Source: Streptomyces agglomeratus (lineage in GTDB: Bacteria; Actinomycetota; Actinomycetes; Streptomycetales; Streptomycetaceae). From it: 64,000 nucleotides of DNA. Positions 1 through 64,000 of this stretch are shown in pieces (the stretch's first letter is position 1; the number at the start of each line of letters is the position of its first letter). The notes under the pieces were generated by a model that saw only the letters and a program-made list of their open reading frames with translations, had not been told where the DNA came from and made no database searches. A program made the position numbers and the translations under genes. Where the stretch lies: NCBI RefSeq assembly GCF_001746415.1, contig NZ_MEHJ01000001.1, positions 744,001 to 808,000 on the forward strand, in the 5' to 3' direction.

Positions 1-12
1 GAAAGGAGCTAC

Positions 13-177
13 ATGGAACTCGCGGGATGGGTGACTGTCGGGACTGCGGCGGTCGTTGGGGGTTTCACTGTCGTGGGACACCTCTTCGACCAGGTCCCTG
101 CTCTCTCCCAGAAGATAATCACCGCGATTCGGTCCGTTCGCGCCGTGCGCGATGAAGTGAGGGCCAGTCGGGAGTGA
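13..177 (+). CDS. small single-pass membrane protein, 54 aa
   Basis: ATG at 13 is preceded by a purine-rich ribosome site (GAAAGGAG, 1-8) and the frame closes with TGA at 175-177. The peptide has an N-terminal hydrophobic stretch of about 18-20 residues (roughly 5-24), then an amphipathic basic segment ending RAVRDEVRASRE. This suggests one membrane segment with a cytoplasmic basic tail. I do not recognise the family. It may be the last gene of an operon that begins left of the window. Confidence 0.5.
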   Translation: MELAGWVTVGTAAVVGGFTVVGHLFDQVPALSQKIITAIRSVRAVRDEVRASRE

Positions 178-299
178 TGACTGGTCGCGCCAGGAGGAGT
201 TCCCCTGCCTCCTGGCGCGACGCGGTACTGGAGCCCAAGCCCTTCCTGCCCGGCCGCACCCGGAGCGCATGCCGTCGTCACGTGGAGCGCCTGGTTCGC

Positions 300-950
300 T
301 CAGCAGCCTTTGACGGATGGCCGTACCGTCGGCAGCCCCCACGGCTCCAGAGACCCGCTGATCAAGTCCGCCAGGAACTGAACAGCACCTGCTTCGTAGT
401 GCCACCAGTCGCCATTGCGTGAAGCCACCGTGACAGTCCACTCGTCAGACCCGGCCCCGGCGGTGGTCCAGAGGAAGTAGTCGCCCGAGTACGACGTGGC
501 CCACGGCAGCAGGCCCCCCGGCGCCGGGAAAGGGCGCAGCGGAAGGGACGTCTCCGCGTCCGCACACCACTCCGCCAGGATTTCGAGATCGTCGGAATCT
601 TCTGCCCATGCCTTCTCCCGTCCGGGTGCCGGGAAGCCCACGAACAGGAAGTCGCCGAAGGCCAGGGACGGATAGGTGTCACCGAGCAGCTTGTAGTCCG
701 AGGGCAGCCGCACGCCCAGGCCGGTCTCCACTCGCTCCCAGTCAATGCCAGCGGGACCCGTACGCCGCAGAGCAGGCAGCCCGGGTATTGCCCGGTCCAG
801 AGCCTGAATCGCCGAAGCCGGATCAGTCAGTCGTCGATGCGGCACCTGGGTGCCGATGAGAGCGTCGTCCACGCCGGACAGGTTGCCAGGCGGATGGTTG
901 CCGATCATCACCCGGTCCGCCGAGAGAAACGGCGCCCTTGCCACCCGCAC
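300..950 (-). CDS. SUKH (SMI1/KNR4) family protein
   Basis: The central part contains the SUKH signature: a W-ERVE-x-GLG-x-RLPSDYK-LL stretch followed by YPSLAFGDFLFVGFP and a Trp-rich C-terminal half. SUKH proteins are often immunity proteins against secreted polymorphic toxins, or part of housekeeping complexes. No toxin gene is visible next to it. The N-terminus is uncertain: ATG at 950 opens the frame, an in-frame ATG lies at 908, and family members often begin just before the LTDPASAIQAL segment (about 830). No strong ribosome site decides between them. Confidence 0.65.
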   Translation of the reverse strand: MRVARAPFLSADRVMIGNHPPGNLSGVDDALIGTQVPHRRLTDPASAIQALDRAIPGLPALRRTGPAGIDWERVETGLGVRLPSDYKLLGDTYPSLAFGDFLFVGFPAPGREKAWAEDSDDLEILAEWCADAETSLPLRPFPAPGGLLPWATSYSGDYFLWTTAGAGSDEWTVTVASRNGDWWHYEAGAVQFLADLISGSLEPWGLPTVRPSVKGC

Positions 951-1067
951 CCGGCCGGAGGCCGTCCCTCAGCTGCCCGGTTCTGCGATGAAGTGCACCA
1001 ACGCCGAGCCGCCTCGGCGGCAACGCACCCGGTTGAGGCGGCCGAGCTCCGCACAACGGCGGGACTC

Positions 1068-2255
1068 CTACCCGATCAGTTCTCCCGATGAGGTGACTTG
1101 AAAGGCCCGCCCGCGCACGGAGGCATCGGAGGTGTCCCCCTGGGCGCCCCCGCTGTCCGACCACGCGATGAACACGCTTTCGGCTCCGTCCCCGAAGGCC
1201 GCCGCGGCGCAGACCTGGGCACGGCCACCGGTCGTCGCCGAGCTGACCTGAACCTTCTCACTCAGCGAGAGCTGACTCTCAGAGCACATCTTCGCCATGA
1301 CGGTGGGGACGGTCTGGAAGGTGACGGCGCTCTTTTCCACCCAGGCCAGCAGGAAACGCCCACCCGGCATCGGGGCAAGCGCCGGCCACGACCGGTTGAA
1401 GTCGCGCGGCGGGCCTGCGATCACACTGGTGATGACCGAACCGTCACCGTTCGGGTCGAAGATGCTGGCTTCCACGGTGGTCTGTGAGACACCGAGATCG
1501 CTGGGGCCGATGCCCTCGATGTGCGCGATGACGAACTTCCCGGTATCGAGAAGGGTCAATGAGTTCCTGCCCTGGAAACCGGACACGTTGGGTTGGATCT
1601 CGCCTCCCCGGGGCGATCCGTCGAAATTGAACACCCTGTAGGTGAGCCGATTTCCTCCGATCGACGAGGGATCACTCGTCCATGCGACGACGTAGTTTCC
1701 GTTCGCCAGCACCGTCACCGCCGGGCTGTTGTGGAACCCTTCGGTGGTGTTGACCGTCATCTCAGGACCGGACTTGTTGCCTTCGATGGTGAAGCGTTGG
1801 GCGCGAATCCGCTGGTCCTGGCGTGCCCCCGTCCATACGACGACGCAGCCGCCGTCGATCAGGCGCGTCAAGGAAGGCCGGTTCGTCGGGTCGATGTCGG
1901 TGGTGCTGACCCGCACTTGAGGCCCAGCCGGTTGCCCGTCGAAGAATCTTTGCATTTTCACCTGCGGGAGGGGTGGCGGAATGTTGAAGGGTTGTTCCGT
2001 CCAGACGACGAACGAGCCCGAGCCCGAGAATTCCAGAGCCGGCCATTGCCGGTTCGCGTTGCCGTCCGATGGAGTCGGTGCGGCAACGGGGAACTCCTGC
2101 CCGACTTTGACCCCATCCGTATTCAAGGTCTGTCCCTTGATGCTGACGTCACTCCCATCCGCCCACATTGCCTCGTACTGCGTACCGCGCACTGAGTCGA
2201 CGCACGGTTGGGACTGACTGCCACTGGTTGTCGTGTTGATGAGAAGCTCACCCAT
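1068..2255 (-). CDS. seven-repeat beta-propeller-like protein, 395 aa
   Basis: The start at 2255 has a good GGAGG site at 2261-2266. The protein has no signal peptide. It contains seven imperfect repeats of about 45-55 residues, each with a core resembling PAL-x(4-8)-G-x-FVVAW followed by polar and RxxxFxxxG strands. Examples are SFVVWTEQ, GCVVVWTG, NYVVAWTSD, KFVIAHIEG, RFLLAWVEK and SVFIAWSDS. The extreme N-terminus (GELLINTTTSG) looks like the continuation of the truncated last repeat (FQVTSSGELIG), the velcro closure of a circular seven-bladed propeller. Molecular function is unknown. It is divergent from the MNIO locus and might belong to it as a binding or scaffold protein; this is inference. 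Confidence 0.6.
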   Translation of the reverse strand: MGELLINTTTSGSQSQPCVDSVRGTQYEAMWADGSDVSIKGQTLNTDGVKVGQEFPVAAPTPSDGNANRQWPALEFSGSGSFVVWTEQPFNIPPPLPQVKMQRFFDGQPAGPQVRVSTTDIDPTNRPSLTRLIDGGCVVVWTGARQDQRIRAQRFTIEGNKSGPEMTVNTTEGFHNSPAVTVLANGNYVVAWTSDPSSIGGNRLTYRVFNFDGSPRGGEIQPNVSGFQGRNSLTLLDTGKFVIAHIEGIGPSDLGVSQTTVEASIFDPNGDGSVITSVIAGPPRDFNRSWPALAPMPGGRFLLAWVEKSAVTFQTVPTVMAKMCSESQLSLSEKVQVSSATTGGRAQVCAAAAFGDGAESVFIAWSDSGGAQGDTSDASVRGRAFQVTSSGELIG

Positions 2256-2808
2256 GGCTTCCCTCCGTGTCCAGCTTGCTCCGCTTCACATCCGGGGAGC
2301 GGAGCCAGGCGCTTCAGCCGGATCGCGGGATCAAGGGAGCATCGCCCTGACCCGGCTGACTGTGGCTGATGGCAGAGCGCACGGCACGGATTTGCCCCGT
2401 GTTGTCACGATTTCAACGACACCGAGTGCGCTACTGACAACTGAGAATCCGACAGTTCCTTCAAAGGACTTGAGCGCAGAGTACTTACTTCAATACTCCT
2501 CCACAGGTCCCTCCCGCGCATGACGAGTGACAGCTGTGTGCCGCCACACGGAATAGCGCAACTCCGTTTCCTGCGGACGCTCGTTGAGCAATGAATCACC
2601 AACGCCGCCCCCTGCCCTGCACCTCGGCCAGGACGGCGTCATCACGGCCGCATCGTCGGCGGATCGACCGAGAGTAGTCACGTTCAGCGACGAAGCGGGC
2701 GTGGCGACTCACTCCACGTGACCGATCGGGGTCATGATGGCCGCCCGCGGCCGCGGTCGTCACGGCTCCCGCACGGGGGCGGGGCGCGGCCGGAACGGAG
2801 GAACGCAC
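2256..2808. other. 553-nt divergent intergenic region, no convincing gene
   Basis: This separates the minus-strand propeller gene from the plus-strand CxxCH peptide. It should hold both promoters, but I cannot point to a convincing -35/-10 pair. The 2400-2500 section is locally AT-richer than its surroundings. The plus-strand open frame at 2233-2523 has no family resemblance and no ribosome site. Confidence 0.4.
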
Positions 2809-3051
2809 ATGCCGAACGACGCGGTACGAGGGCCCCTTCCTGACCCATGGGAGCCGGTCACGATCACCGTCCCTGTGTCTGTGGCGAACAATCTCGACCA
2901 GATGCAGAACGTGATCAAGGAGGTGATGACGCAGTACGGGTGCAACACCTGCCACTCCGGAATCGACCTCAGGATCAAGATCGCCAGGGACTTCGTGGTC
3001 AACCCCGCTGGTGAGGTCTTCCAGGGCGTGGCCGTGCCGGTCAACCGGTAA
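2809..3051 (+). CDS. 80-aa CxxCH peptide, candidate substrate of the adjacent MNIO enzyme
   Basis: ATG at 2809 follows a GGAGG site (2797-2801). This start is preferred over in-frame upstream ATGs, which would add an Arg/Gly-rich low-complexity extension. The peptide has a Pro-rich N-terminus, a beta-prone ITVPVSVANN segment, a helical NLDQMQNVIKEVMTQYG, then GCNTCHSGIDLR (Cys45, Cys48, His49) and a beta-prone tail ending AVPVNR. CxxCH is the heme c motif, but there is no signal peptide, so a cytochrome is unlikely. It lies 6 nt upstream of the DUF692/MNIO gene. Known MNIO enzymes modify Cys-rich or Asp-containing precursor peptides, so a RiPP precursor or modified metal-binding protein is the leading hypothesis. 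Alternatively it could be a partner or assembly subunit. Confidence 0.6.
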   Translation: MPNDAVRGPLPDPWEPVTITVPVSVANNLDQMQNVIKEVMTQYGCNTCHSGIDLRIKIARDFVVNPAGEVFQGVAVPVNR

Positions 3052-3057
3052 CGGCCG

Positions 3058-4461
3058 ATGACGCAGCTCGGCGTGGGCCTCACCTACGTCCCCGGTCTCG
3101 ATCGGATCCTCGACGCCTGCGCCGATCTGCTGGAGGTCGTCGAGATCGAACCGCAGACCCTCTGGCGCATCCGGGCCGACGGCACGATCTCGACCGACGA
3201 GGAGGTGCTGCGCAGGCTGGCGGACCTGCCCGGAGGCCGACTACTGCACGGCGTCGGCAACCCCGTCGGCGGAAGCCGGCTCCCGGACCCCCGGAACACG
3301 GCGCTCGTCGGCGAACTCGCCGAGCGGCTCGGCGTGCCGTGGGTGAGCGAACACCTGGCGTTCAATCAGGTCGACGCCCGCGGCGAGAGTTTTCACACCG
3401 GCTTCATGCTGCCTCCGCGCCAGACGCCCGCCGGCGTCCGGTCCGCCGTCCGGTCGGTCCGGGCCATGGCCGAGGAGCTCCCCGTGCCCCTCGCAGTGGA
3501 GATCGGTGCCAACTACCTGCGACCCCGGAACGACGAACTGGCCGACGGCGCCTTCGTGCGCCAGGTGGCCGAGGGCAGTGGCTGCGGGCTGCTGCTCGAT
3601 CTACACAACGTGCTGACGAACCAGCGCAACGGCCGCGGCAGCGCGGACGAACTGATCGCGGCGCTGCCGCTGGACCGGGTCTGGGAGGTGCACCTCGCGG
3701 GTGGCCTCGACCATCGTGGCTACTGGCTGGACGCCCATCACGGCCTGCCCGACGAGGACCTCATGGCGCTCGCGGAACGGACTCTGCCCCTGCTGCCGGC
3801 CTTGCGCGCCGTATTGTTCGAAGTGACGCCGTCCGCCGTGCCGGAGCTGGACGCGCAGGCCGTCCGCACGGTGCTGACGCGACTGGACACGCTGTGGGAC
3901 CGCCCGGAGAAGCTTCCGCCCCTGTCCGTGCCCCGCCCGGCGCGGCACACCGAGGGTCCGGACGACGGCACCGCGTCTCCGGAGGACTGGGAGTACGCCC
4001 TCGGAAGCCTGGCCCTCGGACGCGAACCGGCCACTCCCTTGGACCGGGAACTGGCGGCCGACCCCGCCATCGGACTGCTCCGGGAACTCATCACCGAGGC
4101 CCGAGGGGGCTCCCTGGCCGGCGCCTTGCCCAACGCGATGCGCCTGCTGTTCCTCACCCTCGGCGCTGCGGGGTTGCGGGACGTCCTGGACGCGTACAGC
4201 AGCGCCGAAACACCCCGTCTGTTCGCCTCGGAGGAGGCATCCGCGTTCGCGCGTCACCTGAGCCGTGTACGTCCAGAAGTTCCATGGTTGGAGGACGTGC
4301 TGGCCCTCGACCTCGGACTCCTCCATGTCCGCCTCGAGGGCAGCCCCCGCACCGTCAGCCTCACCACCGACCCGAACGCCCTGCTCGCCGCCCTGGGCGC
4401 GGGCCGGCTCCCGGTCGCGCCTCCGCGGGGGGAGTTCCAGGTACACCTCGTCGACGGGTGA
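3058..4461 (+). CDS. DUF692 / MNIO-family multinuclear iron oxidase with C-terminal extension
   Basis: Residues 1-275 form a DUF692 TIM barrel. The expected ligand positions are visible: His64 (LLHGVG), His99 (WVSEHLAF), Glu148 (AVEIGANY), Asp181/His183 (LLDLHNV), His212 (EVHLAGG), Asp225/His227-228 (WLDAHHG) and Glu255 (LFEVTP). Family members (MbnB, TglH, ChrH, bufferin enzymes) are iron-dependent oxidases acting on Cys or other residues of ribosomal peptides, usually with a separate recognition partner. Here a further ~160 residues (about 305-467) follow, including an LEDVLALDLGLLHVRLEG region. I infer a fused recognition or partner domain. ATG at 3058 is 6 nt after the CxxCH peptide stop, with a weak ribosome site, so translational coupling is likely. 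Confidence 0.8.
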   Translation: MTQLGVGLTYVPGLDRILDACADLLEVVEIEPQTLWRIRADGTISTDEEVLRRLADLPGGRLLHGVGNPVGGSRLPDPRNTALVGELAERLGVPWVSEHLAFNQVDARGESFHTGFMLPPRQTPAGVRSAVRSVRAMAEELPVPLAVEIGANYLRPRNDELADGAFVRQVAEGSGCGLLLDLHNVLTNQRNGRGSADELIAALPLDRVWEVHLAGGLDHRGYWLDAHHGLPDEDLMALAERTLPLLPALRAVLFEVTPSAVPELDAQAVRTVLTRLDTLWDRPEKLPPLSVPRPARHTEGPDDGTASPEDWEYALGSLALGREPATPLDRELAADPAIGLLRELITEARGGSLAGALPNAMRLLFLTLGAAGLRDVLDAYSSAETPRLFASEEASAFARHLSRVRPEVPWLEDVLALDLGLLHVRLEGSPRTVSLTTDPNALLAALGAGRLPVAPPRGEFQVHLVDG

Positions 4462-4684
4462 GTCCGTGGAAAGACGGTAAGCCGCCGAGAGACGGTTCGT
4501 CCGAACCTGACGCCATGCGCCCGGCGGCCACAATTCCGAGTTGCGGCGCCCTGGTGCACGCACCTCGACCGCCCCGAACGGCGAGTCAGCAACCCTCGGA
4601 ATGTACCCCTGGGGCACGCTTCTCGGGGAAGAAATGAATCCGGGACTTTGACTCGCATCGAAAAAACATCGTGCAGGAGGCCGA

Positions 4685-5122
4685 ATGAACGCGACAGACT
4701 TGACCGGGACCTACACGTACCGAAGTTTCCACAACCGGCCGGAACTCGTCGACGACTTCAACAAGCTTTGGTTCGCACAGGCGGAGCTGAGGCTGGCCGT
4801 GGATTCGGCCGGAGCGATCAGCGGCGAGTTGGTGTTTCCCGCGGAGCCGGGCACCGAACCGCAATCCATGTACATCACCGGTAAGGTGTCGAACTCGTCG
4901 CCCGTGACCTTCACCTTGACGGGCAAAGGTCAGCCGGACACTTCCATCGCCGACTACCACTACGAGTACGACGGCATTGTCCTGCGCCACTGGGAAACCG
5001 GGGTGAATCAGCGCATGACGCTCGCCGGGACCGTGCTACGCGCGAAGGACCACGGAAGTGGCACCGCTGTGGCGCCGGCGGGCAAGACGGCCAGCTTCCT
5101 CGCGGTAAAGCGGGATGCCTGA
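4685..5122 (+). CDS. small beta-barrel-like protein, 145 aa
   Basis: ATG at 4685 follows a strong AGGAGG site. There is no signal peptide. The sequence alternates short hydrophobic strands and turns (LTGTYTYRSF, LRLAVDSAGAISGELVF, MYITGKVSN, VTFTLTGKG, YHYEYDGIVLRHW, MTLAGTVLRA, ASFLAVKRD), suggesting an eight-stranded lipocalin/avidin-like barrel. The pyoverdine tyrosinase PvdP carries an N-terminal streptavidin-like barrel before its tyrosinase domain. The next gene is tyrosinase-like and lacks one, so this may be the separately encoded barrel. That link is inference. It lies 223 nt after the MNIO gene on the same strand. Confidence 0.55.
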   Translation: MNATDLTGTYTYRSFHNRPELVDDFNKLWFAQAELRLAVDSAGAISGELVFPAEPGTEPQSMYITGKVSNSSPVTFTLTGKGQPDTSIADYHYEYDGIVLRHWETGVNQRMTLAGTVLRAKDHGSGTAVAPAGKTASFLAVKRDA

Positions 5123-5136
5123 CACGTCTGTGACGG

Positions 5137-5170
5137 AGCCCGCCCGGACGCTGCGCGCCGGGCGGGCTTT
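5137..5170. terminator. bidirectional rho-independent-type hairpin
   Basis: A perfect 11-bp stem (AGCCCGCCCGG at 5137-5147 with CCGGGCGGGCT at 5158-5168) and a 10-nt loop, followed by a short T run. It sits between the convergent barrel and tyrosinase-like genes and can serve both. Confidence 0.75.
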
Positions 5171-5191
5171 CCACGCGGGCGCGCCACGCGG

Positions 5192-6145
5192 TCAGGTCAG
5201 CCGAACGTCCCTGGAGATGAAGAAGGGGGCGGGTTCATGAACCCCGGCCCGCTTCACGTGCTCGACCGTCGCTTCCAGGGCGCGGAGGCGCGAGTCCAGG
5301 TAGTCGGCCTCGGCGCTGCCCGGCTGAGCCCGCACGGCGAGTCGGGCCACAGGGTGATGAGGGTCGTGCCCGTGGTGCCCCGCGGGACCGCTCCACGGAG
5401 GGTCGAAACTCCACGGGACGGCCCCCGTCAGTTCGTTGGCCGCCATCCAGTCGTCGATCCGGGCGTCCACCCAGCCGTGAAGCTTCCAGAAGATCGGGTT
5501 GACATGAGAGGAGTAGAAGTCGGCCATCCAGTCGTAGCCGGCGTCGTCCCATCGAGGGTCGACGTTGAAGTAATCCTTGTCCGGCCGGTAGCCGGGCATT
5601 TCGGCTGACCAGCGCAGGTGCATCGTGTTGTGGATGGTGTACTCGACCAGGGCGCCGAGACGGCCGAGTGACATTCCCCGCAGCCTCGCCGGGTCCGTGA
5701 ATTTCGACTCCCAGTCACGGATCTGGGCGAATGACTCCGGGCTCTTGGCACCGCGGATGTCCTCGGTTGTCACCAGGACACCGATCGGGACATCGAACGG
5801 GGGCGGGACCGGGTACTCACTGTCTTCCGGAGCGGGAACGGTCGGCCATCCCTCCACCCGTACATGCTGGGGATCACCCAGCTCGGCAAGTATGTCGTTG
5901 ACTGCGGCGATCATCTCCCGGTGCATGAACAGGAAATCCTCACCAGAACCATTTTCAAGTTCTATGGCCCGAGGGGGAGCCGATATTGACGGGCGCGGCG
6001 GTTCCCAGCCGTGGTGGCGGAGCACCTCCTGCTGTTCCGGCGTCATAATCGCCCAGTCGTCGCGGGCGGTGTGCCACAGCAAGTGGTGCAGGCGCACAGC
6101 TCGGTCGGCCATGGCGTCGATCACGGGCTTGGGCAATGCGGTCAT
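5192..6145 (-). CDS. tyrosinase-like type-3 dicopper protein, 317 aa
   Basis: ATG at 6145 has an AGGAGG site at 6155-6160. Type-3 copper features are visible. HREM at His75 matches the CuA HR(x)xL element. EYTIHNTMH (His172, His176) matches the first two CuB ligands. HVNPIFWKLHGWVDARIDDW matches the DPxFxxHHxxxDR element, with His223 as third CuB ligand and His214 nearby. His20/21/25 are candidates for the remaining CuA ligands. The resemblance is to the PvdP-like branch, which oxidises peptide-bound phenols, rather than to the MelC2 tyrosinase. There is no signal peptide and no MelC1-type caddie gene; the neighbouring barrel protein could act in its place. It is convergent with the MNIO operon. 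The substrate is unknown. Confidence 0.7.
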   Translation of the reverse strand: MTALPKPVIDAMADRAVRLHHLLWHTARDDWAIMTPEQQEVLRHHGWEPPRPSISAPPRAIELENGSGEDFLFMHREMIAAVNDILAELGDPQHVRVEGWPTVPAPEDSEYPVPPPFDVPIGVLVTTEDIRGAKSPESFAQIRDWESKFTDPARLRGMSLGRLGALVEYTIHNTMHLRWSAEMPGYRPDKDYFNVDPRWDDAGYDWMADFYSSHVNPIFWKLHGWVDARIDDWMAANELTGAVPWSFDPPWSGPAGHHGHDPHHPVARLAVRAQPGSAEADYLDSRLRALEATVEHVKRAGVHEPAPFFISRDVRLT

Positions 6146-6549
6146 GTCGCTGGACCTCCTGAAGTGAACAAGGACGGCGTCCGCTGCGGAGCGGTTGTTG
6201 ATCGCAGTGGGGCGTGCGATACGGCGAGCGCACCGGTCAGCGGTTCAAGCAAGCGAGCCGGTACGAGCCGTCCCTCCCGGCGTTCACTTCGACGTCCGTG
6301 ATCGATGGGCTGCGACAGGTGATCGGCGACAGGCAGCTGGGGCGAGCCTCGGCCCATGGACATGGGCGTCGTGTGACCAAACCACTCGTTATTCCACTGT
6401 GACGCACGTCACTCTCCGCTGCATCTGGTGAGCGAACCTGAGCGCGGTCAGGGGCCGGACGGCGGTGATGCGTTGAGTCCTCCTTCAGGGTCTCCGTCCT
6501 CCGTCGCAGGGCGGAGACGGTCCGCCGTAGCAGACGACGCACGGCTGCC
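6146..6549. other. 404-nt divergent intergenic region
   Basis: It lies between the start of the tyrosinase-like gene and a plus-strand membrane protein. It contains a Crp-type palindrome (6399-6412, listed separately). No further gene is supported. Confidence 0.5.
6399..6412. promoter_or_regulatory. Crp-like operator GTGACG-CA-CGTCAC
   Basis: A perfect 6+6 inverted repeat matching the Streptomyces Crp motif GTGNCNNNNGNCAC at every fixed position, and resembling the enterobacterial TGTGA-N6-TCACA site. It lies about 140 nt upstream of the membrane-protein start at 6550 and about 250 nt upstream of the tyrosinase-like start. Binding is inferred from sequence alone. Confidence 0.45.
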
Positions 6550-7077
6550 ATGTCCGCGGTCAGCATGGGCGTCATGACGACAGAGAACGCTCAACTCCGC
6601 GCCGCCGCGCCCGCGCCGGTCTGGGCACGCCGCGCCGCCCACGCCATCGCGTTGTGCGCAGTCCCGTCGGGTCTGTGGCGTATAGCCATGGCATCCGGCG
6701 TATACGTGGGCTACAGCGACCAGGTGCTGCGCGACGTCTACGGAATCCCGGGCTGGGGCATCGCATACGTCGTCGGACTGTCCGTTGTCGCCGAGCTGGC
6801 CGCTCTGTTTCCACTGCTGCTCGTCACCGACCGTTGGCGGCCGCTGCCGCCCCGGGCCCTCGCCGCGCTCGCCTGGACCGCCTCGGGCATCCTGGTCCTG
6901 GTGGCGCTGTGGCAAGTCGCGGTCGCTTTCACCGTCGAGAGCCAGACGTACTTGTCGAGCGGTCCAGCCGGGGCGGTCTGGGCAGTCGCTTTCGCCCCGC
7001 TGCTCGCCATCCCCGCACTCATGACCGCGGTGACCTGGTCGTACGCAAAACGGCACCGGGCACGAAGGCGGGCGTAG
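6550..7077 (+). CDS. four-helix integral membrane protein, unknown function
   Basis: About four hydrophobic segments are visible: around AIALCAVPSGLWRIAMASGV, GIAYVVGLSVVAELAALFPL, LAALAWTASGILVLVALWQV and AVWAVAFAPLLAIPALMTAV. A basic C-terminus (KRHRARRRA) follows, consistent with a cytoplasmic tail. I do not recognise a characterised family. In-frame ATGs occur at 6550, 6565 and 6574, none with a strong ribosome site; 6574 (MTTENAQ) is a good alternative start. Confidence 0.6.
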   Translation: MSAVSMGVMTTENAQLRAAAPAPVWARRAAHAIALCAVPSGLWRIAMASGVYVGYSDQVLRDVYGIPGWGIAYVVGLSVVAELAALFPLLLVTDRWRPLPPRALAALAWTASGILVLVALWQVAVAFTVESQTYLSSGPAGAVWAVAFAPLLAIPALMTAVTWSYAKRHRARRRA

Positions 7078-7220
7078 CCTCCACCCGGCATCGAAACGGT
7101 TACTCAGGACCGAACACGCGCAGCACTACCGCCGTGGCATCCGCGTCTCTCCCTCAAGGCGCGCAGGAGCGCAGTCCGCAGCGAGGGGAAGGGCAATCAC
7201 CAGCTGAACACCCCGGCGGC

Positions 7221-7640
7221 TCAGCGGGGATCGCCGTACGAGGCTTCCTCCATCGCCCGGAGGAGGAGTTGGAACTCCGCGTCGTCCACGGCATGGCTCA
7301 CCCGCCCGATCTGCACCGGGCACCGGCTCACCAGCGACGCGGCAAACTCCAGCACCGCCGTCTGGCTCCTGCTGGTCCCTCGGGACCACCCCGGAGTCTT
7401 CAGGAGGTGGCCGACGCCGTCCCAGTCGACCGTGGGACACCGGCCGGAGGGGTCGATCAGCTGATGGTCGACCAAGGCCGCCAGTTCCTGGTCGCTGGTC
7501 AGGCGCCGTAGCCAGTAGCCGTCGCTGTGCGCCCCCAGCAACTTCGTCGCCGCCCGCATCGGCTCGTTCACCACCCCCTCCAGCAACCTCTCGGCAAGCT
7601 CCTCACCCGTAGTGCTGTCGCTGACCACAGTCATCGGCAT
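7221..7640 (-). CDS. hypothetical helical protein, 139 aa
   Basis: ATG at 7640 has GGAG five bases upstream. It is preferred over the ATG at 7730, which would add an unrelated Arg-rich stretch. The sequence is mostly alpha-helical, cytoplasmic and acidic. Its features are EELAERLLEGVV, a WLRRLTSDQELAALVDHQLID helix pair, and a C-terminal helix FQLLLRAMEEA. I recognise no domain. It is convergent with the membrane protein before it and divergent from the lasso locus. Confidence 0.5.
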   Translation of the reverse strand: MPMTVVSDSTTGEELAERLLEGVVNEPMRAATKLLGAHSDGYWLRRLTSDQELAALVDHQLIDPSGRCPTVDWDGVGHLLKTPGWSRGTSRSQTAVLEFAASLVSRCPVQIGRVSHAVDDAEFQLLLRAMEEASYGDPR

Positions 7641-8270
7641 CTCATCTCCATCCGTCGTGAAGCGAGGCCACCGGCGGGCGGCGCAGGACTTCACTCTGCG
7701 CGGCAGCACCGGCCGGCTTGCGGCAAACACGCCGACGATCCACCAGACACCACCTCCATATGGGTCTGGATGACGTCAGCGACCCCGTCCCGGCTCGCAG
7801 GACCAGCACGGACAAGAGGCCCCCGGCGAGAGGCAGGCGGCCCGGCCGGGAGGCGGGGGTGTGCATCCAGCCAATCCCGTGGGGGGAAGTACGGTCGGGA
7901 AGCGCAGGGTCCCGTACGGGAATGCGCCCCGGCGGCTCCGCCGGTCCTGGCGGCGTCTCTTCGTCACCACACCGGCCGCGAACTCCTCGGAGCGCAGGTC
8001 GAATCGTTTTTCCGGCAGCTTTTAACGCTGGAAGAAAATTGTTTCATCTTCGACGAAGTCCTTGAACCGCACCGCGTAAATCCGACCACATCTGCAATTT
8101 ACATCTCGTCCTATTTTTCGTGGCGGTCTTGCCATCGCCTCCACATGTACCGGTAGCTATTGCGTACACCCGCTTCCCGTTCCGGGCTCCCGATGACCCC
8201 TGGACAGGCCGGCCTCGCGACGTGCGGTCGGCCGGGGAAGCGGCGTGACACCCGTACGTGAGGAGAGGCC
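7641..8270. other. 630-nt upstream region of the lasso operon
   Basis: No gene is supported. Positions about 8010-8110 are unusually AT-rich for this genome (runs such as TTTTTCC and GAAAATTG), which often marks a promoter or regulatory zone. A candidate promoter is listed at 8129-8159. Confidence 0.5.
8129..8159 (+). promoter_or_regulatory. candidate sigma70-type promoter for the lasso operon
   Basis: TTGCCA (8129-8134) and TAGCTA (8154-8159) are separated by 19 nt, about 110 nt upstream of the precursor start. The spacing is slightly long and the match only moderate. Confidence 0.3.
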
Positions 8271-8381
8271 ATGAAGAAGGCTTACGAAGCACCGACGCTC
8301 GCCCGGCTGGGGACGTTCCGTAAGAAGACGGGACTCCTCCAGAGTTCCGGCAACGACCGGCTGATCCTGAGCAAGAACTGA
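8271..8381 (+). CDS. citrulassin-family lasso peptide precursor (A), 36 aa
   Basis: A 36-codon gene with an AGGAGAGG site just upstream. The leader has the conserved lasso recognition motif YEAPTLARLG and Thr at core position -2 (KKTG). The predicted core is LLQSSGNDRLILSKN (8334-8378), closed by a Leu1-Asp8 isopeptide bond into an eight-residue ring, with tail RLILSKN. It closely matches the published citrulassin A core (LLGLAGNDRLVLSKN), whose Arg9 is converted to citrulline by a peptidylarginine deiminase encoded elsewhere. Arg9 is present here. No deiminase gene is seen in the window, so the product may be the des-citrulline or citrulline form depending on the rest of the genome. Confidence 0.92.
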   Translation: MKKAYEAPTLARLGTFRKKTGLLQSSGNDRLILSKN

Positions 8382-8406
8382 CGGCTGACGGTTCTGATCC
8401 GACGCC

Positions 8407-10263
8407 ATGACTGAACTGCACGAGAGTGCGGGGGCGGGCCCCGGCGACGCGCACTTCACGGTCTTCACCGACTGTCAGGACGCGGCCGCCGTGGCCCGCT
8501 CCCTCTCCCATCCCCGAGCACGAACCCTGAAGCACCCCTCGGGCCGGCCCTGGCTCGTCGGGCAGTGGCACGACCAGGAGATCACCACCGCGCGTGCCGG
8601 CCACGCCGCGCTCGCCGTCATCGGCACGTGCCCCATCGACTCGGCGGAGCTCGAACGCCATGCCGGGCGCCTGCGCGATCTCGCCGGACTCGACGCCCTG
8701 GCCCGCTCCCTGCCGGGCAGCTTCCATCTCGTCGCCGCGCTCGACGGACGGCTCAGGATCCAGGGGACCGCTTCCGGTCTCCGGCTGGTCTTCCACGCTC
8801 CCGTCAGCGGGGTCCAGGTGGCTGCCACCAGTGCTGAGGTACTGGCCGCCGCGCTCGGCGCCGAGCCGGACGAGGAGCAGCTGGCTGTCCGGCTGCTGTG
8901 GCCCGTTCCCCATCCACTCGCCGAGACCCCCATGTGGCGGGGCATCACCGCCGTGTCCCCGCATGACGCACTCGTCGTCTCGGCGGACGGGCGGACCGTG
9001 CGCCACTCCCGCTGGTGGACGCCGCCGGAGCCGGTACGCACGCTCGCCGACGGCGCGCCCCTCGTCCGCGAAGCGCTCGCCGAGGCCGTCGATGCCCGTA
9101 CGCGGCAGGGCGGTGTGGTCAGTTGCGATCTCTCCGGCGGACTGGACTCCACCTCCGTCTGTTTTCTCGCCGCGCGATCGCCGGCCCGGGTGGTGGCGAG
9201 CACCTGGCCCGGACGCGATCCCGCCGACACCGACCTGTACTGGGCCGAACAGGCCGCCCGGTCCCTGCCGGACGTCGAGCACGTCGTCTGGGACGCCGAT
9301 GCCTCACCGCTCGTCTACAGCGGCCTGCTCGGCATCGACGACCTGTTGGACGAACCGACCATCGGCGTCATGGACCGGTCACGCGTCCTGCACCACCTGC
9401 CCGGACTGGCCGAGCGCGGCAGCCGACTGCACCTTACCGGCATCGGCGGTGACCACGTGGCCTGGTGCTCGGAGGCGTACTACCACCGGCTGCTGCGCAC
9501 CCGGCCGCTGTTCGCCCTGGGCCGGCTGCGCGGCTTCCGGGCGCTGTGGCAGTGGCCGGTCGGAGACGTGGCGCGTGCGCTGGCCGACTCGCGGCCGTAC
9601 GGTAAGTGGCTGGCCGACTCCAGCGGTCGCCTGCGCGACCCGCTGGCCTCCACCGTCCGCACCAGCCTCGGGTGGGGCATGCCGCCCCGTCTCTTCGGCT
9701 GGGTCACTCCCGACGCTGAGCAGATGGCCCGGCGGGCGCTGCGCGAGGCCGCGGCGAAGGCGGTCCCGCTACACCCGGATCGTGGCCTGCACACCGATCT
9801 CGAACAGATCCTCGCGTGTACGCGCATCATCCGTCAGTGGGACCGTATGGCGGCCCGGGCCGGGGTGCCGATGGCGTCACCGTTCCTCGACGACCGTGTG
9901 ATCGAGGCATGCCTCGCGGTCCGTCCGGGCGAGCGGGTGACTCCCTGGGCGTACAAGCCCCTCCTGACCGCCGCCATGAGCGGGATCGTGCCCGATGCGT
10001 GTCTGCGACGTACCAACAAGGCCGCCGCGTCCATGGACGCCTCCAACGGTTTGCGCGAACACCGAGCGGACCTGCTGCGGCTCTGGGAAGACTCGCGGCT
10101 GGAGCAACTCGGTCTGGTGGACGGCGCAGCCCTGCGCCGGCTTGCCCAGCGGCCGGCCACCCCCGAACTGCGCGACGCGATCCTCTACTCGACCATCGCC
10201 GCCGAGGTGTGGTTGCGCGGACTCAGCCGCTCCCCCGGCCCCAGGGCGCCGGCCGCCCGATGA
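8407..10263 (+). CDS. lasso macrolactam synthetase (C), asparagine-synthetase-like
   Basis: This 618-residue protein has an N-terminal glutaminase-like region without the nucleophilic Cys (it starts MTELHES), typical of lasso cyclases. An asparagine-synthetase domain follows, with the ATP-pyrophosphatase motif SGGLDSTS at 243-250. Later features are TGIGGDH, FLDDRVIEA and a KPLL segment. It activates the Asp8 side chain of the core by adenylation and forms the Leu1-Asp8 macrolactam. It begins 25 nt after the precursor stop and precedes the RRE gene, giving the order A-C-B1-B2-D found in actinobacterial lasso clusters. Confidence 0.92.
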   Translation: MTELHESAGAGPGDAHFTVFTDCQDAAAVARSLSHPRARTLKHPSGRPWLVGQWHDQEITTARAGHAALAVIGTCPIDSAELERHAGRLRDLAGLDALARSLPGSFHLVAALDGRLRIQGTASGLRLVFHAPVSGVQVAATSAEVLAAALGAEPDEEQLAVRLLWPVPHPLAETPMWRGITAVSPHDALVVSADGRTVRHSRWWTPPEPVRTLADGAPLVREALAEAVDARTRQGGVVSCDLSGGLDSTSVCFLAARSPARVVASTWPGRDPADTDLYWAEQAARSLPDVEHVVWDADASPLVYSGLLGIDDLLDEPTIGVMDRSRVLHHLPGLAERGSRLHLTGIGGDHVAWCSEAYYHRLLRTRPLFALGRLRGFRALWQWPVGDVARALADSRPYGKWLADSSGRLRDPLASTVRTSLGWGMPPRLFGWVTPDAEQMARRALREAAAKAVPLHPDRGLHTDLEQILACTRIIRQWDRMAARAGVPMASPFLDDRVIEACLAVRPGERVTPWAYKPLLTAAMSGIVPDACLRRTNKAAASMDASNGLREHRADLLRLWEDSRLEQLGLVDGAALRRLAQRPATPELRDAILYSTIAAEVWLRGLSRSPGPRAPAAR

Positions 10264-10292
10264 CGACAGTTCCTCAGCGGAAAGGCACACGC

Positions 10293-10547
10293 ATGGCATT
10301 GAAATTCGGCGCCAATGTCTCCACTGCCGAGACCGACTACGGCACTGTTCTTCTCGATGAACGGGCCGGGGAATACTGGGAATTGAATCCCACGGGCACG
10401 CTGGTCGTCCGTACGCTCATGGCGGGTGGTGACGAAGCGGACGCGGTGGCCGCACTCACCGAAGAATTCGACATCAGTGCTTCGAGGGCGAAGCAGGATG
10501 TCGACGCCCTCGTACGGCAACTGCGGACCTCGGGGCTGGCCGAATGA
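10293..10547 (+). CDS. lasso leader-recognition protein (B1), PqqD-like RRE
   Basis: An 84-residue PqqD-fold RiPP recognition element: an N-terminal beta wing (LDERAGEYWELNPTGTLVVRTL) and C-terminal helices (ADAVAALTEEFDISASRAKQDVDALVRQLRTSGLAE). It binds the YxxPxL leader motif and delivers the precursor to the peptidase and cyclase. The start at 10293 is chosen from length and the AAAGG-type site. Its stop overlaps the next ATG by ATGA, implying coupled translation of B1 and B2. Confidence 0.9.
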   Translation: MALKFGANVSTAETDYGTVLLDERAGEYWELNPTGTLVVRTLMAGGDEADAVAALTEEFDISASRAKQDVDALVRQLRTSGLAE

Positions 10548-10978
10548 CGACGCCGAGCGCACTGGAGCGGCCCACCGGAGTGCCCTTCGCGCGACGACTG
10601 GCCGCCCGTCTCGTTCTGCTCCCCGCGGTCGCTCTGTCCTTCCTGCCGCCACGGCGGATCCGCGTTGTACTCGGTGTCGTCCGTGGCCGGGCCAGGCCGG
10701 CCACCGCCGCCGAGGCCAAACGCGCGCGGGATGCCATGTGCGCGGTGAGCCTGCGCTGCGCCGGCCCCAAGGGCTGCCTGCCCCGTTCGTTGGGCGCCGC
10801 CCTTCTGTGCCGCGTCTCGGGAACATGGCCGACCTGGTGCACCGGGGTACGCGTGGTGCCGCCGTTCACGGCACACGCCTGGATCGAGGCGGACGGCCGG
10901 CCCGTGGACGAAGGCGTACCGGACGACTATTTCACTCGGCTGATGACGGTCACCCCGGCGGACCGATCGGGCCGATGA
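10544..10978 (+). CDS. lasso leader peptidase (B2), transglutaminase-like
   Basis: A 144-residue Cys protease of the lasso B2 family. It has a catalytic Cys78 in GPKGCLPRSLGAALLCR, His111 in FTAHAWIEADG, and an Asp shortly after (Asp117 or Asp122). It cleaves the leader after Gly21 of the precursor, in concert with the RRE protein. A hydrophobic N-terminal segment (LAARLVLLPAVALSFLPP) is common in the family. It overlaps the genes on both sides by 4 nt. Confidence 0.9.
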   Translation: MTTPSALERPTGVPFARRLAARLVLLPAVALSFLPPRRIRVVLGVVRGRARPATAAEAKRARDAMCAVSLRCAGPKGCLPRSLGAALLCRVSGTWPTWCTGVRVVPPFTAHAWIEADGRPVDEGVPDDYFTRLMTVTPADRSGR

Positions 10979-12834
10979 CCGGCACCGTCGTGGAGCAGGC
11001 GCAGCCGGCGGCCGAAGGCGACCGCTCGACGCGGGCCGCGGTCGCCACCATGTACCGGCTCACCACCGGGCACCGGTCTTCGGTCGCCGTCGCCACCGTG
11101 CTCACTCTGGTGGGCTCCGCTCTGGGCCTCGCTCAGCCGCTCGTCGCCAAGCATGTCGTGGACGCGAGCGGCCGGGGGCAGGTGTTGTGGCCGCTGTTGC
11201 TGCTGCTCGCGGTGCTGTTCGTCACCGAGGCGGCGACGGGTGCGGTGGGCCGCTTCGTACTGGAGCGCATGGGCGAAGGCGTCGTACGAGGGCTGCGCCA
11301 CGGCCTGGTGGGGCGGCTGCTCCGGCTGGAGATGAGGGAGTACGACCGGCACCGCAGCGGTGACCTCGTCTCCCGGGTCACCGCGGACACCACCCTGCTG
11401 CGGGAAGTCGTGTCCCAGGCGCTGGTCGATCTGGTGACGGGGGCTCTCGTCGCGGCGGGCGCGATCGTCCTCATGATCTGGATCGACCCGCTGCTGCTGC
11501 TCCTGGTCGCTCTGACCGTGGCCGCCGCCGCCATGATCGTTGCCTCACTGCTCAAGGGCATCCGGGTCGCGTCAGAACGTATGCAGAACTCCGTGGGCGC
11601 GATCGCCGCAGAGCTGGAACGCGCCCTCGGCGCGCTCCCGATGGTCCGGGTCCACCGCGCCGAGGACCGTGAAGCGGCCCGCATCGGAGAGCGCGTCGAA
11701 GCGGCCTACGACGCCGGTGTACGGACCGCGAAGCTCGCCTCCGTCATGAGCCCGGCCGTCGAACTCGCCGTCCAGGGCTCCTTCCTGATCGTCCTGGTGA
11801 TCGGCGGCCTGCGGGTGAACGGGCAGGCCAACTCACTCGGCGACCTGGTGGCCTTCCTGCTGTACGCCTCGTACCTGGTGCTGCCGTTGTCGTCGGTCTT
11901 CCGCGCGGTCGGTCTCATCCAGCGCGGCATGGGCGCCTACCAGCGCGTCGAGCAGGCACTGTCCCTGCCGGCGGAGCCCTCCGCGGAGAAGCCGGCTGTC
12001 CGGGCGCGTACGCGCGAACCGGCCAGGCATGTCGCCTCGCGCGAGGAGCCCGTCCTCGCCCTGCGGGACCTCTGCTTCGGCTACACGCCGGGCCGGCCGG
12101 TGCTGCGGGGCCTGTCCTTCACCGTCGCACACCGGCAGCAGGTCGCCCTGGTCGGCCGGTCGGGTGCCGGAAAGAGCACGGTCTTCGCCCTCATTGCCAG
12201 GTTCTACGAACCGGACTCCGGAACCCTGTTGTTCGACGGCCTTCCCACCACGGGACTGAGCCGCGCGGCCTGCCGTGAACGCATCGCCGTCGTCGACCAG
12301 AACACCCACGTCGTCCATGGCACGCTGCGGGACAACATCACCTACGCCGTTCCCGACGCCACCGAGGCCGATGTGCGGCGCGTCGTCGAGCTCGCCCAGC
12401 TCGACGGGGTCGTACGACGGCTGCCGGGTGGCCTGTCGGGTGTGCTCGGCGAACGCGGCGGCACCCTCTCGGCAGGAGAACGTCAGCGCGTCGCCCTGGC
12501 CCGCGCGCTGCTCGCCCGCCCCGCTCTCCTCCTGCTCGACGAGCCCACCTCCCACCTCGACACGATCAACGAAACCGCGCTCACCACCGTGATGAGGGAC
12601 GTCGCCCAGGAGTGCTCCGTTCTGGTCATCGCGCACCGACTCTCCACGGTCCAGCACGCCGACCGCATCGTCGTACTGGAGGACGGCCGCACCGCCGCCT
12701 GCGGACAGCACCAGGACCTGCTCACCAGCAGCCCCGCCTACCGCGAGCTGGCCGCCGGGCAGATGCTCCGCCCGGCCGGCGCGCGGGCCTCAGCCGTCGC
12801 GACCACCCCGATCCACCCCCGGCACCGGCCGTGA
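10975..12834 (+). CDS. lasso peptide ABC exporter (D), fused permease-ATPase
   Basis: This 619-residue half-transporter has six predicted membrane helices in the first ~320 residues and a nucleotide-binding domain. The motifs are Walker A GRSGAGKST (394-402), signature LSAGERQ (498-504), Walker B LLLLDEPTS and a switch His in VIAHRLSTV. It should export the mature lasso peptide and provide self-immunity. The ATG at 10975 overlaps the B2 stop (ATGA) and is preferred over the much longer open frame upstream, which only reads antisense-like through B1 and B2. It is the last gene of the operon. Confidence 0.9.
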   Translation: MTGTVVEQAQPAAEGDRSTRAAVATMYRLTTGHRSSVAVATVLTLVGSALGLAQPLVAKHVVDASGRGQVLWPLLLLLAVLFVTEAATGAVGRFVLERMGEGVVRGLRHGLVGRLLRLEMREYDRHRSGDLVSRVTADTTLLREVVSQALVDLVTGALVAAGAIVLMIWIDPLLLLLVALTVAAAAMIVASLLKGIRVASERMQNSVGAIAAELERALGALPMVRVHRAEDREAARIGERVEAAYDAGVRTAKLASVMSPAVELAVQGSFLIVLVIGGLRVNGQANSLGDLVAFLLYASYLVLPLSSVFRAVGLIQRGMGAYQRVEQALSLPAEPSAEKPAVRARTREPARHVASREEPVLALRDLCFGYTPGRPVLRGLSFTVAHRQQVALVGRSGAGKSTVFALIARFYEPDSGTLLFDGLPTTGLSRAACRERIAVVDQNTHVVHGTLRDNITYAVPDATEADVRRVVELAQLDGVVRRLPGGLSGVLGERGGTLSAGERQRVALARALLARPALLLLDEPTSHLDTINETALTTVMRDVAQECSVLVIAHRLSTVQHADRIVVLEDGRTAACGQHQDLLTSSPAYRELAAGQMLRPAGARASAVATTPIHPRHRP

Positions 12835-12991
12835 ACCGGGCGAGAGGCACCACGCCGGCGCCTCCTCCACGAGTGCGAACCGGTCCGCGGTTCGGAGGAC
12901 CGGCTGAATCTCGTGCGGGTGCCCGGTGCCTTTCCCCAAAGGTGTGGGCGTGACGTAGCGGGCGGGGGCCGGGACGACGAGGATGCCCGCC

Positions 12992-13806
12992 ATGGCCACT
13001 GACAACGACCTCGCCGCCGTACGTTCGACACACTCGACGCCCCTGGTTTTCGGTGCGGGGGCGGTTGTCGGCGTTCTGGGCGGGTTGGTCGGTCTGGGTG
13101 GCGCGGAGTTCCGCCTGCCGCTGCTGATCAGCCTTTTCGGGTTCGCCGCGCTCTCAGCGGTCATCCTGAACAAGGCGATGAGCCTCGTCGTGGTCCTGGT
13201 CGCTCTGCCCGCCCGCCTGGCAGCGGTGCCGGCGTCCGAGGTGGGCGCACACTGGCCTGTCGCGATCAACCTGCTGGCCGGGAGTCTGCTGGGCGCCTGG
13301 GCCGGAGCGACCTGGGCGGTGCGCATGCGCGGTTCCACCCTTCACAAGGTCCTGGCGGTGTTGATGGTGTTCATGGCCGCCGGCTGCTGGTCACACACAC
13401 CACCACCGTGGGGACGCCGGCGCTGCCGCTGTGGGCTCAGGTGCCTTGTGGCGTCGTGGCCGGGTTCGGGATCGGGGTGGTCGCGGCGATCATGGGCGTG
13501 GCGGGTGGCGAGCTGCTGATCCCGACGATCGTGCTGCTGTTCGCGGTGGACATCAGAGCCGCGGGCAGCCTCTCCCTGCTGGTGTCGCTGCCGACCATGC
13601 TGGTGGCCTTCGTCCGCTACAGCCGTGACGGCAGCTTCGCGGTGCTCAGTACCCACCTCCGCTTCACCTTGATCATGGCCGCGGGCTCGGTCGCCGGTGC
13701 CGTGCTGGGCGGGCTGCTCCTCGGTGCGTTCCCGGAACTGGTGCTCATCCCCGTGCTGGTCGTGATCCTGCTCGTTTCCGCACTCAAGCTCGCCCGTCAC
13801 GCCTGA
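12992..13806 (+). pseudogene. TauE/SafE family sulfite exporter-like permease, frameshifted
   Basis: Two adjacent frames together make one TauE/SafE permease. The first half (from ATG 12992, or 12983) contains GVLGGLVGLGGAEFRLPLL and runs to about 13385. The second half continues in another frame from about 13390 with LLVTHTTTVGTPALPLWAQVPCGVVAGFG and GVAGGELLIPTIV, ending at 13806. The switch lies in the GCCGCCGGCTGCTGG stretch near 13378-13392 and is consistent with loss of one base. Either the gene is inactivated or there is a sequencing error. Intact relatives export sulfite or sulfonates with eight or so membrane helices. It is not obviously linked to the lasso operon. Confidence 0.75.
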
Positions 13807-13900
13807 GCGCGCGGTGTCGCCCCGGCCGCGGTGGCCGGCCGCGATGCCGGTGGCGTGGGCCACGGCGCAACTGTGAGCGGAGGCTGGGAGAATAGCGGGC

Positions 13901-14649
13901 ATGGACATCGATCGCAGGAACAACGTCACCGTCGTCGGCAACCCGCAGGGTCCGGCGGTGATGCTGGCTCACGGCTTCGGCTGCGATCAGAACATGTGGC
14001 GGCTGACGGTGCCCGCGCTGGTCGAGAACTACCGCGTGGTGCTGTTCGACTACGTGGGTTCGGGCCGCTCGGATCTGTCCGCTTTCTCGGAGGAGCGCTA
14101 TTCCTCCCTGGAGGGCTATGCCCGGGACGTGGTGGAGGTGTGCGAAGCGCTGGAACTGCGTGATGTCGCGTTCGTAGGGCACTCGGTCAGCGCGATGGTC
14201 GGGGTGATGGCCGCCAACATGGCTCCGGAGCGCATCGGCGCGATGGTGATGGTCGGGACATCGACGAACTCCTTACGTCACTGGAGTCCAATTACCTGGG
14301 CTGGTCGGCGGCGATGGCGCCGGTGATCATGGGGAACGAGGAGCGGCCGGAGCTCGGTGAGGAGCTGACGAACAGTTTCTGCGCCACCGACCCCGACATG
14401 GCGCGCGTGTTCGCCCGCACCACCTTCCTGTCCGACTCGAGAGACGATCTGAAGAGTGTGCGGGTTCCGACACTGGTACTGGAGTGCACCCAGGACGCCA
14501 TCGCTCCCCGGGAGGTCGGCGCCTTTGTCCACCGGGCGATCCCCGGGTCGAAGCTGAGCACTCTCGACGCGACGGGGCACTGCCCCCACATGTCCGCGCC
14601 CGAAGCCACCAACAGGGCGATCACCGGCTTCCTGGCGGGCCTGCGGTGA
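13901..14649 (+). pseudogene. RsbQ-like alpha/beta hydrolase with internal deletion and frameshift
   Basis: The N-terminal part (HGFGCDQNMW, FDYVGSGRSD, nucleophile GHSVSAM) strongly resembles RsbQ. After MVMVG at about 14254 the frame is lost, and the homologous sequence resumes in another frame at DIDELLTSLESNYLGW (14257 on), continuing to CTQDAIAP (Asp) and TGHCPHM (His). Against Bacillus subtilis RsbQ about 18-20 codons are missing at the junction, so a deletion of 3n+1 bases is the simplest explanation. The full catalytic triad survives, but the product would be truncated at 14326. RsbQ normally activates the phosphatase RsbP, encoded by the next, intact gene. Confidence 0.75.
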
Positions 14650-15932
14650 TGTGCCGCACGGGACAGGAACCCGACCCGCACGACGCCGGCAAGGAGCAGA
14701 CGCCGGATGCGGCGTTCACCGCACTGCTGGAGGACAGCGCCGAGGAGTTGTACGAGAACGCGCCGTGCGGCTATTTGTCCACTCTGATGGACGGCAGTAT
14801 CGCGAAGATCAACACCACGCTGCTGGGCTGGCTCGGCCTGGAGCGGGAGGCGGTGGTGGGCCGGATGCGGTTCACCGACCTGCTCACCGTGGGCGGCAAG
14901 CTGTACCACGAGACCCACTTCGCGCCGCTGCTGCGCATGCAGGGCGAGATCAACGGAATAGCTCTGGAGATCAAACAGGCGGGCGGTGCCCGGCTGCCGG
15001 TACTGATCTCCTCCGTGGTCAAGAACGGCAGCACCGGCGAACCGCTGCTGATCCGCACCACCGTCTTCGACGCCCGGGACCGCCGCGCCTACGAGCGGGA
15101 ACTCCTGCGCAGCCGGCAAGCGGCCGAGGAAGCGCGCAAAGAGGCGGAGGCCGACCGCGCGCGGCTACAGGACGCCCTCGCAGTCCTTCAGCAGTCGCTG
15201 CTGCCCGCCGCACTGCCGCCGGTACCGGGAGTGCAGACGGCCGCCCACTACCACACCGCCTCTCCCGACCGGCTCGGCGGTGACTTCTACGATGTCTTCC
15301 CCGTCGACGGCAAACGCTTCGCCTTCTTCCTCGGCGACGTGTGCGGCAAGGGCCCCCAGGCCGCTGTGGTCACCTCCCTCACACGCTACACCCTGCGCGC
15401 AGCCGCCCTGCACGACCCGGACCCCGTCGCCGCACTGTCCACCCTCAACAATGTGCTCCAGGAGCGCTACACCGGCGGCGACCCGCGTTACTGCACCGCC
15501 ATCTACGGCATCCTCGAACCCGATCACGCGACCGGGCAGGTCGCCATCCGCCTCGCCTCGGGCGGCCACCCCCCAGCCCTCGTCCTGCGCGCCGACGGCA
15601 CAGCCGACTTCCTGCCCACCCCCGGCGGCCTCCTCGTCGGCGTTCTGCCGGACCCGCACTTCGCCACCGCCACCACGACGCTCGCCCCCGGCGACACCCT
15701 CCTGCTCTACACCGACGGCCTCACAGAAGCGCGGACGGGCGAAGACCGCGCCGGCCTCTACGGTGACGAGGCGCTGCGCTCCTTCGCCGCCGGCCACGCC
15801 GGCAAGCCCCCACATGCCGTCATCCAGGCCCTGACCGGCCTCTTGGACGATTTCGGTGACGGCCTCGACGACGACACCGCCCTGCTCGCCCTCGGCATTC
15901 CCGCCGCCGGCCCTACGACGAAGAACCCATGA
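14649..15932 (+). CDS. RsbP-like PAS-PP2C (SpoIIE) phosphatase, 427 aa
   Basis: A PAS domain (about 30-150, with NAPCGYLSTLMDGSI and KLYHETHFAPLLRMQG) is followed by a short coiled coil (about 150-185) and a SpoIIE/PP2C phosphatase domain. Metal-site motifs are GGDFYDVF, GDVCGKG, LYTDGLTEA and DDDTALL. It should dephosphorylate an anti-sigma factor antagonist, most simply the STAS protein encoded next. The ATG at 14649 overlaps the stop of the RsbQ-like pseudogene by one base (TGATG), as in RsbQP-type operons. With RsbQ broken, its activation may be altered. Confidence 0.85.
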   Translation: MCRTGQEPDPHDAGKEQTPDAAFTALLEDSAEELYENAPCGYLSTLMDGSIAKINTTLLGWLGLEREAVVGRMRFTDLLTVGGKLYHETHFAPLLRMQGEINGIALEIKQAGGARLPVLISSVVKNGSTGEPLLIRTTVFDARDRRAYERELLRSRQAAEEARKEAEADRARLQDALAVLQQSLLPAALPPVPGVQTAAHYHTASPDRLGGDFYDVFPVDGKRFAFFLGDVCGKGPQAAVVTSLTRYTLRAAALHDPDPVAALSTLNNVLQERYTGGDPRYCTAIYGILEPDHATGQVAIRLASGGHPPALVLRADGTADFLPTPGGLLVGVLPDPHFATATTTLAPGDTLLLYTDGLTEARTGEDRAGLYGDEALRSFAAGHAGKPPHAVIQALTGLLDDFGDGLDDDTALLALGIPAAGPTTKNP

Positions 15933-16312
15933 TGAGCCCGCTACAGATCATCACCCGAGACACCGCGACCGGTCCCGTTCTGGAGATCATCGGCGAACTC
16001 GACTACTCCAATGCCTCCGAGCTGCGCGACCGGCTCACCACGCTCGCCCTCCAGCCCGGCCGGCGTCTCGTCCTGGACCTGGGCAGCATGAGGTTCTGCG
16101 ACTCCAGCGGCATCACCGCCCTGCTCGCGGCCCGCAACCGCGCACACGCCGCCCAGGCCGACATCGCGCTCGCCGCCGTCCCCGCCCACACGATGCGCAT
16201 CCTGCGCGTCGTCGGCCTGGACCAGATCTTCCCCCTCTACCCGGACACCACCCCGAACTGCTCTCCCGTTCCGGTGTGGACGAGCTCGTCGGACAAGAGC
16301 GAGGCCGGATGA
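15929..16312 (+). CDS. STAS-domain anti-sigma factor antagonist
   Basis: A 127-residue SpoIIAA/RsbV-like protein with strand ITRDTATGPVLEIIGELDY and the phosphorylatable DSSG motif at 58-61. The start overlaps the phosphatase stop by 4 nt (ATGA), so the two are co-translated. In its dephosphorylated form it would capture an anti-sigma kinase and free a stress sigma factor; that partner is not in the window. A short Ser/Pro-rich tail follows the domain. Confidence 0.85.
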   Translation: MMSPLQIITRDTATGPVLEIIGELDYSNASELRDRLTTLALQPGRRLVLDLGSMRFCDSSGITALLAARNRAHAAQADIALAAVPAHTMRILRVVGLDQIFPLYPDTTPNCSPVPVWTSSSDKSEAG

Positions 16313-16354
16313 GCGAGCCTCTTCCGACCCCGCCCCCTGTCTGCCCGCCGAGGG

Positions 16355-16786
16355 TCAGGGCCGCCTGTAGGGGCGGCAGAGCAGGTCCTTGAGATTGCCG
16401 TCGTCCAGACACACGCGCACGAGCCCGGCTCCGCCGGGAACGTCTGCCGGAACGACGAATGAGAAGTCTTCGGTCGTGCCGCACGCCGTATCGCCGGAGG
16501 CAGAGCCGTTCGAGCCCAGCTTTACTGTGTCGGCGGCGTTGTAGGTGTACGCCCAGGTGCGCCGGCAGTATGCCGGGCCGGCCGCGCTCACCGACTTGTG
16601 CGTGCCCTTCACGACGACCGACCGGTTCTGCCAGGTCAACGTGCCCGTCGTCCACGTGTTCCCGACCTCGACGTAGAACGGGGTGACAGGGTAGGCGGCG
16701 GTGTGAGCATGTGCGGCGGGAGCGCCCAGTAACGTGCCCGCGGCCAGCGCGGTGGTACCGAGGGCGGCGGCGAATCGCGTACGCAT
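16355..16786 (-). CDS. small secreted protein, 143 aa
   Basis: ATG at 16786 with a GGAG site. A Sec signal peptide (MRTRF, hydrophobic AALGTTALAAGTLLGAPA, cleavage after AHA) is followed by a beta-rich mature domain with four Cys (AYCRRTW, DTACGTT, VRVCLDD, LLCRPY), probably two disulfides. The function is unknown. It is convergent with the STAS gene. Confidence 0.65.
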   Translation of the reverse strand: MRTRFAAALGTTALAAGTLLGAPAAHAHTAAYPVTPFYVEVGNTWTTGTLTWQNRSVVVKGTHKSVSAAGPAYCRRTWAYTYNAADTVKLGSNGSASGDTACGTTEDFSFVVPADVPGGAGLVRVCLDDGNLKDLLCRPYRRP

Positions 16787-16973
16787 GTGATCTCCAGGAG
16801 TTGGCCGGTTACGGCTCTACATGCTGCGGGATCCGGGCACCCGCGGCCCAGCTCTTAAGCCACGGCTTAAAGGTGGCCGGTGGCCGTCGCGCTGTCGCCA
16901 CCTCGTTTCGAATGGGGCGGCGGTCCAGTTGCCGGCTGCAACCGCCGCGCCGCACGGCGGCCTCGCGGCTCGC

Positions 16974-17008
16974 GGCTCACGGCTCACGGCTCACGGCTCA
17001 CGGCTCAC
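16974..17008. repeat. tandem 7-mer GGCTCAC, five perfect copies
   Basis: Five head-to-tail copies of GGCTCAC, with degenerate flanking units on the left (GGCTCGC). The array touches the stop codon of the minus-strand DUF5937 regulator (17005-17007). Such arrays usually arise by replication slippage. Confidence 0.9.
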
Positions 17009-18000
17009 GGCATGGTTCCGGTCCTGAGGAGGGCGAGTCCCAGAGGAGTGATGCGGTGCTGCACGGACCCGCCTCGGCGGCTGGTGGTGATGAGATCCGC
17101 GTTCCGGAGCACTGTCGCGTGCTGGCTCGCGGCTGCGGCCGAGACCTCGAGGCGTCGGGCCAGCTCCGTCGTCGTACAGCCTTCCGCCGTCACGTTCAGC
17201 GCGGCGGCGCGCGTGCGGCCGAGCAGGGACTCCAGGTTCCGGCCCGGGGAGCCGCCCGGCTCAGTCGGTTCGGCACCGGTCAGCGCTTCGCGGAGGCACG
17301 GCACGGTCAGCCTGGGTGGCTGCGCGGTATCCAGCGGGTCCCACAGAAGGCTCAGCGGGCGCGGCGAGAAGACCGTGGGCGTGATGATCAGTCCCCTGCC
17401 GCGAAGATGCACCTCGGTCCGGCGCGGGTAGGGAGCTTCCAGTACGGGCGGACGCCAGCGGACCAGTGGTGCGCAGAGCGACCGCAGCAGCAGGTCGATG
17501 CCTCCTTCGAGCATCAGGTTCGCGCAGCGGGAGGACAGGGCGACCAGTTCGGTACGTCCTTTGTGCCAGTAGGGCTCCACGGTCAGCCGGTGGCAGGCGC
17601 GCACGGCCTCGGCCAACTCCCGCCGCGCGTCGCGGTCCCCCTCGGACACCCGCCTGGCCCATGACAGCTGTCCGGGGTGGAAGTCGAGGCCCTGGAACTC
17701 GCGTCGCAGCCGGGCCACGGGTGCGCGCAGCAGGTTGTCCACGGCGTGATCCAGGGACGGCACGTCGCCCATCAGGGCCAGCAGGTCGAGCCCCGGACCG
17801 CGCCTCGGAACCAAGGACGTCAGCGGGCGCGTGTCCGCCCCCATCCGGCCCGCCACCGCTGAGCGCCACTGGCGGAGGTAGGCAGGGTTCCGGTTCTCTC
17901 TCAGCAGCTCCAGGCTGTAGTACGTCTCCGCCGCGACTCCGATCGTCGCGGCCACGCGTGTCCGCGCGAGGTCCTCCGCCGTGAAGTGAATGCGTAACAC
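17005..18000 (-). CDS. DUF5937 / ArsR-type winged-helix regulator with a TTA codon
   Basis: Residues start VLRIHFTAEDLART, the typical N-terminus of DUF5937 regulators, so GTG at 18000 is the likely start rather than the upstream ATG at 18129. The large N-terminal domain is followed by a C-terminal ArsR winged helix (TTTELARRLEVSAAAASQHATVLRNADLITTSRRGGSVQHRIT, about 275-318). The second codon, 17995-17997, is TTA (Leu), which in Streptomyces needs the developmentally regulated bldA tRNA. Targets are unknown. Confidence 0.75.
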   Translation of the reverse strand: MLRIHFTAEDLARTRVAATIGVAAETYYSLELLRENRNPAYLRQWRSAVAGRMGADTRPLTSLVPRRGPGLDLLALMGDVPSLDHAVDNLLRAPVARLRREFQGLDFHPGQLSWARRVSEGDRDARRELAEAVRACHRLTVEPYWHKGRTELVALSSRCANLMLEGGIDLLLRSLCAPLVRWRPPVLEAPYPRRTEVHLRGRGLIITPTVFSPRPLSLLWDPLDTAQPPRLTVPCLREALTGAEPTEPGGSPGRNLESLLGRTRAAALNVTAEGCTTTELARRLEVSAAAASQHATVLRNADLITTSRRGGSVQHRITPLGLALLRTGTMP

Positions 18001-18186
18001 CGACCGGCTCCCTGCCACAGCGGTAGAGCGCGTCTGCGCACCTCCAAGCATGCCCCAACCCGGCACACCCCACCCCCGGCTCCCGGTGGGCGAGTTGCTC
18101 CGGGACGGTGCGAGCTCCGCCGCCGGCAACTGATCGGTCGGCGGCCGGCGCCAGGAGCCGATCGGCGCCGGCCGGTACGGCGCATG

Positions 18187-20553
18187 TCAGCCGGGCGAAC
18201 CGCCCGGCTCGTCGGAACCGGCGGCGGTGTCGCTTCCCGGCCGTACGCACTCGATCAGGTAGTCGCCGTTCTCGTCGTCGACGGTGACTCCGTGCGCCTC
18301 GCTGCGGAACCCGGGGAAGGCCCGGTCGAACGCTTCCAGAGCCTGGAGGTAGCGGAGCAGCGGGCCTTCGGGCTCACCGAGGGACTCGCCGGGCATCAGG
18401 ACGGGGATGCCGGGCGGAGTGACGGTGACCATGGCGGCGGCGATGCGCCCTGCTGCTTGGTTCAGGCGTACGCGTTCGGTGCCGCCGCGGATCAGTTGCC
18501 GGTAGCAGGTCTGCGGGGGCAGGACGGGCTCCGGCAGTTGCTGGAAGGCGTCGTCGAGGGCCGTGACGAGTCGGGCCCGGGTGAGGTGTTCGTGCATTTC
18601 CTCGCAGAGGCCCCTGAGGGTGGCGTGCCTGTAACGCTGCGGATATCGCTCGGTCAGGCCGGGCAGGACGCGGTCGAGTGGGGTGTTCGCATCGTAGAGA
18701 GCCTTGAAGTCCATCAGGGCGTCGAGGAGGGTGCCCCACTTGCCTTTGGTGATGCCCATGGAGAAGAGGATGAGGGTGCTGTAACTGTCGGTCTTCTCCA
18801 CCACGATGCCGCGCCCGGCGAGGTAGGAGGTCAGGATGCGGGCGGGGATGCCCCAACCGGTGGTCCGGCCGGTGGCGTTCACGCCGGGACAGGTGAGAGT
18901 GACCTTGACCGGGTCCAGCATGCAGTAGCCGTCGTCGAGGCCGGGGAAGCCGTGCCAGTCGGCGTCCGGTTCCAGCTGCCAGCAGGCCGGTTCGCGGCTC
19001 AGCAGCGCGGTTGGCGCGTCGGCGAAGGGAATGGGATCTCCGTTGGCCGGGTCGGTGACGGTGTCGGGTTGCCAGACGCCGAAGAACCAGCCCGGCCGGT
19101 CGCCGGCCTTGGCGATGCGCCGACCGGTACGGACCACGGCTTGGCGGAAGCGGATGGCCTCGGTCACCGCCTCGTCGATCAGCCACTGCCCCTGAGGACC
19201 GTCCATCATCGCGGTGGCCACGTCGAGCGAGGCGATGGCGGGATACAACGGCGAGGTGGTGCCGTGCATCATGAACGCCTCGTTGAACCGCTCGTGTTCG
19301 ACCGGGGCACGGGGTGCGGACCTGACGTGGACCATGGCGGTCTGTGAGAGCGCGGCGAGCAGTTTGTGGGTGGACTGGGTGGAGAAGACGGTCGGCCGGT
19401 CCGGTCCTTCGAAGGTGTGCGGGCCGACGGCCATGCCGTAGCGGTCGGCGTACAGCGGATGGAAGCGCGCGTAGGCGAACCACGCTTCGTCGAAATGCAG
19501 GCGCGGGGAGCTCGGCGCGAGCGCGCGGGCGACCTGGAGCGTGTCGTAACACAGGCCGTCATAGGTCGAGTTGGTGATCACAGCGTACTGGGCGGCGTCG
19601 GATACGGCCCCCTGGGCGAGGGGGTTGGCCGCGATCCGGGCCGCCACGGCCGTTCGCTCGATCGTGTGCGGCGGCAGGGGACCCGCCAGCCCGTAGCCGT
19701 TGCGGGTCGGCACCAGGTAGACCGGTCGGGCGCCGGAGATGACCAGGCCGTGCAGTACGGACTTGTGGCAGTTGCGGTCCACGAGGGCGACCTCGTCGGT
19801 GGTGACGCAGTAGTGCCCCACCATGCGGTCCGCGGTCGAGTCGCCGTGCAGTACGAAGTAGGTGCGGTCGGCGCCGAAGACACGGGCCGCGTTGCGCTCC
19901 GCCTCCCCGATCGGGCCGGTGTGCTCGAACAGGGAGCCCAGTTCCTCGACCGAGATCGACAGATCGCTGCGGAAGAGCCGCTCACCGAAGTAGTCGAAGA
20001 AGACGCGCCCGACCGGTGACTTCAGGAACGCGACGCCGCCGGAGTGCGCGGGGGTGTGCCAGGAGTACTCGTGCGCGTCGTCGAACCGCCGAAGGGCTTT
20101 GAAGAAGGGCGGGAGCACGTTCTTCTGGTAGGCGCGAGCGGCACTGACGATCCGGCCGGCGATGAACGGGGCCGTGTCCTCCAGCGGCCAGACGTAGCCC
20201 ACGACGGTTTCGGCGACCCACAGGGGCAGGCGCTCCAGGGCGTGATCGGACTCGTCGGTCATGACCAGGAACACCGGCAGATCCTTGAAGCGCCGGCCGA
20301 TCCGGCGCAGTACCGCGGCGCCGCCCCCCTCGTCCTCCCCGTCGGCCGCGCCGGGCAGGTCCCAGCCCACGACGGCGGCCGTCAACCCCGCCTCGGTCTG
20401 CAAGGCCGCCCGCGCGTCGCCCTCCGAGCGGGCCCGGCGCACCTCCAGACCCCGGTTCTCCAGCTCCTTCCCGATCCGGCGCAGTTGCTCAGTACCGACG
20501 CCGCCTCCTAGCGGATCCTCGCGCAGCGCCAGCAGGACCGTGCCGTTCGCCAT
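18187..20553 (-). CDS. PLP-dependent Orn/Lys/Arg decarboxylase, 788 aa
   Basis: A full-length large-type basic amino acid decarboxylase. It has an N-terminal receiver-like wing domain (about 1-130), the PLP major domain with Lys397 in STHKLLAA as Schiff-base residue, FDEAWFAYARFHPLY as the aspartate region, and the C-terminal domain with MPGESLG. The closest family is the AdiA/CadA/SpeC group, so it makes agmatine, cadaverine or putrescine; the exact substrate cannot be read from sequence. The start at 20553 gives the normal N-terminus, and the longer frame upstream is unsupported. A shorter, broken relative lies at 40284-41738. Confidence 0.88.
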   Translation of the reverse strand: MANGTVLLALREDPLGGGVGTEQLRRIGKELENRGLEVRRARSEGDARAALQTEAGLTAAVVGWDLPGAADGEDEGGGAAVLRRIGRRFKDLPVFLVMTDESDHALERLPLWVAETVVGYVWPLEDTAPFIAGRIVSAARAYQKNVLPPFFKALRRFDDAHEYSWHTPAHSGGVAFLKSPVGRVFFDYFGERLFRSDLSISVEELGSLFEHTGPIGEAERNAARVFGADRTYFVLHGDSTADRMVGHYCVTTDEVALVDRNCHKSVLHGLVISGARPVYLVPTRNGYGLAGPLPPHTIERTAVAARIAANPLAQGAVSDAAQYAVITNSTYDGLCYDTLQVARALAPSSPRLHFDEAWFAYARFHPLYADRYGMAVGPHTFEGPDRPTVFSTQSTHKLLAALSQTAMVHVRSAPRAPVEHERFNEAFMMHGTTSPLYPAIASLDVATAMMDGPQGQWLIDEAVTEAIRFRQAVVRTGRRIAKAGDRPGWFFGVWQPDTVTDPANGDPIPFADAPTALLSREPACWQLEPDADWHGFPGLDDGYCMLDPVKVTLTCPGVNATGRTTGWGIPARILTSYLAGRGIVVEKTDSYSTLILFSMGITKGKWGTLLDALMDFKALYDANTPLDRVLPGLTERYPQRYRHATLRGLCEEMHEHLTRARLVTALDDAFQQLPEPVLPPQTCYRQLIRGGTERVRLNQAAGRIAAAMVTVTPPGIPVLMPGESLGEPEGPLLRYLQALEAFDRAFPGFRSEAHGVTVDDENGDYLIECVRPGSDTAAGSDEPGGSPG

Positions 20554-20776
20554 GAGATCTCGCTTTCCCGATCGACAGCCGTAGCGCGGGCAATCCTTCC
20601 GGCACGCCGGCGACAGGCGGGACGGATCAGATCCAAACCACCCACATGAAGGAGCTGGACGTGAAGGTGCGGCGGCGCGTTCAGGGGCGCACACCGGTTG
20701 CGCAGGGGGGTCCGCCACTGCCGCGAGGGCTCACTGGCCCACGCGGCCGCGGGGCCCGGGAGTGCCGAGGTGTGGT

Positions 20777-22690
20777 TCAGCTCTCCGCGAGCACGATCAC
20801 CCAGTCCTCCGCGGTGAAGCGCACCTGCTGCTGCTTGTCGGGGTTGATCCGTACGCCGTACGCGGGGCCTGCCGCGGCCTGCGCGCGCAGTCGGTAGCCG
20901 ACGGCGCACTCATGGCGGCGACGTGCTGAGGCGACGACGGTGGCGAACGTGGTTTCGCTTCCCGGGTGGACGTAGTCGGCCGCGGGTTTGAGGTAGAGCT
21001 CGCTGCCTTCCGCATCGAACAGCTCGTCGAAGACGTCCGCCAGGGAGGGGTTCTCCGAGATCTGGGCCATCAGCAGGCTTGTCAGCCGACCGCTCACGAT
21101 GAAGTCGGCGCCTTCTCGTGCGGGCGCGAGCAACCGGTTGCGGTCGTCGGTCATTTCAGTGGTGAGTGAGATCCTCTTGCCTGAGGCTTGCTCGATCGAT
21201 CTGAGGTGCAGCAGCGTGACGAGCGTCCTGTCGTCCGCCTCCGCCACCTGGGTCGCAACGGTTGCCGCGGTGGGCGTGCGGCCCGCGTCGCCGATGACGA
21301 TCACGCTGTCGTACGAGGGCACGTTCAACCGGGCCAGTACGCGAGGGTCCGTGGTGTCCGCGCTGTGGAGGGTCACGTCGAGGCGTTGGGATGCCACCGC
21401 GACGTCCTGGGCCCCGCGCATCGTCGCGTGGTCTCCGAGAGCCACGATGTCCAGCGTGGTTCCGGCGCTCACATAGGTGGCGAGCTGTTGGACGATGAGC
21501 GGTGCCCGGCGATTCCATCCGAGCAGGAGCAGCCGCTCCGCGGTGGCTGCCCGGGGCCCGGCCGTGGCGATCGCTTCCTCGTCGATGCCGGATGCCGCGG
21601 CGGCGACAACGGTGGTGTCGTCGTCCTTCGCGATGACGACGATCCGATCACCGGGGGCGATTTCCGTCCCGGGGTTCGGGTTGAGTGCGACCGTACCGTT
21701 CTCGCGCAGCAGGCCGACCGCCGAGGAGGTGGTGAGCGAAAGAAGAGCCTCGCCGAAGGTGCGGCCGGTGAGCGCCGGGGCGTCCACGGTGTAGAACTCG
21801 TCGCCCGCGAAGTTCAGCAGTTCCTGGTAGACGAGCGAGAGGCCCGGTTGGCGTGCGGTCTGTACGAGAAGGCGGGCGACGATGTCGTCGACGGCGAGGA
21901 CATGGCCGCGCGGTCCTGCGGCGAGCTGGGCGGCGACACGGTTGTGGGCATCGTGAACTGCGGCGACCACGATCGCGTCGCCGGGTTCGGCGGCGACCGC
22001 GTTCAGCGCGAGGAGGGTCTTCACCACGTGGGTGTCACCGTCGTCCGCGCCGGGCGGTAGTACGAGTACGGCTTTGGCGGTCTGCGGGCTGACCCTGGTC
22101 AGAACCGCCGGGTCGGTGGTGCAGCCGTTGCGGCAGACGATCGTGGTGGTTCCGGTAGCCGGAACGCGGGCGTCGATCTCCTGCTCCATCTCCACCTTGT
22201 CCTTCGGGGCGAGGACAGCGACGACAGCCCGGCGCTGGTTGGAATTGGCCGCCACCAGTTCCGCGGTCACGGGGAAAACCTGGTCGGACCAGCCCAGTAC
22301 GACGGTGTGCCGTGTCTCCAGCAGCCTGGAGTGGCCCAGACGCAGCTCCATGATGCGCTGGTTGATCCCGGCAGTGATCAGACTGACCAGCGTCGATACG
22401 AAGAGCAGGGCGATCAGCGCCAGCAGGACGGACGCGAGTACGTACAAGGGGGAACCGACCGCTCCTCCGATTTTCAGGGTCTGCCCGACACTGACCCATA
22501 CGGCCGTGAGCTGGCCGGAGAGGGTTGCCGGGGGCTGGTGACCCGCCCGGACCAGCACCACGCTCGCCGGGACGACAACACTCAGACAGGCGAGGGTGAG
22601 CCAGCCGATGAGAGCGGTGGTGCTGCGTGACACCAGATAGTCGAACCGGTATTGGAGGCGTCGCCAGAGGGGCGTCGTGTGCTGCACCAT
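20777..22690 (-). CDS. CASTOR/POLLUX-type ion channel with RCK-like domains, 637 aa
   Basis: Two membrane helices (about 28-50 and 82-110) bracket a short extracytoplasmic loop. Two Rossmann/RCK-like units follow, with HTVVLGWSDQVFPVTAELV (first, about 127) and LLLLGWNRRAPLIVQQLATY (second). This is the bacterial homologue layout of the plant CASTOR/POLLUX (SYM8) cation channels, in which cytoplasmic domains gate the pore. Later sequence includes RTLVTLLHLRSIEQASGKRI and a C-terminal DWVIVLAES. Ion selectivity is not predictable here. Confidence 0.85.
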   Translation of the reverse strand: MVQHTTPLWRRLQYRFDYLVSRSTTALIGWLTLACLSVVVPASVVLVRAGHQPPATLSGQLTAVWVSVGQTLKIGGAVGSPLYVLASVLLALIALLFVSTLVSLITAGINQRIMELRLGHSRLLETRHTVVLGWSDQVFPVTAELVAANSNQRRAVVAVLAPKDKVEMEQEIDARVPATGTTTIVCRNGCTTDPAVLTRVSPQTAKAVLVLPPGADDGDTHVVKTLLALNAVAAEPGDAIVVAAVHDAHNRVAAQLAAGPRGHVLAVDDIVARLLVQTARQPGLSLVYQELLNFAGDEFYTVDAPALTGRTFGEALLSLTTSSAVGLLRENGTVALNPNPGTEIAPGDRIVVIAKDDDTTVVAAAASGIDEEAIATAGPRAATAERLLLLGWNRRAPLIVQQLATYVSAGTTLDIVALGDHATMRGAQDVAVASQRLDVTLHSADTTDPRVLARLNVPSYDSVIVIGDAGRTPTAATVATQVAEADDRTLVTLLHLRSIEQASGKRISLTTEMTDDRNRLLAPAREGADFIVSGRLTSLLMAQISENPSLADVFDELFDAEGSELYLKPAADYVHPGSETTFATVVASARRRHECAVGYRLRAQAAAGPAYGVRINPDKQQQVRFTAEDWVIVLAES

Positions 22691-23059
22691 GCACCCCCGG
22701 CATGAGTCGACGCGGCATTCGGACGGGCGATCCGCCGCCCTGCGGCTACACGTTAGAAAGGTGCGGCCAGCGCGAGTCGGGAAAGCCTCTGGCTCTCACT
22801 CAGAGGTATGAATCACCCCCGCCCGACACCCGGAGCACCGCCGGCCGGCGTCACCGCCTGCCGGGCAGGACGCGGCTTGTCGACCTGCGACACGGGGCCT
22901 CTCGCCCGGTGCTTAGGATGAATGCCGGTTCACGGCAGGCGCGCTCCGTCGGCCACCTGCCGCTCGTGGCGTGCGGCGCACCGCGTACCCTCACCAGATC
23001 GCCGGGACCGCGCCGGTCGGCGGTAACGGTCATGCCCCTCGCAGACAACCGGAGCACAC
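22691..23059. other. 369-nt divergent region between channel and permease genes
   Basis: It should carry promoters for both divergent genes. A modest inverted repeat CCTCTG-N9-CAGAGG lies around 22786-22806. No gene is supported. Confidence 0.4.
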
Positions 23060-24106
23060 ATGCGTCACCCGGAAGGACTGGCCAGGCCGCCGCAGCCGGA
23101 CGCCGTCCCGGAGGAGGCGCCTGCCGAGAGCCCCGCCGGGAAGCTTCCGGTCCCGCTGATCGTGGCCGGTCTGGTCCTGTCCCTGCTGGTGGGCGAACTC
23201 GGTTACTCCCTGGTACGAGACGACACATGGCTCACGCATCCGGGCTTCACCGCGTGGCAGACCGTCGTTGTGGCCATCACCGTCCAGGCTCTGCCCTTTC
23301 TGCTGCTCGGCACACTGATCTCCGGAGCGGTCAACGCCTTCGTACCGGCCGAGCTGTTCACACGCGTACTGCCGCGCAATCCCGCGCTTGCGGTCCCCGT
23401 GGCGAGCGCCGCCGGCGCGGTGCTGCCGGGGTGTGAATGCGCGTCAGTACCGGTCGCGGGGAGCTTGATCCGGCGTGGCGTCACGCCCTCGGCAGCCTTC
23501 GCCTTTCTTCTCTCGGCGCCTGCCGTCAACCCGATCGTGCTGGCGTCGACCGCTGTGGCGTTCCCCGGCAGCCCTGAAATGGTCGCGGCCCGGCTCGCCG
23601 CCTCACTGGCGACCTCCGCGATCATGGGCTGGCTCTGGCTGAGGTTCGGCCGCGAGGACTGGCTGCGGATGCCTGCCCGGCACTCCGGGCACGAGCACGG
23701 GCGCAGTCGCCTCAACGAGTTCCGGCTCGGTTTCCAGCACGACTTCCTGCACGCCGGAGGCTTCCTCGTGCTCGGCGCCATGGCCGCCGCGGCGTTCAAC
23801 GTCACCGTGCCGCGCTCGGTCCTCGACATGTTCGCCGACTCTCCGTGGATGTCGGTCCTCTTCCTCGCGGCACTGGCCGTCGTTCTGGCCGTGTGCTCGG
23901 AGGCCGACGCGTTTGTCGCCGCCTCCCTGACCGGCTTCTCCCCCACCGCCCGGCTGGCGTTCATGGTGGTCGGGCCCATGGTGGACCTGAAGCTGATCGC
24001 GTTGCAGGTGGGCACCTTCGGCCGGGCGTTCGCGCTGCGCTTCTCGGCAGCGACGGCGGTGACCGCTGTGACGAGCAGCGTCGTGGTCGGATGGTGGCTG
24101 CTGTGA
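23060..24106 (+). CDS. UPF0718 family permease, 348 aa
   Basis: About eight hydrophobic helices. The family hallmark LPGCECASVPVAGSLIRRG (CEC) occurs in the first half and CSEADAFVAASL in the second, the inverted-repeat halves of UPF0718/DUF318 permeases. A His-rich loop (RHSGHEHGRSR) separates them. Members are proposed transporters for metals, arsenicals or other small solutes; the substrate here is unknown. The ATG has a GGAG site. It is coupled to the next gene by a GTGA overlap, a common pairing in Gram-positive bacteria. Confidence 0.85.
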   Translation: MRHPEGLARPPQPDAVPEEAPAESPAGKLPVPLIVAGLVLSLLVGELGYSLVRDDTWLTHPGFTAWQTVVVAITVQALPFLLLGTLISGAVNAFVPAELFTRVLPRNPALAVPVASAAGAVLPGCECASVPVAGSLIRRGVTPSAAFAFLLSAPAVNPIVLASTAVAFPGSPEMVAARLAASLATSAIMGWLWLRFGREDWLRMPARHSGHEHGRSRLNEFRLGFQHDFLHAGGFLVLGAMAAAAFNVTVPRSVLDMFADSPWMSVLFLAALAVVLAVCSEADAFVAASLTGFSPTARLAFMVVGPMVDLKLIALQVGTFGRAFALRFSAATAVTAVTSSVVVGWWLL

Positions 24107-24858
24107 AGCCGATGGTGCAGCCCATGCTGCTTCTGCTCATGGGGGCGGCGATCTTGCGCGTCTCCCTGTTCAGCGACATCTGCCTGCGGTACGTGAAGGA
24201 GGGCCTCCAGCCCTTCCTCATCGCTTCCGGGCTCGTGCTGGTCGGCTGCGCCCTGGCGGGTGCGTTGCCCCAGGGTCTGCGCTTCATCAGGCGTCGGGAA
24301 TCGACAGGCTCCGTGCCCGCGGTCGCCGCTCCTGGTCCCGACGGGCACGAGCACGCCCACGTACCCGGCATTGCCTGGCTGCTCGCGGCTCCGGCGCTGG
24401 TCCTGCTGATGTTCGCGCCGCCCGCCCTCGGTTCGTACACAGCCGCGCGGGACAGTCCGAAGGTCGTCGAGGACTACGACCATTTCAAGCGACTGCCCGC
24501 GCAAGGGCCCGTACCCCTTTCGCTGACGGAGTTCACCGCCCGGGTCCAGCAGGATCGCGCGAAGAGTCTCCAGGGGCGCACCGTTGTGATGTCGGGTTTC
24601 GTCACCCCCGGCAAGGGCGGACGGTGGGACCTGACGCGGCTGCTCGTGGCGTGCTGCGCGGCCGACTCCCAGTCCCTGACGGTGCCCATGCACGGTTTTC
24701 CGGCACCGCCCGCGGACACCTGGGTCAAGGTGACGGGCACCTGGCACCCGAGCGGTGCCCTGGGCACCGCGTCCGCGGCCCCCGCCCTTGACGTGCGGTC
24801 ACTCGAGCGCATCCCCCCACCGCTGAGCCCGTACAAGGATCAGCCGCCCGCCCCATAG
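24103..24858 (+). CDS. TIGR03943 (UPF0703, DUF1980-type) partner protein, 251 aa
   Basis: GTG at 24103 overlaps the permease stop. It gives the family N-terminus KPMVQPMLLLLMGAAILR, with two N-terminal membrane helices, a His-rich linker (GHEHAHVPG), a third helix and a C-terminal beta domain containing LLVACCAADS. An in-frame ATG at 24091 is possible. The pair UPF0718 + TIGR03943 (YcgR/YcgQ in Bacillus) probably forms one transport complex. A role in metal handling is suggested by the His/Cys motifs but not shown. Confidence 0.82.
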   Translation: MKPMVQPMLLLLMGAAILRVSLFSDICLRYVKEGLQPFLIASGLVLVGCALAGALPQGLRFIRRRESTGSVPAVAAPGPDGHEHAHVPGIAWLLAAPALVLLMFAPPALGSYTAARDSPKVVEDYDHFKRLPAQGPVPLSLTEFTARVQQDRAKSLQGRTVVMSGFVTPGKGGRWDLTRLLVACCAADSQSLTVPMHGFPAPPADTWVKVTGTWHPSGALGTASAAPALDVRSLERIPPPLSPYKDQPPAP

Positions 24859-24873
24859 GCAACGTGTTGCGAC

Positions 24874-24905
24874 GGGCAGTCGGGTACTCCGATGTCCGGC
24901 TGCCC
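24874..24905. terminator. hairpin between convergent genes
   Basis: A 10-bp stem (GGGCAGTCGG with CCGGCTGCCC, one G-T pair) and a 12-nt loop between the permease operon and the convergent VOC gene. No T run, as is usual in Streptomyces. Confidence 0.5.
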
Positions 24906-24919
24906 CTGGCACAGCTGCG

Positions 24920-25381
24920 TCAGTCCAGGCAGAACTCGTTGCCCTCGGGATCGGTCATCACGATGAAGCCGGTGCTCATCGGGGGCTCGGGCTCGTAGCG
25001 TCGTACCCGCGTCGCTCCCAGCGCGACGAGCCGGTCGCACTCGGTCTCCAGCGCCGCCATCCGCTCCTCGCCCTCCAGGCCGGGAGCCGTACGGACGTCG
25101 AGGTGCACCCGGTTCTTGGCGACCTTGTCCTCCGGCACTTGCTGAAAGAACAGCCGTGGGCCGTGCCCGTCCGGGTCCTCGATGGCCGATCTGCTGTTGC
25201 GCTGCTCCTCCGGTACGCCGACCCGCGCGAGGAAGTCGTCCCACGCGGCCAGCGGATCGGCGTCCTCGGGCAGGTCGACTCCGGGCGGGCCGGGGTGGAC
25301 GTACCCCAGTACGTCGCGCCAGAAGGACGACAGCGCCCTCGGGTCGTGGGCGTCGAAGGTGACCTGGAAGTGGCGGCTCAT
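24920..25381 (-). CDS. VOC/glyoxalase-like fold protein, 153 aa
   Basis: The sequence starts MSRHFQVTFDAHDPRALSSFWRDVLGY and ends FIVMTDPEGNEFCLD, the classic first and last strands of VOC-superfamily proteins (glyoxalase, bleomycin resistance, dioxygenases). Both paired betaalphabetabetabeta modules are present, with RVHLDVRT in the middle. The catalytic specificity is unknown. ATG at 25381 has a GGAG-containing upstream. The longer reading frame upstream is not a real extension. Confidence 0.85.
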   Translation of the reverse strand: MSRHFQVTFDAHDPRALSSFWRDVLGYVHPGPPGVDLPEDADPLAAWDDFLARVGVPEEQRNSRSAIEDPDGHGPRLFFQQVPEDKVAKNRVHLDVRTAPGLEGEERMAALETECDRLVALGATRVRRYEPEPPMSTGFIVMTDPEGNEFCLD

Positions 25382-25723
25382 CGGTTCGCTCCGTTCGTGG
25401 CGTGCTTCGTTTGCGGGCAGAGGTCTCGCAGTGGGCAGACCTCGGACAGGTGGTGGATCAGCCGGCGGTGGATGTGCAGCGGCGGGCCGGCCATGGGCAT
25501 CACGGGGAACGTTCCTTCGTGCCGACCGGGACCCGGAGCCCGCCGCACGCTCCACGTCGAGACCGTTTGCCTCCATGGAGCCACCCTGGCACCGATAGCG
25601 GACAGGTCGGGTACGCAGTCGGGTGCCGGGGCGGGCGGCTTGGACGCGGCATACGGCAGGGGCGACCTCGCAGAGGTCCGTCCAAGTCCGGCCCGAGCGC
25701 CAAGCCCGCCGAGGCGGCGATGC

Positions 25724-25772
25724 GGTCTGCGGTCTGCGGTCTGCGGTCTGCAGTCTGCAGTCTGCAGTCTGC
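25724..25772. repeat. tandem 7-mer RGTCTGC, seven copies
   Basis: Four copies of GGTCTGC followed by three of AGTCTGC, exactly head to tail, 49 nt in all. The array ends 2 nt before the end of the recognisable ATPase remnant, so slippage at this site may have accompanied loss of that gene. Confidence 0.9.
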
Positions 25773-25774
25773 GG

Positions 25775-25975
25775 GACGGTGATCTGATCGGTCCAGACAT
25801 GCTGCGCGAACTCCGGCTCTCGAAGACGCTCCAAGCAGACCGGCTCCACAACCGTCATGGGCACGATCACGGTCCCGTCGTACTCGGTCAAGGCTAGATC
25901 CAGTACCTCGTACACGCGCCGACGCCATGCCTGGAGTCCTGGAAATCGGCACGCAAGGACGTAAGAGGCATCCGC
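25775..25975 (-). pseudogene. fragment of a TmrB-like P-loop ATPase
   Basis: On the minus strand the segment YVLACRFPGLQAWRRRVYEV...IVPMTVVEP resembles the middle of TmrB-like / AAA-family small ATPases (tunicamycin-resistance type), which carry a W-R-x(n)-IVPMTxxxP stretch. About 67 codons are recognisable. The P-loop and the C-terminal part are absent, so it cannot be functional. The assignment rests on short motifs. Confidence 0.45.
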
Positions 25976-26088
25976 CGCGAGCCGAGACCGGCCCCGTCGC
26001 GGTGGACGTGGGGCGCGGACGCCGTGGATCATGGAGCGGTACGCCACGCACGAGGCACATTCGAAGGCACGACGGGGGCGGGAACGAC

Positions 26089-27609
26089 ATGACCGACGAG
26101 AGCGCTGAGCGGGCACGGGCCGTGGTCGCGGCACTGCGGTCGTCGGCCGCACGGCGGCCGGACATCGCCCTGCTCGACGGTTTCACGGACGCGGAGCTGG
26201 ACGCGTGGCCGGTTCCGGTGCCGGAAGCGGTGCGCGTCGTGCTGCGCGACACCGGTGGCCTGGAGGCAGGCGGCGTTCGTTACGTGTTCGGGCCACGCGG
26301 CGACTCCCACGGTCGCCGTCCCTTCGCGGACGGCCACTGGACGCTCGGAGAACTGACCTGGGGCCAGGGTTCACTGTTGGTGGGCGTGGGCGGAGAGCAG
26401 CGCTCCGACTGGGGCCCGGTCGCGGCCGTCCAGCCGTACGACGAACCGGAAGTCACCGTCGAAGCCCCGGGCTTCACCAGCTGGCTGCTGGGTCTCGCCG
26501 AACGTCTCGCCGACGGCGGCACGGTGGAGGACCGCCCCCTGCCCACCGTCTTCACCGAGGCCGTGCCGTCCGTGGAGATCGCCGAGAGCGCTGACGCGGA
26601 CGCCGAGCTGGTGGCCCTGGCCGGGCGGGGGGATTCGCTCACCGATCTGGTCGATCTGCGCTCCCTCCTGGCCTATCCGTGCGGAGTCGGCTGGGAGCCG
26701 TACCACTCGACCGACTACAACACCGCCGACACGGGAAGCAGCGAAGTGGACTTCCGGCTGGCCGGAGACGGCAAAGTGCTGCTCATCCGCAGCATGGTGA
26801 GCGGCGACTTCCTGCGGGACGGCGTACGCCGTCACCGTGTCCCCGACGATGCCGGCCCGCGGGCCGTCGCCGAGCTGCGGGCGCTGGCGGCCGAACTCCC
26901 CGGCCTCGTCTCCCTCCAGCCCGGCTGTGACGACGCGGAGATGGACACCTGGCCGGTGCCCGTCCCCGCCGACGTACGCGACGTGCTGCGTGAGATCGGC
27001 GGTGTTCGCATGCCGGGCCTGCCCGACCTGGAGCTGCTGCACGGGGCGCCCGAGCAAGGCGTGGACCCCGAGGTGCACCGGATGATGGGCGGTGACGGGA
27101 CGTACTGGCCCGTCGCCCGGGTTGTGTACGCGCGCCACACCGCCCTCGCGCAGATCCGCATCGACCCGGACACCGGCGAGTGGGGTTACGCCGTGTCGGT
27201 GCCCACCGACCTGGGCAGCCTCCGGGAATTCCCGGAGGTCACCCTGCTGGCCGAGTCGCTTCCTCACCTGCTGCTGACCGTCGCCCGTCTTGCCCGCGAG
27301 GCCGGGGACAGCCCCGACTTCGCGCGTTCGCTCGCCGGGGCCACCACATGGTTCTTCCCGAACACCGGTGAGCCGTGGACCCGTCCGGTCCCCCTGGGCG
27401 AGTGGGCTTCCTCCACCGACCCGCTGCGGGCCGCGGTGGCCGGTCTCCCCGCCGGAACCCATGTCGCGGACCTGCGCCGGGCGCCGATACCCACCGACCT
27501 GTGTTTCCACCGGGCGGAGGACTGGCCGTACGGCGACAGCCTCGACCGTCTCCACTTCGGCGCGGGGGGACGCATCGCCGCAGCGGTTCCGCTCGCCGGC
27601 GGCAGGTGA
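26089..27609 (+). CDS. two-domain SUKH-like protein, 506 aa
   Basis: ATG at 26089 follows a G-rich site; the longer frame upstream is discarded. The protein repeats a SUKH-like unit. Residues about 20-130 (TDAELDAWPVPVPEAVRVVLRDTGGLEAGGVRYVFG) and about 280-420 (DAEMDTWPVPVPADVRDVLREIGGVRMPGLPDLELL) share the W-P-V-P-V-P-x-x-VR-x-VL-R-x-x-GG core, so an internal duplication is evident. SUKH proteins are frequently immunity proteins or scaffold factors. No toxin lies beside it. A short C-terminal domain ends AAAVPLAGGR. Confidence 0.7.
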   Translation: MTDESAERARAVVAALRSSAARRPDIALLDGFTDAELDAWPVPVPEAVRVVLRDTGGLEAGGVRYVFGPRGDSHGRRPFADGHWTLGELTWGQGSLLVGVGGEQRSDWGPVAAVQPYDEPEVTVEAPGFTSWLLGLAERLADGGTVEDRPLPTVFTEAVPSVEIAESADADAELVALAGRGDSLTDLVDLRSLLAYPCGVGWEPYHSTDYNTADTGSSEVDFRLAGDGKVLLIRSMVSGDFLRDGVRRHRVPDDAGPRAVAELRALAAELPGLVSLQPGCDDAEMDTWPVPVPADVRDVLREIGGVRMPGLPDLELLHGAPEQGVDPEVHRMMGGDGTYWPVARVVYARHTALAQIRIDPDTGEWGYAVSVPTDLGSLREFPEVTLLAESLPHLLLTVARLAREAGDSPDFARSLAGATTWFFPNTGEPWTRPVPLGEWASSTDPLRAAVAGLPAGTHVADLRRAPIPTDLCFHRAEDWPYGDSLDRLHFGAGGRIAAAVPLAGGR

Positions 27610-27660
27610 CCACGCGGTCACCACATCCGTCACCCGCCCTGCGCGACCACCGGCGAGGGG

Positions 27661-27692
27661 GCGAGGCGGCGAGGCGGCGAGGCGGCGAGGCG
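27661..27692. repeat. tandem 8-mer GCGAGGCG, four copies
   Basis: Four perfect head-to-tail copies with partial units on both sides, in the spacer between the SUKH gene and the GlxA-type regulator. It is the third short tandem array in the left half of the window. Confidence 0.85.
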
Positions 27693-27836
27693 GCGACCAT
27701 GCGTAGTACGCCGGCATCGCCCGCTGTTCGGCCGACCGGCCCTTGCGGGGTGGGGAGCAGCAGGCTGAACAGGCCCGCGAGTGGCCGCACTGCCGCTCAT
27801 CGGAGGATTCCTGCCACCCGTGCCATACTCCGCGCC

Positions 27837-28790
27837 ATGCCGTTCGCGTCCATAGCCGCATACGCCCCGCCCCGTGTCGGCATGCTCGCCGTCGGTCTCG
27901 TCGCCGAGGTCTTCGACGCCCACGCCGACGGGCCACCGCGCTTCGACTTCGCGCTCTGCACCGAGCGGCCGGGACAGGTCACCACCGATGTCGGGGTGCC
28001 GCTCGCCGTCGAGCACGGTCTTGAGCGGCTCGCTGCCGCCGACCTCGTACTCGTCCTGCCGTGGGCCGATTTCCGCATCCCGCCGCCCGAGCCCGTGCTC
28101 GACGCACTCCGTGCCGCGCACGCGCGCGGCGCGCTTGTCGGGGCACACTGCGTCGGTGCGTTCGCGCTCGCCGCCGCCGGACTCCTCGACGGCCTTCGGG
28201 CCACCACTCATTGGCGGTTCGCCGATCTCCTCGCCCGCCGCCACCCGTCCGTCACCGTCGATCCCGACGCCCTGTACGTCGATGAGGGCCGGATCCTCAC
28301 GGGCGCGGGCGCCGCCGCCGGGTTCGACCTCTGCCTGCACCTGCTGCGCCGCGAGTACGGCGCCGCCGCTGCCAACGCCGTGGCCCGCGACCTCGTCCTG
28401 CCGCCGCACCGGGACGGCGGGCAGGCCCAGTACCTGGCGTCCCCCGTCCCCGAGGACGGTGAGGACGAGCGGCTCGCGGACGTGCTCGCCTGGGCCCGCG
28501 AGCACCTCCACGAACCGTTGCCCGTGGCTGAGTTGGCGCGGCGCGCCCTGATGAGCCGCCGCTCCTTCGCCCGCCGGTTCACCGCCGCGACCGGCACGAC
28601 GCCGCACGCCTGGGTGGTCGGCCTGCGGCTCGGCCGGGCGGAGGAGCTCCTGGAGACCACGGACCTGCCCGTCGAGGAGATCGCCCGCTTGGTCGGCTAC
28701 GGCTCCGCGGCCGTGCTGCGTGAGCAGTTCGTCCGCCGCCGGGGCGTGCCGCCCCGCACGTACCGCCGTGCGTTCACGAGGATGCGGTAG
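27837..28790 (+). CDS. GlxA-type AraC family transcriptional regulator, 317 aa
   Basis: The N-terminal half is a DJ-1/PfpI-like domain with the elbow GAHCVGAFALAAAGLLDG. The C-terminal ~100 residues are an AraC double helix-turn-helix (VAELARRALMSRRSFARRFTAATG and VEEIARLVGYGSAAVLREQFVRRRGVPPRTYRRAF). Such regulators often sense small molecules; the ligand and targets are unknown here. The start was chosen by domain length. Confidence 0.88.
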   Translation: MPFASIAAYAPPRVGMLAVGLVAEVFDAHADGPPRFDFALCTERPGQVTTDVGVPLAVEHGLERLAAADLVLVLPWADFRIPPPEPVLDALRAAHARGALVGAHCVGAFALAAAGLLDGLRATTHWRFADLLARRHPSVTVDPDALYVDEGRILTGAGAAAGFDLCLHLLRREYGAAAANAVARDLVLPPHRDGGQAQYLASPVPEDGEDERLADVLAWAREHLHEPLPVAELARRALMSRRSFARRFTAATGTTPHAWVVGLRLGRAEELLETTDLPVEEIARLVGYGSAAVLREQFVRRRGVPPRTYRRAFTRMR

Positions 28791-28916
28791 GCACTGGAGC
28801 CACCCCGTTCGCACACCAGGTATCGACTCGGTAACGCAGGGTCATGACCAGCGGGTAGCTCTTTAGGCTCCTCGCGAGCCGCTCGGTGGCGGCCTTCTGC
28901 GGGAGGGGGCTGGTCC

Positions 28917-30887
28917 ATGGAGCGATACCGGCCGTGGGCGTATCCGGTGGCAGCGGGTGCGCTGAGTGGCGTGGCCGCGGCGGTGTGCATCGCGGCGTAC
29001 GAAGACCGACTTCAGGACCTGTACTGGGGCGATGCCGGTGTCTCGGTCTCTTTCGCGGCCGTAGGAGGACTGCTGGCTCACCGGCTGCCACGCCACCCGC
29101 TGGGCTGGCTGATGCTCCTGATGGCGCTGAGCGGTTCGCTCGGATGCCTGATCCACCAGGTGTGGCCGCTGGCCTCGGCGGCACGGATGCCCGGCACGAG
29201 TGTTCTCGGCTGGATGACGGCGTGGGTGTGGTGGCCGGCTTTCGGCTCCCTTCCCCTGGCTCTGCTGCTGTACCCCACGGGACGCCTGCCTTCGCCACGC
29301 TGGCGCCCGGCCGGCCTCCTCTTCTCCGCTCTGGTGGTTCTGCCGACCGCCGTCCTCGCAGTGGTCGGGGCCATCCATCCCACGGCCGGTGTGGTGGACC
29401 CCGAGGACATCGGGCAGAGCCCTCTCTTTCCCGTGAACCGGGTCACGTTCATCGCTTTGCAGGTATGTCTCCTGATTGCCCTGGTCTCGCTCGTGGCACG
29501 GTGGCGAAGAGGGGCGCGGCTGGAGCGCGACCAGTTGAAGTGGCTGGCCTTCGCCGTCGCGCTGGCCATAGGCGGGCAGGTCGCGCTGGACCTCGTGCCG
29601 TACTCGCCCGTGGTGCTGCACGGGATCGGCTTCTGCCTCGATGCCGGGGTCCCCGTCGCCGTTGCCGTCGCGGTACTGCGTTACCGGCTGTGGGCCATTG
29701 ACCTGATCATCCGGCGCTCGCTCGCCTATGCGGCGCTCACCGCGGGCGTGGTCGTCCTGTACGCGGGGGTGATGTGGTCGGTCAACGGTGTACTCCACCG
29801 GAGGTCCACCTTCGCGGCCTCCCTGCTGGCGACCGGCGTGGTCGCGGTGGCCCTTCAGCCGCTGCACCAGCGCAGTCAGCGTGCCGTGAACCGGATCTTC
29901 TTCGGTGACCGGGACGAACCCCACACCGTCATCGCCCGTCTGACCGCACGTCTGCGGTCCTCGGTCGAACCGGACGCCGCCCTGCCCATGGTGGCCCGCA
30001 CGCTGGCGGACGCGCTGCGCCTGTCGTACGTGGCCATCGAGACACCCGCCGGGCCCCGCGTGCGTCACGGTGCGCCGACCGGCACCGTACTGACCCTTCC
30101 CCTGGAATACCGGAACGCGGTCATCGGCCGGCTGATGGTCAGCCCCCGGCTGCCGGGAGACGACCTTTCCTCCGCCGACCGGGAACTGCTCGACCAGACG
30201 GCCGGACTGGCGGCGATGGCTGTGGAGACCGCCAGGCTCACCGCCGACCTGAGGGAATCACGTGAACGTGTGGTGCGTGCACGCGAGGAAGAGCGCCGGC
30301 GTCTGCGCCGGGACCTGCACGACGGCGTCGGGCCTTCCCTCGTCGGGCTCCGCCTGCGGCTCGCGGCGGCCGAGCACGTGGCCGAGGGCAGCGCGGAGCA
30401 CCTGCGCGAACGGCTTCAGGCCCTACAGGTCCTGGTGGACGGCATCACGTCCGATGTGTCCCAGGCCGTGGTGGGCCTGCGCCCCGCCGCTCTCGACGAC
30501 GAAGGGCTGGTCGAGGCCCTGCGTCTGTACGCCGACCGGCTGTCCTCCCCCGACAGCCTCCGCATAACCGTCGAGTCCGAGGGGGACGCCGCGGACCTGC
30601 CGGCAGCGGTGGACGCCGCCGCGTACCTCATCGCCACCGAGGCCATGACCAACGTCGTCCGGCATGCAGCCGCCACGCGGTGCGTCGTTACCGTGCGGGT
30701 GTCCGACATCCTCGAACTGAGTGTCGCAGACGACGGAAAGGGGCTGCGGACGCAGCGGCGCGCGGGAGTGGGGCTGAGCTCCATGCGTGAACGGGCGGAG
30801 GAGCTGGGCGGCGAGCTGGTCCTCGACACGAAGCAGGAGCGCGGTCTCACCGTGGTGGCGCGCCTCCCGCTGGGGGACGCGAGTTGA
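28917..30887 (+). CDS. sensor histidine kinase (HisKA_3 type), 656 aa
   Basis: About eight N-terminal membrane helices (1-330) are followed by a GAF-like region (about 340-440). A NarL-type kinase core comes next, with His468 in RRLRRDLHDGVGPSL, an N box around ATEAMTNVVRHA, and G boxes ADDGKGL and GVGLSSMRERAEELGG. It would autophosphorylate on His468 and donate to the response regulator encoded immediately downstream, whose start overlaps the stop. Confidence 0.9.
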   Translation: MERYRPWAYPVAAGALSGVAAAVCIAAYEDRLQDLYWGDAGVSVSFAAVGGLLAHRLPRHPLGWLMLLMALSGSLGCLIHQVWPLASAARMPGTSVLGWMTAWVWWPAFGSLPLALLLYPTGRLPSPRWRPAGLLFSALVVLPTAVLAVVGAIHPTAGVVDPEDIGQSPLFPVNRVTFIALQVCLLIALVSLVARWRRGARLERDQLKWLAFAVALAIGGQVALDLVPYSPVVLHGIGFCLDAGVPVAVAVAVLRYRLWAIDLIIRRSLAYAALTAGVVVLYAGVMWSVNGVLHRRSTFAASLLATGVVAVALQPLHQRSQRAVNRIFFGDRDEPHTVIARLTARLRSSVEPDAALPMVARTLADALRLSYVAIETPAGPRVRHGAPTGTVLTLPLEYRNAVIGRLMVSPRLPGDDLSSADRELLDQTAGLAAMAVETARLTADLRESRERVVRAREEERRRLRRDLHDGVGPSLVGLRLRLAAAEHVAEGSAEHLRERLQALQVLVDGITSDVSQAVVGLRPAALDDEGLVEALRLYADRLSSPDSLRITVESEGDAADLPAAVDAAAYLIATEAMTNVVRHAAATRCVVTVRVSDILELSVADDGKGLRTQRRAGVGLSSMRERAEELGGELVLDTKQERGLTVVARLPLGDAS

Positions 30888-31561
30888 CCACGATCCGGAT
30901 GGTCATCGTCGACGATCACGAAGTCTTCCGCAACGGCCTGCGCGACTACGCGGAGGTGGCCGGCATTCAGGTGGTGGGTGAGGCCGGCAATGCCGCGGAA
31001 GGGGTGGACGTGGTTCTGGAGACGGAACCGGACGTCGTGGTGATGGACCTGGAGATGGCGGGAGGCGACGGGCTGACAGCGATCCGCGCCTTGGCCGCCG
31101 AACGGCCGGGCCTGCCGGTCGTCGTGGTGTCCGGCTATGACGAGGGTTCCCGGGTCAGCGACGCGCTGCGCGCCGGCGCCGCCGGTTTCGTACTGAAGAC
31201 GTGTTCGGCACCCGCTCTGCTGGCGGCTCTCGGTGCGGCCGCACGAGGACTGACCGTGCTCGACCAGACCGCGCGCAGCCACCTCTTCGGCGCACTGGAG
31301 GCGGCGCGTACGCCGACGGTCGGTCCCTTTCCCTCCCTCAGCGGGCGGGAACGTCAGGTACTGACCCTGCTGGCGCAGGGCAAGGAGCCGTCCCGGATTG
31401 CCCGTGAGCTCGTCCTCGACCCTCACACGGTGCACAACTACCTGTCGGCCGTCGTGCGCAAGCTCGGTGTGGCCGGGCGCAACGAGGCCGCGGAAGTGGC
31501 GCGGGCCAACGGCTTGGGGAACGGTTCCGGTTCCCTGCCGGGTGACCTGCGACCGGGATAA
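30884..31561 (+). CDS. NarL/LuxR-type response regulator, 225 aa
   Basis: A receiver domain with Asp55 (VVMDLEM) as phosphoacceptor and DD at 10-11, then a C-terminal LuxR helix-turn-helix (LSGRERQVLTLLAQGKEPSRIARELVLDPHTVHNYLSAVVRKLG). The TTG at 30884 overlaps the kinase stop (TTGA) and gives the normal MTTIRMVIVDDHE start; the next in-frame ATG (30899) is too far in. Cognate partner of the kinase upstream. Confidence 0.9.
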   Translation: MTTIRMVIVDDHEVFRNGLRDYAEVAGIQVVGEAGNAAEGVDVVLETEPDVVVMDLEMAGGDGLTAIRALAAERPGLPVVVVSGYDEGSRVSDALRAGAAGFVLKTCSAPALLAALGAAARGLTVLDQTARSHLFGALEAARTPTVGPFPSLSGRERQVLTLLAQGKEPSRIARELVLDPHTVHNYLSAVVRKLGVAGRNEAAEVARANGLGNGSGSLPGDLRPG

Positions 31562-31703
31562 CCGAGGACGATCGGGGAGTGCTCCCGGGACACCTGGGAG
31601 CGGAGCATGGGATGCGTCGGTTCAGTCCTCCGGTGCGGCCGGAGCAAGCGGAGAAGTACCAGCTCTCCAGGCCCGCCCGGACACCAGCTTGAAGGAGCAT
31701 CGC

Positions 31704-32120
31704 ATGCCTCGAGCGTCGCTTCGGCGCCTCGCCGTCGCCCTGTCGGCCATCAGCGTCGTGTCAGGTCTGGGCCTGGGACCGGCCGGCCTGGCCCAGGCAT
31801 CGCCACGGCCGGCGACGGCCGCCGCGGCACAGCCCGCCCTCTCGGCTCCCGTTCGAGTGGCGGCAACGCAATCACCGCCCCTCTACTACCACGACGCATA
31901 CAACTTCCCGACGTGGCTCTTCGGGAGGACGCGGCTGTGTGTCACAGCCGGCTACTCGGCCGCGGGCACCGCAAGGGTGCAGAGCAGCGCACCCCTTGCG
32001 GCTCCTGAGTACGTCTCCGTAGCAGCGGGCCAGACGCGTTGTATCGAGCGGTGGTGGGGCGGGTTCCCGGTCAACGCGATGAACATCACCTACAGCCGGC
32101 TGACCGTCAAGGCCAGCTGA
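31704..32120 (+). CDS. small secreted protein, 138 aa
   Basis: ATG at 31704 with a GAAGGAG site. The signal peptide has RRLAVALSAISVVSGLGLGPAGLAQA, cleaving near AQA|SP. An Ala-rich linker leads to a ~75-residue domain (YYHDAYNFPTWLFGRTRLCVTAGYS...RCIERWWGGFPVNAMNITYSRLTV) with two Cys, probably one disulfide. No known family is recognised. It precedes another secreted-protein gene. Confidence 0.65.
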   Translation: MPRASLRRLAVALSAISVVSGLGLGPAGLAQASPRPATAAAAQPALSAPVRVAATQSPPLYYHDAYNFPTWLFGRTRLCVTAGYSAAGTARVQSSAPLAAPEYVSVAAGQTRCIERWWGGFPVNAMNITYSRLTVKAS

Positions 32121-32181
32121 GAAACGGGGGCACGGGTCCGGTCCCGTACAACCGCCGCCTGCCGCCCCAACCGCCGCTTGT

Positions 32182-32213
32182 CGCCGCCGGAGACTTCCTG
32201 GGCTCCGGCGGCG
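32182..32213. terminator. 11-bp perfect hairpin
   Basis: CGCCGCCGGAG (32182-32192) pairs perfectly with CTCCGGCGGCG (32203-32213) around a 10-nt loop, between the two secreted-protein genes. It probably ends the upstream transcript. Confidence 0.55.
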
Positions 32214-32289
32214 GGTGAGCGCCGGCGCCCCGCCCTCGGGGCCGGACGAACGAAACCATTCGCTTGGCGTCCTACGAAGGAGCTCGAGC

Positions 32290-33492
32290 ATGAAGAGGTC
32301 ACGTATCAGAGCATGGATCGTCGCAGTGAGTTCGACAATGCTGGCCGCGGGAGTGGCACTGGCACCCGTACAGACAGCCATGGCCGATCCCGTCGGCGTG
32401 CAACGCACCCTCGACTGGGAGCAGTCGGCCGACCGGACCCTCCCGGCCACGGCACCGGCCGGTCTCAACAAGCAGTGGGCCACTTCGTACGGCGCCACCA
32501 ACGTCACCAGCCCCACGCGCGACGGCTCCCACGCAGCCCGCTTCGAGCTGCGCAAATCCGATCCGGTCGTCTCCAGCAGCAAACGGGCGGAGATCTCGCA
32601 GCGCGACGAGCAACCCGCGGGCGCCGACCGGTGGTACGGCTTCAGCATCAACCTCGCGAACACATGGACCCACGACACCTCGGCCGAGATCGTGAGCCAG
32701 TGGCACCACTGCGACGTCGGATGCCCGGGCACCTCTCCCCCCTTGGCCCTTCTGACCGACGAGGGACGCTGGAAGATCGACTTCCGCGGTGAGCCCATCG
32801 ATCTGGGTGCCTACACCACGGGGGCCTGGGTGGACTGGGTCTTCCACGTCACCTGGAGGACGGACAGCACCGGCCTCCTCCAGGTATGGAAGAACGGCGA
32901 ACGCGTCGTGCACCAGACCGGCGCCACCCACGACGGCGGACCACGGTCGCCCTACTTCAAGTTCGGTATCTACAAGTGGGACTGGAACACCGGAGCTCCC
33001 TCCAGTACCACGCAGCGGGTGATGTACTACGACGCTCTGCGTCTGGGCGACGAACGCGCCGTCCACCGGGACATCACGCCCCAGCGAGCCTGTACGCGGG
33101 CCCCGGTGGTCGCCGCCGCGTCCGCCACCACGTACGAGGCCGCGAACCCACCCTCCCACGCCGTCGACAACAACCTGACGACCCGCTGGTCCGGCCGAGG
33201 ATTCGGCGCCGCACTGATCCTCGACACGGGCAAACCCCGCCAGCTCTGCGGCGCCACCGTGGCCTGGCACCGCGGTGACCTGCGGTGGAACGACTACACC
33301 ATCCACGCTTCACAGGACGGCGTCTCGTACACCAAGGTGTGGGAAGGCCGCAGTTCCGGGACGACCACGGCGCCGGAGACGGTGCACTTCACCTCGGGCG
33401 CCCTGGACGCCCGGTACCTCAAGATCTCGTTCTGGGCGAATCCCGAGAACGACTGGGCAAGCATCACCGAAGCGAGGCCACTCGGTCTCTAG
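32290..33492 (+). CDS. secreted polysaccharide lyase-like protein with C-terminal discoidin domain
   Basis: ATG at 32290 with a GAAGGAG site. The signal peptide (MKRSRIRAWIVAVSSTMLAAGVALAPVQTAMA) is followed by a heparin-lyase-I-like beta-jellyroll (about 40-265). It includes KRAEISQRDEQPAGADRWYGFSI, IVSQWHHCD, WVDWVFHVTWRTDSTGLLQVWKNGERV and FKFGIYKW. After a linker, a discoidin/F5-8-type-C domain (about 280-400; YEAANPPSHAVDNNLTTRWSGRGFG, DYTIHASQDGVSYTKVWEGRSSGT) probably binds carbohydrate. It acts outside the cell; the polysaccharide substrate cannot be predicted. Confidence 0.8.
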   Translation: MKRSRIRAWIVAVSSTMLAAGVALAPVQTAMADPVGVQRTLDWEQSADRTLPATAPAGLNKQWATSYGATNVTSPTRDGSHAARFELRKSDPVVSSSKRAEISQRDEQPAGADRWYGFSINLANTWTHDTSAEIVSQWHHCDVGCPGTSPPLALLTDEGRWKIDFRGEPIDLGAYTTGAWVDWVFHVTWRTDSTGLLQVWKNGERVVHQTGATHDGGPRSPYFKFGIYKWDWNTGAPSSTTQRVMYYDALRLGDERAVHRDITPQRACTRAPVVAAASATTYEAANPPSHAVDNNLTTRWSGRGFGAALILDTGKPRQLCGATVAWHRGDLRWNDYTIHASQDGVSYTKVWEGRSSGTTTAPETVHFTSGALDARYLKISFWANPENDWASITEARPLGL

Positions 33493-33510
33493 CGAAGCGA
33501 AAGACTGCCC

Positions 33511-33545
33511 GGCCGGGCCCGCCGCACACCGCGGCGGGTCCGGCC
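33511..33545. terminator. 15-bp hairpin after the lyase gene
   Basis: GGCCGGGCCCGCCGC and GCGGCGGGTCCGGCC pair over 15 bp (one G-T) with a 5-nt loop, 20 nt after the lyase stop. A strong intrinsic-type terminator without T run. Confidence 0.7.
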
Positions 33546-33684
33546 CGCTGTCGCGGTCGGGCAGGCCGACCGCTGTCACTTCCGGCGCCTCGGGCCGCGC
33601 GCGCAATTCCGTCCTGCCGTGCGCTCTCGTCCGCCCGTCTACCTCTGATCTTGCGCCGCGCTCCACCCTTCAGGGTGGGGGTGA

Positions 33685-34485
33685 AGCGCATCGCCCGACG
33701 GGCTGCGGGAGAACGGCCCCGCATGGAACGCGGCACTCAGGGACTGGGCGGCGTGGGCGGCCCGGCACGACTCCGACTTCCGGCTGGGTGACACGACCGC
33801 CGACGTCATGCGTACGGTGCTGCGCATCAACGAGGCGGCCGCCGAAAGCGCGTTGCGGGTCGGCTCCCACCAGGTCGGCAGCGGCCTGCTGCCGATCCTG
33901 TTGCAGCCACTGGGCAGTGACAGCGACGAGTCTTACCGGAGTTTCGCCGCAGACGTCCGCGTCCTGGCCGACGCCGCCGCGGGCCTGCCCGCCACTCCCG
34001 GTCCCGCTCTCGACCAGATGCTGCGGCTCAGTTCGGCACCAGACACAGAAGGGGCCGCATCGGCGCAGACCGCCATCCTGTGCGCCGACCAGGCGGCGAC
34101 GTCCCGTAACCCCCAGCACTACTTCGCGGACATCGAGGCGCACCGGGACCGTGACCCCTTGTACGGCCCGCTCCTTCGCAACATCACGCCCTGCTCGTTC
34201 TGGCCCTCCGCGCCCGTCGAACCGCCCACCGCGTTCCGCAACGACGTACCGGCCCTGCTCGTCGGCTCCACCGGTGACCCGGCGGCTCTCTACCGGCATC
34301 AGAGGAGCCTGCACCGCACACTGACGGCGTCACGCCTCGTGACCCTGCCGGACACCTTCCGGCACGGGGTCTACAGCCCGTTCAACAGCACCACCAGCGC
34401 GTGCGTCGACTCCGCCGTCGACCGCTACCTGCTCACCGGCGCTCTCCCTCCCGGCGACACGCGCTGCGAGCCGGAAGGCGACTGA
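33685..34485 (+). pseudogene. 5'-truncated TAP-like alpha/beta hydrolase (tripeptidyl aminopeptidase type)
   Basis: The open frame begins directly after a stop at 33682 and shows only the lid and C-terminal half of a TAP-like peptidase: DGLRENGPAWNAALRDWAAWAARHDSDF, an ADIEAHRD-type segment, CSFWP, VPALLVGSTGDPAALY (acid region) and TFRHGVYSPFNSTTSACVD (His region). The N-terminal part with signal peptide and nucleophile elbow is missing. An ATG at 33808 could give a 225-residue product, but it would lack the catalytic Ser, so this is most likely a remnant. Confidence 0.65.
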
Positions 34486-35164
34486 GGTACGCGGCGACCA
34501 GCGGGTACCGGGGTACGCGGTGACAGGCTCCCGCACGTGACGTGAGCCCTGGCGGACTTCTTCACACGCCCTGTCCCCCGCCGGCCTGCGCGGACGTCAG
34601 CACGCTACGAACGTCGCCACCAGAACGAAGGACAGGAAGCCGCACTTTAGAATCGCTGACGGGGAACAGGGCAGCACATGATCGAGCACTGCACCCTGTC
34701 CGCCGACGCCCGCGAATTCCACGGCCTGCCGTCGACAACCCGAGCCCAGCGGTGCACCCGCGGCGAAATCCGCCTCGGTGCACCCGAAGACCACGCCGAC
34801 ACCTGGAAGGACCATTCCCCGCACTGCCCGGACGCGTCCGCCCCTGCCCCCCAGCAGGCCCGTGGCCCCCTGGCCCGGACATAGCCCCATCACGCCGCCG
34901 TCACGGGCCGCGTCGCGGGGCCGACCGGCCCCGCCCGTCGCCGCCAAGAATGGACCGCGGGCGCGGGCCGGTCGCACGGCGTGAGACGTACGACCGGTTT
35001 TCCGCTTGTACGTTCCACTGCTCCTGCCGGTTCGAATCCTGGCAACTTGCGTAACCCGGCATATGCCGGGCCGTTATGCGGGTGCTATCGCGCGCTCAAC
35101 GGGCGAACTTCCAGAAGGCGCGGCCCGCTTGCCGCCAGGAATGGTGGCGTAACCAGGGATTCTC
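34486..35164. other. 679-nt stretch without a convincing gene
   Basis: A 68-codon frame at 34678-34884 (start MIEHCTLSADAREFHGL) has a weak ribosome site but no recognisable features. A tRNA-like GGTTCGAATCC string at 35029-35039 lacks a foldable T stem. I see nothing else. Confidence 0.4.
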
Positions 35165-35422
35165 GTGACGGACATCATGTTGTTGATCACCATTGCCTGC
35201 GCTTCGGCATGCACCGTGCTGTGGACGGTCGTCCCGTCCCCGGCCAGCCGGATGCGGCACGTCGACGTCATCGAACTCCGGCGCCACCGCCGGCTCAGGG
35301 CGGCCCTGACCGGCCCCGGCCCCCAAGCAGCGGGCTCGCCGGCCGGACAAACGGCCGAGAGGGGCACCCTTGCCGCCCCGGACGCGGCGCGACACGGTGA
35401 CACGCCCGACGATCACAGCTGA
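35165..35422 (+). CDS. small hypothetical membrane-anchored protein, 85 aa
   Basis: GTG at 35165 has AGGGA upstream. An N-terminal hydrophobic helix (MLLITIACASACTVLWTVV) is followed by a basic segment (RMRHVDVIELRRHRRLR) and a polar tail. No family is recognised. Coding potential is plausible but not proven. Confidence 0.4.
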   Translation: MTDIMLLITIACASACTVLWTVVPSPASRMRHVDVIELRRHRRLRAALTGPGPQAAGSPAGQTAERGTLAAPDAARHGDTPDDHS

Positions 35423-35577
35423 GCCCCTCCCCTCAGCGGCAGGGGGCAAGTGACGGGCCCATATACCTGAGCGCCTCGCAGAACCGATAAATCACTAGGC
35501 CGAATTACTCCAAATGCGACAAGGCAGCCACCCGTTTGCCGCGCATCCTGCCTAATCCAGACTGCGTTGGCCTGAGT

Positions 35578-35874
35578 ATGACGAGAGCAAGTCGACTGGT
35601 TTCCGCAGGACCGCATCCGACCGGCGTGAAGAGCACCGCGCCTGCTGTCCGGATGGGGGACTGGGTTTTCACCCCTGCTGTCGGCCATCCCATCTGGGGG
35701 CCGAACGCGACCTTGCACGACAAGGACCGGTGCGTCGAACTGCGGTACTCGGCCTCGCTCCTTGAAGAGCTGCTGGCACGACTGGGCAGCATCGAAGCCG
35801 GCTTCGCCACAACGTCGGGCGCACCGGACGCCCGGACCGGCGGTCACCCCGGCCGGCGGCCCTTTCATGGGTGA
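35578..35874 (+). CDS. hypothetical protein, 98 aa, overlapping the DUF2637 gene
   Basis: The central part (MGDWVFTPAVGHPIWGPNATLHDKDRCVELRYSASLLEELLARLGSIEAGF) looks like a compact folded domain. The frame overlaps the following gene by 8 nt, suggesting coupled translation. The start is uncertain: ATG at 35578 or the upstream ATG at 35536, without a clear ribosome site. Function unknown. Confidence 0.5.
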   Translation: MTRASRLVSAGPHPTGVKSTAPAVRMGDWVFTPAVGHPIWGPNATLHDKDRCVELRYSASLLEELLARLGSIEAGFATTSGAPDARTGGHPGRRPFHG

Positions 35875-36712
35875 GACGCGCGGCCGCCACAGCCGCCCCG
35901 AGCCGTCCTCCCCCCGGATCACCCCGCCCAGCTGGCCCCGCCCGGCCGACGGCTTTCCGCAGGCGGCCGACCAGCCTCCGACCTTGGTCGACCAGTTGCA
36001 CGCGCACTGGGACCCGGCAGAGGAACTCGCCCACCTTCTGCACGAAGCCATGGAGAACGAGAGGAGCGCCGCCCCGCCCGCGGAGATCCATGACCCGCCG
36101 GACACCGCTGAACAACCGGCCACCGAAGGTGCCGGTGCCCCCCTCGCGGGGCTGACGCAGATCACCGCGGAACTGCCGCCCCTGCGCACCGCCCCCTCCC
36201 GCCGTCGCCGCGCCCCCGCACGCAGGAAACGCGCGGTCGGGGCCCTACAGACGACCAGCTTCTTCCTCGCCGCGCTCGCCGCGGTCGTCGTGTCCATGGT
36301 GTGCGTCTTCGGCGGCATGGTCGCCTACGACCCGCTGCGCCACCTCGCCAAGCACCGCACGTCCGGCGCTACGGTCCGGTGGTGGCCCCTGCTGGTCTAC
36401 GGACCGTGGATGGTCGCTTCTCTGTCGGTTCTGCGTGCCGCTCTCCATCAGCGCCGTGCGGCACACTCCTGGGCCGTCGTCCTGCTGTTCTCCACCGTCT
36501 CCATGATCTTGTGCGTAGCGCAGGCGCCGCACACAGTGGTGGACGCCGCGGCGGCCGCACTCCCCTCGCTGGCCGCGCTGGCCTGCTTCCAGCAGCTCGT
36601 ACGGCAGATCACCCTCACCCGTCCACCACGGCAGGCCAACCCACGACACCGCAACCGCGACCGGCCGCCTTTTCGCCAGCACCCCACCCGGCACCATCGC
36701 GCCTCGTCCTGA
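35867..36712 (+). CDS. DUF2637 membrane protein, 281 aa
   Basis: A Pro-rich cytoplasmic N-terminus (about 1-120) is followed by an Arg-rich stretch and four membrane helices. The DUF2637 hallmark is RWWPLLVYGPWMVASLSVLRAALHQRRAAHSWAVVLLFS. Streptomyces carries many such proteins, some linked to plasmid spread (Spd-like) or of unknown role. ATG 35867 overlaps the preceding frame. Confidence 0.75.
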   Translation: MGETRGRHSRPEPSSPRITPPSWPRPADGFPQAADQPPTLVDQLHAHWDPAEELAHLLHEAMENERSAAPPAEIHDPPDTAEQPATEGAGAPLAGLTQITAELPPLRTAPSRRRRAPARRKRAVGALQTTSFFLAALAAVVVSMVCVFGGMVAYDPLRHLAKHRTSGATVRWWPLLVYGPWMVASLSVLRAALHQRRAAHSWAVVLLFSTVSMILCVAQAPHTVVDAAAAALPSLAALACFQQLVRQITLTRPPRQANPRHRNRDRPPFRQHPTRHHRASS

Positions 36713-36786
36713 CCAGCCCGCCCAGAAGGACGGGCGCGTCGGGGCACTGGTCGAGCGTGCGGGCGAGACCGCCGGCCGGACGGTGC

Positions 36787-37164
36787 CTACCGGGGAGCGA
36801 CGGCGGGGCTGGTGGCACGGGCGCTGTTCGCGTCCGCGGCGAGATGGAAGAACGAGTCGGTGCCGGTGACCTCCAGGAGTCTGATCACCTGCTGAGCGAG
36901 AGGGCCGGCGAGGACGAGGGGCTGGCGATTGTGGGCTCCGATCAGCGTGTTGAGCATGGAGGAGTCGGCGAAGGAGACGCCGGCCAGGTCGACGACAGTC
37001 AGTGTCGTGCCGTCATGATGAGCGGTGTCCAATGCCTGGCGGAGCGCACCCTCGGTTTCCATGTCGAACTCTCCCGAACAGACGATGACGCGCGTGCCGT
37101 CCATGTCGGGCAGTACTTCGACGCGAGCCGCAGCCCCCATTGCCTTGCTCACGTTTCCCCTCAT
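36787..37164 (-). CDS. STAS-domain anti-sigma factor antagonist
   Basis: A 125-residue RsbV-like protein with the ICS-GEFDMETEGALRQAL strand-helix and phosphorylatable site FADSSML (66-71). It stands alone, convergent with the DUF2637 gene. It is one of three STAS genes in the window, so it probably tunes a stress or developmental sigma factor whose other regulators lie elsewhere. Confidence 0.8.
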   Translation of the reverse strand: MRGNVSKAMGAAARVEVLPDMDGTRVIVCSGEFDMETEGALRQALDTAHHDGTTLTVVDLAGVSFADSSMLNTLIGAHNRQPLVLAGPLAQQVIRLLEVTGTDSFFHLAADANSARATSPAVAPR

Positions 37165-37513
37165 CGCCCGGGAGCCGGTCCGGCGGTCACGCCGGCAGGC
37201 TCCTCCTCACACCGGGCACGTACGCCCGGCCGACATTCTGGAAGTAGATTAGCTCCTTGCCGAGCCCGAGGAAAACTACAGCAGGCGACGTAGATATTGA
37301 GGCACGGTACGGGAGCTTTCGCGCCATCGGGGGCAGCACCTGCGGCGCGAGGATCTCACCGTCCGGACCACCGAGGCCCCGTGAGCGACCGGCCGCCACC
37401 CGAGCACGCCGAACGGCCGCCCGCACCGCCGGTGAAAAGTGGCGCAGTTCACAGCCACAGGCATACCTGCTGGTCGGTATGGTCAGTGGTTCATAGCCGC
37501 GACAGGAGGCCTC
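37165..37513. other. 349-nt divergent regulatory region
   Basis: It lies between the STAS gene and an oxidoreductase and contains the inverted repeat at 37462-37481. No other gene is supported. Confidence 0.4.
37462..37481. promoter_or_regulatory. operator-like inverted repeat CATACC-N8-GGTATG
   Basis: Perfect 6-bp arms around an 8-nt centre, 33 nt before the oxidoreductase start and 23 nt before its AGGAGG site. The position suggests a repressor operator (TetR/MarR/HxlR-type), but no regulator gene is adjacent. Confidence 0.4.
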
Positions 37514-38521
37514 ATGCCTGCGACCAACCGCCAGATCCGTCTGGCAGCCCGCCCCACAGGTGACGTCAAGCCTGAGGACTGGGAACACGTCTCCGTCCCC
37601 GTCGACGCACCCGGCCCCGGCCAGTTCGCGGGCAGGACGCGCGTCATATCGCTGGACCCCGCGATGCGCGGCTGGCTCGACGACCGCCCCTCCTATCTCC
37701 CGCCTGTCGGGCTCGGCGAGGTGATGCGCGCGGGATCGGTCATCGAGGTGACCGCCTCCAACCACCCTGGCTTCCAGCCCGGCGATCACGTCGTGGGAAC
37801 CTTCGGCGTCCAGGAGCACGTCGTGTCCGACGGCAAGGGCGCCCTGAAGATCGACACCTCGCTCGCACCGCCCTCGACGTACCTCGGCGCGCTGGGCATG
37901 TCCGGCATGACCGCGTACTTCGGGCTGCTGGACGTCGGCGCCCTCAAGGAAGGCGAAACCGTCGTCGTCTCCGGCGCGGCGGGCGCGGTGGGCACGACGG
38001 TCGGCCAGATCGCCAAGGTGAAGGGCTGCCGCGTCATCGGCATCGCCGGAGGGCCCGAGAAGTGCGCGGTGCTCACTGACGAACTGGGATTCGATGCGGC
38101 GATCGACTACCGGGCCGGCGACGTCAAGCGTGCGCTGCGCGAGCAGACCCCTGACGGCATCGATGTCTACTTCGACAACGTGGGCGGCGACATCCTCGAC
38201 GCCGCGCTGACTCGGCTGGCCATGCACGCTCGCGTAGTGATCTGCGGCGCGATCAGCCAGTACAACAACGCGACACCGGTCAAGGGCCCGTCGAACTACA
38301 TGTCCCTGCTCGTGCGCCGTGCCCGCATGGAGGGCTTCGTGGTCTTCGACTACGCGAAGCGCTACGCGCAGGCCGCACAGGAGATCGCCGGGTGGATCGG
38401 CGAGGGCCGGCTCAAGGTCAAGGAGCATGTGGTGAAGGGGACGGTGGACGACTTCCCCGAGACGCTGCACATGCTCTTCCGCGGCCAGAACGTCGGCAAG
38501 CTCGTGCTGGAACTGGCATGA
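37514..38521 (+). CDS. MDR-family NADP-dependent oxidoreductase, 335 aa
   Basis: AGGAGG precedes ATG at 37514. The N-terminus MPATNRQIRLAARPTGDVKPEDWEHV and the LDPAMRGWLDDRPSYLPPVGLGEVMRAGSV segment are typical of the zinc-free leukotriene B4 12-hydroxydehydrogenase/2-alkenal reductase branch. The nucleotide motif is VVSGAAGAVGTTVGQIAK. It likely reduces enones or quinones with NADPH. The N-terminal barrel is complete. Confidence 0.88.
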   Translation: MPATNRQIRLAARPTGDVKPEDWEHVSVPVDAPGPGQFAGRTRVISLDPAMRGWLDDRPSYLPPVGLGEVMRAGSVIEVTASNHPGFQPGDHVVGTFGVQEHVVSDGKGALKIDTSLAPPSTYLGALGMSGMTAYFGLLDVGALKEGETVVVSGAAGAVGTTVGQIAKVKGCRVIGIAGGPEKCAVLTDELGFDAAIDYRAGDVKRALREQTPDGIDVYFDNVGGDILDAALTRLAMHARVVICGAISQYNNATPVKGPSNYMSLLVRRARMEGFVVFDYAKRYAQAAQEIAGWIGEGRLKVKEHVVKGTVDDFPETLHMLFRGQNVGKLVLELA

Positions 38522-38652
38522 CCGCGGAGTGACCGGGATATACACGTCGCACTGGGGACGTGCACGACCCGAGGTGTCGACGAACGCCTTCGTGGCGGCA
38601 CGGGCTCCACGATCAGGAGTACGGGCCCCTCTGGTCGACCGGGAACAGCAAC

Positions 38653-38688
38653 GGCCGCGCGACCCCAGGGGGGTGGGTTCGCGCGGCC
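38653..38688. terminator. hairpin after the oxidoreductase gene
   Basis: GGCCGCGCGA (38653-38662) pairs perfectly with TCGCGCGGCC (38679-38688). Additional C-G pairs are possible inside the 16-nt interior. Confidence 0.6.
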
Positions 38689-38853
38689 TCTCCGCGTCAG
38701 GCAGCGGGGGGAGGCCGCCTGACTGGGTGCTGTAGTGCTGATGCCCCGTGGCGGGGATGTCATGCGCGGGAAGTCGTTCCTACCGGGCGCGCGGGTGCGG
38801 CGGGTTCGTCGACGCCGGTTTCGCGGGCTCGGCCCCGCCGCTTCTGCACAGGG

Positions 38854-38916
38854 TCAGCCCCTGAGGGAGAAGAAGATCGTGTCCTGCGCGTACCAGTCGT
38901 ACGTCCGGCATCCCAT
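38854..38916 (-). CDS. possible 20-aa peptide
   Basis: Minus-strand ATG at 38916, preceded by a G-run, encodes MGCRTYDWYAQDTIFFSLRG before TGA. The aromatic-rich, non-GC-biased composition is unlike random Streptomyces antisense reading, but there is no family evidence and such short frames occur by chance. Listed for completeness. Confidence 0.2.
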   Translation of the reverse strand: MGCRTYDWYAQDTIFFSLRG

Positions 38917-39023
38917 CCCCCCTCGCGAACTTCAACCGTTCGACAAGCGCTTCGAGGCATCGGGCGACGGAGTCGGTGGAACACGTGCGATGCGAGGAAA
39001 CGCACCGGTTCGAGGAGGCCCAC

Positions 39024-40229
39024 GTGTCCCACACCACGGATTCCCTGTACGCCCGCGTCAAAGAAGAGGTGGCCGCCCGCGCGGACCGGCTCTGGGACGT
39101 GGCCCTCGCGCTGCACCGCGAACCGGAGACGGCATACGAGGAGCACCGGGCGGCCCGCCTGCTGGCGGACGAGCTCGAACGGGAGGGTTTCCGGGTGGAG
39201 CGCGGCGCGGCCGGGCTGCCGACCGCTTTCGTCGCTCGTACGGGTACCGCCGCCGCCGCGGGCGAAGGCCCCTGCGTGGCCCTGCTGATGGAGTACGACG
39301 CGCTGCCGCTGCTCGGGCACGCGTGCGGCCACAACCTGATCGCGTCGGCCGGCCTCGGTGCGGCGCTCGCCGCGCGGGCCGCACTCGGCGAGTTCGCCGG
39401 GACGCTGCTGGCCGTCGGGGCGCCAGCGGAGGAGCGCGGCGGCGGCAAGGTCACGGAGGTGGAGGCGGGCCTGTTCGACGGGGTGGACGCGGCTCTGATG
39501 TTCCACCCCGGCGTCCAGGACTGGTCCTGGGCGCCGCTGACGGCAAGCGCGCAGGTGCGGGTGGGGTTCCACGGGCGGGCCGCGCACCCGACCGGCAGTC
39601 CGACGGAGGGCATCGACGCGCTGGGGGCGCTGATCCAGCTCTTCAACACGCTCGGCGTGCTGCACCGGCGGCTTCCCGGCGGATCGCACATCCAGGGCAT
39701 CGTGACCGACGGTGGCCGGGCCACGAACATCGTCCCCGAATACGCGGAGGGGCTGTTCGGGCTGCGCGGCGGGACCACGTCGGCGCTGGAGGACCTGGTG
39801 GAGGAGTTGCGCTCGTGCGCACAGGGCGTGGCGCTGGCCACCCGTACGAAGGTGGAGGTGACCGACGTCGGGGGCCGGTACGAGCACTTCCGTAACAACG
39901 ACGTGCTGTCCGGGCTGTTCGCCCACCACCTGGGCCGGGCGGGCATCCCGTTGTCGGAACCGGCGGCGGGCGTGTACCTGGGCTCGTCGGACATCGGCAA
40001 CGTCAGCACACGCGTGCCCGCGATCCATCCGTTCGTCGCCATCACGGGTTCGGACGCCTCGGACCACACGCCCCGGTTCGCGGAGGCGGCGGCCGGTCCC
40101 CGCGCGCGGCAGGTGATGCTGGCCGCGGCGGAGGCGCTGGCGTGTACGGCAGCCGACGTCCTGCTGCGTACGGACGTACCGGAGCGGGCCTGGGCGTCCT
40201 TCCGGCAGAAGGCGGCCGCCGGCCTGTGA
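39024..40229 (+). CDS. M20-family amidohydrolase/peptidase, 401 aa
   Basis: GTG at 39024 lies 6 nt after GAGGAGG. M20D-type motifs are ALHREPE near the start, HACGHN (Cys101, His103), the APAEERGGGK acidic pair (Glu136/137) and MFHPGV (His161). The dimerisation domain follows, with HGRAAHPTGSPTEGIDAL and the substrate-side TNIVPEYAEG. The family hydrolyses N-acyl or amino-acid conjugates and aminobenzoyl-type amides. Specificity is unknown. It may share a metabolic context with the neighbouring decarboxylase remnant. Confidence 0.85.
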   Translation: MSHTTDSLYARVKEEVAARADRLWDVALALHREPETAYEEHRAARLLADELEREGFRVERGAAGLPTAFVARTGTAAAAGEGPCVALLMEYDALPLLGHACGHNLIASAGLGAALAARAALGEFAGTLLAVGAPAEERGGGKVTEVEAGLFDGVDAALMFHPGVQDWSWAPLTASAQVRVGFHGRAAHPTGSPTEGIDALGALIQLFNTLGVLHRRLPGGSHIQGIVTDGGRATNIVPEYAEGLFGLRGGTTSALEDLVEELRSCAQGVALATRTKVEVTDVGGRYEHFRNNDVLSGLFAHHLGRAGIPLSEPAAGVYLGSSDIGNVSTRVPAIHPFVAITGSDASDHTPRFAEAAAGPRARQVMLAAAEALACTAADVLLRTDVPERAWASFRQKAAAGL

Positions 40230-40283
40230 CGGGGGGCCGGCGCCCGCCTGCCCGCGTCCCGGTGGCGTGCGGGTCGCCGTACG

Positions 40284-41738
40284 TCAGTCCTCCAGGCTCA
40301 CCCGTACGGTCTTGACCTCGGTGTCCGCCGCGTCCGGTACGACCATGCCCGCGTCGACGCCATTGCGCAGGTACCGCAGGACTTCGGAGTTGAGCTTCTC
40401 GCCGGGAAGGGCGGCCGGGATGCCGGGCGGGTAGGGCGTGAGCATTTCGGCGCTGACGCGGCCGACGGCCTTCTCCCACGGCACCTGCTCGGTCCGCCCG
40501 AAGAAGGCGTCGCGCGGCAGCAGGACCTGCTCCAGCCGCAGGTCGGCCGGGTCCGGGATCTCCACTTGAGCAGCGGGCCGCAGTTCGTCCACATGGTCGA
40601 CGACATCGCGCAGCGCGGCGATCAGCGCGTCGGCGCTGTCGGCGTCGTCCGCGTGGGTGAGTTGGGCACTGGTGCGCCGGTGGTCGGACAGGTGCAGGTT
40701 GATCCGGTGGTGTTCGCGGATCCAGTCGGCGGTGGTGCCGAGGCGGCTGATGTCGACGATGACCTGGAGGGGGTCGAGGTCGGCCGCCCGGCCGGGGCCG
40801 CAGAAGTCCTCGCGCCCGTGCACGTGCATGCCGTCGATCTCGGCGATCCGCGCCCGTACGGTCTTCGCCAGCGTGAGCGCGTCGTCGTAGAGGGCGTGGC
40901 CGTGCTCCACCATCTGGCGGCGCCATCCGTCGAGAGCGGCGTACATGAGTACGGAGGGGCTGGTGGTGCCCAGCACGTCCTCGCGGTTCTTGAGCACCTC
41001 GGGTTCGATCAGGTCGCCCTGGAGGTGGAAGACCGAGCTCTGTTCGAGCCCGGAGCCCATTTTGTGGACGGAGGTGACGCACACGTCCGCGCCGGCGTCC
41101 ATGGCCCAGGTGGGCAGGTCCGGATGGAAGGGCAGGTGGGCGCCCCATGCCTCGTCGACGATGAGCGGTACGCCGTGTTCGTGGCACGTCTCGGCGATCG
41201 CGGGCAGGTCGGAGCAGGTGCCCTACGGCGTCGGTGTCGTGACCAGGGCGCCCCGGGCGTCGGGGTGCTCGGCGAAGGCGGCGCGGAAGGCGTCGGCGGA
41301 CGGCGGGTGGGCGATGTGGCGCTCGGGATCCCACTGGGGGTCCACCCAGATCGGCACGATCCCGGCGAGTACGAGGCCGGACACCACGGCCTCGCGCGCG
41401 TCACGTCCCACGAGCAGCTTCTCGTGCGGCCCGGCGACGGACAGCATGGCGGCCTTGACCGACAGGGAGCTGCCGCAGGTCGAGAAGAAGGTGTGCTCGG
41501 CGCCGACGGCGTCGGCCATCAGCTCCTGGGCCTTCGCGAGGACGCCCTTGGACGAGGTCCGGTCGTCCAGGCCGCTGGTGGCGAGCACGTCGGAGTGGAG
41601 CACGGCGTCACCGAGGACCGCGCGCACGCGGGGGTCGGCTCCGCGCCCCTGCTTGTGGCCGGGCGGAGTGAAGGGGGTCTGCTTCTGGGCATGGTACGCG
41701 GCCAGCGCGTCGAGCACGGGTACCTGTGAGTGGTCCAT
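40284..41738 (-). pseudogene. short-type Orn/Lys/Arg decarboxylase interrupted by an amber codon
   Basis: From ATG 41738 (MDHSQVPVLDALAAYHAQKQ) the frame runs through PGHKQGRG, HSDVLATSGLDD, FFSTCGSSLSVKA and TTPTP, then meets TAG at codon 172 (41223-41225). The same frame continues GTCSDLPAIAETCHEHGVPLIVDEAWGAHLPFHPDLPTW, the PLP lysine in TSVHKMGSG (Lys226) and the C-terminal domain to 40284. Family members have Tyr at this point (TPYG), so one C-to-G change (TAC to TAG) explains it. There is no other lesion. A recent null mutation, readthrough or a base-call error are all possible. It is distinct from the 788-residue paralogue at 18187-20553. Confidence 0.85.
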
Positions 41739-42088
41739 GGCACAGCGGGTTCCCCACGAAAACGGGGCAAAAACCCACCGCGGGCCCGGCCGATGCGCTC
41801 CTTGCCGCGTCGGCGCCGGACCGGACGACGTGCCGCGTTCCGATGGCGCCGCCCGCGCGGTCGGGGCGGGCGGGGCTGCGGCCGGTGCCGGCGGGTGAGG
41901 CGGTACGTGCGGCCCGCCGGGACAGCGGTGCGGCCTTGACCGGTCGGCAACGTGGGCCCATTCGCCGCCCTGTTGGTGCGTATGACACCGAACGCGACCT
42001 GCGGGGCCGGCGGTTCGGCGCGGCGCTGCGCCTCTCATCAACCCATGAGGTACATGCGGGCTCGGCACCGAGAAGCGACGGCGGCGTA

Positions 42089-42448
42089 TCAGACCCGCGA
42101 CGGTGACCGCCGGCCGACGGGCGACGTCACGCCGACGCTGTCGGCTGCGGTGAGCAGCTCGTACGTTCCGGTCAGACGCAGCAGGCCGGCCGGCTGCTCC
42201 TGAAGCCCGGACACCACCAGGTGTCCGGCTTCCTGGCGCATGCGGCGGCGCAGGCGCAGCAGCAGGTTCAAGCCGCTGGAGTCCATGAAGGGCACCCCTG
42301 AGAGTTCCACGTGCAGCACCTTGCCGCCGAGCGGTACGACGACGGTGGCGTCTTCGACGGCGGGGAGGGTCTGCAAATCCAGCTCCCCGGCCACGGTGAT
42401 GAGTGTCAGGCCGGGCTGCTGTTCGACGGTTACGGTGAAACTCTTCAT
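42089..42448 (-). CDS. STAS-domain anti-sigma factor antagonist
   Basis: A 119-residue RsbV/SpoIIAA-like protein: FTVTVEQQPGLTLITVAGELDL, and MDSSG at 55-59 as phosphorylation site. A short basic C-terminal tail follows. GAGGGGCG lies just before ATG. It is monocistronic and divergent from the CDPS operon. Confidence 0.85.
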   Translation of the reverse strand: MKSFTVTVEQQPGLTLITVAGELDLQTLPAVEDATVVVPLGGKVLHVELSGVPFMDSSGLNLLLRLRRRMRQEAGHLVVSGLQEQPAGLLRLTGTYELLTAADSVGVTSPVGRRSPSRV

Positions 42449-42865
42449 GGTTCGCCCCTCAATCCAGGGGTCGAGCCCATCACGGCGGCCGGCGGACCGG
42501 CGGAGCCGTCAAGCGCGCGGCGTGGACCGCGCACAGCCAAGTAAGACCACCCGTACCGCGCCCCGGCCACGAACTGACCACAAGGGCGGCGCGGGGCCTC
42601 CCACCAGACCAGGCTGGCGTCCTCACACCCTCGCACACAACCGTTGCCCCATGTCAACTTTCAGGGAACCGACACCCAGCAGGGCGGAATGGTTAATACC
42701 GCATGACTTCAGCATGACGAGCAGGAAACGGAAGCGTATACACAAACCTCCGGCCGTGGACCGTCGTTGACACTCTCCGTGTCCGGAAGCTAACTTCACG
42801 GCGTCGTCGCCACACCAGGAGCACGAGGCTCCTCCGGGACTAGCGACGCGAAGGACCCCTTCCAG
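42449..42865. other. 417-nt divergent region upstream of the CDPS operon
   Basis: Contains the promoter at 42767-42796. The 42640-42760 part is locally AT-richer. No gene is supported. Confidence 0.5.
42767..42796 (+). promoter_or_regulatory. sigma70 (HrdB)-type promoter of the CDPS-P450 operon
   Basis: TTGACA (42767-42772, perfect -35) and TAACTT (42791-42796) with an 18-nt spacer, 69 nt upstream of the TTG start. One of the best consensus promoters in the window. Confidence 0.65.
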
Positions 42866-43615
42866 TTGACGACTGAGACCGTCTTCGAAAGCCAGCCCTT
42901 CACCCCGCCGGCGTCACCCGCCGGACTCTTCCAGATCCAGCCCTACACAGCCCACTGCCAGGTGATATGCGCCGAGGGCGCCCACGCCGTCATCGGCGTT
43001 TCACCCGGCAACAGTTACTTCTCCGCCCAGCGCGTCATCGACCTGGCCCGCTGGGGCATCGAGCACTTCCACCAGGTGGACTTCGTCTATACCGACCTCC
43101 ACGTGGCCGAAATGTATGAGGCTTCCGGCTATCCCGCCGACGACGCCCGGCGCAAGGCCGTGAAGAACCTTCGCGGCGTACGGGCCAAGGTGTCCAACGC
43201 CGTGCAGACCGTCGATCCCGACGGCACACGGCTGCGCGCCCACCCCATGTCGGCGTTCACCTCGAACCCGGCGTACCGCGAGATTCACGACCACCTCCAG
43301 AACCGCCTGCGGACCGACGCGGAGTTCCGCACCACGTGCGAAGCGCTCGTCGACGCCTTCCTGTCCTCCAAGGTCCTGGACGGGAGAACCGCCACCGAGC
43401 GGCAGCGCGCGGTGTGCCTGGAGTACGTCTGCGCCGAAGCGCCACTGTTCCTGGACACACCCGCGATCCTGGGCGTCCCGTCGTCGCTCAACTGCTACCA
43501 CCAGCTTCTGCCGATGGCCGAGCTGCTCTACTCGCGCGGTTCGGGCCTGCGTGCCTCCCGCAACCAGGGCCACGCCATTGTCACCCCCGCACAAGGAGAC
43601 TCAGATGTCCGTTGA
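42866..43615 (+). CDS. tRNA-dependent cyclodipeptide synthase (CDPS), 249 aa
   Basis: Both CDPS signatures are present: H-x-[LVI]-[LVI]-G-[LVI]-S as HAVIGVS with nucleophile Ser46, and Y-[LVI]-x-x-E-x-P as YVCAEAP with Tyr187 and Glu191. The enzyme takes aminoacyl groups from two charged tRNAs via a Ser46 acyl-enzyme and releases a cyclodipeptide. Coupling to a CYP121-like P450 suggests cyclo(Tyr-Tyr) as product, as for Mycobacterium tuberculosis Rv2275; this is inference. The start is TTG at 42866 with AAGGA upstream; there is no ATG nearby. Confidence 0.92.
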
Positions 43616-44801
43616 GACGCTGCCCGACGAGCTGATCGACTTCCCCTTCTCCTGGCGCGGCGACCAACTGCCCGACGAGATAGAGGTGTTGCGCAAGGAA
43701 CCCGTCAAGCGGGTGCGGACGATCGCAGGCGACGAGGCGTGGCTGGTGTCGTCCCACGCGCTGTGCAGACAAGTCCTGGAGGACCGGCGGTTCAGCCTGA
43801 AGGACACCTCGGCGCCGGGTGTGCCCCGGCAGTACGCCCTGACGATCCCACCCGAGGTCGTCAACAACATGGGGAACATCACCGGGGCCGGGCTGCGCAA
43901 GGCGGTGCTCAAGGCGCTGAACCCGAAGGCCCCGGGTCTGGTCGAGTGGATGCGGTCGAACGCGGCCGAGCTGGTCGACAGCCTCATGGCGGAGGGCGCG
44001 CCGGCCGACCTGCGCGGACAGTTCGCCGATCCGTACTCGGCGGGCATGCACTGCCACATCCTCGGCATCCCGAAGGCGGACGCACCGCGCCTGATGCGGA
44101 GCCTGGACATCGCGTTCATGAACTCCGCGTGCCCCGTCACCGGGGCGAAACTGAACTGGGACCGCGACATCGCGTACATGGTGGAGCGCCTCGACGACCC
44201 GGCGACCACCGGTCTGATGGCCGAGCTGGCGGCCCTGCGCGAGGACCCGCAGTACGACCACCTCACCGACGAGATGCTGGCCACCGTCGGTGTCACCATG
44301 TTCGGCGCGGGCGTGATCTCCACGTCCGGGTTCCTGACCATGGCCCTCGTCTCCCTCATCCAGCACCCGGAACTGACGGCCGAACTGCTCGCCGACCGGG
44401 GCAAGATCCCGGCGGCCGTGGACGAGTTGCTGCGCATCAACCTGTCGATCGGCGACGGCCTGCCGCGCCTCGCGCTGGAGGACGTCACGCTCGGGGATGT
44501 CGAGGTGAAGAAGGGCGAGCTCGTGCTGGTCCTGGTCGAGGGCGCCAACTTCGATCCCGACGCGTTCGCCGACCCGCACAAGGTGGACCTGGCGCGGGAG
44601 AACAACACCGCGCACCTCTCCTTCGGGGGCGGGCAGCACTACTGCCCGGCGACGGCGCTGGGCAAGAGGCACGCGGAGATCGCCCTGGAGACGCTGCTGG
44701 AGAAGATGCCGGACTTCCGGCTGGCGGTCCCCGTCGAACAGCTCGTGTGGCGGACCAGGTTCATGAAGCGGATGCCTGAGCGGCTCCCCGTCATGTGGTA
44801 G
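43605..44801 (+). CDS. CYP121-like cytochrome P450 (mycocyclosin synthase type), 398 aa
   Basis: It overlaps the CDPS stop by 11 nt and has its own AAGGAG site. The heme motif is [14 protein letters not shown] with Cys347. The C-terminus [26 protein letters not shown] is strikingly like CYP121 ([17 protein letters not shown]...). CYP121 joins the two Tyr rings of cyclo(Tyr-Tyr) by C-C coupling to give mycocyclosin. Here Pro-Ala replaces the usual P-G after the heme Cys. No dedicated ferredoxin or reductase is encoded beside it. Confidence 0.9.
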
Positions 44802-44900
44802 CCGACCGCCTGGCCGGAACCGCCCACGAGTGGCCGCTGCCCCCCAGGGTCCGGCCGCCCTAGTCCCGGTAGGGCTGGACGCGTCCTCGCTCGCTGGAGC

Positions 44901-46307
44901 TCAGCGGCGGTTCTCTTTCCCGGGGCGGTTCTTGTTCTGCCCCTGCGCCTCGCCGTGAGGCTTGTGAGCGTCGTCGCGGTGCGCGGAGCCCGGACGCGTG
45001 CCGGTGCCGGTGGCGTGCGCGGCGCGTGTTCGGTCCTCTGCCGGTGCCCGTACGGCGGGACTGCCGCCCGGCTCGCCCGAGGTCCACCCGGCCGTCCGCA
45101 CCGAGGCGGCGGGCTCGGGCGGGTCAGGAGCCTGCGGGGCGGGTCCGGTGGTGGCCGCGGTGGGCCGCCGGCCCACCGCCCCGGGGCCCTCGGCGGACGC
45201 GGTGGTGGAGGGCGGCTCCACGGCGGCGGCCCGGGGCGGCGTGGAGCCGGCCGACCGTGCGGTTCGGTCGCCCGGGTTGTCCGAGGCCACGAGAGTGGCA
45301 CCGAGGACCGCCGTGAGCACCGCGGTGCCCGTGGCCGCCAGCAGGTGGCGGGCCCGGCCCGGCCCGTGCGGTTGCCGCGAGGGGTACCGGGCCCCGGCGG
45401 TCTTCAGCGTGGCCGGTGCGGGGCCGCTGTGACCGGCGGGGGCAGGCGCGGCAGTCGTGGGCGGCGGCACGAAACCCGGGTCGCCGCCGAGCGCGGACAG
45501 CGCCTGCGCACACTGCTCGGCGTCGGGACGCGCCTCCTCCTCCAGGGCGGTCATGGCCCGTACCGTGCGAGCCAGCCCTTCGGGCACCGAGCCGGGTATC
45601 TCCGGCGGCCGGTGCAGACGGGCCAAGGCCGCCTCCAGGGGAGCGCCGTGGTATTCGAGTTCTCCCTTGAGGCATTCGAGCAGCAGGAGTCCGAGGGCGT
45701 AGATGTCGGCGGCCGGGCCCGCTCCCCTGCCCAGCACCTGCTCGGGCGCCAGATAGGCGGCGGTGCCTATCAGGGCTCCCGAGGCCGTGTTCCTCGTGGA
45801 GTTCATCATCCGCGAGATGCCGAAGTCGGTGAGATGCGGCCGTCCGGCGTCATCCAGCAGGACGTTCGAGGGCTTCACGTCGCGGTGCACGATGCCGGCG
45901 GCGTGCACATGAGCGAGGGCGTGCGCCAGGTCGGCGCCCAGCTCGGCGACGTACGCGGGTTCCAGGGGCCCGGTCACGGTCCGCCGGCGGAGGGTCTGCC
46001 CCTTCACGAGTTGCATGACGAGGTATTCGCACTCGTTGTGCCGGCCCCTGTCGTACACGGTGACCAGCCCCGGGTGCCGCAGGCGGGCGAGCAGTACGGC
46101 CTCGTCGGCGAAGCGTTCCTCCATCTCCGGGTCGGAGCCCGGCCGGAAGACCTTGACGGCCACGGGCCGCCTGAGCCGGAGATCGAGCCCTTCGTAGACG
46201 TCGGCGACGCCTCCTGTGCCGATCTTCGCTCCCAACCGGTAGCGTCCGGCCACGATTTCGGCGGACAACCGGAACGCCGGAGGGAAAGGCGATTGGCGGA
46301 CCCTCAT
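44901..46307 (-). CDS. PASTA-less transmembrane Ser/Thr protein kinase, 468 aa
   Basis: ATG at 46307 has GGGAG upstream. The Hanks kinase domain occupies about 20-280: glycine loop IGTGGVADVYEG, Lys52, HRDVKPSN (141-148), DFG (161-163) and APEQ. One membrane helix (about 321-341) is followed by a ~125-residue extracytoplasmic tail, rich in Pro/Ala/Gly/Thr and charged residues, without PASTA repeats. It probably senses envelope or environmental signals; targets are unknown. Confidence 0.9.
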   Translation of the reverse strand: MRVRQSPFPPAFRLSAEIVAGRYRLGAKIGTGGVADVYEGLDLRLRRPVAVKVFRPGSDPEMEERFADEAVLLARLRHPGLVTVYDRGRHNECEYLVMQLVKGQTLRRRTVTGPLEPAYVAELGADLAHALAHVHAAGIVHRDVKPSNVLLDDAGRPHLTDFGISRMMNSTRNTASGALIGTAAYLAPEQVLGRGAGPAADIYALGLLLLECLKGELEYHGAPLEAALARLHRPPEIPGSVPEGLARTVRAMTALEEEARPDAEQCAQALSALGGDPGFVPPPTTAAPAPAGHSGPAPATLKTAGARYPSRQPHGPGRARHLLAATGTAVLTAVLGATLVASDNPGDRTARSAGSTPPRAAAVEPPSTTASAEGPGAVGRRPTAATTGPAPQAPDPPEPAASVRTAGWTSGEPGGSPAVRAPAEDRTRAAHATGTGTRPGSAHRDDAHKPHGEAQGQNKNRPGKENRR

Positions 46308-46437
46308 CTGGTCTCCCGTAACTGTCACCACGAGCAGGCACGAACATGGACAACGCTGTGGATCGCGTACCCGCTGTGCGGTCCACCATCCGCCTCGAAT
46401 CGCTTGCCTTCCCGATGCGCCGACCGCCCGGACCGCG

Positions 46438-47796
46438 TCACGCGCCCACCGTGGTGTCACCGTCGGGCGTGCCGGATCCCTCCGCCCGCCTCATGGTGGC
46501 GATCGCGGCGAGCACCACCGCGAGGGCCAGAACCAGGAGCCCGCGCAGCCACACCCGGGCCTCGATCTGCGTGGCGAGGACGACACAGGAGAGCGCGCCC
46601 AGTACGGGCAGCACGGTGGGGGCCCGGAAGTGGTCCGGCCGTCCCCGGTCGCGGCGCTGCACGAGAACGGCGGCGTTGACGACGAGGAACACGACGAGCA
46701 GGAGCAGCACAAGGGTGGAGGCCAGGGTGGCGGCGCCGCCTGTCAGGGCGAGGAGGGCCGACAGTGCGGTGGTGGCCGCGATCGCCACCCAGGGGGTCCG
46801 GCGGCGCGGGAGCACCTGGGCCAGTGGGGCGGGCAGCAATCCGTCGCGTGCCATGCCGTAGGCGAGCCGCGAGGACATGATGCCGGTGAGCAGCGCGCCG
46901 TTGGCCACGGCGACGAGCGCGACGGCGCTGAAGAGCCACGGCGGAACACCCCCGGCCGCCCTGACGACTTCGAGCAGCGGCCCGCTGGACTCGGCGAGCT
47001 TCGCCGTCGGTACGGCCGCGGAGGCGGCGATCCCCACGAGTACGTACACGGCCCCTGCCGTGGCGAGCGCGCCGAACAGGGCGCGGGGGTAGGACCGCCG
47101 GGGATCACGGGTCTCCTCGGCGACGTTGACGGACGTCTCGAAGCCGACGAAGGAGTAGTAGGCGAGTACGGAACCGCTCAGGACCGCGGCGGCGGCACCC
47201 TTCTCGGGCGTGCCGAGCCGGGTGAGACGCGCGAGGTCGCCGTCGCCGCGCAGGAGCAGCCAGGCGCCGAGGGCCACGACGACGAGGAGGCCGCCGACCT
47301 CGATGACGGTGGCGACGGCGTTGGCGCGGGTCGACTCCTTGATGCCACGGGCGTTGATCAGTGCGAGCGCCAGGAGGAAGCCCACCGCGACGAGGCCGAC
47401 GGGCAGGGTCACGAATTCCGTCAGGTAGTCGCCGGCGAAGCCCCGGGCGAGTGCCGCGACCGATACGACGCCGGCCGCGAGCATGCAGAACCCGGCGACG
47501 AAGCCGGCGAACGGTCCGAACGCCCTGGTGGCGTAGTGGGATGCGCCGCCCGATCTGGGGTACTTGGTCGCCAGTTCGGCGTAGGAGGCGGCGGTCAGCA
47601 GCGCCAGCAGGAGGGCGACGGCGAGAGGCACCCAGACCGCCCCGCCCGAGTCGGCGGCGACCTCGCCCACCAGGACGTACACCCCGGCGCCGAGGACATC
47701 GCCCAGGATGAAGAAGTACAGCAGTCCCGTGGTGAGGGTCTGCTGGAGGGCGGGGCCGGACGTGGCTGTGGGCGGCTGCTGCTCGACTGTCGACAT
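46438..47796 (-). CDS. APC-superfamily amino acid/polyamine transporter, 452 aa
   Basis: Twelve or so hydrophobic helices. The N-terminal motif GDVLGAGVYVLVGEVA and the helix-6 region YYSFVGFETSVNVAEETRDPRRSYPRAL are typical of APC transporters. Lacking a close characterised relative, the substrate is not assigned; cationic amino acids or polyamines are possible. It is divergent from the YihY gene. Confidence 0.88.
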   Translation of the reverse strand: MSTVEQQPPTATSGPALQQTLTTGLLYFFILGDVLGAGVYVLVGEVAADSGGAVWVPLAVALLLALLTAASYAELATKYPRSGGASHYATRAFGPFAGFVAGFCMLAAGVVSVAALARGFAGDYLTEFVTLPVGLVAVGFLLALALINARGIKESTRANAVATVIEVGGLLVVVALGAWLLLRGDGDLARLTRLGTPEKGAAAAVLSGSVLAYYSFVGFETSVNVAEETRDPRRSYPRALFGALATAGAVYVLVGIAASAAVPTAKLAESSGPLLEVVRAAGGVPPWLFSAVALVAVANGALLTGIMSSRLAYGMARDGLLPAPLAQVLPRRRTPWVAIAATTALSALLALTGGAATLASTLVLLLLVVFLVVNAAVLVQRRDRGRPDHFRAPTVLPVLGALSCVVLATQIEARVWLRGLLVLALAVVLAAIATMRRAEGSGTPDGDTTVGA

Positions 47797-48079
47797 GCCG
47801 CTTCATGTCCCCGCGATCGCCCCGGCCACGCACGCGGCCGTGCCCGACGTCACGCGCCCGGCTGTACGGGCCGGCGCACTCCCGCGACGTCGTTTCGTAC
47901 CGGCCGCCGAAGTCCACCCCGCGTGACGTCCTCATCGCGCATGACGCGCGAGCCGTGGCGGCGGCCGGTGGGCCCCCGGCCGCCGGCCTCGGATTCACCA
48001 CCGCGCCATGGCGTGCGGGCACCTTTGCCGGGCAGCAGGGAGGAGAGCCTGTCGGCAGCCGTGCGACGAGGAAGCGGCG

Positions 48080-49018
48080 ATGCGGGCGGGCAGGGTGGAA
48101 CGGAGTGGTGGTCTCATGGCGGTCGGTGTCCCCGCAAGCGGCTCGGCGCGCGGTGGCGAACGCGGAGCGTACGCCAGGGCCCTGGCCCGTACGCCTGTCG
48201 CTCTGTGGGAGGACGACCTCACCGACTGGGCGGCCGCGTTGACGTACTACGCGGTCCTGGCGGTCTTCCCGGCCCTGCTGGTGATCGTCTTCGCCATCGC
48301 GCTGCTCGGCACGGGCTCCCCCGAGGAGGTCATCGCACAGTTCGGCGCCTTCGTACCGCGCACGGCCCGACCGGTGCTCGAGCAGGCACTGGGCAGCCGG
48401 CCGCAGGGGGCTTCGGGCCCGTGGCTGCTGGTCGTACTCACGGGCGGCGCGGCGCTCTGGTCCTCCTCCAGCTATCTGGCCGTGTTCCGGCGCGCGCTGC
48501 ACGCGATGTACGGCGTGGCGGACTGCCGTCCGGCGTGGCGCACGCTGCCCGCCATCCTGCTCAGGGCGCTGACCGTCCTGGCGCTGCTGGTCAGCGGCGT
48601 GCTGACGCTGACCGCCACCGGACGGATCGCCCGTGCCATCGGCCGGGGAACCGGCACGGACCATCAGGCGGCGCTCGTGTGGGCGGGCTTGAAGTGGCCG
48701 CTGCTGTTCCTGGTGGTCGTCGCCCTGGTCCTGCTGCTCTTCCGGTCCGGGCCGTCCGAGTCCCGGGGGCTGCGGCAGACGGTGGCCGGCGGGGCGCTGG
48801 CGGTGGTGCTGTGGCTCGTGGCCTCGGCGGGCTTCGCGTTCTACGCCTCGCACATCGCGACGTACAACCGTCTCTACGGTTCCCTGGCGGGTGTGGTGGC
48901 CTTTCTCGTCTGGCTGTGGGTGTCCCACGTCGTCCTGCTGGGCGGGGCGCAGTTCAACGCCGAACTCGCCCGGGACGGACGGCCGAAGAAGCCCGACCCC
49001 TGCTCTCCCCCGGTGTGA
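48080..49018 (+). CDS. YihY/BrkB (UPF0761) family membrane protein, 312 aa
   Basis: Six membrane helices with family features: LTDWAAALTYYAVLAVFPALLV near the start, SSSYLAVFRRALHAMYGV, and YNRLYGSLAGVVAFLVWLWVSHVVLLGGAQFNAELAR at the end. The precise role is unknown. The start is either ATG 48080 (GAGGAAG upstream) or ATG 48116 (GGAG upstream). Confidence 0.85.
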   Translation: MRAGRVERSGGLMAVGVPASGSARGGERGAYARALARTPVALWEDDLTDWAAALTYYAVLAVFPALLVIVFAIALLGTGSPEEVIAQFGAFVPRTARPVLEQALGSRPQGASGPWLLVVLTGGAALWSSSSYLAVFRRALHAMYGVADCRPAWRTLPAILLRALTVLALLVSGVLTLTATGRIARAIGRGTGTDHQAALVWAGLKWPLLFLVVVALVLLLFRSGPSESRGLRQTVAGGALAVVLWLVASAGFAFYASHIATYNRLYGSLAGVVAFLVWLWVSHVVLLGGAQFNAELARDGRPKKPDPCSPPV

Positions 49019-49079
49019 CGCGAGGTGATGCGCCCCGGCCATCACGGTTCACCCGGCCGCGACGGGCAACACGTGGGAC

Positions 49080-50963
49080 ATGACAACGGGTAGCGGCACG
49101 GCCGCCGGACGGATCAGACCCCTGCTGCTGTTGCCACCGCTGTGGGCACTGATGGTGGGAGCGGGTCTGCTGATCACCGGCCCGGCCGCCTCCTGGTGGC
49201 CCCTTGCGGCCGAGGGCGATGTCAACGCCTGGTTCGCCGGGCATCGCACCGGGCCGGCCACGGCGGTGACCGAGTGGCTGACGCTCGTCGCCTCCACCGA
49301 AAGCATCATCGGCATCACCCTTGTCTGCGTCGTCGCGCTGGTCGTGCTGCCGCGCGTGCCGCGGTGGCGGGAGGCGGTGTTCCTCGGCGGGTCGGTCGCG
49401 GCGCAGTCGGCGCTCTTCCTGTTCATCACCCTGTGCGTGGAGCGGCCGCGCCCCGACGTGCCCCATCTCGATCCGGCCCCGCCCACCTCCAGCTTCCCCT
49501 CCGGTCACGTGGGCGCGTCGGTCGCGCTCTACGGCGGGCTGGCCACACTCGCGGTCACCCGGCTGCGCGGCCCGTGGCGGTACGCCGCCGCGGCAGTGCT
49601 GCTGGTCGTTCCGCCCACCGTGGCCTTCTCCCGCCTGTACCGGGGGATGCACCATCCGAGCGATGTGGTGGGCGGCCTGGTCAACGGCGCGTGCACCCTG
49701 CTCGTCATCGGGTACGCGCTGCTGGCGCCGCGCCGGCGTCCCGCTCCGGTGCCCGCCGGCCGTGAGAGCGGTCCCCTGCCCCTGGCCCGAGCCGCCGGGA
49801 GCGCCGTCGGCGGCGTCCGGGGTGTCCGGCGCGTCGTCGTGGTGCGCCATCCCCTGGCGTGCACGGAGAAGTTGGCCCAGCAGGTACACGGCGTCCTGGT
49901 CCGTCACGGCTGCACCGATGTGCGGTGGACGTCGACGACGGCCGAACGCCCCTGCGGCGACCTCGCCGCGTACACGGCGGCCGGGCGGGTCGACCTGGTC
50001 GTGGTGTGCGGAGGGGACGGCACCGTACGCGCCTGCGCGGACGAGCTGTCCGGCAGCGGCACCGCCCTGGCGGTCGTCCCGTGCGGTACGGGCAATCTGC
50101 TCGCGCGCAACCTCGGGTTGCCCGTGAAGCCCGCCGCGGCCCTGGACCGGGCACTCAGCGGCGACCGCGTCCGTATCGACGTCGGGCGGGTGAGCGGGGA
50201 CGGTATCGCGCCGACCCGCTTCACCGTCATGGCCGGTGCCGGGTTCGACGCGTTGATGGTGCGCGACGCCTCACCACAGCTCAAGGCGTCCTTGGGCTGG
50301 CTCGCCTACGTCGCCTCGGCCGTACGTCATCTCGGCGATCCCCCGATGCGGTTGTCGATCCGGCTCGACACGGGCGAGCTCCTGTCCCGACGCGCGCGCA
50401 TGGTCGTCATCGGCAATGTCGGCGCCCTACAGGGCGGCGTGCCGCTCCTTCCGGACGCCCGGCCCGACAGCGGACGGCTGGAGGTGGTCCTGCTCGATCC
50501 CGTCGGCGCCGCCGGTTGGCTCGCGGCGGCGGCGCACCTGCTGCGCGGCATGACGGCCGGCCACTTCCGGCGCTCGGGCGGGAGGAGGGGGAGGGTCGGG
50601 ACGACAGGGACTGTCGGGATGACAGGAACGGCCGGGACGAGGGGGACGGCCCAGGCCGCCGGGCCGTCTGCGCGACGGCTCGTGGCGCGCGGCGCCCTGG
50701 AGTACTTCAGCGCGGCCCGGGTCGACATCCGCTTCGCCGGGCCACAGGCCCGCGAAGTTGACGGCGACTGCGCCGTCGAGGGCACGCGACTGGTCGCGGA
50801 GGTGGAACCGGGCGCGCTGCTGGTCCAGTTGCCCAGGAGCCGGCGCTCCGCCGCCACCCGCCCGTCCCGGGCGACGGACCCCGCACTCACCGGGGCCTCG
50901 GAGACCGAAGCACCGGCCCTCCGGTCCGGGCCCTACCCCGCACCCCGCATCCACACCCCCTGA
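49080..50963 (+). CDS. PAP2 phosphatase-diacylglycerol kinase fusion, 627 aa
   Basis: Residues about 1-220 form a six-helix PAP2 phosphatase with CVERPRPDVP, PSGHVGAS and SRLYRGMHHPSDVVGG. Residues about 245-560 form a DAGK/lipid-kinase domain with VVCGGDGTVRACADEL and VPCGTGNLLARNLGLP. A repetitive Gly-Thr linker (about 506-525) interrupts the C-terminal lobe. Together these could dephosphorylate and rephosphorylate lipids at the membrane surface, e.g. phosphatidate/diacylglycerol or undecaprenyl-type lipids. The fused architecture occurs in actinobacteria. Confidence 0.88.
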   Translation: MTTGSGTAAGRIRPLLLLPPLWALMVGAGLLITGPAASWWPLAAEGDVNAWFAGHRTGPATAVTEWLTLVASTESIIGITLVCVVALVVLPRVPRWREAVFLGGSVAAQSALFLFITLCVERPRPDVPHLDPAPPTSSFPSGHVGASVALYGGLATLAVTRLRGPWRYAAAAVLLVVPPTVAFSRLYRGMHHPSDVVGGLVNGACTLLVIGYALLAPRRRPAPVPAGRESGPLPLARAAGSAVGGVRGVRRVVVVRHPLACTEKLAQQVHGVLVRHGCTDVRWTSTTAERPCGDLAAYTAAGRVDLVVVCGGDGTVRACADELSGSGTALAVVPCGTGNLLARNLGLPVKPAAALDRALSGDRVRIDVGRVSGDGIAPTRFTVMAGAGFDALMVRDASPQLKASLGWLAYVASAVRHLGDPPMRLSIRLDTGELLSRRARMVVIGNVGALQGGVPLLPDARPDSGRLEVVLLDPVGAAGWLAAAAHLLRGMTAGHFRRSGGRRGRVGTTGTVGMTGTAGTRGTAQAAGPSARRLVARGALEYFSAARVDIRFAGPQAREVDGDCAVEGTRLVAEVEPGALLVQLPRSRRSAATRPSRATDPALTGASETEAPALRSGPYPAPRIHTP

Positions 50964-51087
50964 CGGCGAGCACGACGACCGGCACCCCGGCCCTGCGGCC
51001 CCCGTACGCCCGGGGCGAGGCACACCGGCGTCACCCGCGCCGCTCGGCCAGGCCCGTAACGGTCTTTGAGAGGAGGCGCACCGCGCC

Positions 51088-51918
51088 ATGGAACAACGAT
51101 CCGAGCGCCGGCGCCCCGCCGGCCCGCCACGACGCGTAGGACCACTGATCTCCCGCCACTGGGGGCCGGACGTCAAGCTCGGCATGCGGCTGGCCGGCAC
51201 CGCCGTCGCCACCGTGGTGGCGGCCGTGCCTGCGGCCCTGGCACTGGTGCTGGTCGAGGCCCAGTGGGCGCCGTTGCGACGGCTCGACCGGGGCGCGGCC
51301 GCATCGCTGCACCAACAGGTTCTTGAGCACCCCTGGCTGGTACGCGTCCTCCGGTTCCTCACGGATGTCGTGTGGGGGCCGGTGACCATGCGCCTGCTGG
51401 TGGCCGTGCTCGTGGTGTGGCTCCTGAGCCGCCGCGCCTGGCGGCTGGCGGCCTGGGCGGCGGTCACGGCGCTGGCAGGCGCCGCGGCCGGTCTGCTGGC
51501 CAAGAACACCGTCGAACGTGCCCGCCCGCACCTGCCGGATCCGGTGGCGCACAGTCCCGGCTTCTCGTTCCCCTCGGGGCACGCGATGACGGCTACGACC
51601 TCCTGCGCCATTCTGCTGCTGGTCCTGATTCCGCTGGTGCCCCGGCGTTGGCGCCCGGTGCCCTGGGTCCTCGCTGTCGTCGCGGTTCTGGGCGTCAGCG
51701 GTACGCGTGTGGCGCTGGGGGTCCACTGGGTCAGCGACGTGATCGGCGGCTGGTGCCTGGGCCTCGCCGTGGTCACCGCTACGGCGCTCGCCTTCGAGGC
51801 CTGGCGTTCGGACATCGGGCGTCTTCCCACGACGCCCGCACAGGGCCTGGAACCGGAGATCGCCGACGCGGACCGTCCCGCCGTCGCCGCACACGGTGGG
51901 CGAAGCCGGCCGCTGTGA
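51088..51918 (+). CDS. PAP2-type lipid phosphatase, 276 aa
   Basis: Six membrane helices and the three PAP2 motifs: KNTVERARPHLP, SFPSGHAMTAT and TRVALGVHWVSDVIGG. It lies 125 nt after the PAP2-DAGK fusion on the same strand and probably acts on related lipid phosphates. Confidence 0.88.
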   Translation: MEQRSERRRPAGPPRRVGPLISRHWGPDVKLGMRLAGTAVATVVAAVPAALALVLVEAQWAPLRRLDRGAAASLHQQVLEHPWLVRVLRFLTDVVWGPVTMRLLVAVLVVWLLSRRAWRLAAWAAVTALAGAAAGLLAKNTVERARPHLPDPVAHSPGFSFPSGHAMTATTSCAILLLVLIPLVPRRWRPVPWVLAVVAVLGVSGTRVALGVHWVSDVIGGWCLGLAVVTATALAFEAWRSDIGRLPTTPAQGLEPEIADADRPAVAAHGGRSRPL

Positions 51919-52439
51919 TCGCGGCAGGGCGGGCCGTGATGTGACCACTTCATGAAGTCCGCCGGGCGGCGCGAGCGCCCTCGCCTTCAGGCGTGAAAAC
52001 CGGCCCAAGATTTTTCTCCGGTGGGGGCCGCGCCCCGCCGACCGCCAATTCGCCGCCCGGGAGGGAACGTTACGGGAACGCGAGGGCCGAACCGATGCCG
52101 TCGGCGCCGGCCGGCGGTGCCCGGTGTACGGATTGACGCCCGCGCCGTGCGGGGGCGGACTGGGCGACGAGGCGGGAGGCACGTGCGGGCCGGAGGGCGT
52201 TCCGGCGTGCGTGTCTCATCCAATTTCCGCTTCCGGCTTCCACGCCGGGAACCCCTTACCGACGAATTGCAGAACACTCGCTCCTCAAGTGCAATTCCCC
52301 TGTGAGGAATGGCCTTCAGGACGCCCCCAGGTCGCATGCCGAGGGCTTGCCACGCTGCGAAATGCGGAAGAAACTGTTGTCGCGGTGTTGCTTTTCGATC
52401 TACACTGCGCCGGCCCTCACCCCCGAAGGGAATTCCTCC
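51919..52439. other. 521-nt intergenic region
   Basis: No gene is supported apart from the promoter at 52377-52406 near its right end. The middle part contains only GC-rich frames without ribosome sites. Confidence 0.5.
52377..52406 (+). promoter_or_regulatory. sigma70-type promoter for the 43-aa peptide
   Basis: TTGTCG (52377-52382) and TACACT (52401-52406) with an 18-nt spacer, 33 nt before the start codon at 52440, leaving a short leader with a GAAGGGAA ribosome site. Confidence 0.55.
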
Positions 52440-52571
52440 GTGAACGTGAAAGCACGAATGACGATCCAGGGCAGCACGAACCTGAGCTGGGCACGCGTGA
52501 TCCAGGTCATCGTCATCACCATCCTGGTCGTACTGGCCCTGGTGAACGAAGGAGTCACGCCGCTGCTCTGA
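52440..52571 (+). CDS. 43-aa single-pass membrane peptide
   Basis: GTG at 52440 follows GAAGGGAA. The peptide has a short polar start (VNVKARMTIQGSTNLSW), one hydrophobic helix (VIQVIVITILVVLALV) and the end NEGVTPLL. A promoter and a very strong terminator frame it tightly, which argues for a real monocistronic gene despite its size. The family is unknown. It is convergent with the second lasso operon. Confidence 0.6.
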   Translation: MNVKARMTIQGSTNLSWARVIQVIVITILVVLALVNEGVTPLL

Positions 52572-52599
52572 CCGCTCACCGACCAGGTGGTTTCATGCT

Positions 52600-52645
52600 C
52601 TTGAGGGGTTGCCCGTTGCAGCGGGCGGCCCCTCAAGTCTTTTTG
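52600..52645 (+). terminator. strong rho-independent terminator
   Basis: CTTGAGGGG(TT)GCCCG, loop TTGCA, CGGGC(GG)CCCCTCAAG, then TCTTTTT. The stem is 14 bp with a symmetric 2x2 internal loop and a real T run, unusual for this genome. It ends the 43-aa peptide transcript. The following 273 nt to the lasso B gene stop contain nothing recognisable. Confidence 0.85.
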
Positions 52646-52918
52646 TGCGTGTGTTGAGCATAGCGCTCCGCGCACTCCGGGGAAAGCCTCGCCCACGCAT
52701 TAGTGTGAAACCGATCGGTAGGCAGTCCCCGTATCCTCCGACGTCGGATAATTTGAAGCAAGCTTTCATATACCCCCCTCCGTCAGCCACTCGTGGGAGC
52801 GCGCACACGATCGGCTTGGGAATGATATCCGCGGGGGTTGGAGCAGAAATTGAACAACGAACTGAACCAGGACGAGGGCCGGCCTTCATTCTGAAGCGCC
52901 GGGCGCGCCGCAGGGTGC

Positions 52919-53677
52919 TCAGAGCACCAGCACTCGTCGGAACGAGACGCGGTCGTCGGCTTCGTGATGCGTGACGGTCTCGCCGTCGATCTCCACCCAG
53001 GCGTGGAACCGGTACGGGTCGTCGGCACTGCCGAGGCACCAGTCGGCCGTGAGCCCGGCGAGCGCGAGCCCCAGCACCGTGCCGAGCGAGTGCTCCAGGC
53101 AGGCGGCTCGCCCCGGATACCCGTCCGCGGCCCGCCGGACGACCGCGAGCATCGCCTCGGCCTGGCGCATCGTGGCCGGACGCAGGCGTGCCCGCGGCCG
53201 CTTCAGTGCGTCCACGGCGAGCACGGGAACGCGGAAGGGAAGCCGCAGCAGCACCAGCGCGAGGCACAGCCCGAGCCACCCGGCCGTCCTGAGCCACCGG
53301 ACGCCGTCGGCCGACGGCGCGCAGTCCGGCGGCGCGCACCCGCTCTCCTTCCTCGCGTCCGGGGCCGCGCCCGTGTCCGGGGCCGCACCCGCGACAGGGG
53401 TCCGGTCCATCTCGGCGGCCACGAGGCCGCGTTCGACCAGGTCGTCGGCGAGCCGTTCGGCGTCCAGCCGTACGTGGTCGTACCGCACCCCCGGGAATCG
53501 GTCGGCGACCGTCTGTACGCCGGTGTCGAAATCGCCGGTGCGTCGCCACTCCTCCCAGAGGTCGCGTGCCGTGCCGTTCATCGCGTACCACTGCCCGGAC
53601 CGGGCGTTGAAGAGCACGGTCCCGCCGTGCGGTGCCTCGCCGGCGTGGACGTGCTGGGGAATCCGGAGCTCGGTCAC
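52919..53677 (-). CDS. fused lasso RRE-peptidase (B1-B2), 252 aa
   Basis: GTG at 53677 has GGAGG 6 nt upstream and overlaps the cyclase stop (GTGA). Residues 1-90 are a PqqD-like leader-binding domain (GTVLFNARSGQWYAMNGTARDLWEEW). After a Pro/Asp linker (about 91-125) comes a transglutaminase-like peptidase with Cys193 (GRAACLEHSLGT), His225 (RFHAWVEIDG) and probably Asp231. In the first lasso locus the two functions are separate genes. It should recognise and cleave the long leader of the precursor at 55530-55739. Confidence 0.88.
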   Translation of the reverse strand: MTELRIPQHVHAGEAPHGGTVLFNARSGQWYAMNGTARDLWEEWRRTGDFDTGVQTVADRFPGVRYDHVRLDAERLADDLVERGLVAAEMDRTPVAGAAPDTGAAPDARKESGCAPPDCAPSADGVRWLRTAGWLGLCLALVLLRLPFRVPVLAVDALKRPRARLRPATMRQAEAMLAVVRRAADGYPGRAACLEHSLGTVLGLALAGLTADWCLGSADDPYRFHAWVEIDGETVTHHEADDRVSFRRVLVL

Positions 53678-55533
53678 GAGCTGCCTCCGTACTGCGAGTC
53701 GCCTGGCCATGACGTGTCCCTCAGCCACAACTCGACGCCGAGGAAGCGGTTCAGGGCGGGGAAGGGGGCGCGCAGCCCCATCAGGGCGCGTTCCAGAGAG
53801 GCCGCGACGGCGCGCGGGTCGATGACGTCGAGGGCGGCCAGGCGGGACGTACGGATGATGTCCCGCAGCGTCCCTGCGGCGAGCCGGGCACCCTGGTAGT
53901 CCTCGTCGGAGTAGTCGCCCTTCGTCCGCCGGGCCAGCACGGGGGCGGGGACGGCGCCCGCCAGTGCCGAACCGAGCAGCGGTTTGAAGGCCGGGGGCTC
54001 GCAGCGGCGGTGGGCGGGCAGCAGCAGGCAGGCCCGGACGACGTCGTTGTCGAGGAAGGGGGCCTGCGGCCAGATCCCGAAGGGCGCTGCCGCACACGCG
54101 AGTTGGCGCTGCGCCGAGGCTGACGTACGCAACTCGTGGAGGGTTGTGCGGAGGTCCGGCGGGCCGTCGTCCGTCCGCCGTCCTCGCGGCCGTCGCCCGG
54201 CGGCCCCCGTACGGGCGAGTTCGGCGAGTTCCCCGCGTGCGGAGGCCGTGAGCCAAGCCGCTTCGGGGCCCGGAGGGACCCACCAGCTCAGCGTGTCCAG
54301 CCAGTGCGGGTCGTGCGCCCCCGGTGACTCCAGGCGTTCGGCCGTCTGCCGCAGGGCTGTTGCCGGCGGAGTGCGCGCCAGTCGGGCAGCCCTGCCCGCG
54401 ACGCGGAGGGGCGAGGTGTGGCGCGCTCTCGCCAGCACGTGCGCGTCCCGGAGCAGCCTGCGCAGCCCGCCCGGCCGGGCGAGGCCCGCCAGGTAGGAGG
54501 GCGGCGGGCTGAGGAGTGCGTCGCCGCCCTCGCCGCCGAGGTGGACGTCACAACCGTGCTGGGCGATGCGTTCCAGGCGGAGCCGCGTACGGGCCGCGCC
54601 CACCGCTGCGGGGTTGGGCTCCCCGTCGCATTCCGCGTCGTACAGGCCCTGGTAGGGCAGGGTGTCGGCGGTCGTCCCCGTCACGACTTCGAGACGGAGC
54701 CGTTCGTCGAGCCGGGCGTAGTCGCGGGCGTACTCCAGGTCGTCGCAGGACGTGTCCGCCCGGTGATAGGTGAAAACGGGTAACGGGTCCGTCCGGTGGC
54801 GCAGCGACAGGAAGGCCACAGAAGTGGAATCGAGTCCGCCGCTGAAGTCGGCTGTCAGGGTCCGGGCCCGCGCGGCGCGCAGGCGCACCGAATCTTCGAG
54901 GGCCGCTCCGAGCGCCTCGGCCGCGGTCGCCGCTGATGCCTCAGGTGGGGGCTGGAGAGTCTCGTACTCCCACTGGACGGCCGCGCCGTCGGCGGTGATC
55001 CGCAAGGCGTGCCCGCCGCCCAGCCGCTCGACACCGGCCACCACGGACCGGTTCCCGGGCAGCAGGGGTATGCCGGGGCAGAAGATGTGCGCGGCGAGGA
55101 CCTGTGGGTCCGGGCAGCAGCCGCCGCCGGCCGCGACCGCTACGTCCTTCGGCCGCGAACCGATCCAGGTGCGGCCCGGGCGACGCCGGTAGTACAACGG
55201 GTACTGCCCGGCCAGGTCGGCGAAGGCCGTGAGATCTCCGGGGCGTACGACGATGCAGAGGTAGCTGCCCGCCCACCGGGTCAGGGGCGTGAGCCGGTCC
55301 GTGGCGAGCGCCCGCTCGGCGTCAGCCGCGAACTGCCGCTCCTCGGCGAGACACTGCCCGACGGTGATGACAGTGCCGCCCGCGCCCCGGAAACTGCGCA
55401 GTTCGCCTTCCCGCCAGTGACCGGTCACGTCCGTGAGGGGGGCGGACGAGCCGGTGAGAAGCGGGAAGCAGCCGGTGAAGTCCGGGTGGAGCCGCCCGTC
55501 GGTGCTGTGGTCGGGTGCGGTCACGTCCCTCAC
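53674..55533 (-). CDS. lasso macrolactam synthetase (C) of the second locus, 619 aa
   Basis: Asparagine-synthetase-like cyclase with SGGLDSTS (231-238), LGGEGGDALL, PFLDNDVVRACLL and KPLLGSAL. The N-terminal glutaminase-like part lacks the catalytic Cys at position 2 (MRDVTAP). GTG at 55533 overlaps the precursor stop by 4 nt (GTGA), so A and C are co-translated. It would link Gly1 to Asp9 of the core. Confidence 0.9.
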   Translation of the reverse strand: MRDVTAPDHSTDGRLHPDFTGCFPLLTGSSAPLTDVTGHWREGELRSFRGAGGTVITVGQCLAEERQFAADAERALATDRLTPLTRWAGSYLCIVVRPGDLTAFADLAGQYPLYYRRRPGRTWIGSRPKDVAVAAGGGCCPDPQVLAAHIFCPGIPLLPGNRSVVAGVERLGGGHALRITADGAAVQWEYETLQPPPEASAATAAEALGAALEDSVRLRAARARTLTADFSGGLDSTSVAFLSLRHRTDPLPVFTYHRADTSCDDLEYARDYARLDERLRLEVVTGTTADTLPYQGLYDAECDGEPNPAAVGAARTRLRLERIAQHGCDVHLGGEGGDALLSPPPSYLAGLARPGGLRRLLRDAHVLARARHTSPLRVAGRAARLARTPPATALRQTAERLESPGAHDPHWLDTLSWWVPPGPEAAWLTASARGELAELARTGAAGRRPRGRRTDDGPPDLRTTLHELRTSASAQRQLACAAAPFGIWPQAPFLDNDVVRACLLLPAHRRCEPPAFKPLLGSALAGAVPAPVLARRTKGDYSDEDYQGARLAAGTLRDIIRTSRLAALDVIDPRAVAASLERALMGLRAPFPALNRFLGVELWLRDTSWPGDSQYGGSS

Positions 55534-55739
55534 CAGTAGTAATGGGAGTTGGCGTCGGCGGTGCCACTGCTGGAGCTTCCGAGAGTCACCTCCCGGACAT
55601 GACCGAGATCAACCACGACCGGGGAGGCGTAAGAGTCGTCGCGGTCGGGTTCCGCCGCGGCGCCATGTTCCTGAGCAGCAGTATCGGAAACAGAGGGCCG
55701 GGCCACCGACCGTTCGGCGTATTTTCTCAGCAAGGTCAT
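55530..55739 (-). CDS. lasso peptide precursor (A) of the second locus, 69 aa
   Basis: ATG at 55739 has an AGGTGG site (55744-55749). The ~53-residue leader is much longer than usual. Its 3' half carries the recognition motif SYASPVVVDLGHVREVTL with Thr at core position -2. The predicted core is GSSSSGTADANSHYYW, with a Gly1-Asp9 nine-residue ring (GSSSSGTAD) and tail ANSHYYW. The gene overlaps the cyclase gene and ends in TGG TGA. The Ser-rich ring and aromatic C-terminus differ from the lasso peptides I know well. Confidence 0.85.
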   Translation of the reverse strand: MTLLRKYAERSVARPSVSDTAAQEHGAAAEPDRDDSYASPVVVDLGHVREVTLGSSSSGTADANSHYYW

Positions 55740-56058
55740 ATATCCACCTGATGTTGACTCAAAAGGCGCATGCAATTGCATGAACGAACACGTTCGGACA
55801 GAGTCTGCTATTCGACTTTAGCCGCACACGGGGTTTTCGCACCCCTGGCGTGCGGCCACCATGGCAGGCGTGAGCGGCCGTTGTCCACGCGCGACGACAG
55901 GTGCTCGACGAGGTGAGGGCCTCGACGCGGAGACTCGCGCCCCTCCCCCGCAACACACCGCGGCGTCAATTCGCAGAGCTGTGGACCGACGGTGCGGGCG
56001 CGGAGTTCAGCTCGTCGCTGTGCGCCGTACGGAACAGGCGCCGAGCTTCAATTCCCGC
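55740..56058. other. 319-nt upstream region of the second lasso operon
   Basis: Contains the palindrome at 55769-55782 and an adjacent CGAAC-AC-GTTCG repeat (55784-55795). It is AT-richer than the surroundings. The ROK gene ends at its far side. No other gene is supported. Confidence 0.5.
55769..55782. promoter_or_regulatory. 14-bp perfect palindrome CATGCAATTGCATG
   Basis: A perfect palindrome about 30 nt upstream of the precursor start and next to a second short inverted repeat. Its position fits an operator for the lasso operon. The regulator is unknown; the ROK-family protein upstream is one candidate. Confidence 0.5.
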
Positions 56059-57249
56059 TCAGTCCTTCTCCACGTCCGTCCTTCGCAAGGAGGTCAGACC
56101 GAGCACCAGTGCCCCTTGCGCCTCGGACAGCGGATTCATCGAACTCAGCTTGAGGGCGAATTCACTGTGCGGCCCCACCGCACCCCGCAGTCCGTAGCGT
56201 GCGAGGGACTCCCGGCAGGGCTCCAGCACCAGGTTCTGCGCGGCGGCGAGCTGCCCGCCCAGGACGATCAAGTCCGGGTTGAGGAGGTTGCAGACCAGCG
56301 CGAGGGCCCGGCCGAGCACCCGTCCGGCGTCCCGCACCACCCGCTCGCACACCGCGTCGCCCGACTGCGCCCGTTCGATCAGCGAGGCGAGGGAGTACGG
56401 TACATCGGCCACGCTGCCGGCCAGTGCCTCGCGGGCCTGACGGACGAGCGCGTCGGCACCGATGATCGTCTCCAGACAGCCGCGCCCGCCGCAGCGGCAG
56501 ACCATGCCGTCCGGGTCGAGCACGAGATGACCGATCTCGCCGGCCATTCCGTGCCCGCGAATGGGGTTGCTGCTGATGACGAGCCCGGCGCCGATGCCGG
56601 TGGAGCCCTTGACGTAGACGACGATCTCGCAGTGGCCGTCCGTGCCGTACGTCTGCTCCGCGAGCGCACCGAGGTTGGCGTCGTTGTCGAGGGCGCCCTG
56701 GACGCGCAGCCACTCCCCCAGGTCGTCCGACGGAGCGTCCCCTTCGCTCCACGGGGGCAGCACGGGCGTACGGAACCTGCCGGTCCGGGGGTCGACCATC
56801 CTCGGCACCGCCACACCGAGGGACACGACGTCCTCCAGTTCACGGCCGGTCTTGGCGACCGCCTCCCGTACGGCCTGCTTCAGGGAGGGCATGATCTCGC
56901 CCAGGCCCCGGTTCGCGCCGCTCCCCACGTGCTCCCAGTGCGTCTCGGTGACGGGGCGGTCGACCCGCCGGGCCACGACGGTCGCCTGGTTGAAGCCGAG
57001 GTGGACGCCGACCGCGACGTTGCGCGTGGGGGCGAGGCAGACCCTCGCCCCGCGCCCGGGCTCCGAGACCAGGACGTCGGCCGTCTGTAACTCCCGGACG
57101 ATGTTCGAAACGGTGGACTGAGCGAGTCCGGTGCGCCGGGCCAAATCGGCCTGGCTGTCGCTCTTGATCATGACGGAGAGGAGGACGTGCTTGAAGTTGA
57201 TCGCTTTGGTGCCCCGGGCCGCGCTCAGGCGATCACGTAACTGGAGCAT
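56059..57249 (-). CDS. ROK-family transcriptional regulator, 396 aa
   Basis: An N-terminal winged helix (SDSQADLARRTGLAQSTVSNIVRELQTADVL, about 30-60) is followed by a ROK/actin-like ATPase domain with GHGMAGEIGHLVLDPDG and the zinc motif CRCGGRGC (about 250-257). Such proteins repress sugar genes and sense a sugar or its phosphate. It is upstream of the lasso operon on the same strand, with a 319-nt gap, so it probably has its own transcript. Confidence 0.9.
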   Translation of the reverse strand: MLQLRDRLSAARGTKAINFKHVLLSVMIKSDSQADLARRTGLAQSTVSNIVRELQTADVLVSEPGRGARVCLAPTRNVAVGVHLGFNQATVVARRVDRPVTETHWEHVGSGANRGLGEIMPSLKQAVREAVAKTGRELEDVVSLGVAVPRMVDPRTGRFRTPVLPPWSEGDAPSDDLGEWLRVQGALDNDANLGALAEQTYGTDGHCEIVVYVKGSTGIGAGLVISSNPIRGHGMAGEIGHLVLDPDGMVCRCGGRGCLETIIGADALVRQAREALAGSVADVPYSLASLIERAQSGDAVCERVVRDAGRVLGRALALVCNLLNPDLIVLGGQLAAAQNLVLEPCRESLARYGLRGAVGPHSEFALKLSSMNPLSEAQGALVLGLTSLRRTDVEKD

Positions 57250-57416
57250 CGGACCCCCCGCAATTCAGCGATTCAGTCTTCCGACATTAGCATGGTGATC
57301 TTCAAATCGAACGAGGGGTGTTTTCAAATGAATAGAAGTCAATAATTCCGCCATGTCAGTGAGATGGACGGGGAAGCCGTTACCCGTGAGACCGCAATTC
57401 GGGTCCGCACGAGGGA

Positions 57417-58901
57417 TCACTTGACGAGGACGGCCCGCATGACCTGCCTGGCGATCGGGGAACCGAGCCTGCCGCCGGAGATGTCGGCGCGCGAGATGTC
57501 CATGTCGGTCGGGTCGATGAAGACCGCCACCGCCACCGAGGCTCCGTCGGCGTTCTTCCCGTACGAGACGAACCAGCCGTACGGCACCTCGTCGTCGACG
57601 TCGACGCCGCGCTGCGCCGTTCCGGTCTTCCCGCCGACGGTGATCCCGTCGATCAGGGCCCCCTTCGCGCTGCCTTCACGCGCGGTGAACTCCATCATCT
57701 CCCGCACGCTCCTGGCGGTCTCCTCGGAGACCGCCCGGCTCTTCAGCTTCGGCTCGTGCTCCTCGACCGGCGAGAGTTCGGGGTCGACCAGCTTGTCGAC
57801 GATGTACGGCTGCATCAGCTCGCCGTCGTTGGCGATGGCCGCTGTCACCATGGCCATCTGCATGGGGGTGCTCGTCAGGCTGCCCTGGCCCATTCCGGTC
57901 AGCGCGGTCCCCGGCTTGTCGAGCCGGTCGGGGTAGAGGCTCTTGTACGCCAGCATGTCGCCGAAGTCCTCGGAGTACACGTCCGCGTTGAAGCCGAACT
58001 TCTCCGCCGTCTCCCGCATCTTTTCCGGGCCCAGCCTGGACGCTGCGTCGAGGAAGACGTTGTTGCAGGAGAACTGCATGGCGGTCTTCAGCGAGGCCTT
58101 GGCGCACACCGCGTCGCCGGCCTCGCTGCCGATCTTGGAGGTGGAGAGCGGCAGGGGGTACGGGGACGGGGCGCCGGACGGCGCGTCCACGTCGGTGACC
58201 ACGCCGTGCTCCAGCGCCGCGGCAGCGGTGAGGATCTTGAAGGTGGAGCCGGGCGGGAACGTCTCGCGCAGCGCCCGGTTCGCCAGCGGCTTGCTCTTGT
58301 CGGCGACGAGCGCCTGGAACCTGTCGCTCTCCTTGAACGTCATCCCGGCGAACACGGAGGGGTCGTACGAGGGAGCCGACGCCAGGGCGAGCACCTTGCC
58401 GGTGCCGGGTTCGAGCGCGACCACCGCGCCCCTGGCCCCGAGATCCGTCAGCCCCTTGTAGGCGGCCTTCTGCGCCTTGGGGTCGATGGTGGTGACTACG
58501 GACCCTCCGCGCAGCGGATCCCCGGTCAGGACGTTCCGCGCCCGCTTGAACGCGAACCGGTCGTCCTGGCCGCTCAGGATCGAGTCGTACGTCTTCTCCA
58601 GCAGCGACATCCCCTGGGCCTGTGAGGCGTAACCGGTGACCGGGGCGTACATCGGCCCGTCCGTGAAGGTCCGCTTGTACTTGTAGTCCTGGCCGGCTAC
58701 TTCCTTCGAGCCGGTGACCGGCTGTCCCGCGACGATGATGTCCCCGCGCGGTTCGGCGAACCGGGCGATCTTCACCCGCCGGTTGTTCTCGTGGTTGGCG
58801 AGCGTTTCCCCCTGGACGAACTGGACCCAGTTGATCCGCAGGAGCAGGGCCAGTATCAGCAACCCACAGAAGATCGCCACGCGCCTCAGCGGCCTGTTCA
58901 T
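57417..58901 (-). CDS. class B penicillin-binding protein, 494 aa
   Basis: ATG at 58901 starts MNRPLRRVAIFCGLLILALLLRINW, a single anchor helix. The active-site motifs are complete: GSTFK (Ser219, Lys222), SCN (Ser278-Asn280) and KTG (425-427). The length and layout match the PbpA/FtsI-type cell-wall transpeptidases common as paralogues in Streptomyces. The longer frame upstream of 58901 is unsupported. Confidence 0.9.
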   Translation of the reverse strand: MNRPLRRVAIFCGLLILALLLRINWVQFVQGETLANHENNRRVKIARFAEPRGDIIVAGQPVTGSKEVAGQDYKYKRTFTDGPMYAPVTGYASQAQGMSLLEKTYDSILSGQDDRFAFKRARNVLTGDPLRGGSVVTTIDPKAQKAAYKGLTDLGARGAVVALEPGTGKVLALASAPSYDPSVFAGMTFKESDRFQALVADKSKPLANRALRETFPPGSTFKILTAAAALEHGVVTDVDAPSGAPSPYPLPLSTSKIGSEAGDAVCAKASLKTAMQFSCNNVFLDAASRLGPEKMRETAEKFGFNADVYSEDFGDMLAYKSLYPDRLDKPGTALTGMGQGSLTSTPMQMAMVTAAIANDGELMQPYIVDKLVDPELSPVEEHEPKLKSRAVSEETARSVREMMEFTAREGSAKGALIDGITVGGKTGTAQRGVDVDDEVPYGWFVSYGKNADGASVAVAVFIDPTDMDISRADISGGRLGSPIARQVMRAVLVK

Positions 58902-59034
58902 TCGCTGCCCCCACCCCTCCACGCCGCTCCACCGCATGCGTGCCCGAAAAGATCCATCCGAGGAGGGACGGTGTGGAGGGGGTCGGTGGTTGCCCACGGG
59001 CCGGGCCGGTTTGGTCACGCCGGGCCGGTGGGGT

Positions 59035-60942
59035 TCAGGGCATTGCGGGGGCGCCCTGCCTCGCCTGCGGCTCTTGCGTGCCCGGACGTTCGAACTGGGT
59101 GCGGTGCAGCTCCTCGTAACGGCCGCCCGCAGCCAGCAGCTCGGTGTGCGTCCCGCGTTCGACGACCCGGCCGTCCTCGACGACCAGGATCAGGTCGGCG
59201 GCCCGTACGGTCGACAGGCGGTGGGCGATCACCACGGCGGTGCGTCCTTCCAGCGCCTCGGCCAGTGCCTCCTGTACTGCCGCCTCCGACGTGGAGTCGA
59301 GGTGCGCGGTCGCCTCGTCGAGGATGACGACGCGCTGGCGCGCCAGCAGCAGGCGGGCGATGGTGAGGCGCTGCCGCTCGCCGCCGGAGAGCCGGTAGCC
59401 GCGTTCCCCCACGATCGTGTCCAGGCCGTCGGGCAGCGAGGCCACGAGACCGTCCAGGCGGGAGCGGCGCAGGGCGTCCCAGATGTCGTCCTCGGTGGCG
59501 TCGGGGCGGGCGAGGAGCAGGTTGGCGCGTACGGATTCGTGGAAGAGGTGCCCGTCCTGGGTGACCATGCCGAGGGTCTCGCGGACCGAGTCGGCGCTCA
59601 GGTCGCGTACGTCGACGCCGTTCAGCCGTACGGAGCCGGAGTCGGCGTCGTACAGGCGCGGCAGGAGCTGCGCGATCGTGGACTTGCCCGCGCCGGAGGA
59701 GCCGACGAGGGCGACCATGTGGCCGGGTTCGGCGCGGAACGAGACGTCGTGCAGGACCTGTGTGCCGCCGCGCGAGTCGAGGGTCGCTACGTCCTCCAGG
59801 GAGGCCAGGGAGACCTTGTCCGCCGACGGGTAGCCGAAGGAGACCCGGTCGAACTCGACGGACACCGGTCCGTCCGGCACCCGCCGGGCGTCCGGCTTCT
59901 CGGCGATCAGCGGGCGCAGATCAAGGATTTCGAAGACCCGCTCGAAGCTCACGAGTGCGCTCATCACCTCGACGCGTGCGCCGGCGAGTGCGGTGAGCGG
60001 GGCGTAGAGCCGGGTGAGGAGCAGGGCGAGTGCGACGACGGCTCCGGGGTCGAGGCTGCCGCGCAGGGCGTAGAAGCCGCCGAGTCCGTAGACGAGGGCC
60101 AGCGCCAGGGCGGAGACCAGGGTGAGCGCGGTGATGAAGGTGGACTGCGCCATGGCGGTACGGATACCGATGTCGCGCACGCGGCGGGCGCGGGCGGCGA
60201 ATTCGGCGGACTCGTCGGCCGGGCGGCCGAAGAGCTTGACGAGGGTCGCGCCGGGGGCGGAGAAGCGTTCGGTCATCTGGGTGCCCATGGCGGCGTTGTG
60301 GTGGGCGGCCTCGCGCTGGAGCGTCGCCATGCGTGCGCCCATCCGGCGGGCGGGCACGACGAACACCGGCAGCAGGACGAGGGCGAGCAGGGTGATCTGC
60401 CACGAGATGCTGAGCATGACGGCGAGGGTCAGCAGCAGGGTGACGAGGTTGGACACGACACCGGAGAGGGTGTTGCTGAAGGCGCGCTGGGCCCCGATGA
60501 CGTCGTTGTTGAGACGGCTGACGAGCGCACCGGTCCGGGTGCGGGTGAAGAAGGCGACCGGCATCCGCTGGACGTGGTCGAAGACCGCCGTGCGGAGGTC
60601 GAGGATCAGCCCCTCCCCGAGGGTGGCCGAGAGCCGGCGGGTCAGCAGGCCGAGCCCTGCCTCGGCGACGGCGATGACCGCGATGAGCAGGGCGATCCGG
60701 GTGACCGTTCCCTCATCGCGGCCCCGGACGATCGCGCCGACGACGCGTCCCGCGAGCACCGGCGTGGCCACCGCGAGGAGGGCGGTCACCACACTGAGCA
60801 GCAGGAAGCGGTAGAGCTGCCGGTGATGCGGCCGGGCGAACCCGACGATGCGGCGCAGAGTGGTGCGGGAGACCGGCCTGCGGTCCTGACTGGCGTTGAT
60901 CGCGTTGTGCAGCGATGTCCAAGCGGTGACTTCCATGTCCAT
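59035..60942 (-). CDS. ABC exporter, fused permease-ATPase, 635 aa
   Basis: Six membrane helices and a nucleotide-binding domain with Walker A GSSGAGKST, signature LSGGERQRL, Walker B ILDEATAH and switch VIAHRLSTV. It is a homodimeric-type multidrug exporter. The upstream promoter with a SoxR-like operator suggests induction by redox-active drugs. It could also export the second lasso peptide, which lacks its own transporter, but it is 3.3 kb away and separated by two genes. ATG at 60942 lies almost on the predicted transcript start; ATG at 60936 is an alternative. Confidence 0.88.
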   Translation of the reverse strand: MDMEVTAWTSLHNAINASQDRRPVSRTTLRRIVGFARPHHRQLYRFLLLSVVTALLAVATPVLAGRVVGAIVRGRDEGTVTRIALLIAVIAVAEAGLGLLTRRLSATLGEGLILDLRTAVFDHVQRMPVAFFTRTRTGALVSRLNNDVIGAQRAFSNTLSGVVSNLVTLLLTLAVMLSISWQITLLALVLLPVFVVPARRMGARMATLQREAAHHNAAMGTQMTERFSAPGATLVKLFGRPADESAEFAARARRVRDIGIRTAMAQSTFITALTLVSALALALVYGLGGFYALRGSLDPGAVVALALLLTRLYAPLTALAGARVEVMSALVSFERVFEILDLRPLIAEKPDARRVPDGPVSVEFDRVSFGYPSADKVSLASLEDVATLDSRGGTQVLHDVSFRAEPGHMVALVGSSGAGKSTIAQLLPRLYDADSGSVRLNGVDVRDLSADSVRETLGMVTQDGHLFHESVRANLLLARPDATEDDIWDALRRSRLDGLVASLPDGLDTIVGERGYRLSGGERQRLTIARLLLARQRVVILDEATAHLDSTSEAAVQEALAEALEGRTAVVIAHRLSTVRAADLILVVEDGRVVERGTHTELLAAGGRYEELHRTQFERPGTQEPQARQGAPAMP

Positions 60943-60949
60943 GGGCGTG

Positions 60950-60980
60950 ACGTTAGGACCTCAATCGGACTTGAGGTCAA
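60950..60980 (-). promoter_or_regulatory. SoxR/MerR-type promoter with CCTCAA-N6-TTGAGG operator
   Basis: On the minus strand TTGACC (-35, 60975-60980) and TAACGT (-10, 60950-60955) are separated by 19 nt, the over-long spacer typical of MerR-type activation. The spacer contains the perfect 8+8 palindrome GACCTCAA-N6-TTGAGGTC (60957-60978), matching the SoxR box CCTCAA-N6-TTGAGG. The ATG is about 8 nt downstream, so the mRNA would be leaderless or nearly so. Confidence 0.75.
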
Positions 60981-61143
60981 CCCGTCCTCACCGGGCTTCT
61001 CCGTACGCGTCCGTGGCGGGCCGTCAGCTCGAATGTGCGCGCGCGATGAGAACAACACGCGCCTCGTGCGTATCAAGAGGCGGACGCGTCCCCCGGCTGC
61101 CCATCGGCAACCGGCTCCGTACCCCCCTACAGGAGGCGGCGAG

Positions 61144-62574
61144 TTGAGTCACAGGCGAATAACCAAGCGAAAGGCCGTTCTGGCGGGAGCGGGGGCGGTC
61201 GGCGTTGCCGCGGCCGCCGTCCTGCTTCCGCAGGCCTACGCCGGTCAGGACGGGGCCGCTTCCGACGCGTCGGCCCCCCGGCGGATGAGCGCGGCCTCCG
61301 CGGCGGAGCTGCTCCAGCAGCTCGGCGGGCAGCTCGGTGAGTCCTACGGCGGCGCCTACTACGACGCCGGCAAGCAGCAGCTTGTCGTGAACGTCGTGGG
61401 CGACAACAACGAGATCGAGGTGCAGGTCAAGAAGGCCGGCGCGGTGCCGAGGAGCGTGGACAACAGCGCGAGCGAGCTGAGCGCGGCCAAGAGCACACTG
61501 TCCCGCAAGGCCACCGTCGTGGGCACGTCGTGGGCCATCGACCCGAGAAACAACCAGGTCCTCGTCACGGCAGACCGAACCGTCACCGGTGAGCGCTGGG
61601 ACAGGCTCGAAGCGGCGGTGAAGAACCTCGGCCCGGGTATGGCCCGGATCCAGAAGTCCGAGGGCGAGTTCAAGACGTTCCTCGAAGGCGGCGACGCCAT
61701 CTTCGGCGGCGGCGCGCGCTGCTCCCTCGGCTTCAACGTGACCACCAATGACGGCAGTCCCGGCTTCCTGACCGCCGGACACTGCGGTGTGGCGGCCGAG
61801 CAGTGGTCGGAGGCTGCCGGCGGCGCGCCGGTCGGCACCGTCCAGGAAGCGGTGTTCCCCGGCGCGGGCGACTTCGCGCTCGTGACGTACGACGACCCCG
61901 CCACCGAGGCCCCGAGCGAGGTCGACACCGGCGACGGGCAGACGGTGGCGATCGCCCGGGCCGCCGACGCGGCGGTCGGCCAGGACGTCATCCGGATGGG
62001 CAGTACGACGGGCCTCAGCGACGGCCAGGTCACCGGCCTCGACGCCACGGTGAACTACCCGGAGGGCACGGTGACGGGCCTCATCCAGACCAACGTGTGC
62101 GCCGAACCCGGCGACAGCGGCGGGGCGCTCTTCACAGCCGACGGCAGCGCGATCGGCCTCACGTCGGGCGGCAGCGGGAACTGCACGGCGGGCGGCGAGA
62201 CGTTCTTCCAGCCGGTCACCACGGCGCTCGAAGCGGTCGGTGCCCGGATCGGTGACGGCGCGGGCGGCGGTGCCGGCGACGACAACGGTGCGGGCGGGGC
62301 TCAGGAGAACGGCGGAGCCGGTGACAACGCCGGTGCCGGTGCTGATGCGGGCGCCGATGCGGGCGCCGGTGCCGACGACAACGGCGGCGTCGCGGACAAC
62401 GGCGGCGCGGAGGCGAACGCCGGTGCGGACGCCGGGGCAGATGGCGGGGCGGACGCCGGTGTCCCGGGCGACGACGGTGCGAACGACGGCGGTGCCGGCG
62501 GACCCGACGAGGCTGGCGGCGGCGAGGCGCAGGGCGATGCGGCCGGCGACGGGGACGGCGGTCTGCACAACTGA
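61144..62574 (+). CDS. secreted S1-family (alpha-lytic type) serine protease with acidic tail, 476 aa
   Basis: TTG at 61144 has AGGAGG 7 nt upstream. It has a signal peptide (about 1-33), a pro-region (about 50-180) and a chymotrypsin-fold domain (about 185-365). The triad is His213 (TAGHCG), Asp243 (GDFALVT) and Ser325 (GDSGGAL). The Cys pairs are 193/214 and 319/347, as in streptogrisins. Then come about 105 residues (371-476) of almost only Gly, Ala, Asp, Glu and Asn, strongly acidic, with no Lys or Arg. The tail's role is unknown; it could be an extracellular linker or calcium-binding spacer. Confidence 0.88.
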   Translation: MSHRRITKRKAVLAGAGAVGVAAAAVLLPQAYAGQDGAASDASAPRRMSAASAAELLQQLGGQLGESYGGAYYDAGKQQLVVNVVGDNNEIEVQVKKAGAVPRSVDNSASELSAAKSTLSRKATVVGTSWAIDPRNNQVLVTADRTVTGERWDRLEAAVKNLGPGMARIQKSEGEFKTFLEGGDAIFGGGARCSLGFNVTTNDGSPGFLTAGHCGVAAEQWSEAAGGAPVGTVQEAVFPGAGDFALVTYDDPATEAPSEVDTGDGQTVAIARAADAAVGQDVIRMGSTTGLSDGQVTGLDATVNYPEGTVTGLIQTNVCAEPGDSGGALFTADGSAIGLTSGGSGNCTAGGETFFQPVTTALEAVGARIGDGAGGGAGDDNGAGGAQENGGAGDNAGAGADAGADAGAGADDNGGVADNGGAEANAGADAGADGGADAGVPGDDGANDGGAGGPDEAGGGEAQGDAAGDGDGGLHN

Positions 62575-62600
62575 CGCGATCCGCCCTCTTGATGGATGCA

Positions 62601-62636
62601 CCGTTGCGCGCCCCGGTCGTGCGGGGCGCGCAACGG
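62601..62636. terminator. 14-bp perfect bidirectional hairpin
   Basis: CCGTTGCGCGCCCC (62601-62614) pairs perfectly with GGGGCGCGCAACGG (62623-62636) around 8 nt, between the convergent S1 and S8 peptidase genes. Confidence 0.75.
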
Positions 62637-62657
62637 CGCGGTATGGGGGTGGTGGAC

Positions 62658-64000
62658 TCAGAAGGTCAGGTTCCAGGCGTCGACCCTGCCCGTGTCCTGG
62701 GACGCGATGTCTCGGACGCGGAGCTTCCACGTGCCGTTCGCGGCTTCGGAAGAGGCGTTCACCGTGTACGTCTTGGCCACGTTGTCCGTGCCGTCGCTGT
62801 TGGCGAAGTCCTCCAGGAGGTACACCGTCCCGTCCGGCGCGACGAGGGAGACGACCAGGTCACCGCGGTAGGTGTGCTTGATGTCCACGCCCACCTTGAG
62901 GGTGGCCGGCGCGTTGCCGGTCACGCCCGAGACGGTGAGGGGGCTGTCGACGGTCGCGTTGTCCGCGATCGTGACGTCCGCGGTGTTCTCGAAGTACGAG
63001 CCGGGGAGCGGGGGCGTGCTGCCGACGGCCTGGAGCGCATCGGTCTGGCCCTCGCCGAAAAAGCCGTTCTTCGTGGTCGTACCCGTGCAGCGGCTGTCCG
63101 ACGGGCAGGCCGTGTCGGTCGCCTGTACGCCGAGCTTGGAGCGCAGGTCGGCCGGGGTGGCCGCCGGGTTGACGCTCGCCATGAGTGCCGCGACGCCCGC
63201 GACGTGCGGGGAGGCCATCGACGTACCGTTCATGTTGCCGTACTTGCCGCCCGGAAGCGTCGAGTAGATACCTGACGCACCGTCACCACCGGGTGCGGCG
63301 ATGTCGATGACTCCGTTGCCGAAGTTGGAGTACGACGCCTTCACGTTGCCCTTGCCCATCGCGGCGACGGTCACGACGCCCGGCAGCTCGGTCGGGATGT
63401 CGAGGCAGGCGTTGGTGATCGTCCGGGTGACGGGCGTGGAGTCGTTCGGGCTCTCGGTGTCGACCGTCTTGTTCGCCAGGTCGAGGTTGGAGTTGCCCGC
63501 CGCGGCGACCTGGAGCGAACCCTTGCGCTCCGCGTACTCCTGGGCGCGCTTGACGCCCTCGATGATGGCGGCCTGGTCCACGTTGTCAGGGCAGTTGAAC
63601 TGCCACGGGTCCGTGTAATAGCTGTTGTTGGTGACCTTGAAGCCGTGGTCACCGGCCCACATGAAACCGCAGATCGTGTTCTCGGCGAAGAACAGGCTGC
63701 TGCCCGGCTCGGCGATGCGGACCGAGGAGACCTTGACCCCCGGCGCCACCCCGACGACGCCCTTGCTGTTCTTGGCGGCCGCGATCGTACCGGCGACGTG
63801 CGTGCCGTGCGTACCGACGTCACGCCAGGCTCCGGCGCGGGTGTCCGCCTTGCCGTAGGCGCACGAGACGGAGTCGGCGGCGTTGAAGTTCGGGGCGATG
63901 TCCTGGTGCTGGTCGTCCACGCCCGTGTCGAGTACGCCTACCTTGACCGACGCGGAGCCGGTCGTCACCGACCACGCCTGGTCCGCCTTGATCTGGGTCA
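62658..64000 (-). CDS. S8 subtilisin-like protease with P-domain, N-terminus cut by window edge
   Basis: The frame is open to the right edge; about 447 residues are visible. The catalytic residues are Asp (VLDTGVDD), His (HGTHVAGTI), the oxyanion Asn (AAGNS) and Ser (NGTSMASPHVAG). A C-terminal P/proprotein-convertase domain (SYFENTADVTIADN...TYRGDLVVSLVAPDGTVYLLEDF...WKLRVRDIASQDTGRVDAWNLTF) completes a secreted Streptomyces-type subtilase. The signal peptide and propeptide lie outside the window. Confidence 0.9.
   Translation of the reverse strand, partial: TQIKADQAWSVTTGSASVKVGVLDTGVDDQHQDIAPNFNAADSVSCAYGKADTRAGAWRDVGTHGTHVAGTIAAAKNSKGVVGVAPGVKVSSVRIAEPGSSLFFAENTICGFMWAGDHGFKVTNNSYYTDPWQFNCPDNVDQAAIIEGVKRAQEYAERKGSLQVAAAGNSNLDLANKTVDTESPNDSTPVTRTITNACLDIPTELPGVVTVAAMGKGNVKASYSNFGNGVIDIAAPGGDGASGIYSTLPGGKYGNMNGTSMASPHVAGVAALMASVNPAATPADLRSKLGVQATDTACPSDSRCTGTTTKNGFFGEGQTDALQAVGSTPPLPGSYFENTADVTIADNATVDSPLTVSGVTGNAPATLKVGVDIKHTYRGDLVVSLVAPDGTVYLLEDFANSDGTDNVAKTYTVNASSEAANGTWKLRVRDIASQDTGRVDAWNLTF

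Follow-up and report, generated by a model that had tools for sequence, protein, structure and literature searches.

A recurring peptide–MNIO gene pair, probably a protein-modification unit, beside a PvdP-like tyrosinase and a separate barrel gene in Streptomyces agglomeratus

Do the four neighboring genes considered here, which encode a cysteine-motif peptide, an MNIO enzyme, a barrel protein, and a tyrosinase-like copper protein, make up one modification system or more than one? They lie within a 64,000-nucleotide stretch of Streptomyces agglomeratus DNA (the window), for which an earlier note had proposed a single four-gene system. MNIOs are iron enzymes that modify peptides; they are a continuing source of new peptide chemistry, in which substrate finding is the bottleneck, and at this locus a likely substrate can be named together with its enzyme. 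With moderate confidence, we read the locus as two neighboring but independent units: Unit 1, in which the peptide is the substrate of the MNIO, and Unit 2, a split PvdP-type enzyme alongside.

Gene layout

The four genes are present as the earlier note described them. Their features, and that of one neighbor, are as follows.

1068 to 2255, minus strand: 395-aa repeat protein, possibly a beta-propeller; divergent neighbor without a Pfam or NCBIfam family
2809 to 3051, plus strand: 80-aa cysteine-motif peptide (GCNTCHSG; C45 and C48), probable MNIO substrate
3058 to 3930, plus strand: MNIO (MbnB/TglH/ChrH) catalytic domain, approximately residues 1–290 of 467
3979 to 4461, plus strand: extra C-terminal domain of the MNIO (residues 308–467 plus stop), possibly a built-in partner or recognition domain
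4685 to 5122, plus strand: streptavidin-like barrel encoded on its own, corresponding to the N-terminal domain of fused PvdP-like tyrosinases
5192 to 6145, minus strand: type-3 copper protein resembling PvdP and consisting of the tyrosinase domain alone; its gene converges with that of the barrel

The peptide gene, preceded by a Shine-Dalgarno-like GGAGGA, is coding from 2809 to 3048 (stop at 3049–3051), and 6 nt separate it from the MNIO ATG at 3058. The MNIO (3058–4458, plus strand, 467 aa) is followed, 223 nt after its stop, by the barrel gene (4685–5119, plus strand, 145 aa), toward which the tyrosinase gene (5195–6145, minus strand, 317 aa) converges. Because the tyrosinase gene runs the other way and the 223-nt gap precedes the barrel, only the peptide and the MNIO look like one operon; the strand and the gap are details that the earlier note left out. 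A scan for promoters and terminators gave nothing informative. Genes in the compared genomes were called by a crude GC-based script, some of whose calls are wrong, and neighbors were judged mainly by BLAST and by reading.

The peptide and its MNIO

The assignment of the enzyme to the DUF692/MNIO family is borne out by its match to PF05114 (E 2.3e-34; 119.3 bits against a cut-off of 25) and to the DUF692 protein TglH (8hci/8hi7; E 1.6e-14). Segments around WVSEH, AVEIGANYL, DLHN, HLAGG, and DAHH align with the metal-ligand motifs of TglH (8hci). The protein stays under the NCBIfam equivalog cut-offs for the Bufferin (NF050167), HvfB, ApyH, and ChrH maturases (95.5/310, 66.4/360, 88.5/400, and 38.1/600 bits, respectively).

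The first line of evidence for a functional unit is the pairing itself. Five peptide–MNIO loci could be read, namely that of the window and those of G228, G303, G730, and G768, all from the same phylum and two from outside the class; in each of them a MNIO frame follows the peptide directly and carries the same extra C-terminal domain (alignment A6). The intervening gap is 6 nt in the window and in G303 and 13 nt in G228, while in G768 the genes overlap in GTGA. In G730 no stop codon interrupts the MNIO-homologous frame after the end of the peptide gene, and the stretch ahead of the conserved part has no ATG, GTG, or TTG; the only possible start there is a CTG that overlaps the stop of the peptide. 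Full-length MNIO matches occur in exactly these 5 of the 13 genomes compared, the remaining 8 having partial matches alone, at approximately E 1e-24 or weaker (best 6.8e-25). The pairing is retained outside the class, at 41–44% MNIO identity. The 395-aa neighbor accompanies the pair in 2 of the 5 loci: a homologue 53–56% identical lies upstream of the peptide in G228, and none was found in G303, G730, or G768. The working pair that the earlier note envisaged thus recurs in every readable locus, and the peptide and MNIO probably form an uncharacterized protein-modification unit.

The second line of evidence is the conservation of the peptide motif, G-C-x-x-C-x-S-G, which occupies residues 44–51 of the window peptide and characterizes a family of 207 proteins at E<=1. 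G44, C48, S50, and G51 are invariant in 41 aligned members. Among 120 listed members, 108 have one motif unit, 10 have two, and 2 have none; in the resulting 128 units Ser50 is always present, position 45 is occupied by Cys in 119 units and by His in 9 (as in the G303-type peptide), and the residue after Cys48 is His in 82 and another residue in 46. One of the two motifs of the G730 peptide reads CATG instead of CxSG. Natural variation thus outlines a putative target loop in which Cys48, Ser50, and Gly51 are nearly always kept and Cys45 is replaceable by His. In agreement with the earlier note, a simple hydropathy window shows no strongly hydrophobic leader, and hence no sign of a signal peptide, in the window peptide (best 12-residue mean 1.18). 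The AlphaFold2 model has a strand-helix-loop-strands fold at moderate confidence (pLDDT 73), for which a fold search gave no match (best E 0.63).

Neither Pfam nor NCBIfam has a model for the peptide family or a match to the window peptide; no family member matched plasmids, and a search of viral contigs with P0165 found no relative. The peptide occurs in 3 of 392 genus genomes (G000, G228, and G303) once weak matches are removed. The latter, in G007, G130, G198, G339, G362, and at a second G303 site (E 2.6e-4 to 8.3e-4), were dropped; their loci have no ORF of at least 60 aa with C..CH, and the three of six contexts read more widely (L030–L032) lie opposite longer ORFs of the crude gene caller. 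Cytochrome c and zinc-ribbon identities were both considered for the peptide and rejected.

The extra domain of the MNIO has no match to Pfam or to PDB sequences. The best of 776 ORFs recovered by its profile is a gene right after another MNIO, a weak match (E 7e-5), and a match to a DUF2063 partner is also weak (E 0.15). No separate DUF2063 gene (PF09836) was matched in G000, and this family was absent from all 118 class genomes searched and present in a single one of 21 relatives. The part of PMC12452194 that we cite describes MNIOs with partners of other kinds; the missing DUF2063 gene is therefore no bar to membership. Judging from sequence, the MNIO may carry a DUF2063/RRE-like partner of its own in the form of this domain, a proposal to which we give weak to moderate weight. 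The Discussion of that paper describes MovX, a MNIO with its own winged-helix domain, which is similar in that an extra domain might stand in for a partner protein and differs in its precursor and cluster.

Two further systems are described in section 17 of PMC12452194. Adjamnio-IV shares a precursor–MNIO organization for which no partner is listed, and its putative precursors (119–146 aa, 5–6 Cys, CxxCC) resemble the tandem homologues of our peptide (131–143 aa, 10/10 in range; 5–6 Cys in 9/10; CxxCC in 6/10). The window peptide, in contrast, is a single 80-aa unit with 2 Cys and does not fit these descriptors. From these descriptors we infer that the two families may be the same. The putative adjamnio-7 precursors likewise lack a signal peptide and have a CxxC motif and a MNIO neighbor, but the modeled example is from Novilysobacter and the likeness is one of description only. 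Bufferins and captophorins, with their thiooxazoles, also illustrate MNIO action on Cys-motif peptides (PMC12452194, PMC13097082, in the parts cited); bufferins, however, carry a Sec signal peptide and rely on partners of the DUF2063-RRE type (PMC12452194), whereas the window peptide has no Sec-type hydrophobic leader and its MNIO misses the NF050167 cut-off. Literature searches found nothing joining MNIO, tyrosinase, and RiPP and, among the matches listed, nothing related on MNIO with CHSG; the term "adjamnio" was confined to PMC12452194. In our opinion, this is probably MNIO-type modification known in kind, with the present unit new as a variant.

Readings of the peptide–MNIO pair

In the reading we favor, the MNIO, whose gene begins 6 nt after that of the 80-aa protein, would act on this protein in the cytosol. 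The enzyme's C-terminal domain, if it is a fused RRE-like partner, would bind the strand-helix region of the peptide and so place the G-C-x-x-C-x-S-G loop at the multi-iron site. There O2 would oxidize one cysteine, the invariant Cys48 being the likeliest candidate, and leave it as a thiooxazole-like group or in another oxidized form. The product would probably remain intracellular, serving as a small protein for metal binding or redox chemistry, since there is no sign of a signal peptide and reading of the neighboring ORFs recognized no protease or exporter beside the pair.

CxxC-type motifs are able to bind metals, and together with the predicted fold, which is not that of an unstructured core, and the existence of tandem two-unit peptides, this would suit a small metal- or iron-delivery accessory or binding subunit of the MNIO instead of a substrate. 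We consider that role rather unlikely: His can replace the first Cys, the residue after Cys48 varies, and the cited part of PMC12452194 gives the order as proposed precursor, MNIO, and then partner where present (Table 2), partner genes most often following the MNIO (section 18). That the MNIO modifies another substrate, the peptide being linked by regulation or chance, gains from the fact that the pairing is known from only five readable loci; it is quite improbable, given the persistence of the pairing outside the class and frames that overlap or abut. To a fragment of a c-type cytochrome, suggested by CNTCH in the window peptide as a CxxCH haem site, we give practically no credence, because CxxCH itself is not conserved (His missing in 46 of the 128 units, the first Cys in 9), no signal peptide or database family is seen in the window peptide, and only 1 of 41 members reaches Cytochrom_C552, at E 0.055.

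Returning to the peptide as substrate, Unit 1 requires two genes only and is thus directly testable. A broader proposal, which we regard as tentative, is that of a minimal, widespread two-gene system: a MNIO with its own recognition domain would oxidize a G-C/H-x-x-C-x-S-G loop of a small folded cytosolic protein, yielding a new metal or redox site made by post-translational modification rather than a secreted peptide. Separately, the barrel would be a detachable partner that serves tyrosinases, multicopper oxidases, and quinone-cofactor oxidases in general.

The barrel, the tyrosinase, and their relation to the pair

Both hallmarks of PvdP, a streptavidin-like barrel and a tyrosinase domain, are present here as separate genes. 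The tyrosinase is a homologue of the PvdP tyrosinase domain (PDB PvdP structures 6eys and 6rrp; E 1.2e-31), as the earlier note had recognized, and matches NCBIfam tyrosinase_PvdP (NF051454; E 4.5e-38) at 131 bits, well under the cut-off of 625; its score for Pfam Tyrosinase (20.4 bits) is slightly below the cut-off of 22.6. Its His motifs comprise H20/H21/H25, H75, H172/H176, H214, and H223. The barrel belongs to no Pfam or NCBIfam family; by blastp it matches the N-termini of fused PvdP-like tyrosinases (E 3e-12 to 1e-20), in line with the suggestion that the PvdP barrel is supplied as its own gene. By Foldseek/VIA its predicted fold is of the avidin type: the AlphaFold2 model (pLDDT 92) has streptavidin and avidin as its best Foldseek matches (best E 8e-3, none <0.001). 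PvdP itself was absent among the best 50 matches listed and was not recovered from PDB sequences by barrel profile A2. Thus, on homology, the two proteins look like a split PvdP-type enzyme, differing from PvdP in being encoded on opposite strands. We infer that they work together, the dicopper tyrosinase and its barrel acting on a phenol; the lasso peptide of the window was rejected as substrate, its only Tyr being residue 5, inside the leader. A literature search on tyrosinase with "streptavidin-like" gave only an unrelated match.

Elsewhere the barrel lies beside other tyrosinases, beside multicopper oxidases, and in one case beside a LodA oxidase. In 16 plasmid loci read out of 105 barrel records, many of them near-identical, a tyrosinase is in the flanks of 13 (12 by tblastn, 1 by annotation) and a multicopper oxidase in 14, and in none of the 16 was the window's MNIO or peptide matched. 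The tyrosinase often occurs without a barrel: among 7 loci of close relatives (at least 57% identity, window included), an intact barrel was beside 2, a fragment beside 1, and none was found at 4. In evolutionary terms, the PvdP barrel can thereby be placed among oxidase companions that move between partners.

Whether the two units belong together was assessed in 13 genomes, a limited sample in which each was picked for holding at least one part. All 13 were searched directly for the MNIO, the tyrosinase, the barrel, and the 395-aa protein; peptide coverage of G203, G209, G258, G344, G251, G101, and G163 is presumed from identical sampling elsewhere. Only the window's own genome has both units (0 of the 12 others). 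Neither tyrosinase nor barrel was found in G228, G303, G730, or G768, and in none of five other tyrosinase genomes was a cognate MNIO present or a peptide match listed. Within this limited, part-selected sample, such absence is what the earlier note had said would refute its four-gene system; as the units do not co-occur in either genome set, iron-then-copper chemistry on one substrate, as first proposed, is unsupported.

That proposal, with the MNIO and then the tyrosinase acting on the same peptide and the barrel assisting, would be consistent with the packing of all genes within 3.4 kb and with Y43, the single tyrosine of the peptide, which adjoins the motif. We see very little chance of it, since the units occur together in none of the 12 other genomes, the tyrosinase gene has the opposite orientation, Tyr occupies position 43 in just 4/128 motif units, and the barrel pairs with other oxidases elsewhere. 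Some linkage between the units does exist: G009 retains a remnant of the 395-aa protein close to its tyrosinase, and one contig of Streptomyces sp. CA-252508 carries genes for both the peptide (ACQI4E_27725) and the barrel (ACQI4E_28880), non-adjacent by locus tag.

Peptide-MNIO pair and split tyrosinase

Thirteen genomes, each picked for having at least one of the parts, were compared. The 80-aa cysteine-motif peptide and its cognate MNIO, i.e., the one with a C-terminal extra domain, occur together in the window's own genome (G000) and in G228, G303, G730, and G768. The PvdP-like tyrosinase is present in G000, G009, G203, G258, G344, and G209; the streptavidin-like barrel in G000 and G251 and, in fused form, in G209 and G344, with barrel fragments in G009, G101, and G163. 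Both units are found together in G000 alone, so that the sequential action of four genes on one substrate, proposed in an earlier note, is not borne out. The split PvdP-type tyrosinase recognized in that note is real, apparently apart from the peptide-MNIO unit. PvdP itself hydroxylates and oxidizes ferribactin, a non-ribosomal peptide, en route to pyoverdine (excerpts of PMC6206403). In Streptomyces sp. CA-252508, peptide and barrel lie on one contig, with locus tags far apart.

The positions given earlier for all four genes stand, as does the 6-nt spacing between the stop codon of the peptide gene (2809-3048) and the MNIO ATG. From the MNIO stop to the start of the barrel gene there are 223 nt, and the tyrosinase lies on the opposite strand, with 69 nt between its end and that of the barrel; only peptide and MNIO look like a single transcript. 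An MNIO frame directly follows the peptide in all five loci, with a gap of 6 nt in the window and G303 and 13 nt in G228, and an overlap (GTGA) in G768. In G730, the MNIO-homologous frame is already open upstream of the peptide stop, and ATG, GTG, and TTG are all absent ahead of its conserved part; the likeliest start is a CTG overlapping that stop (CTGA), unless the sequence is imperfect. Some MNIO is encoded in 66 of 296 class genomes; those other than the window's cognate score at most 96.4 bits, most over the catalytic domain only.

In sum, peptide and MNIO, the latter with a possible built-in partner, are a probable uncharacterized modification pair, whose descriptors overlap in part with those of adjamnio-IV, a putative MNIO precursor group, in the excerpts of PMC12452194.

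The peptide family and its possible modification

The peptide is rare within the window's genus, which is probably Streptomyces by the names of the nearest protein homologues: it is found in 1 of 100 relatives (the window's own genome) and in 3 of 392 genus genomes once weak matches are dropped (8 before). In the wider phylum, 3 of 296 genomes have it: the window's own and two from other classes. Searched with a profile, the protein database yielded 207 homologues at E ≤ 1, of which P0001 and P0004, both without a source label, are probably the window's own peptide or near-identical. Among the best 120 of the 207, members with an organism name are Streptomyces or Kitasatospora; most of the rest are unlabelled.

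G44, C48, S50, and G51 are invariant in 41 aligned members. The best 120 of 207 carry one motif unit (108 proteins), two (10), or none by pattern (2, including P0218, in which Asn replaces G44). Of the 128 units in these 120 members, 119 have Cys at position 45 and the other 9 have His; position 50 is always Ser, and His follows the second Cys in 82. The first Cys can be replaced, since the G303 peptide reads GHPSCHSG. The G730 peptide has two units, GHPACATG and GCAACCSG, the first with Thr at the position of Ser50. Scanned singly against Pfam/NCBIfam, the 41 members gave nothing better than E 0.0077. The AlphaFold2 model (strand, helix, motif loop, strands; pLDDT 73) matched no PDB fold.

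MNIO chemistry on Cys includes oxazolone-thioamide formation, carbon excision, and 5-thiooxazole formation (excerpts of PMC13174530 and PMC13097082). Because Cys48 is invariant within a C-x-S-G loop, our best guess is that the MNIO would oxidize Cys of the peptide. No signal peptide was seen on the peptide, and no protease or exporter was recognized among adjoining ORFs, judged by reading, which suggests that the product is probably cytosolic; the window's lasso peptide cluster, with a protease and a transporter of its own, lies a few kb from peptide-MNIO.

The MNIO C-terminal extra domain

All five cognate MNIOs share a 160-aa C-terminal domain, which matched nothing in Pfam or PDB. Forty MNIO loci, a selection that favours matches to MNIO-adjacent genes, supplied 776 ORFs (70 aa or longer) for a search with a profile of the five domains. 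The best match was a 179-aa gene directly 3' of the G094 MNIO (L038; E 7.2e-5). Next came, in L039, a gene 3' of the MNIO (E 0.08, limited to short segments) and, in L072, a DUF2063 partner 3' of the MNIO (E 0.15, aligned segment LRSSFPALRHLLGHEAFDVLAAGYVEAVPPSSYT). These matches to genes following MNIOs point to, without proving, a fused partner protein. In the excerpts of PMC12452194, the nearest precedent is MovX, an MNIO bearing its own winged-helix domain, which may stand in for a partner.

P0234 (122 aa, 533-bp contig) joins the N-terminal half of the peptide to what by eye appears to be the C-terminal end of the extra domain; whether a natural deletion or an assembly artefact, it hints that the peptide and MNIO genes adjoin each other elsewhere too.

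Neighbouring genes and other settings of the barrel

303-950, minus strand: SUKH_6 (SMI1/KNR4-type) protein
1068-2255, minus strand: 395-aa repeat protein of no named family (copies at L028:8750-10081 and L106:5182-6357)
8271-12834, plus strand: lasso peptide cluster

The SUKH_6 family is frequently linked to toxin immunity. The 395-aa protein, present in 4 of the 13 genomes, may be a beta-propeller, as repeated V-V-x-W-like motifs seen by eye suggest. Copies about 56% identical lie 5' of peptide-MNIO in G228 and alone, without the pair, in G344, and a remnant lies near the tyrosinase in G009; the protein is thus a loosely shared neighbour.

In P0087 (254 aa), the barrel is fused C-terminal to another domain, which has no Pfam match. 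On a Rhizobium ruizarguesonis plasmid (L119:1-5546), the barrel gene overlaps genes for a LodA/GoxA-type oxidase and an FAD oxidoreductase, and a tyrosinase adjoins them. On three further Rhizobium plasmids (L114-L116), a multicopper oxidase adjoins the barrel without a tyrosinase; ~2 kb from the barrel is a gene annotated as avidin/streptavidin family.

The lasso cluster encodes a 36-aa precursor, MKKAYEAPTLARLGTFRKKTGLLQSSGNDRLILSKN (lasso_leader_L3 above cut-off), a PqqD-type chaperone and a B2 protein (both above cut-off), a macrolactam cyclase (251 bits against a cut-off of 300), and an ABC transporter.
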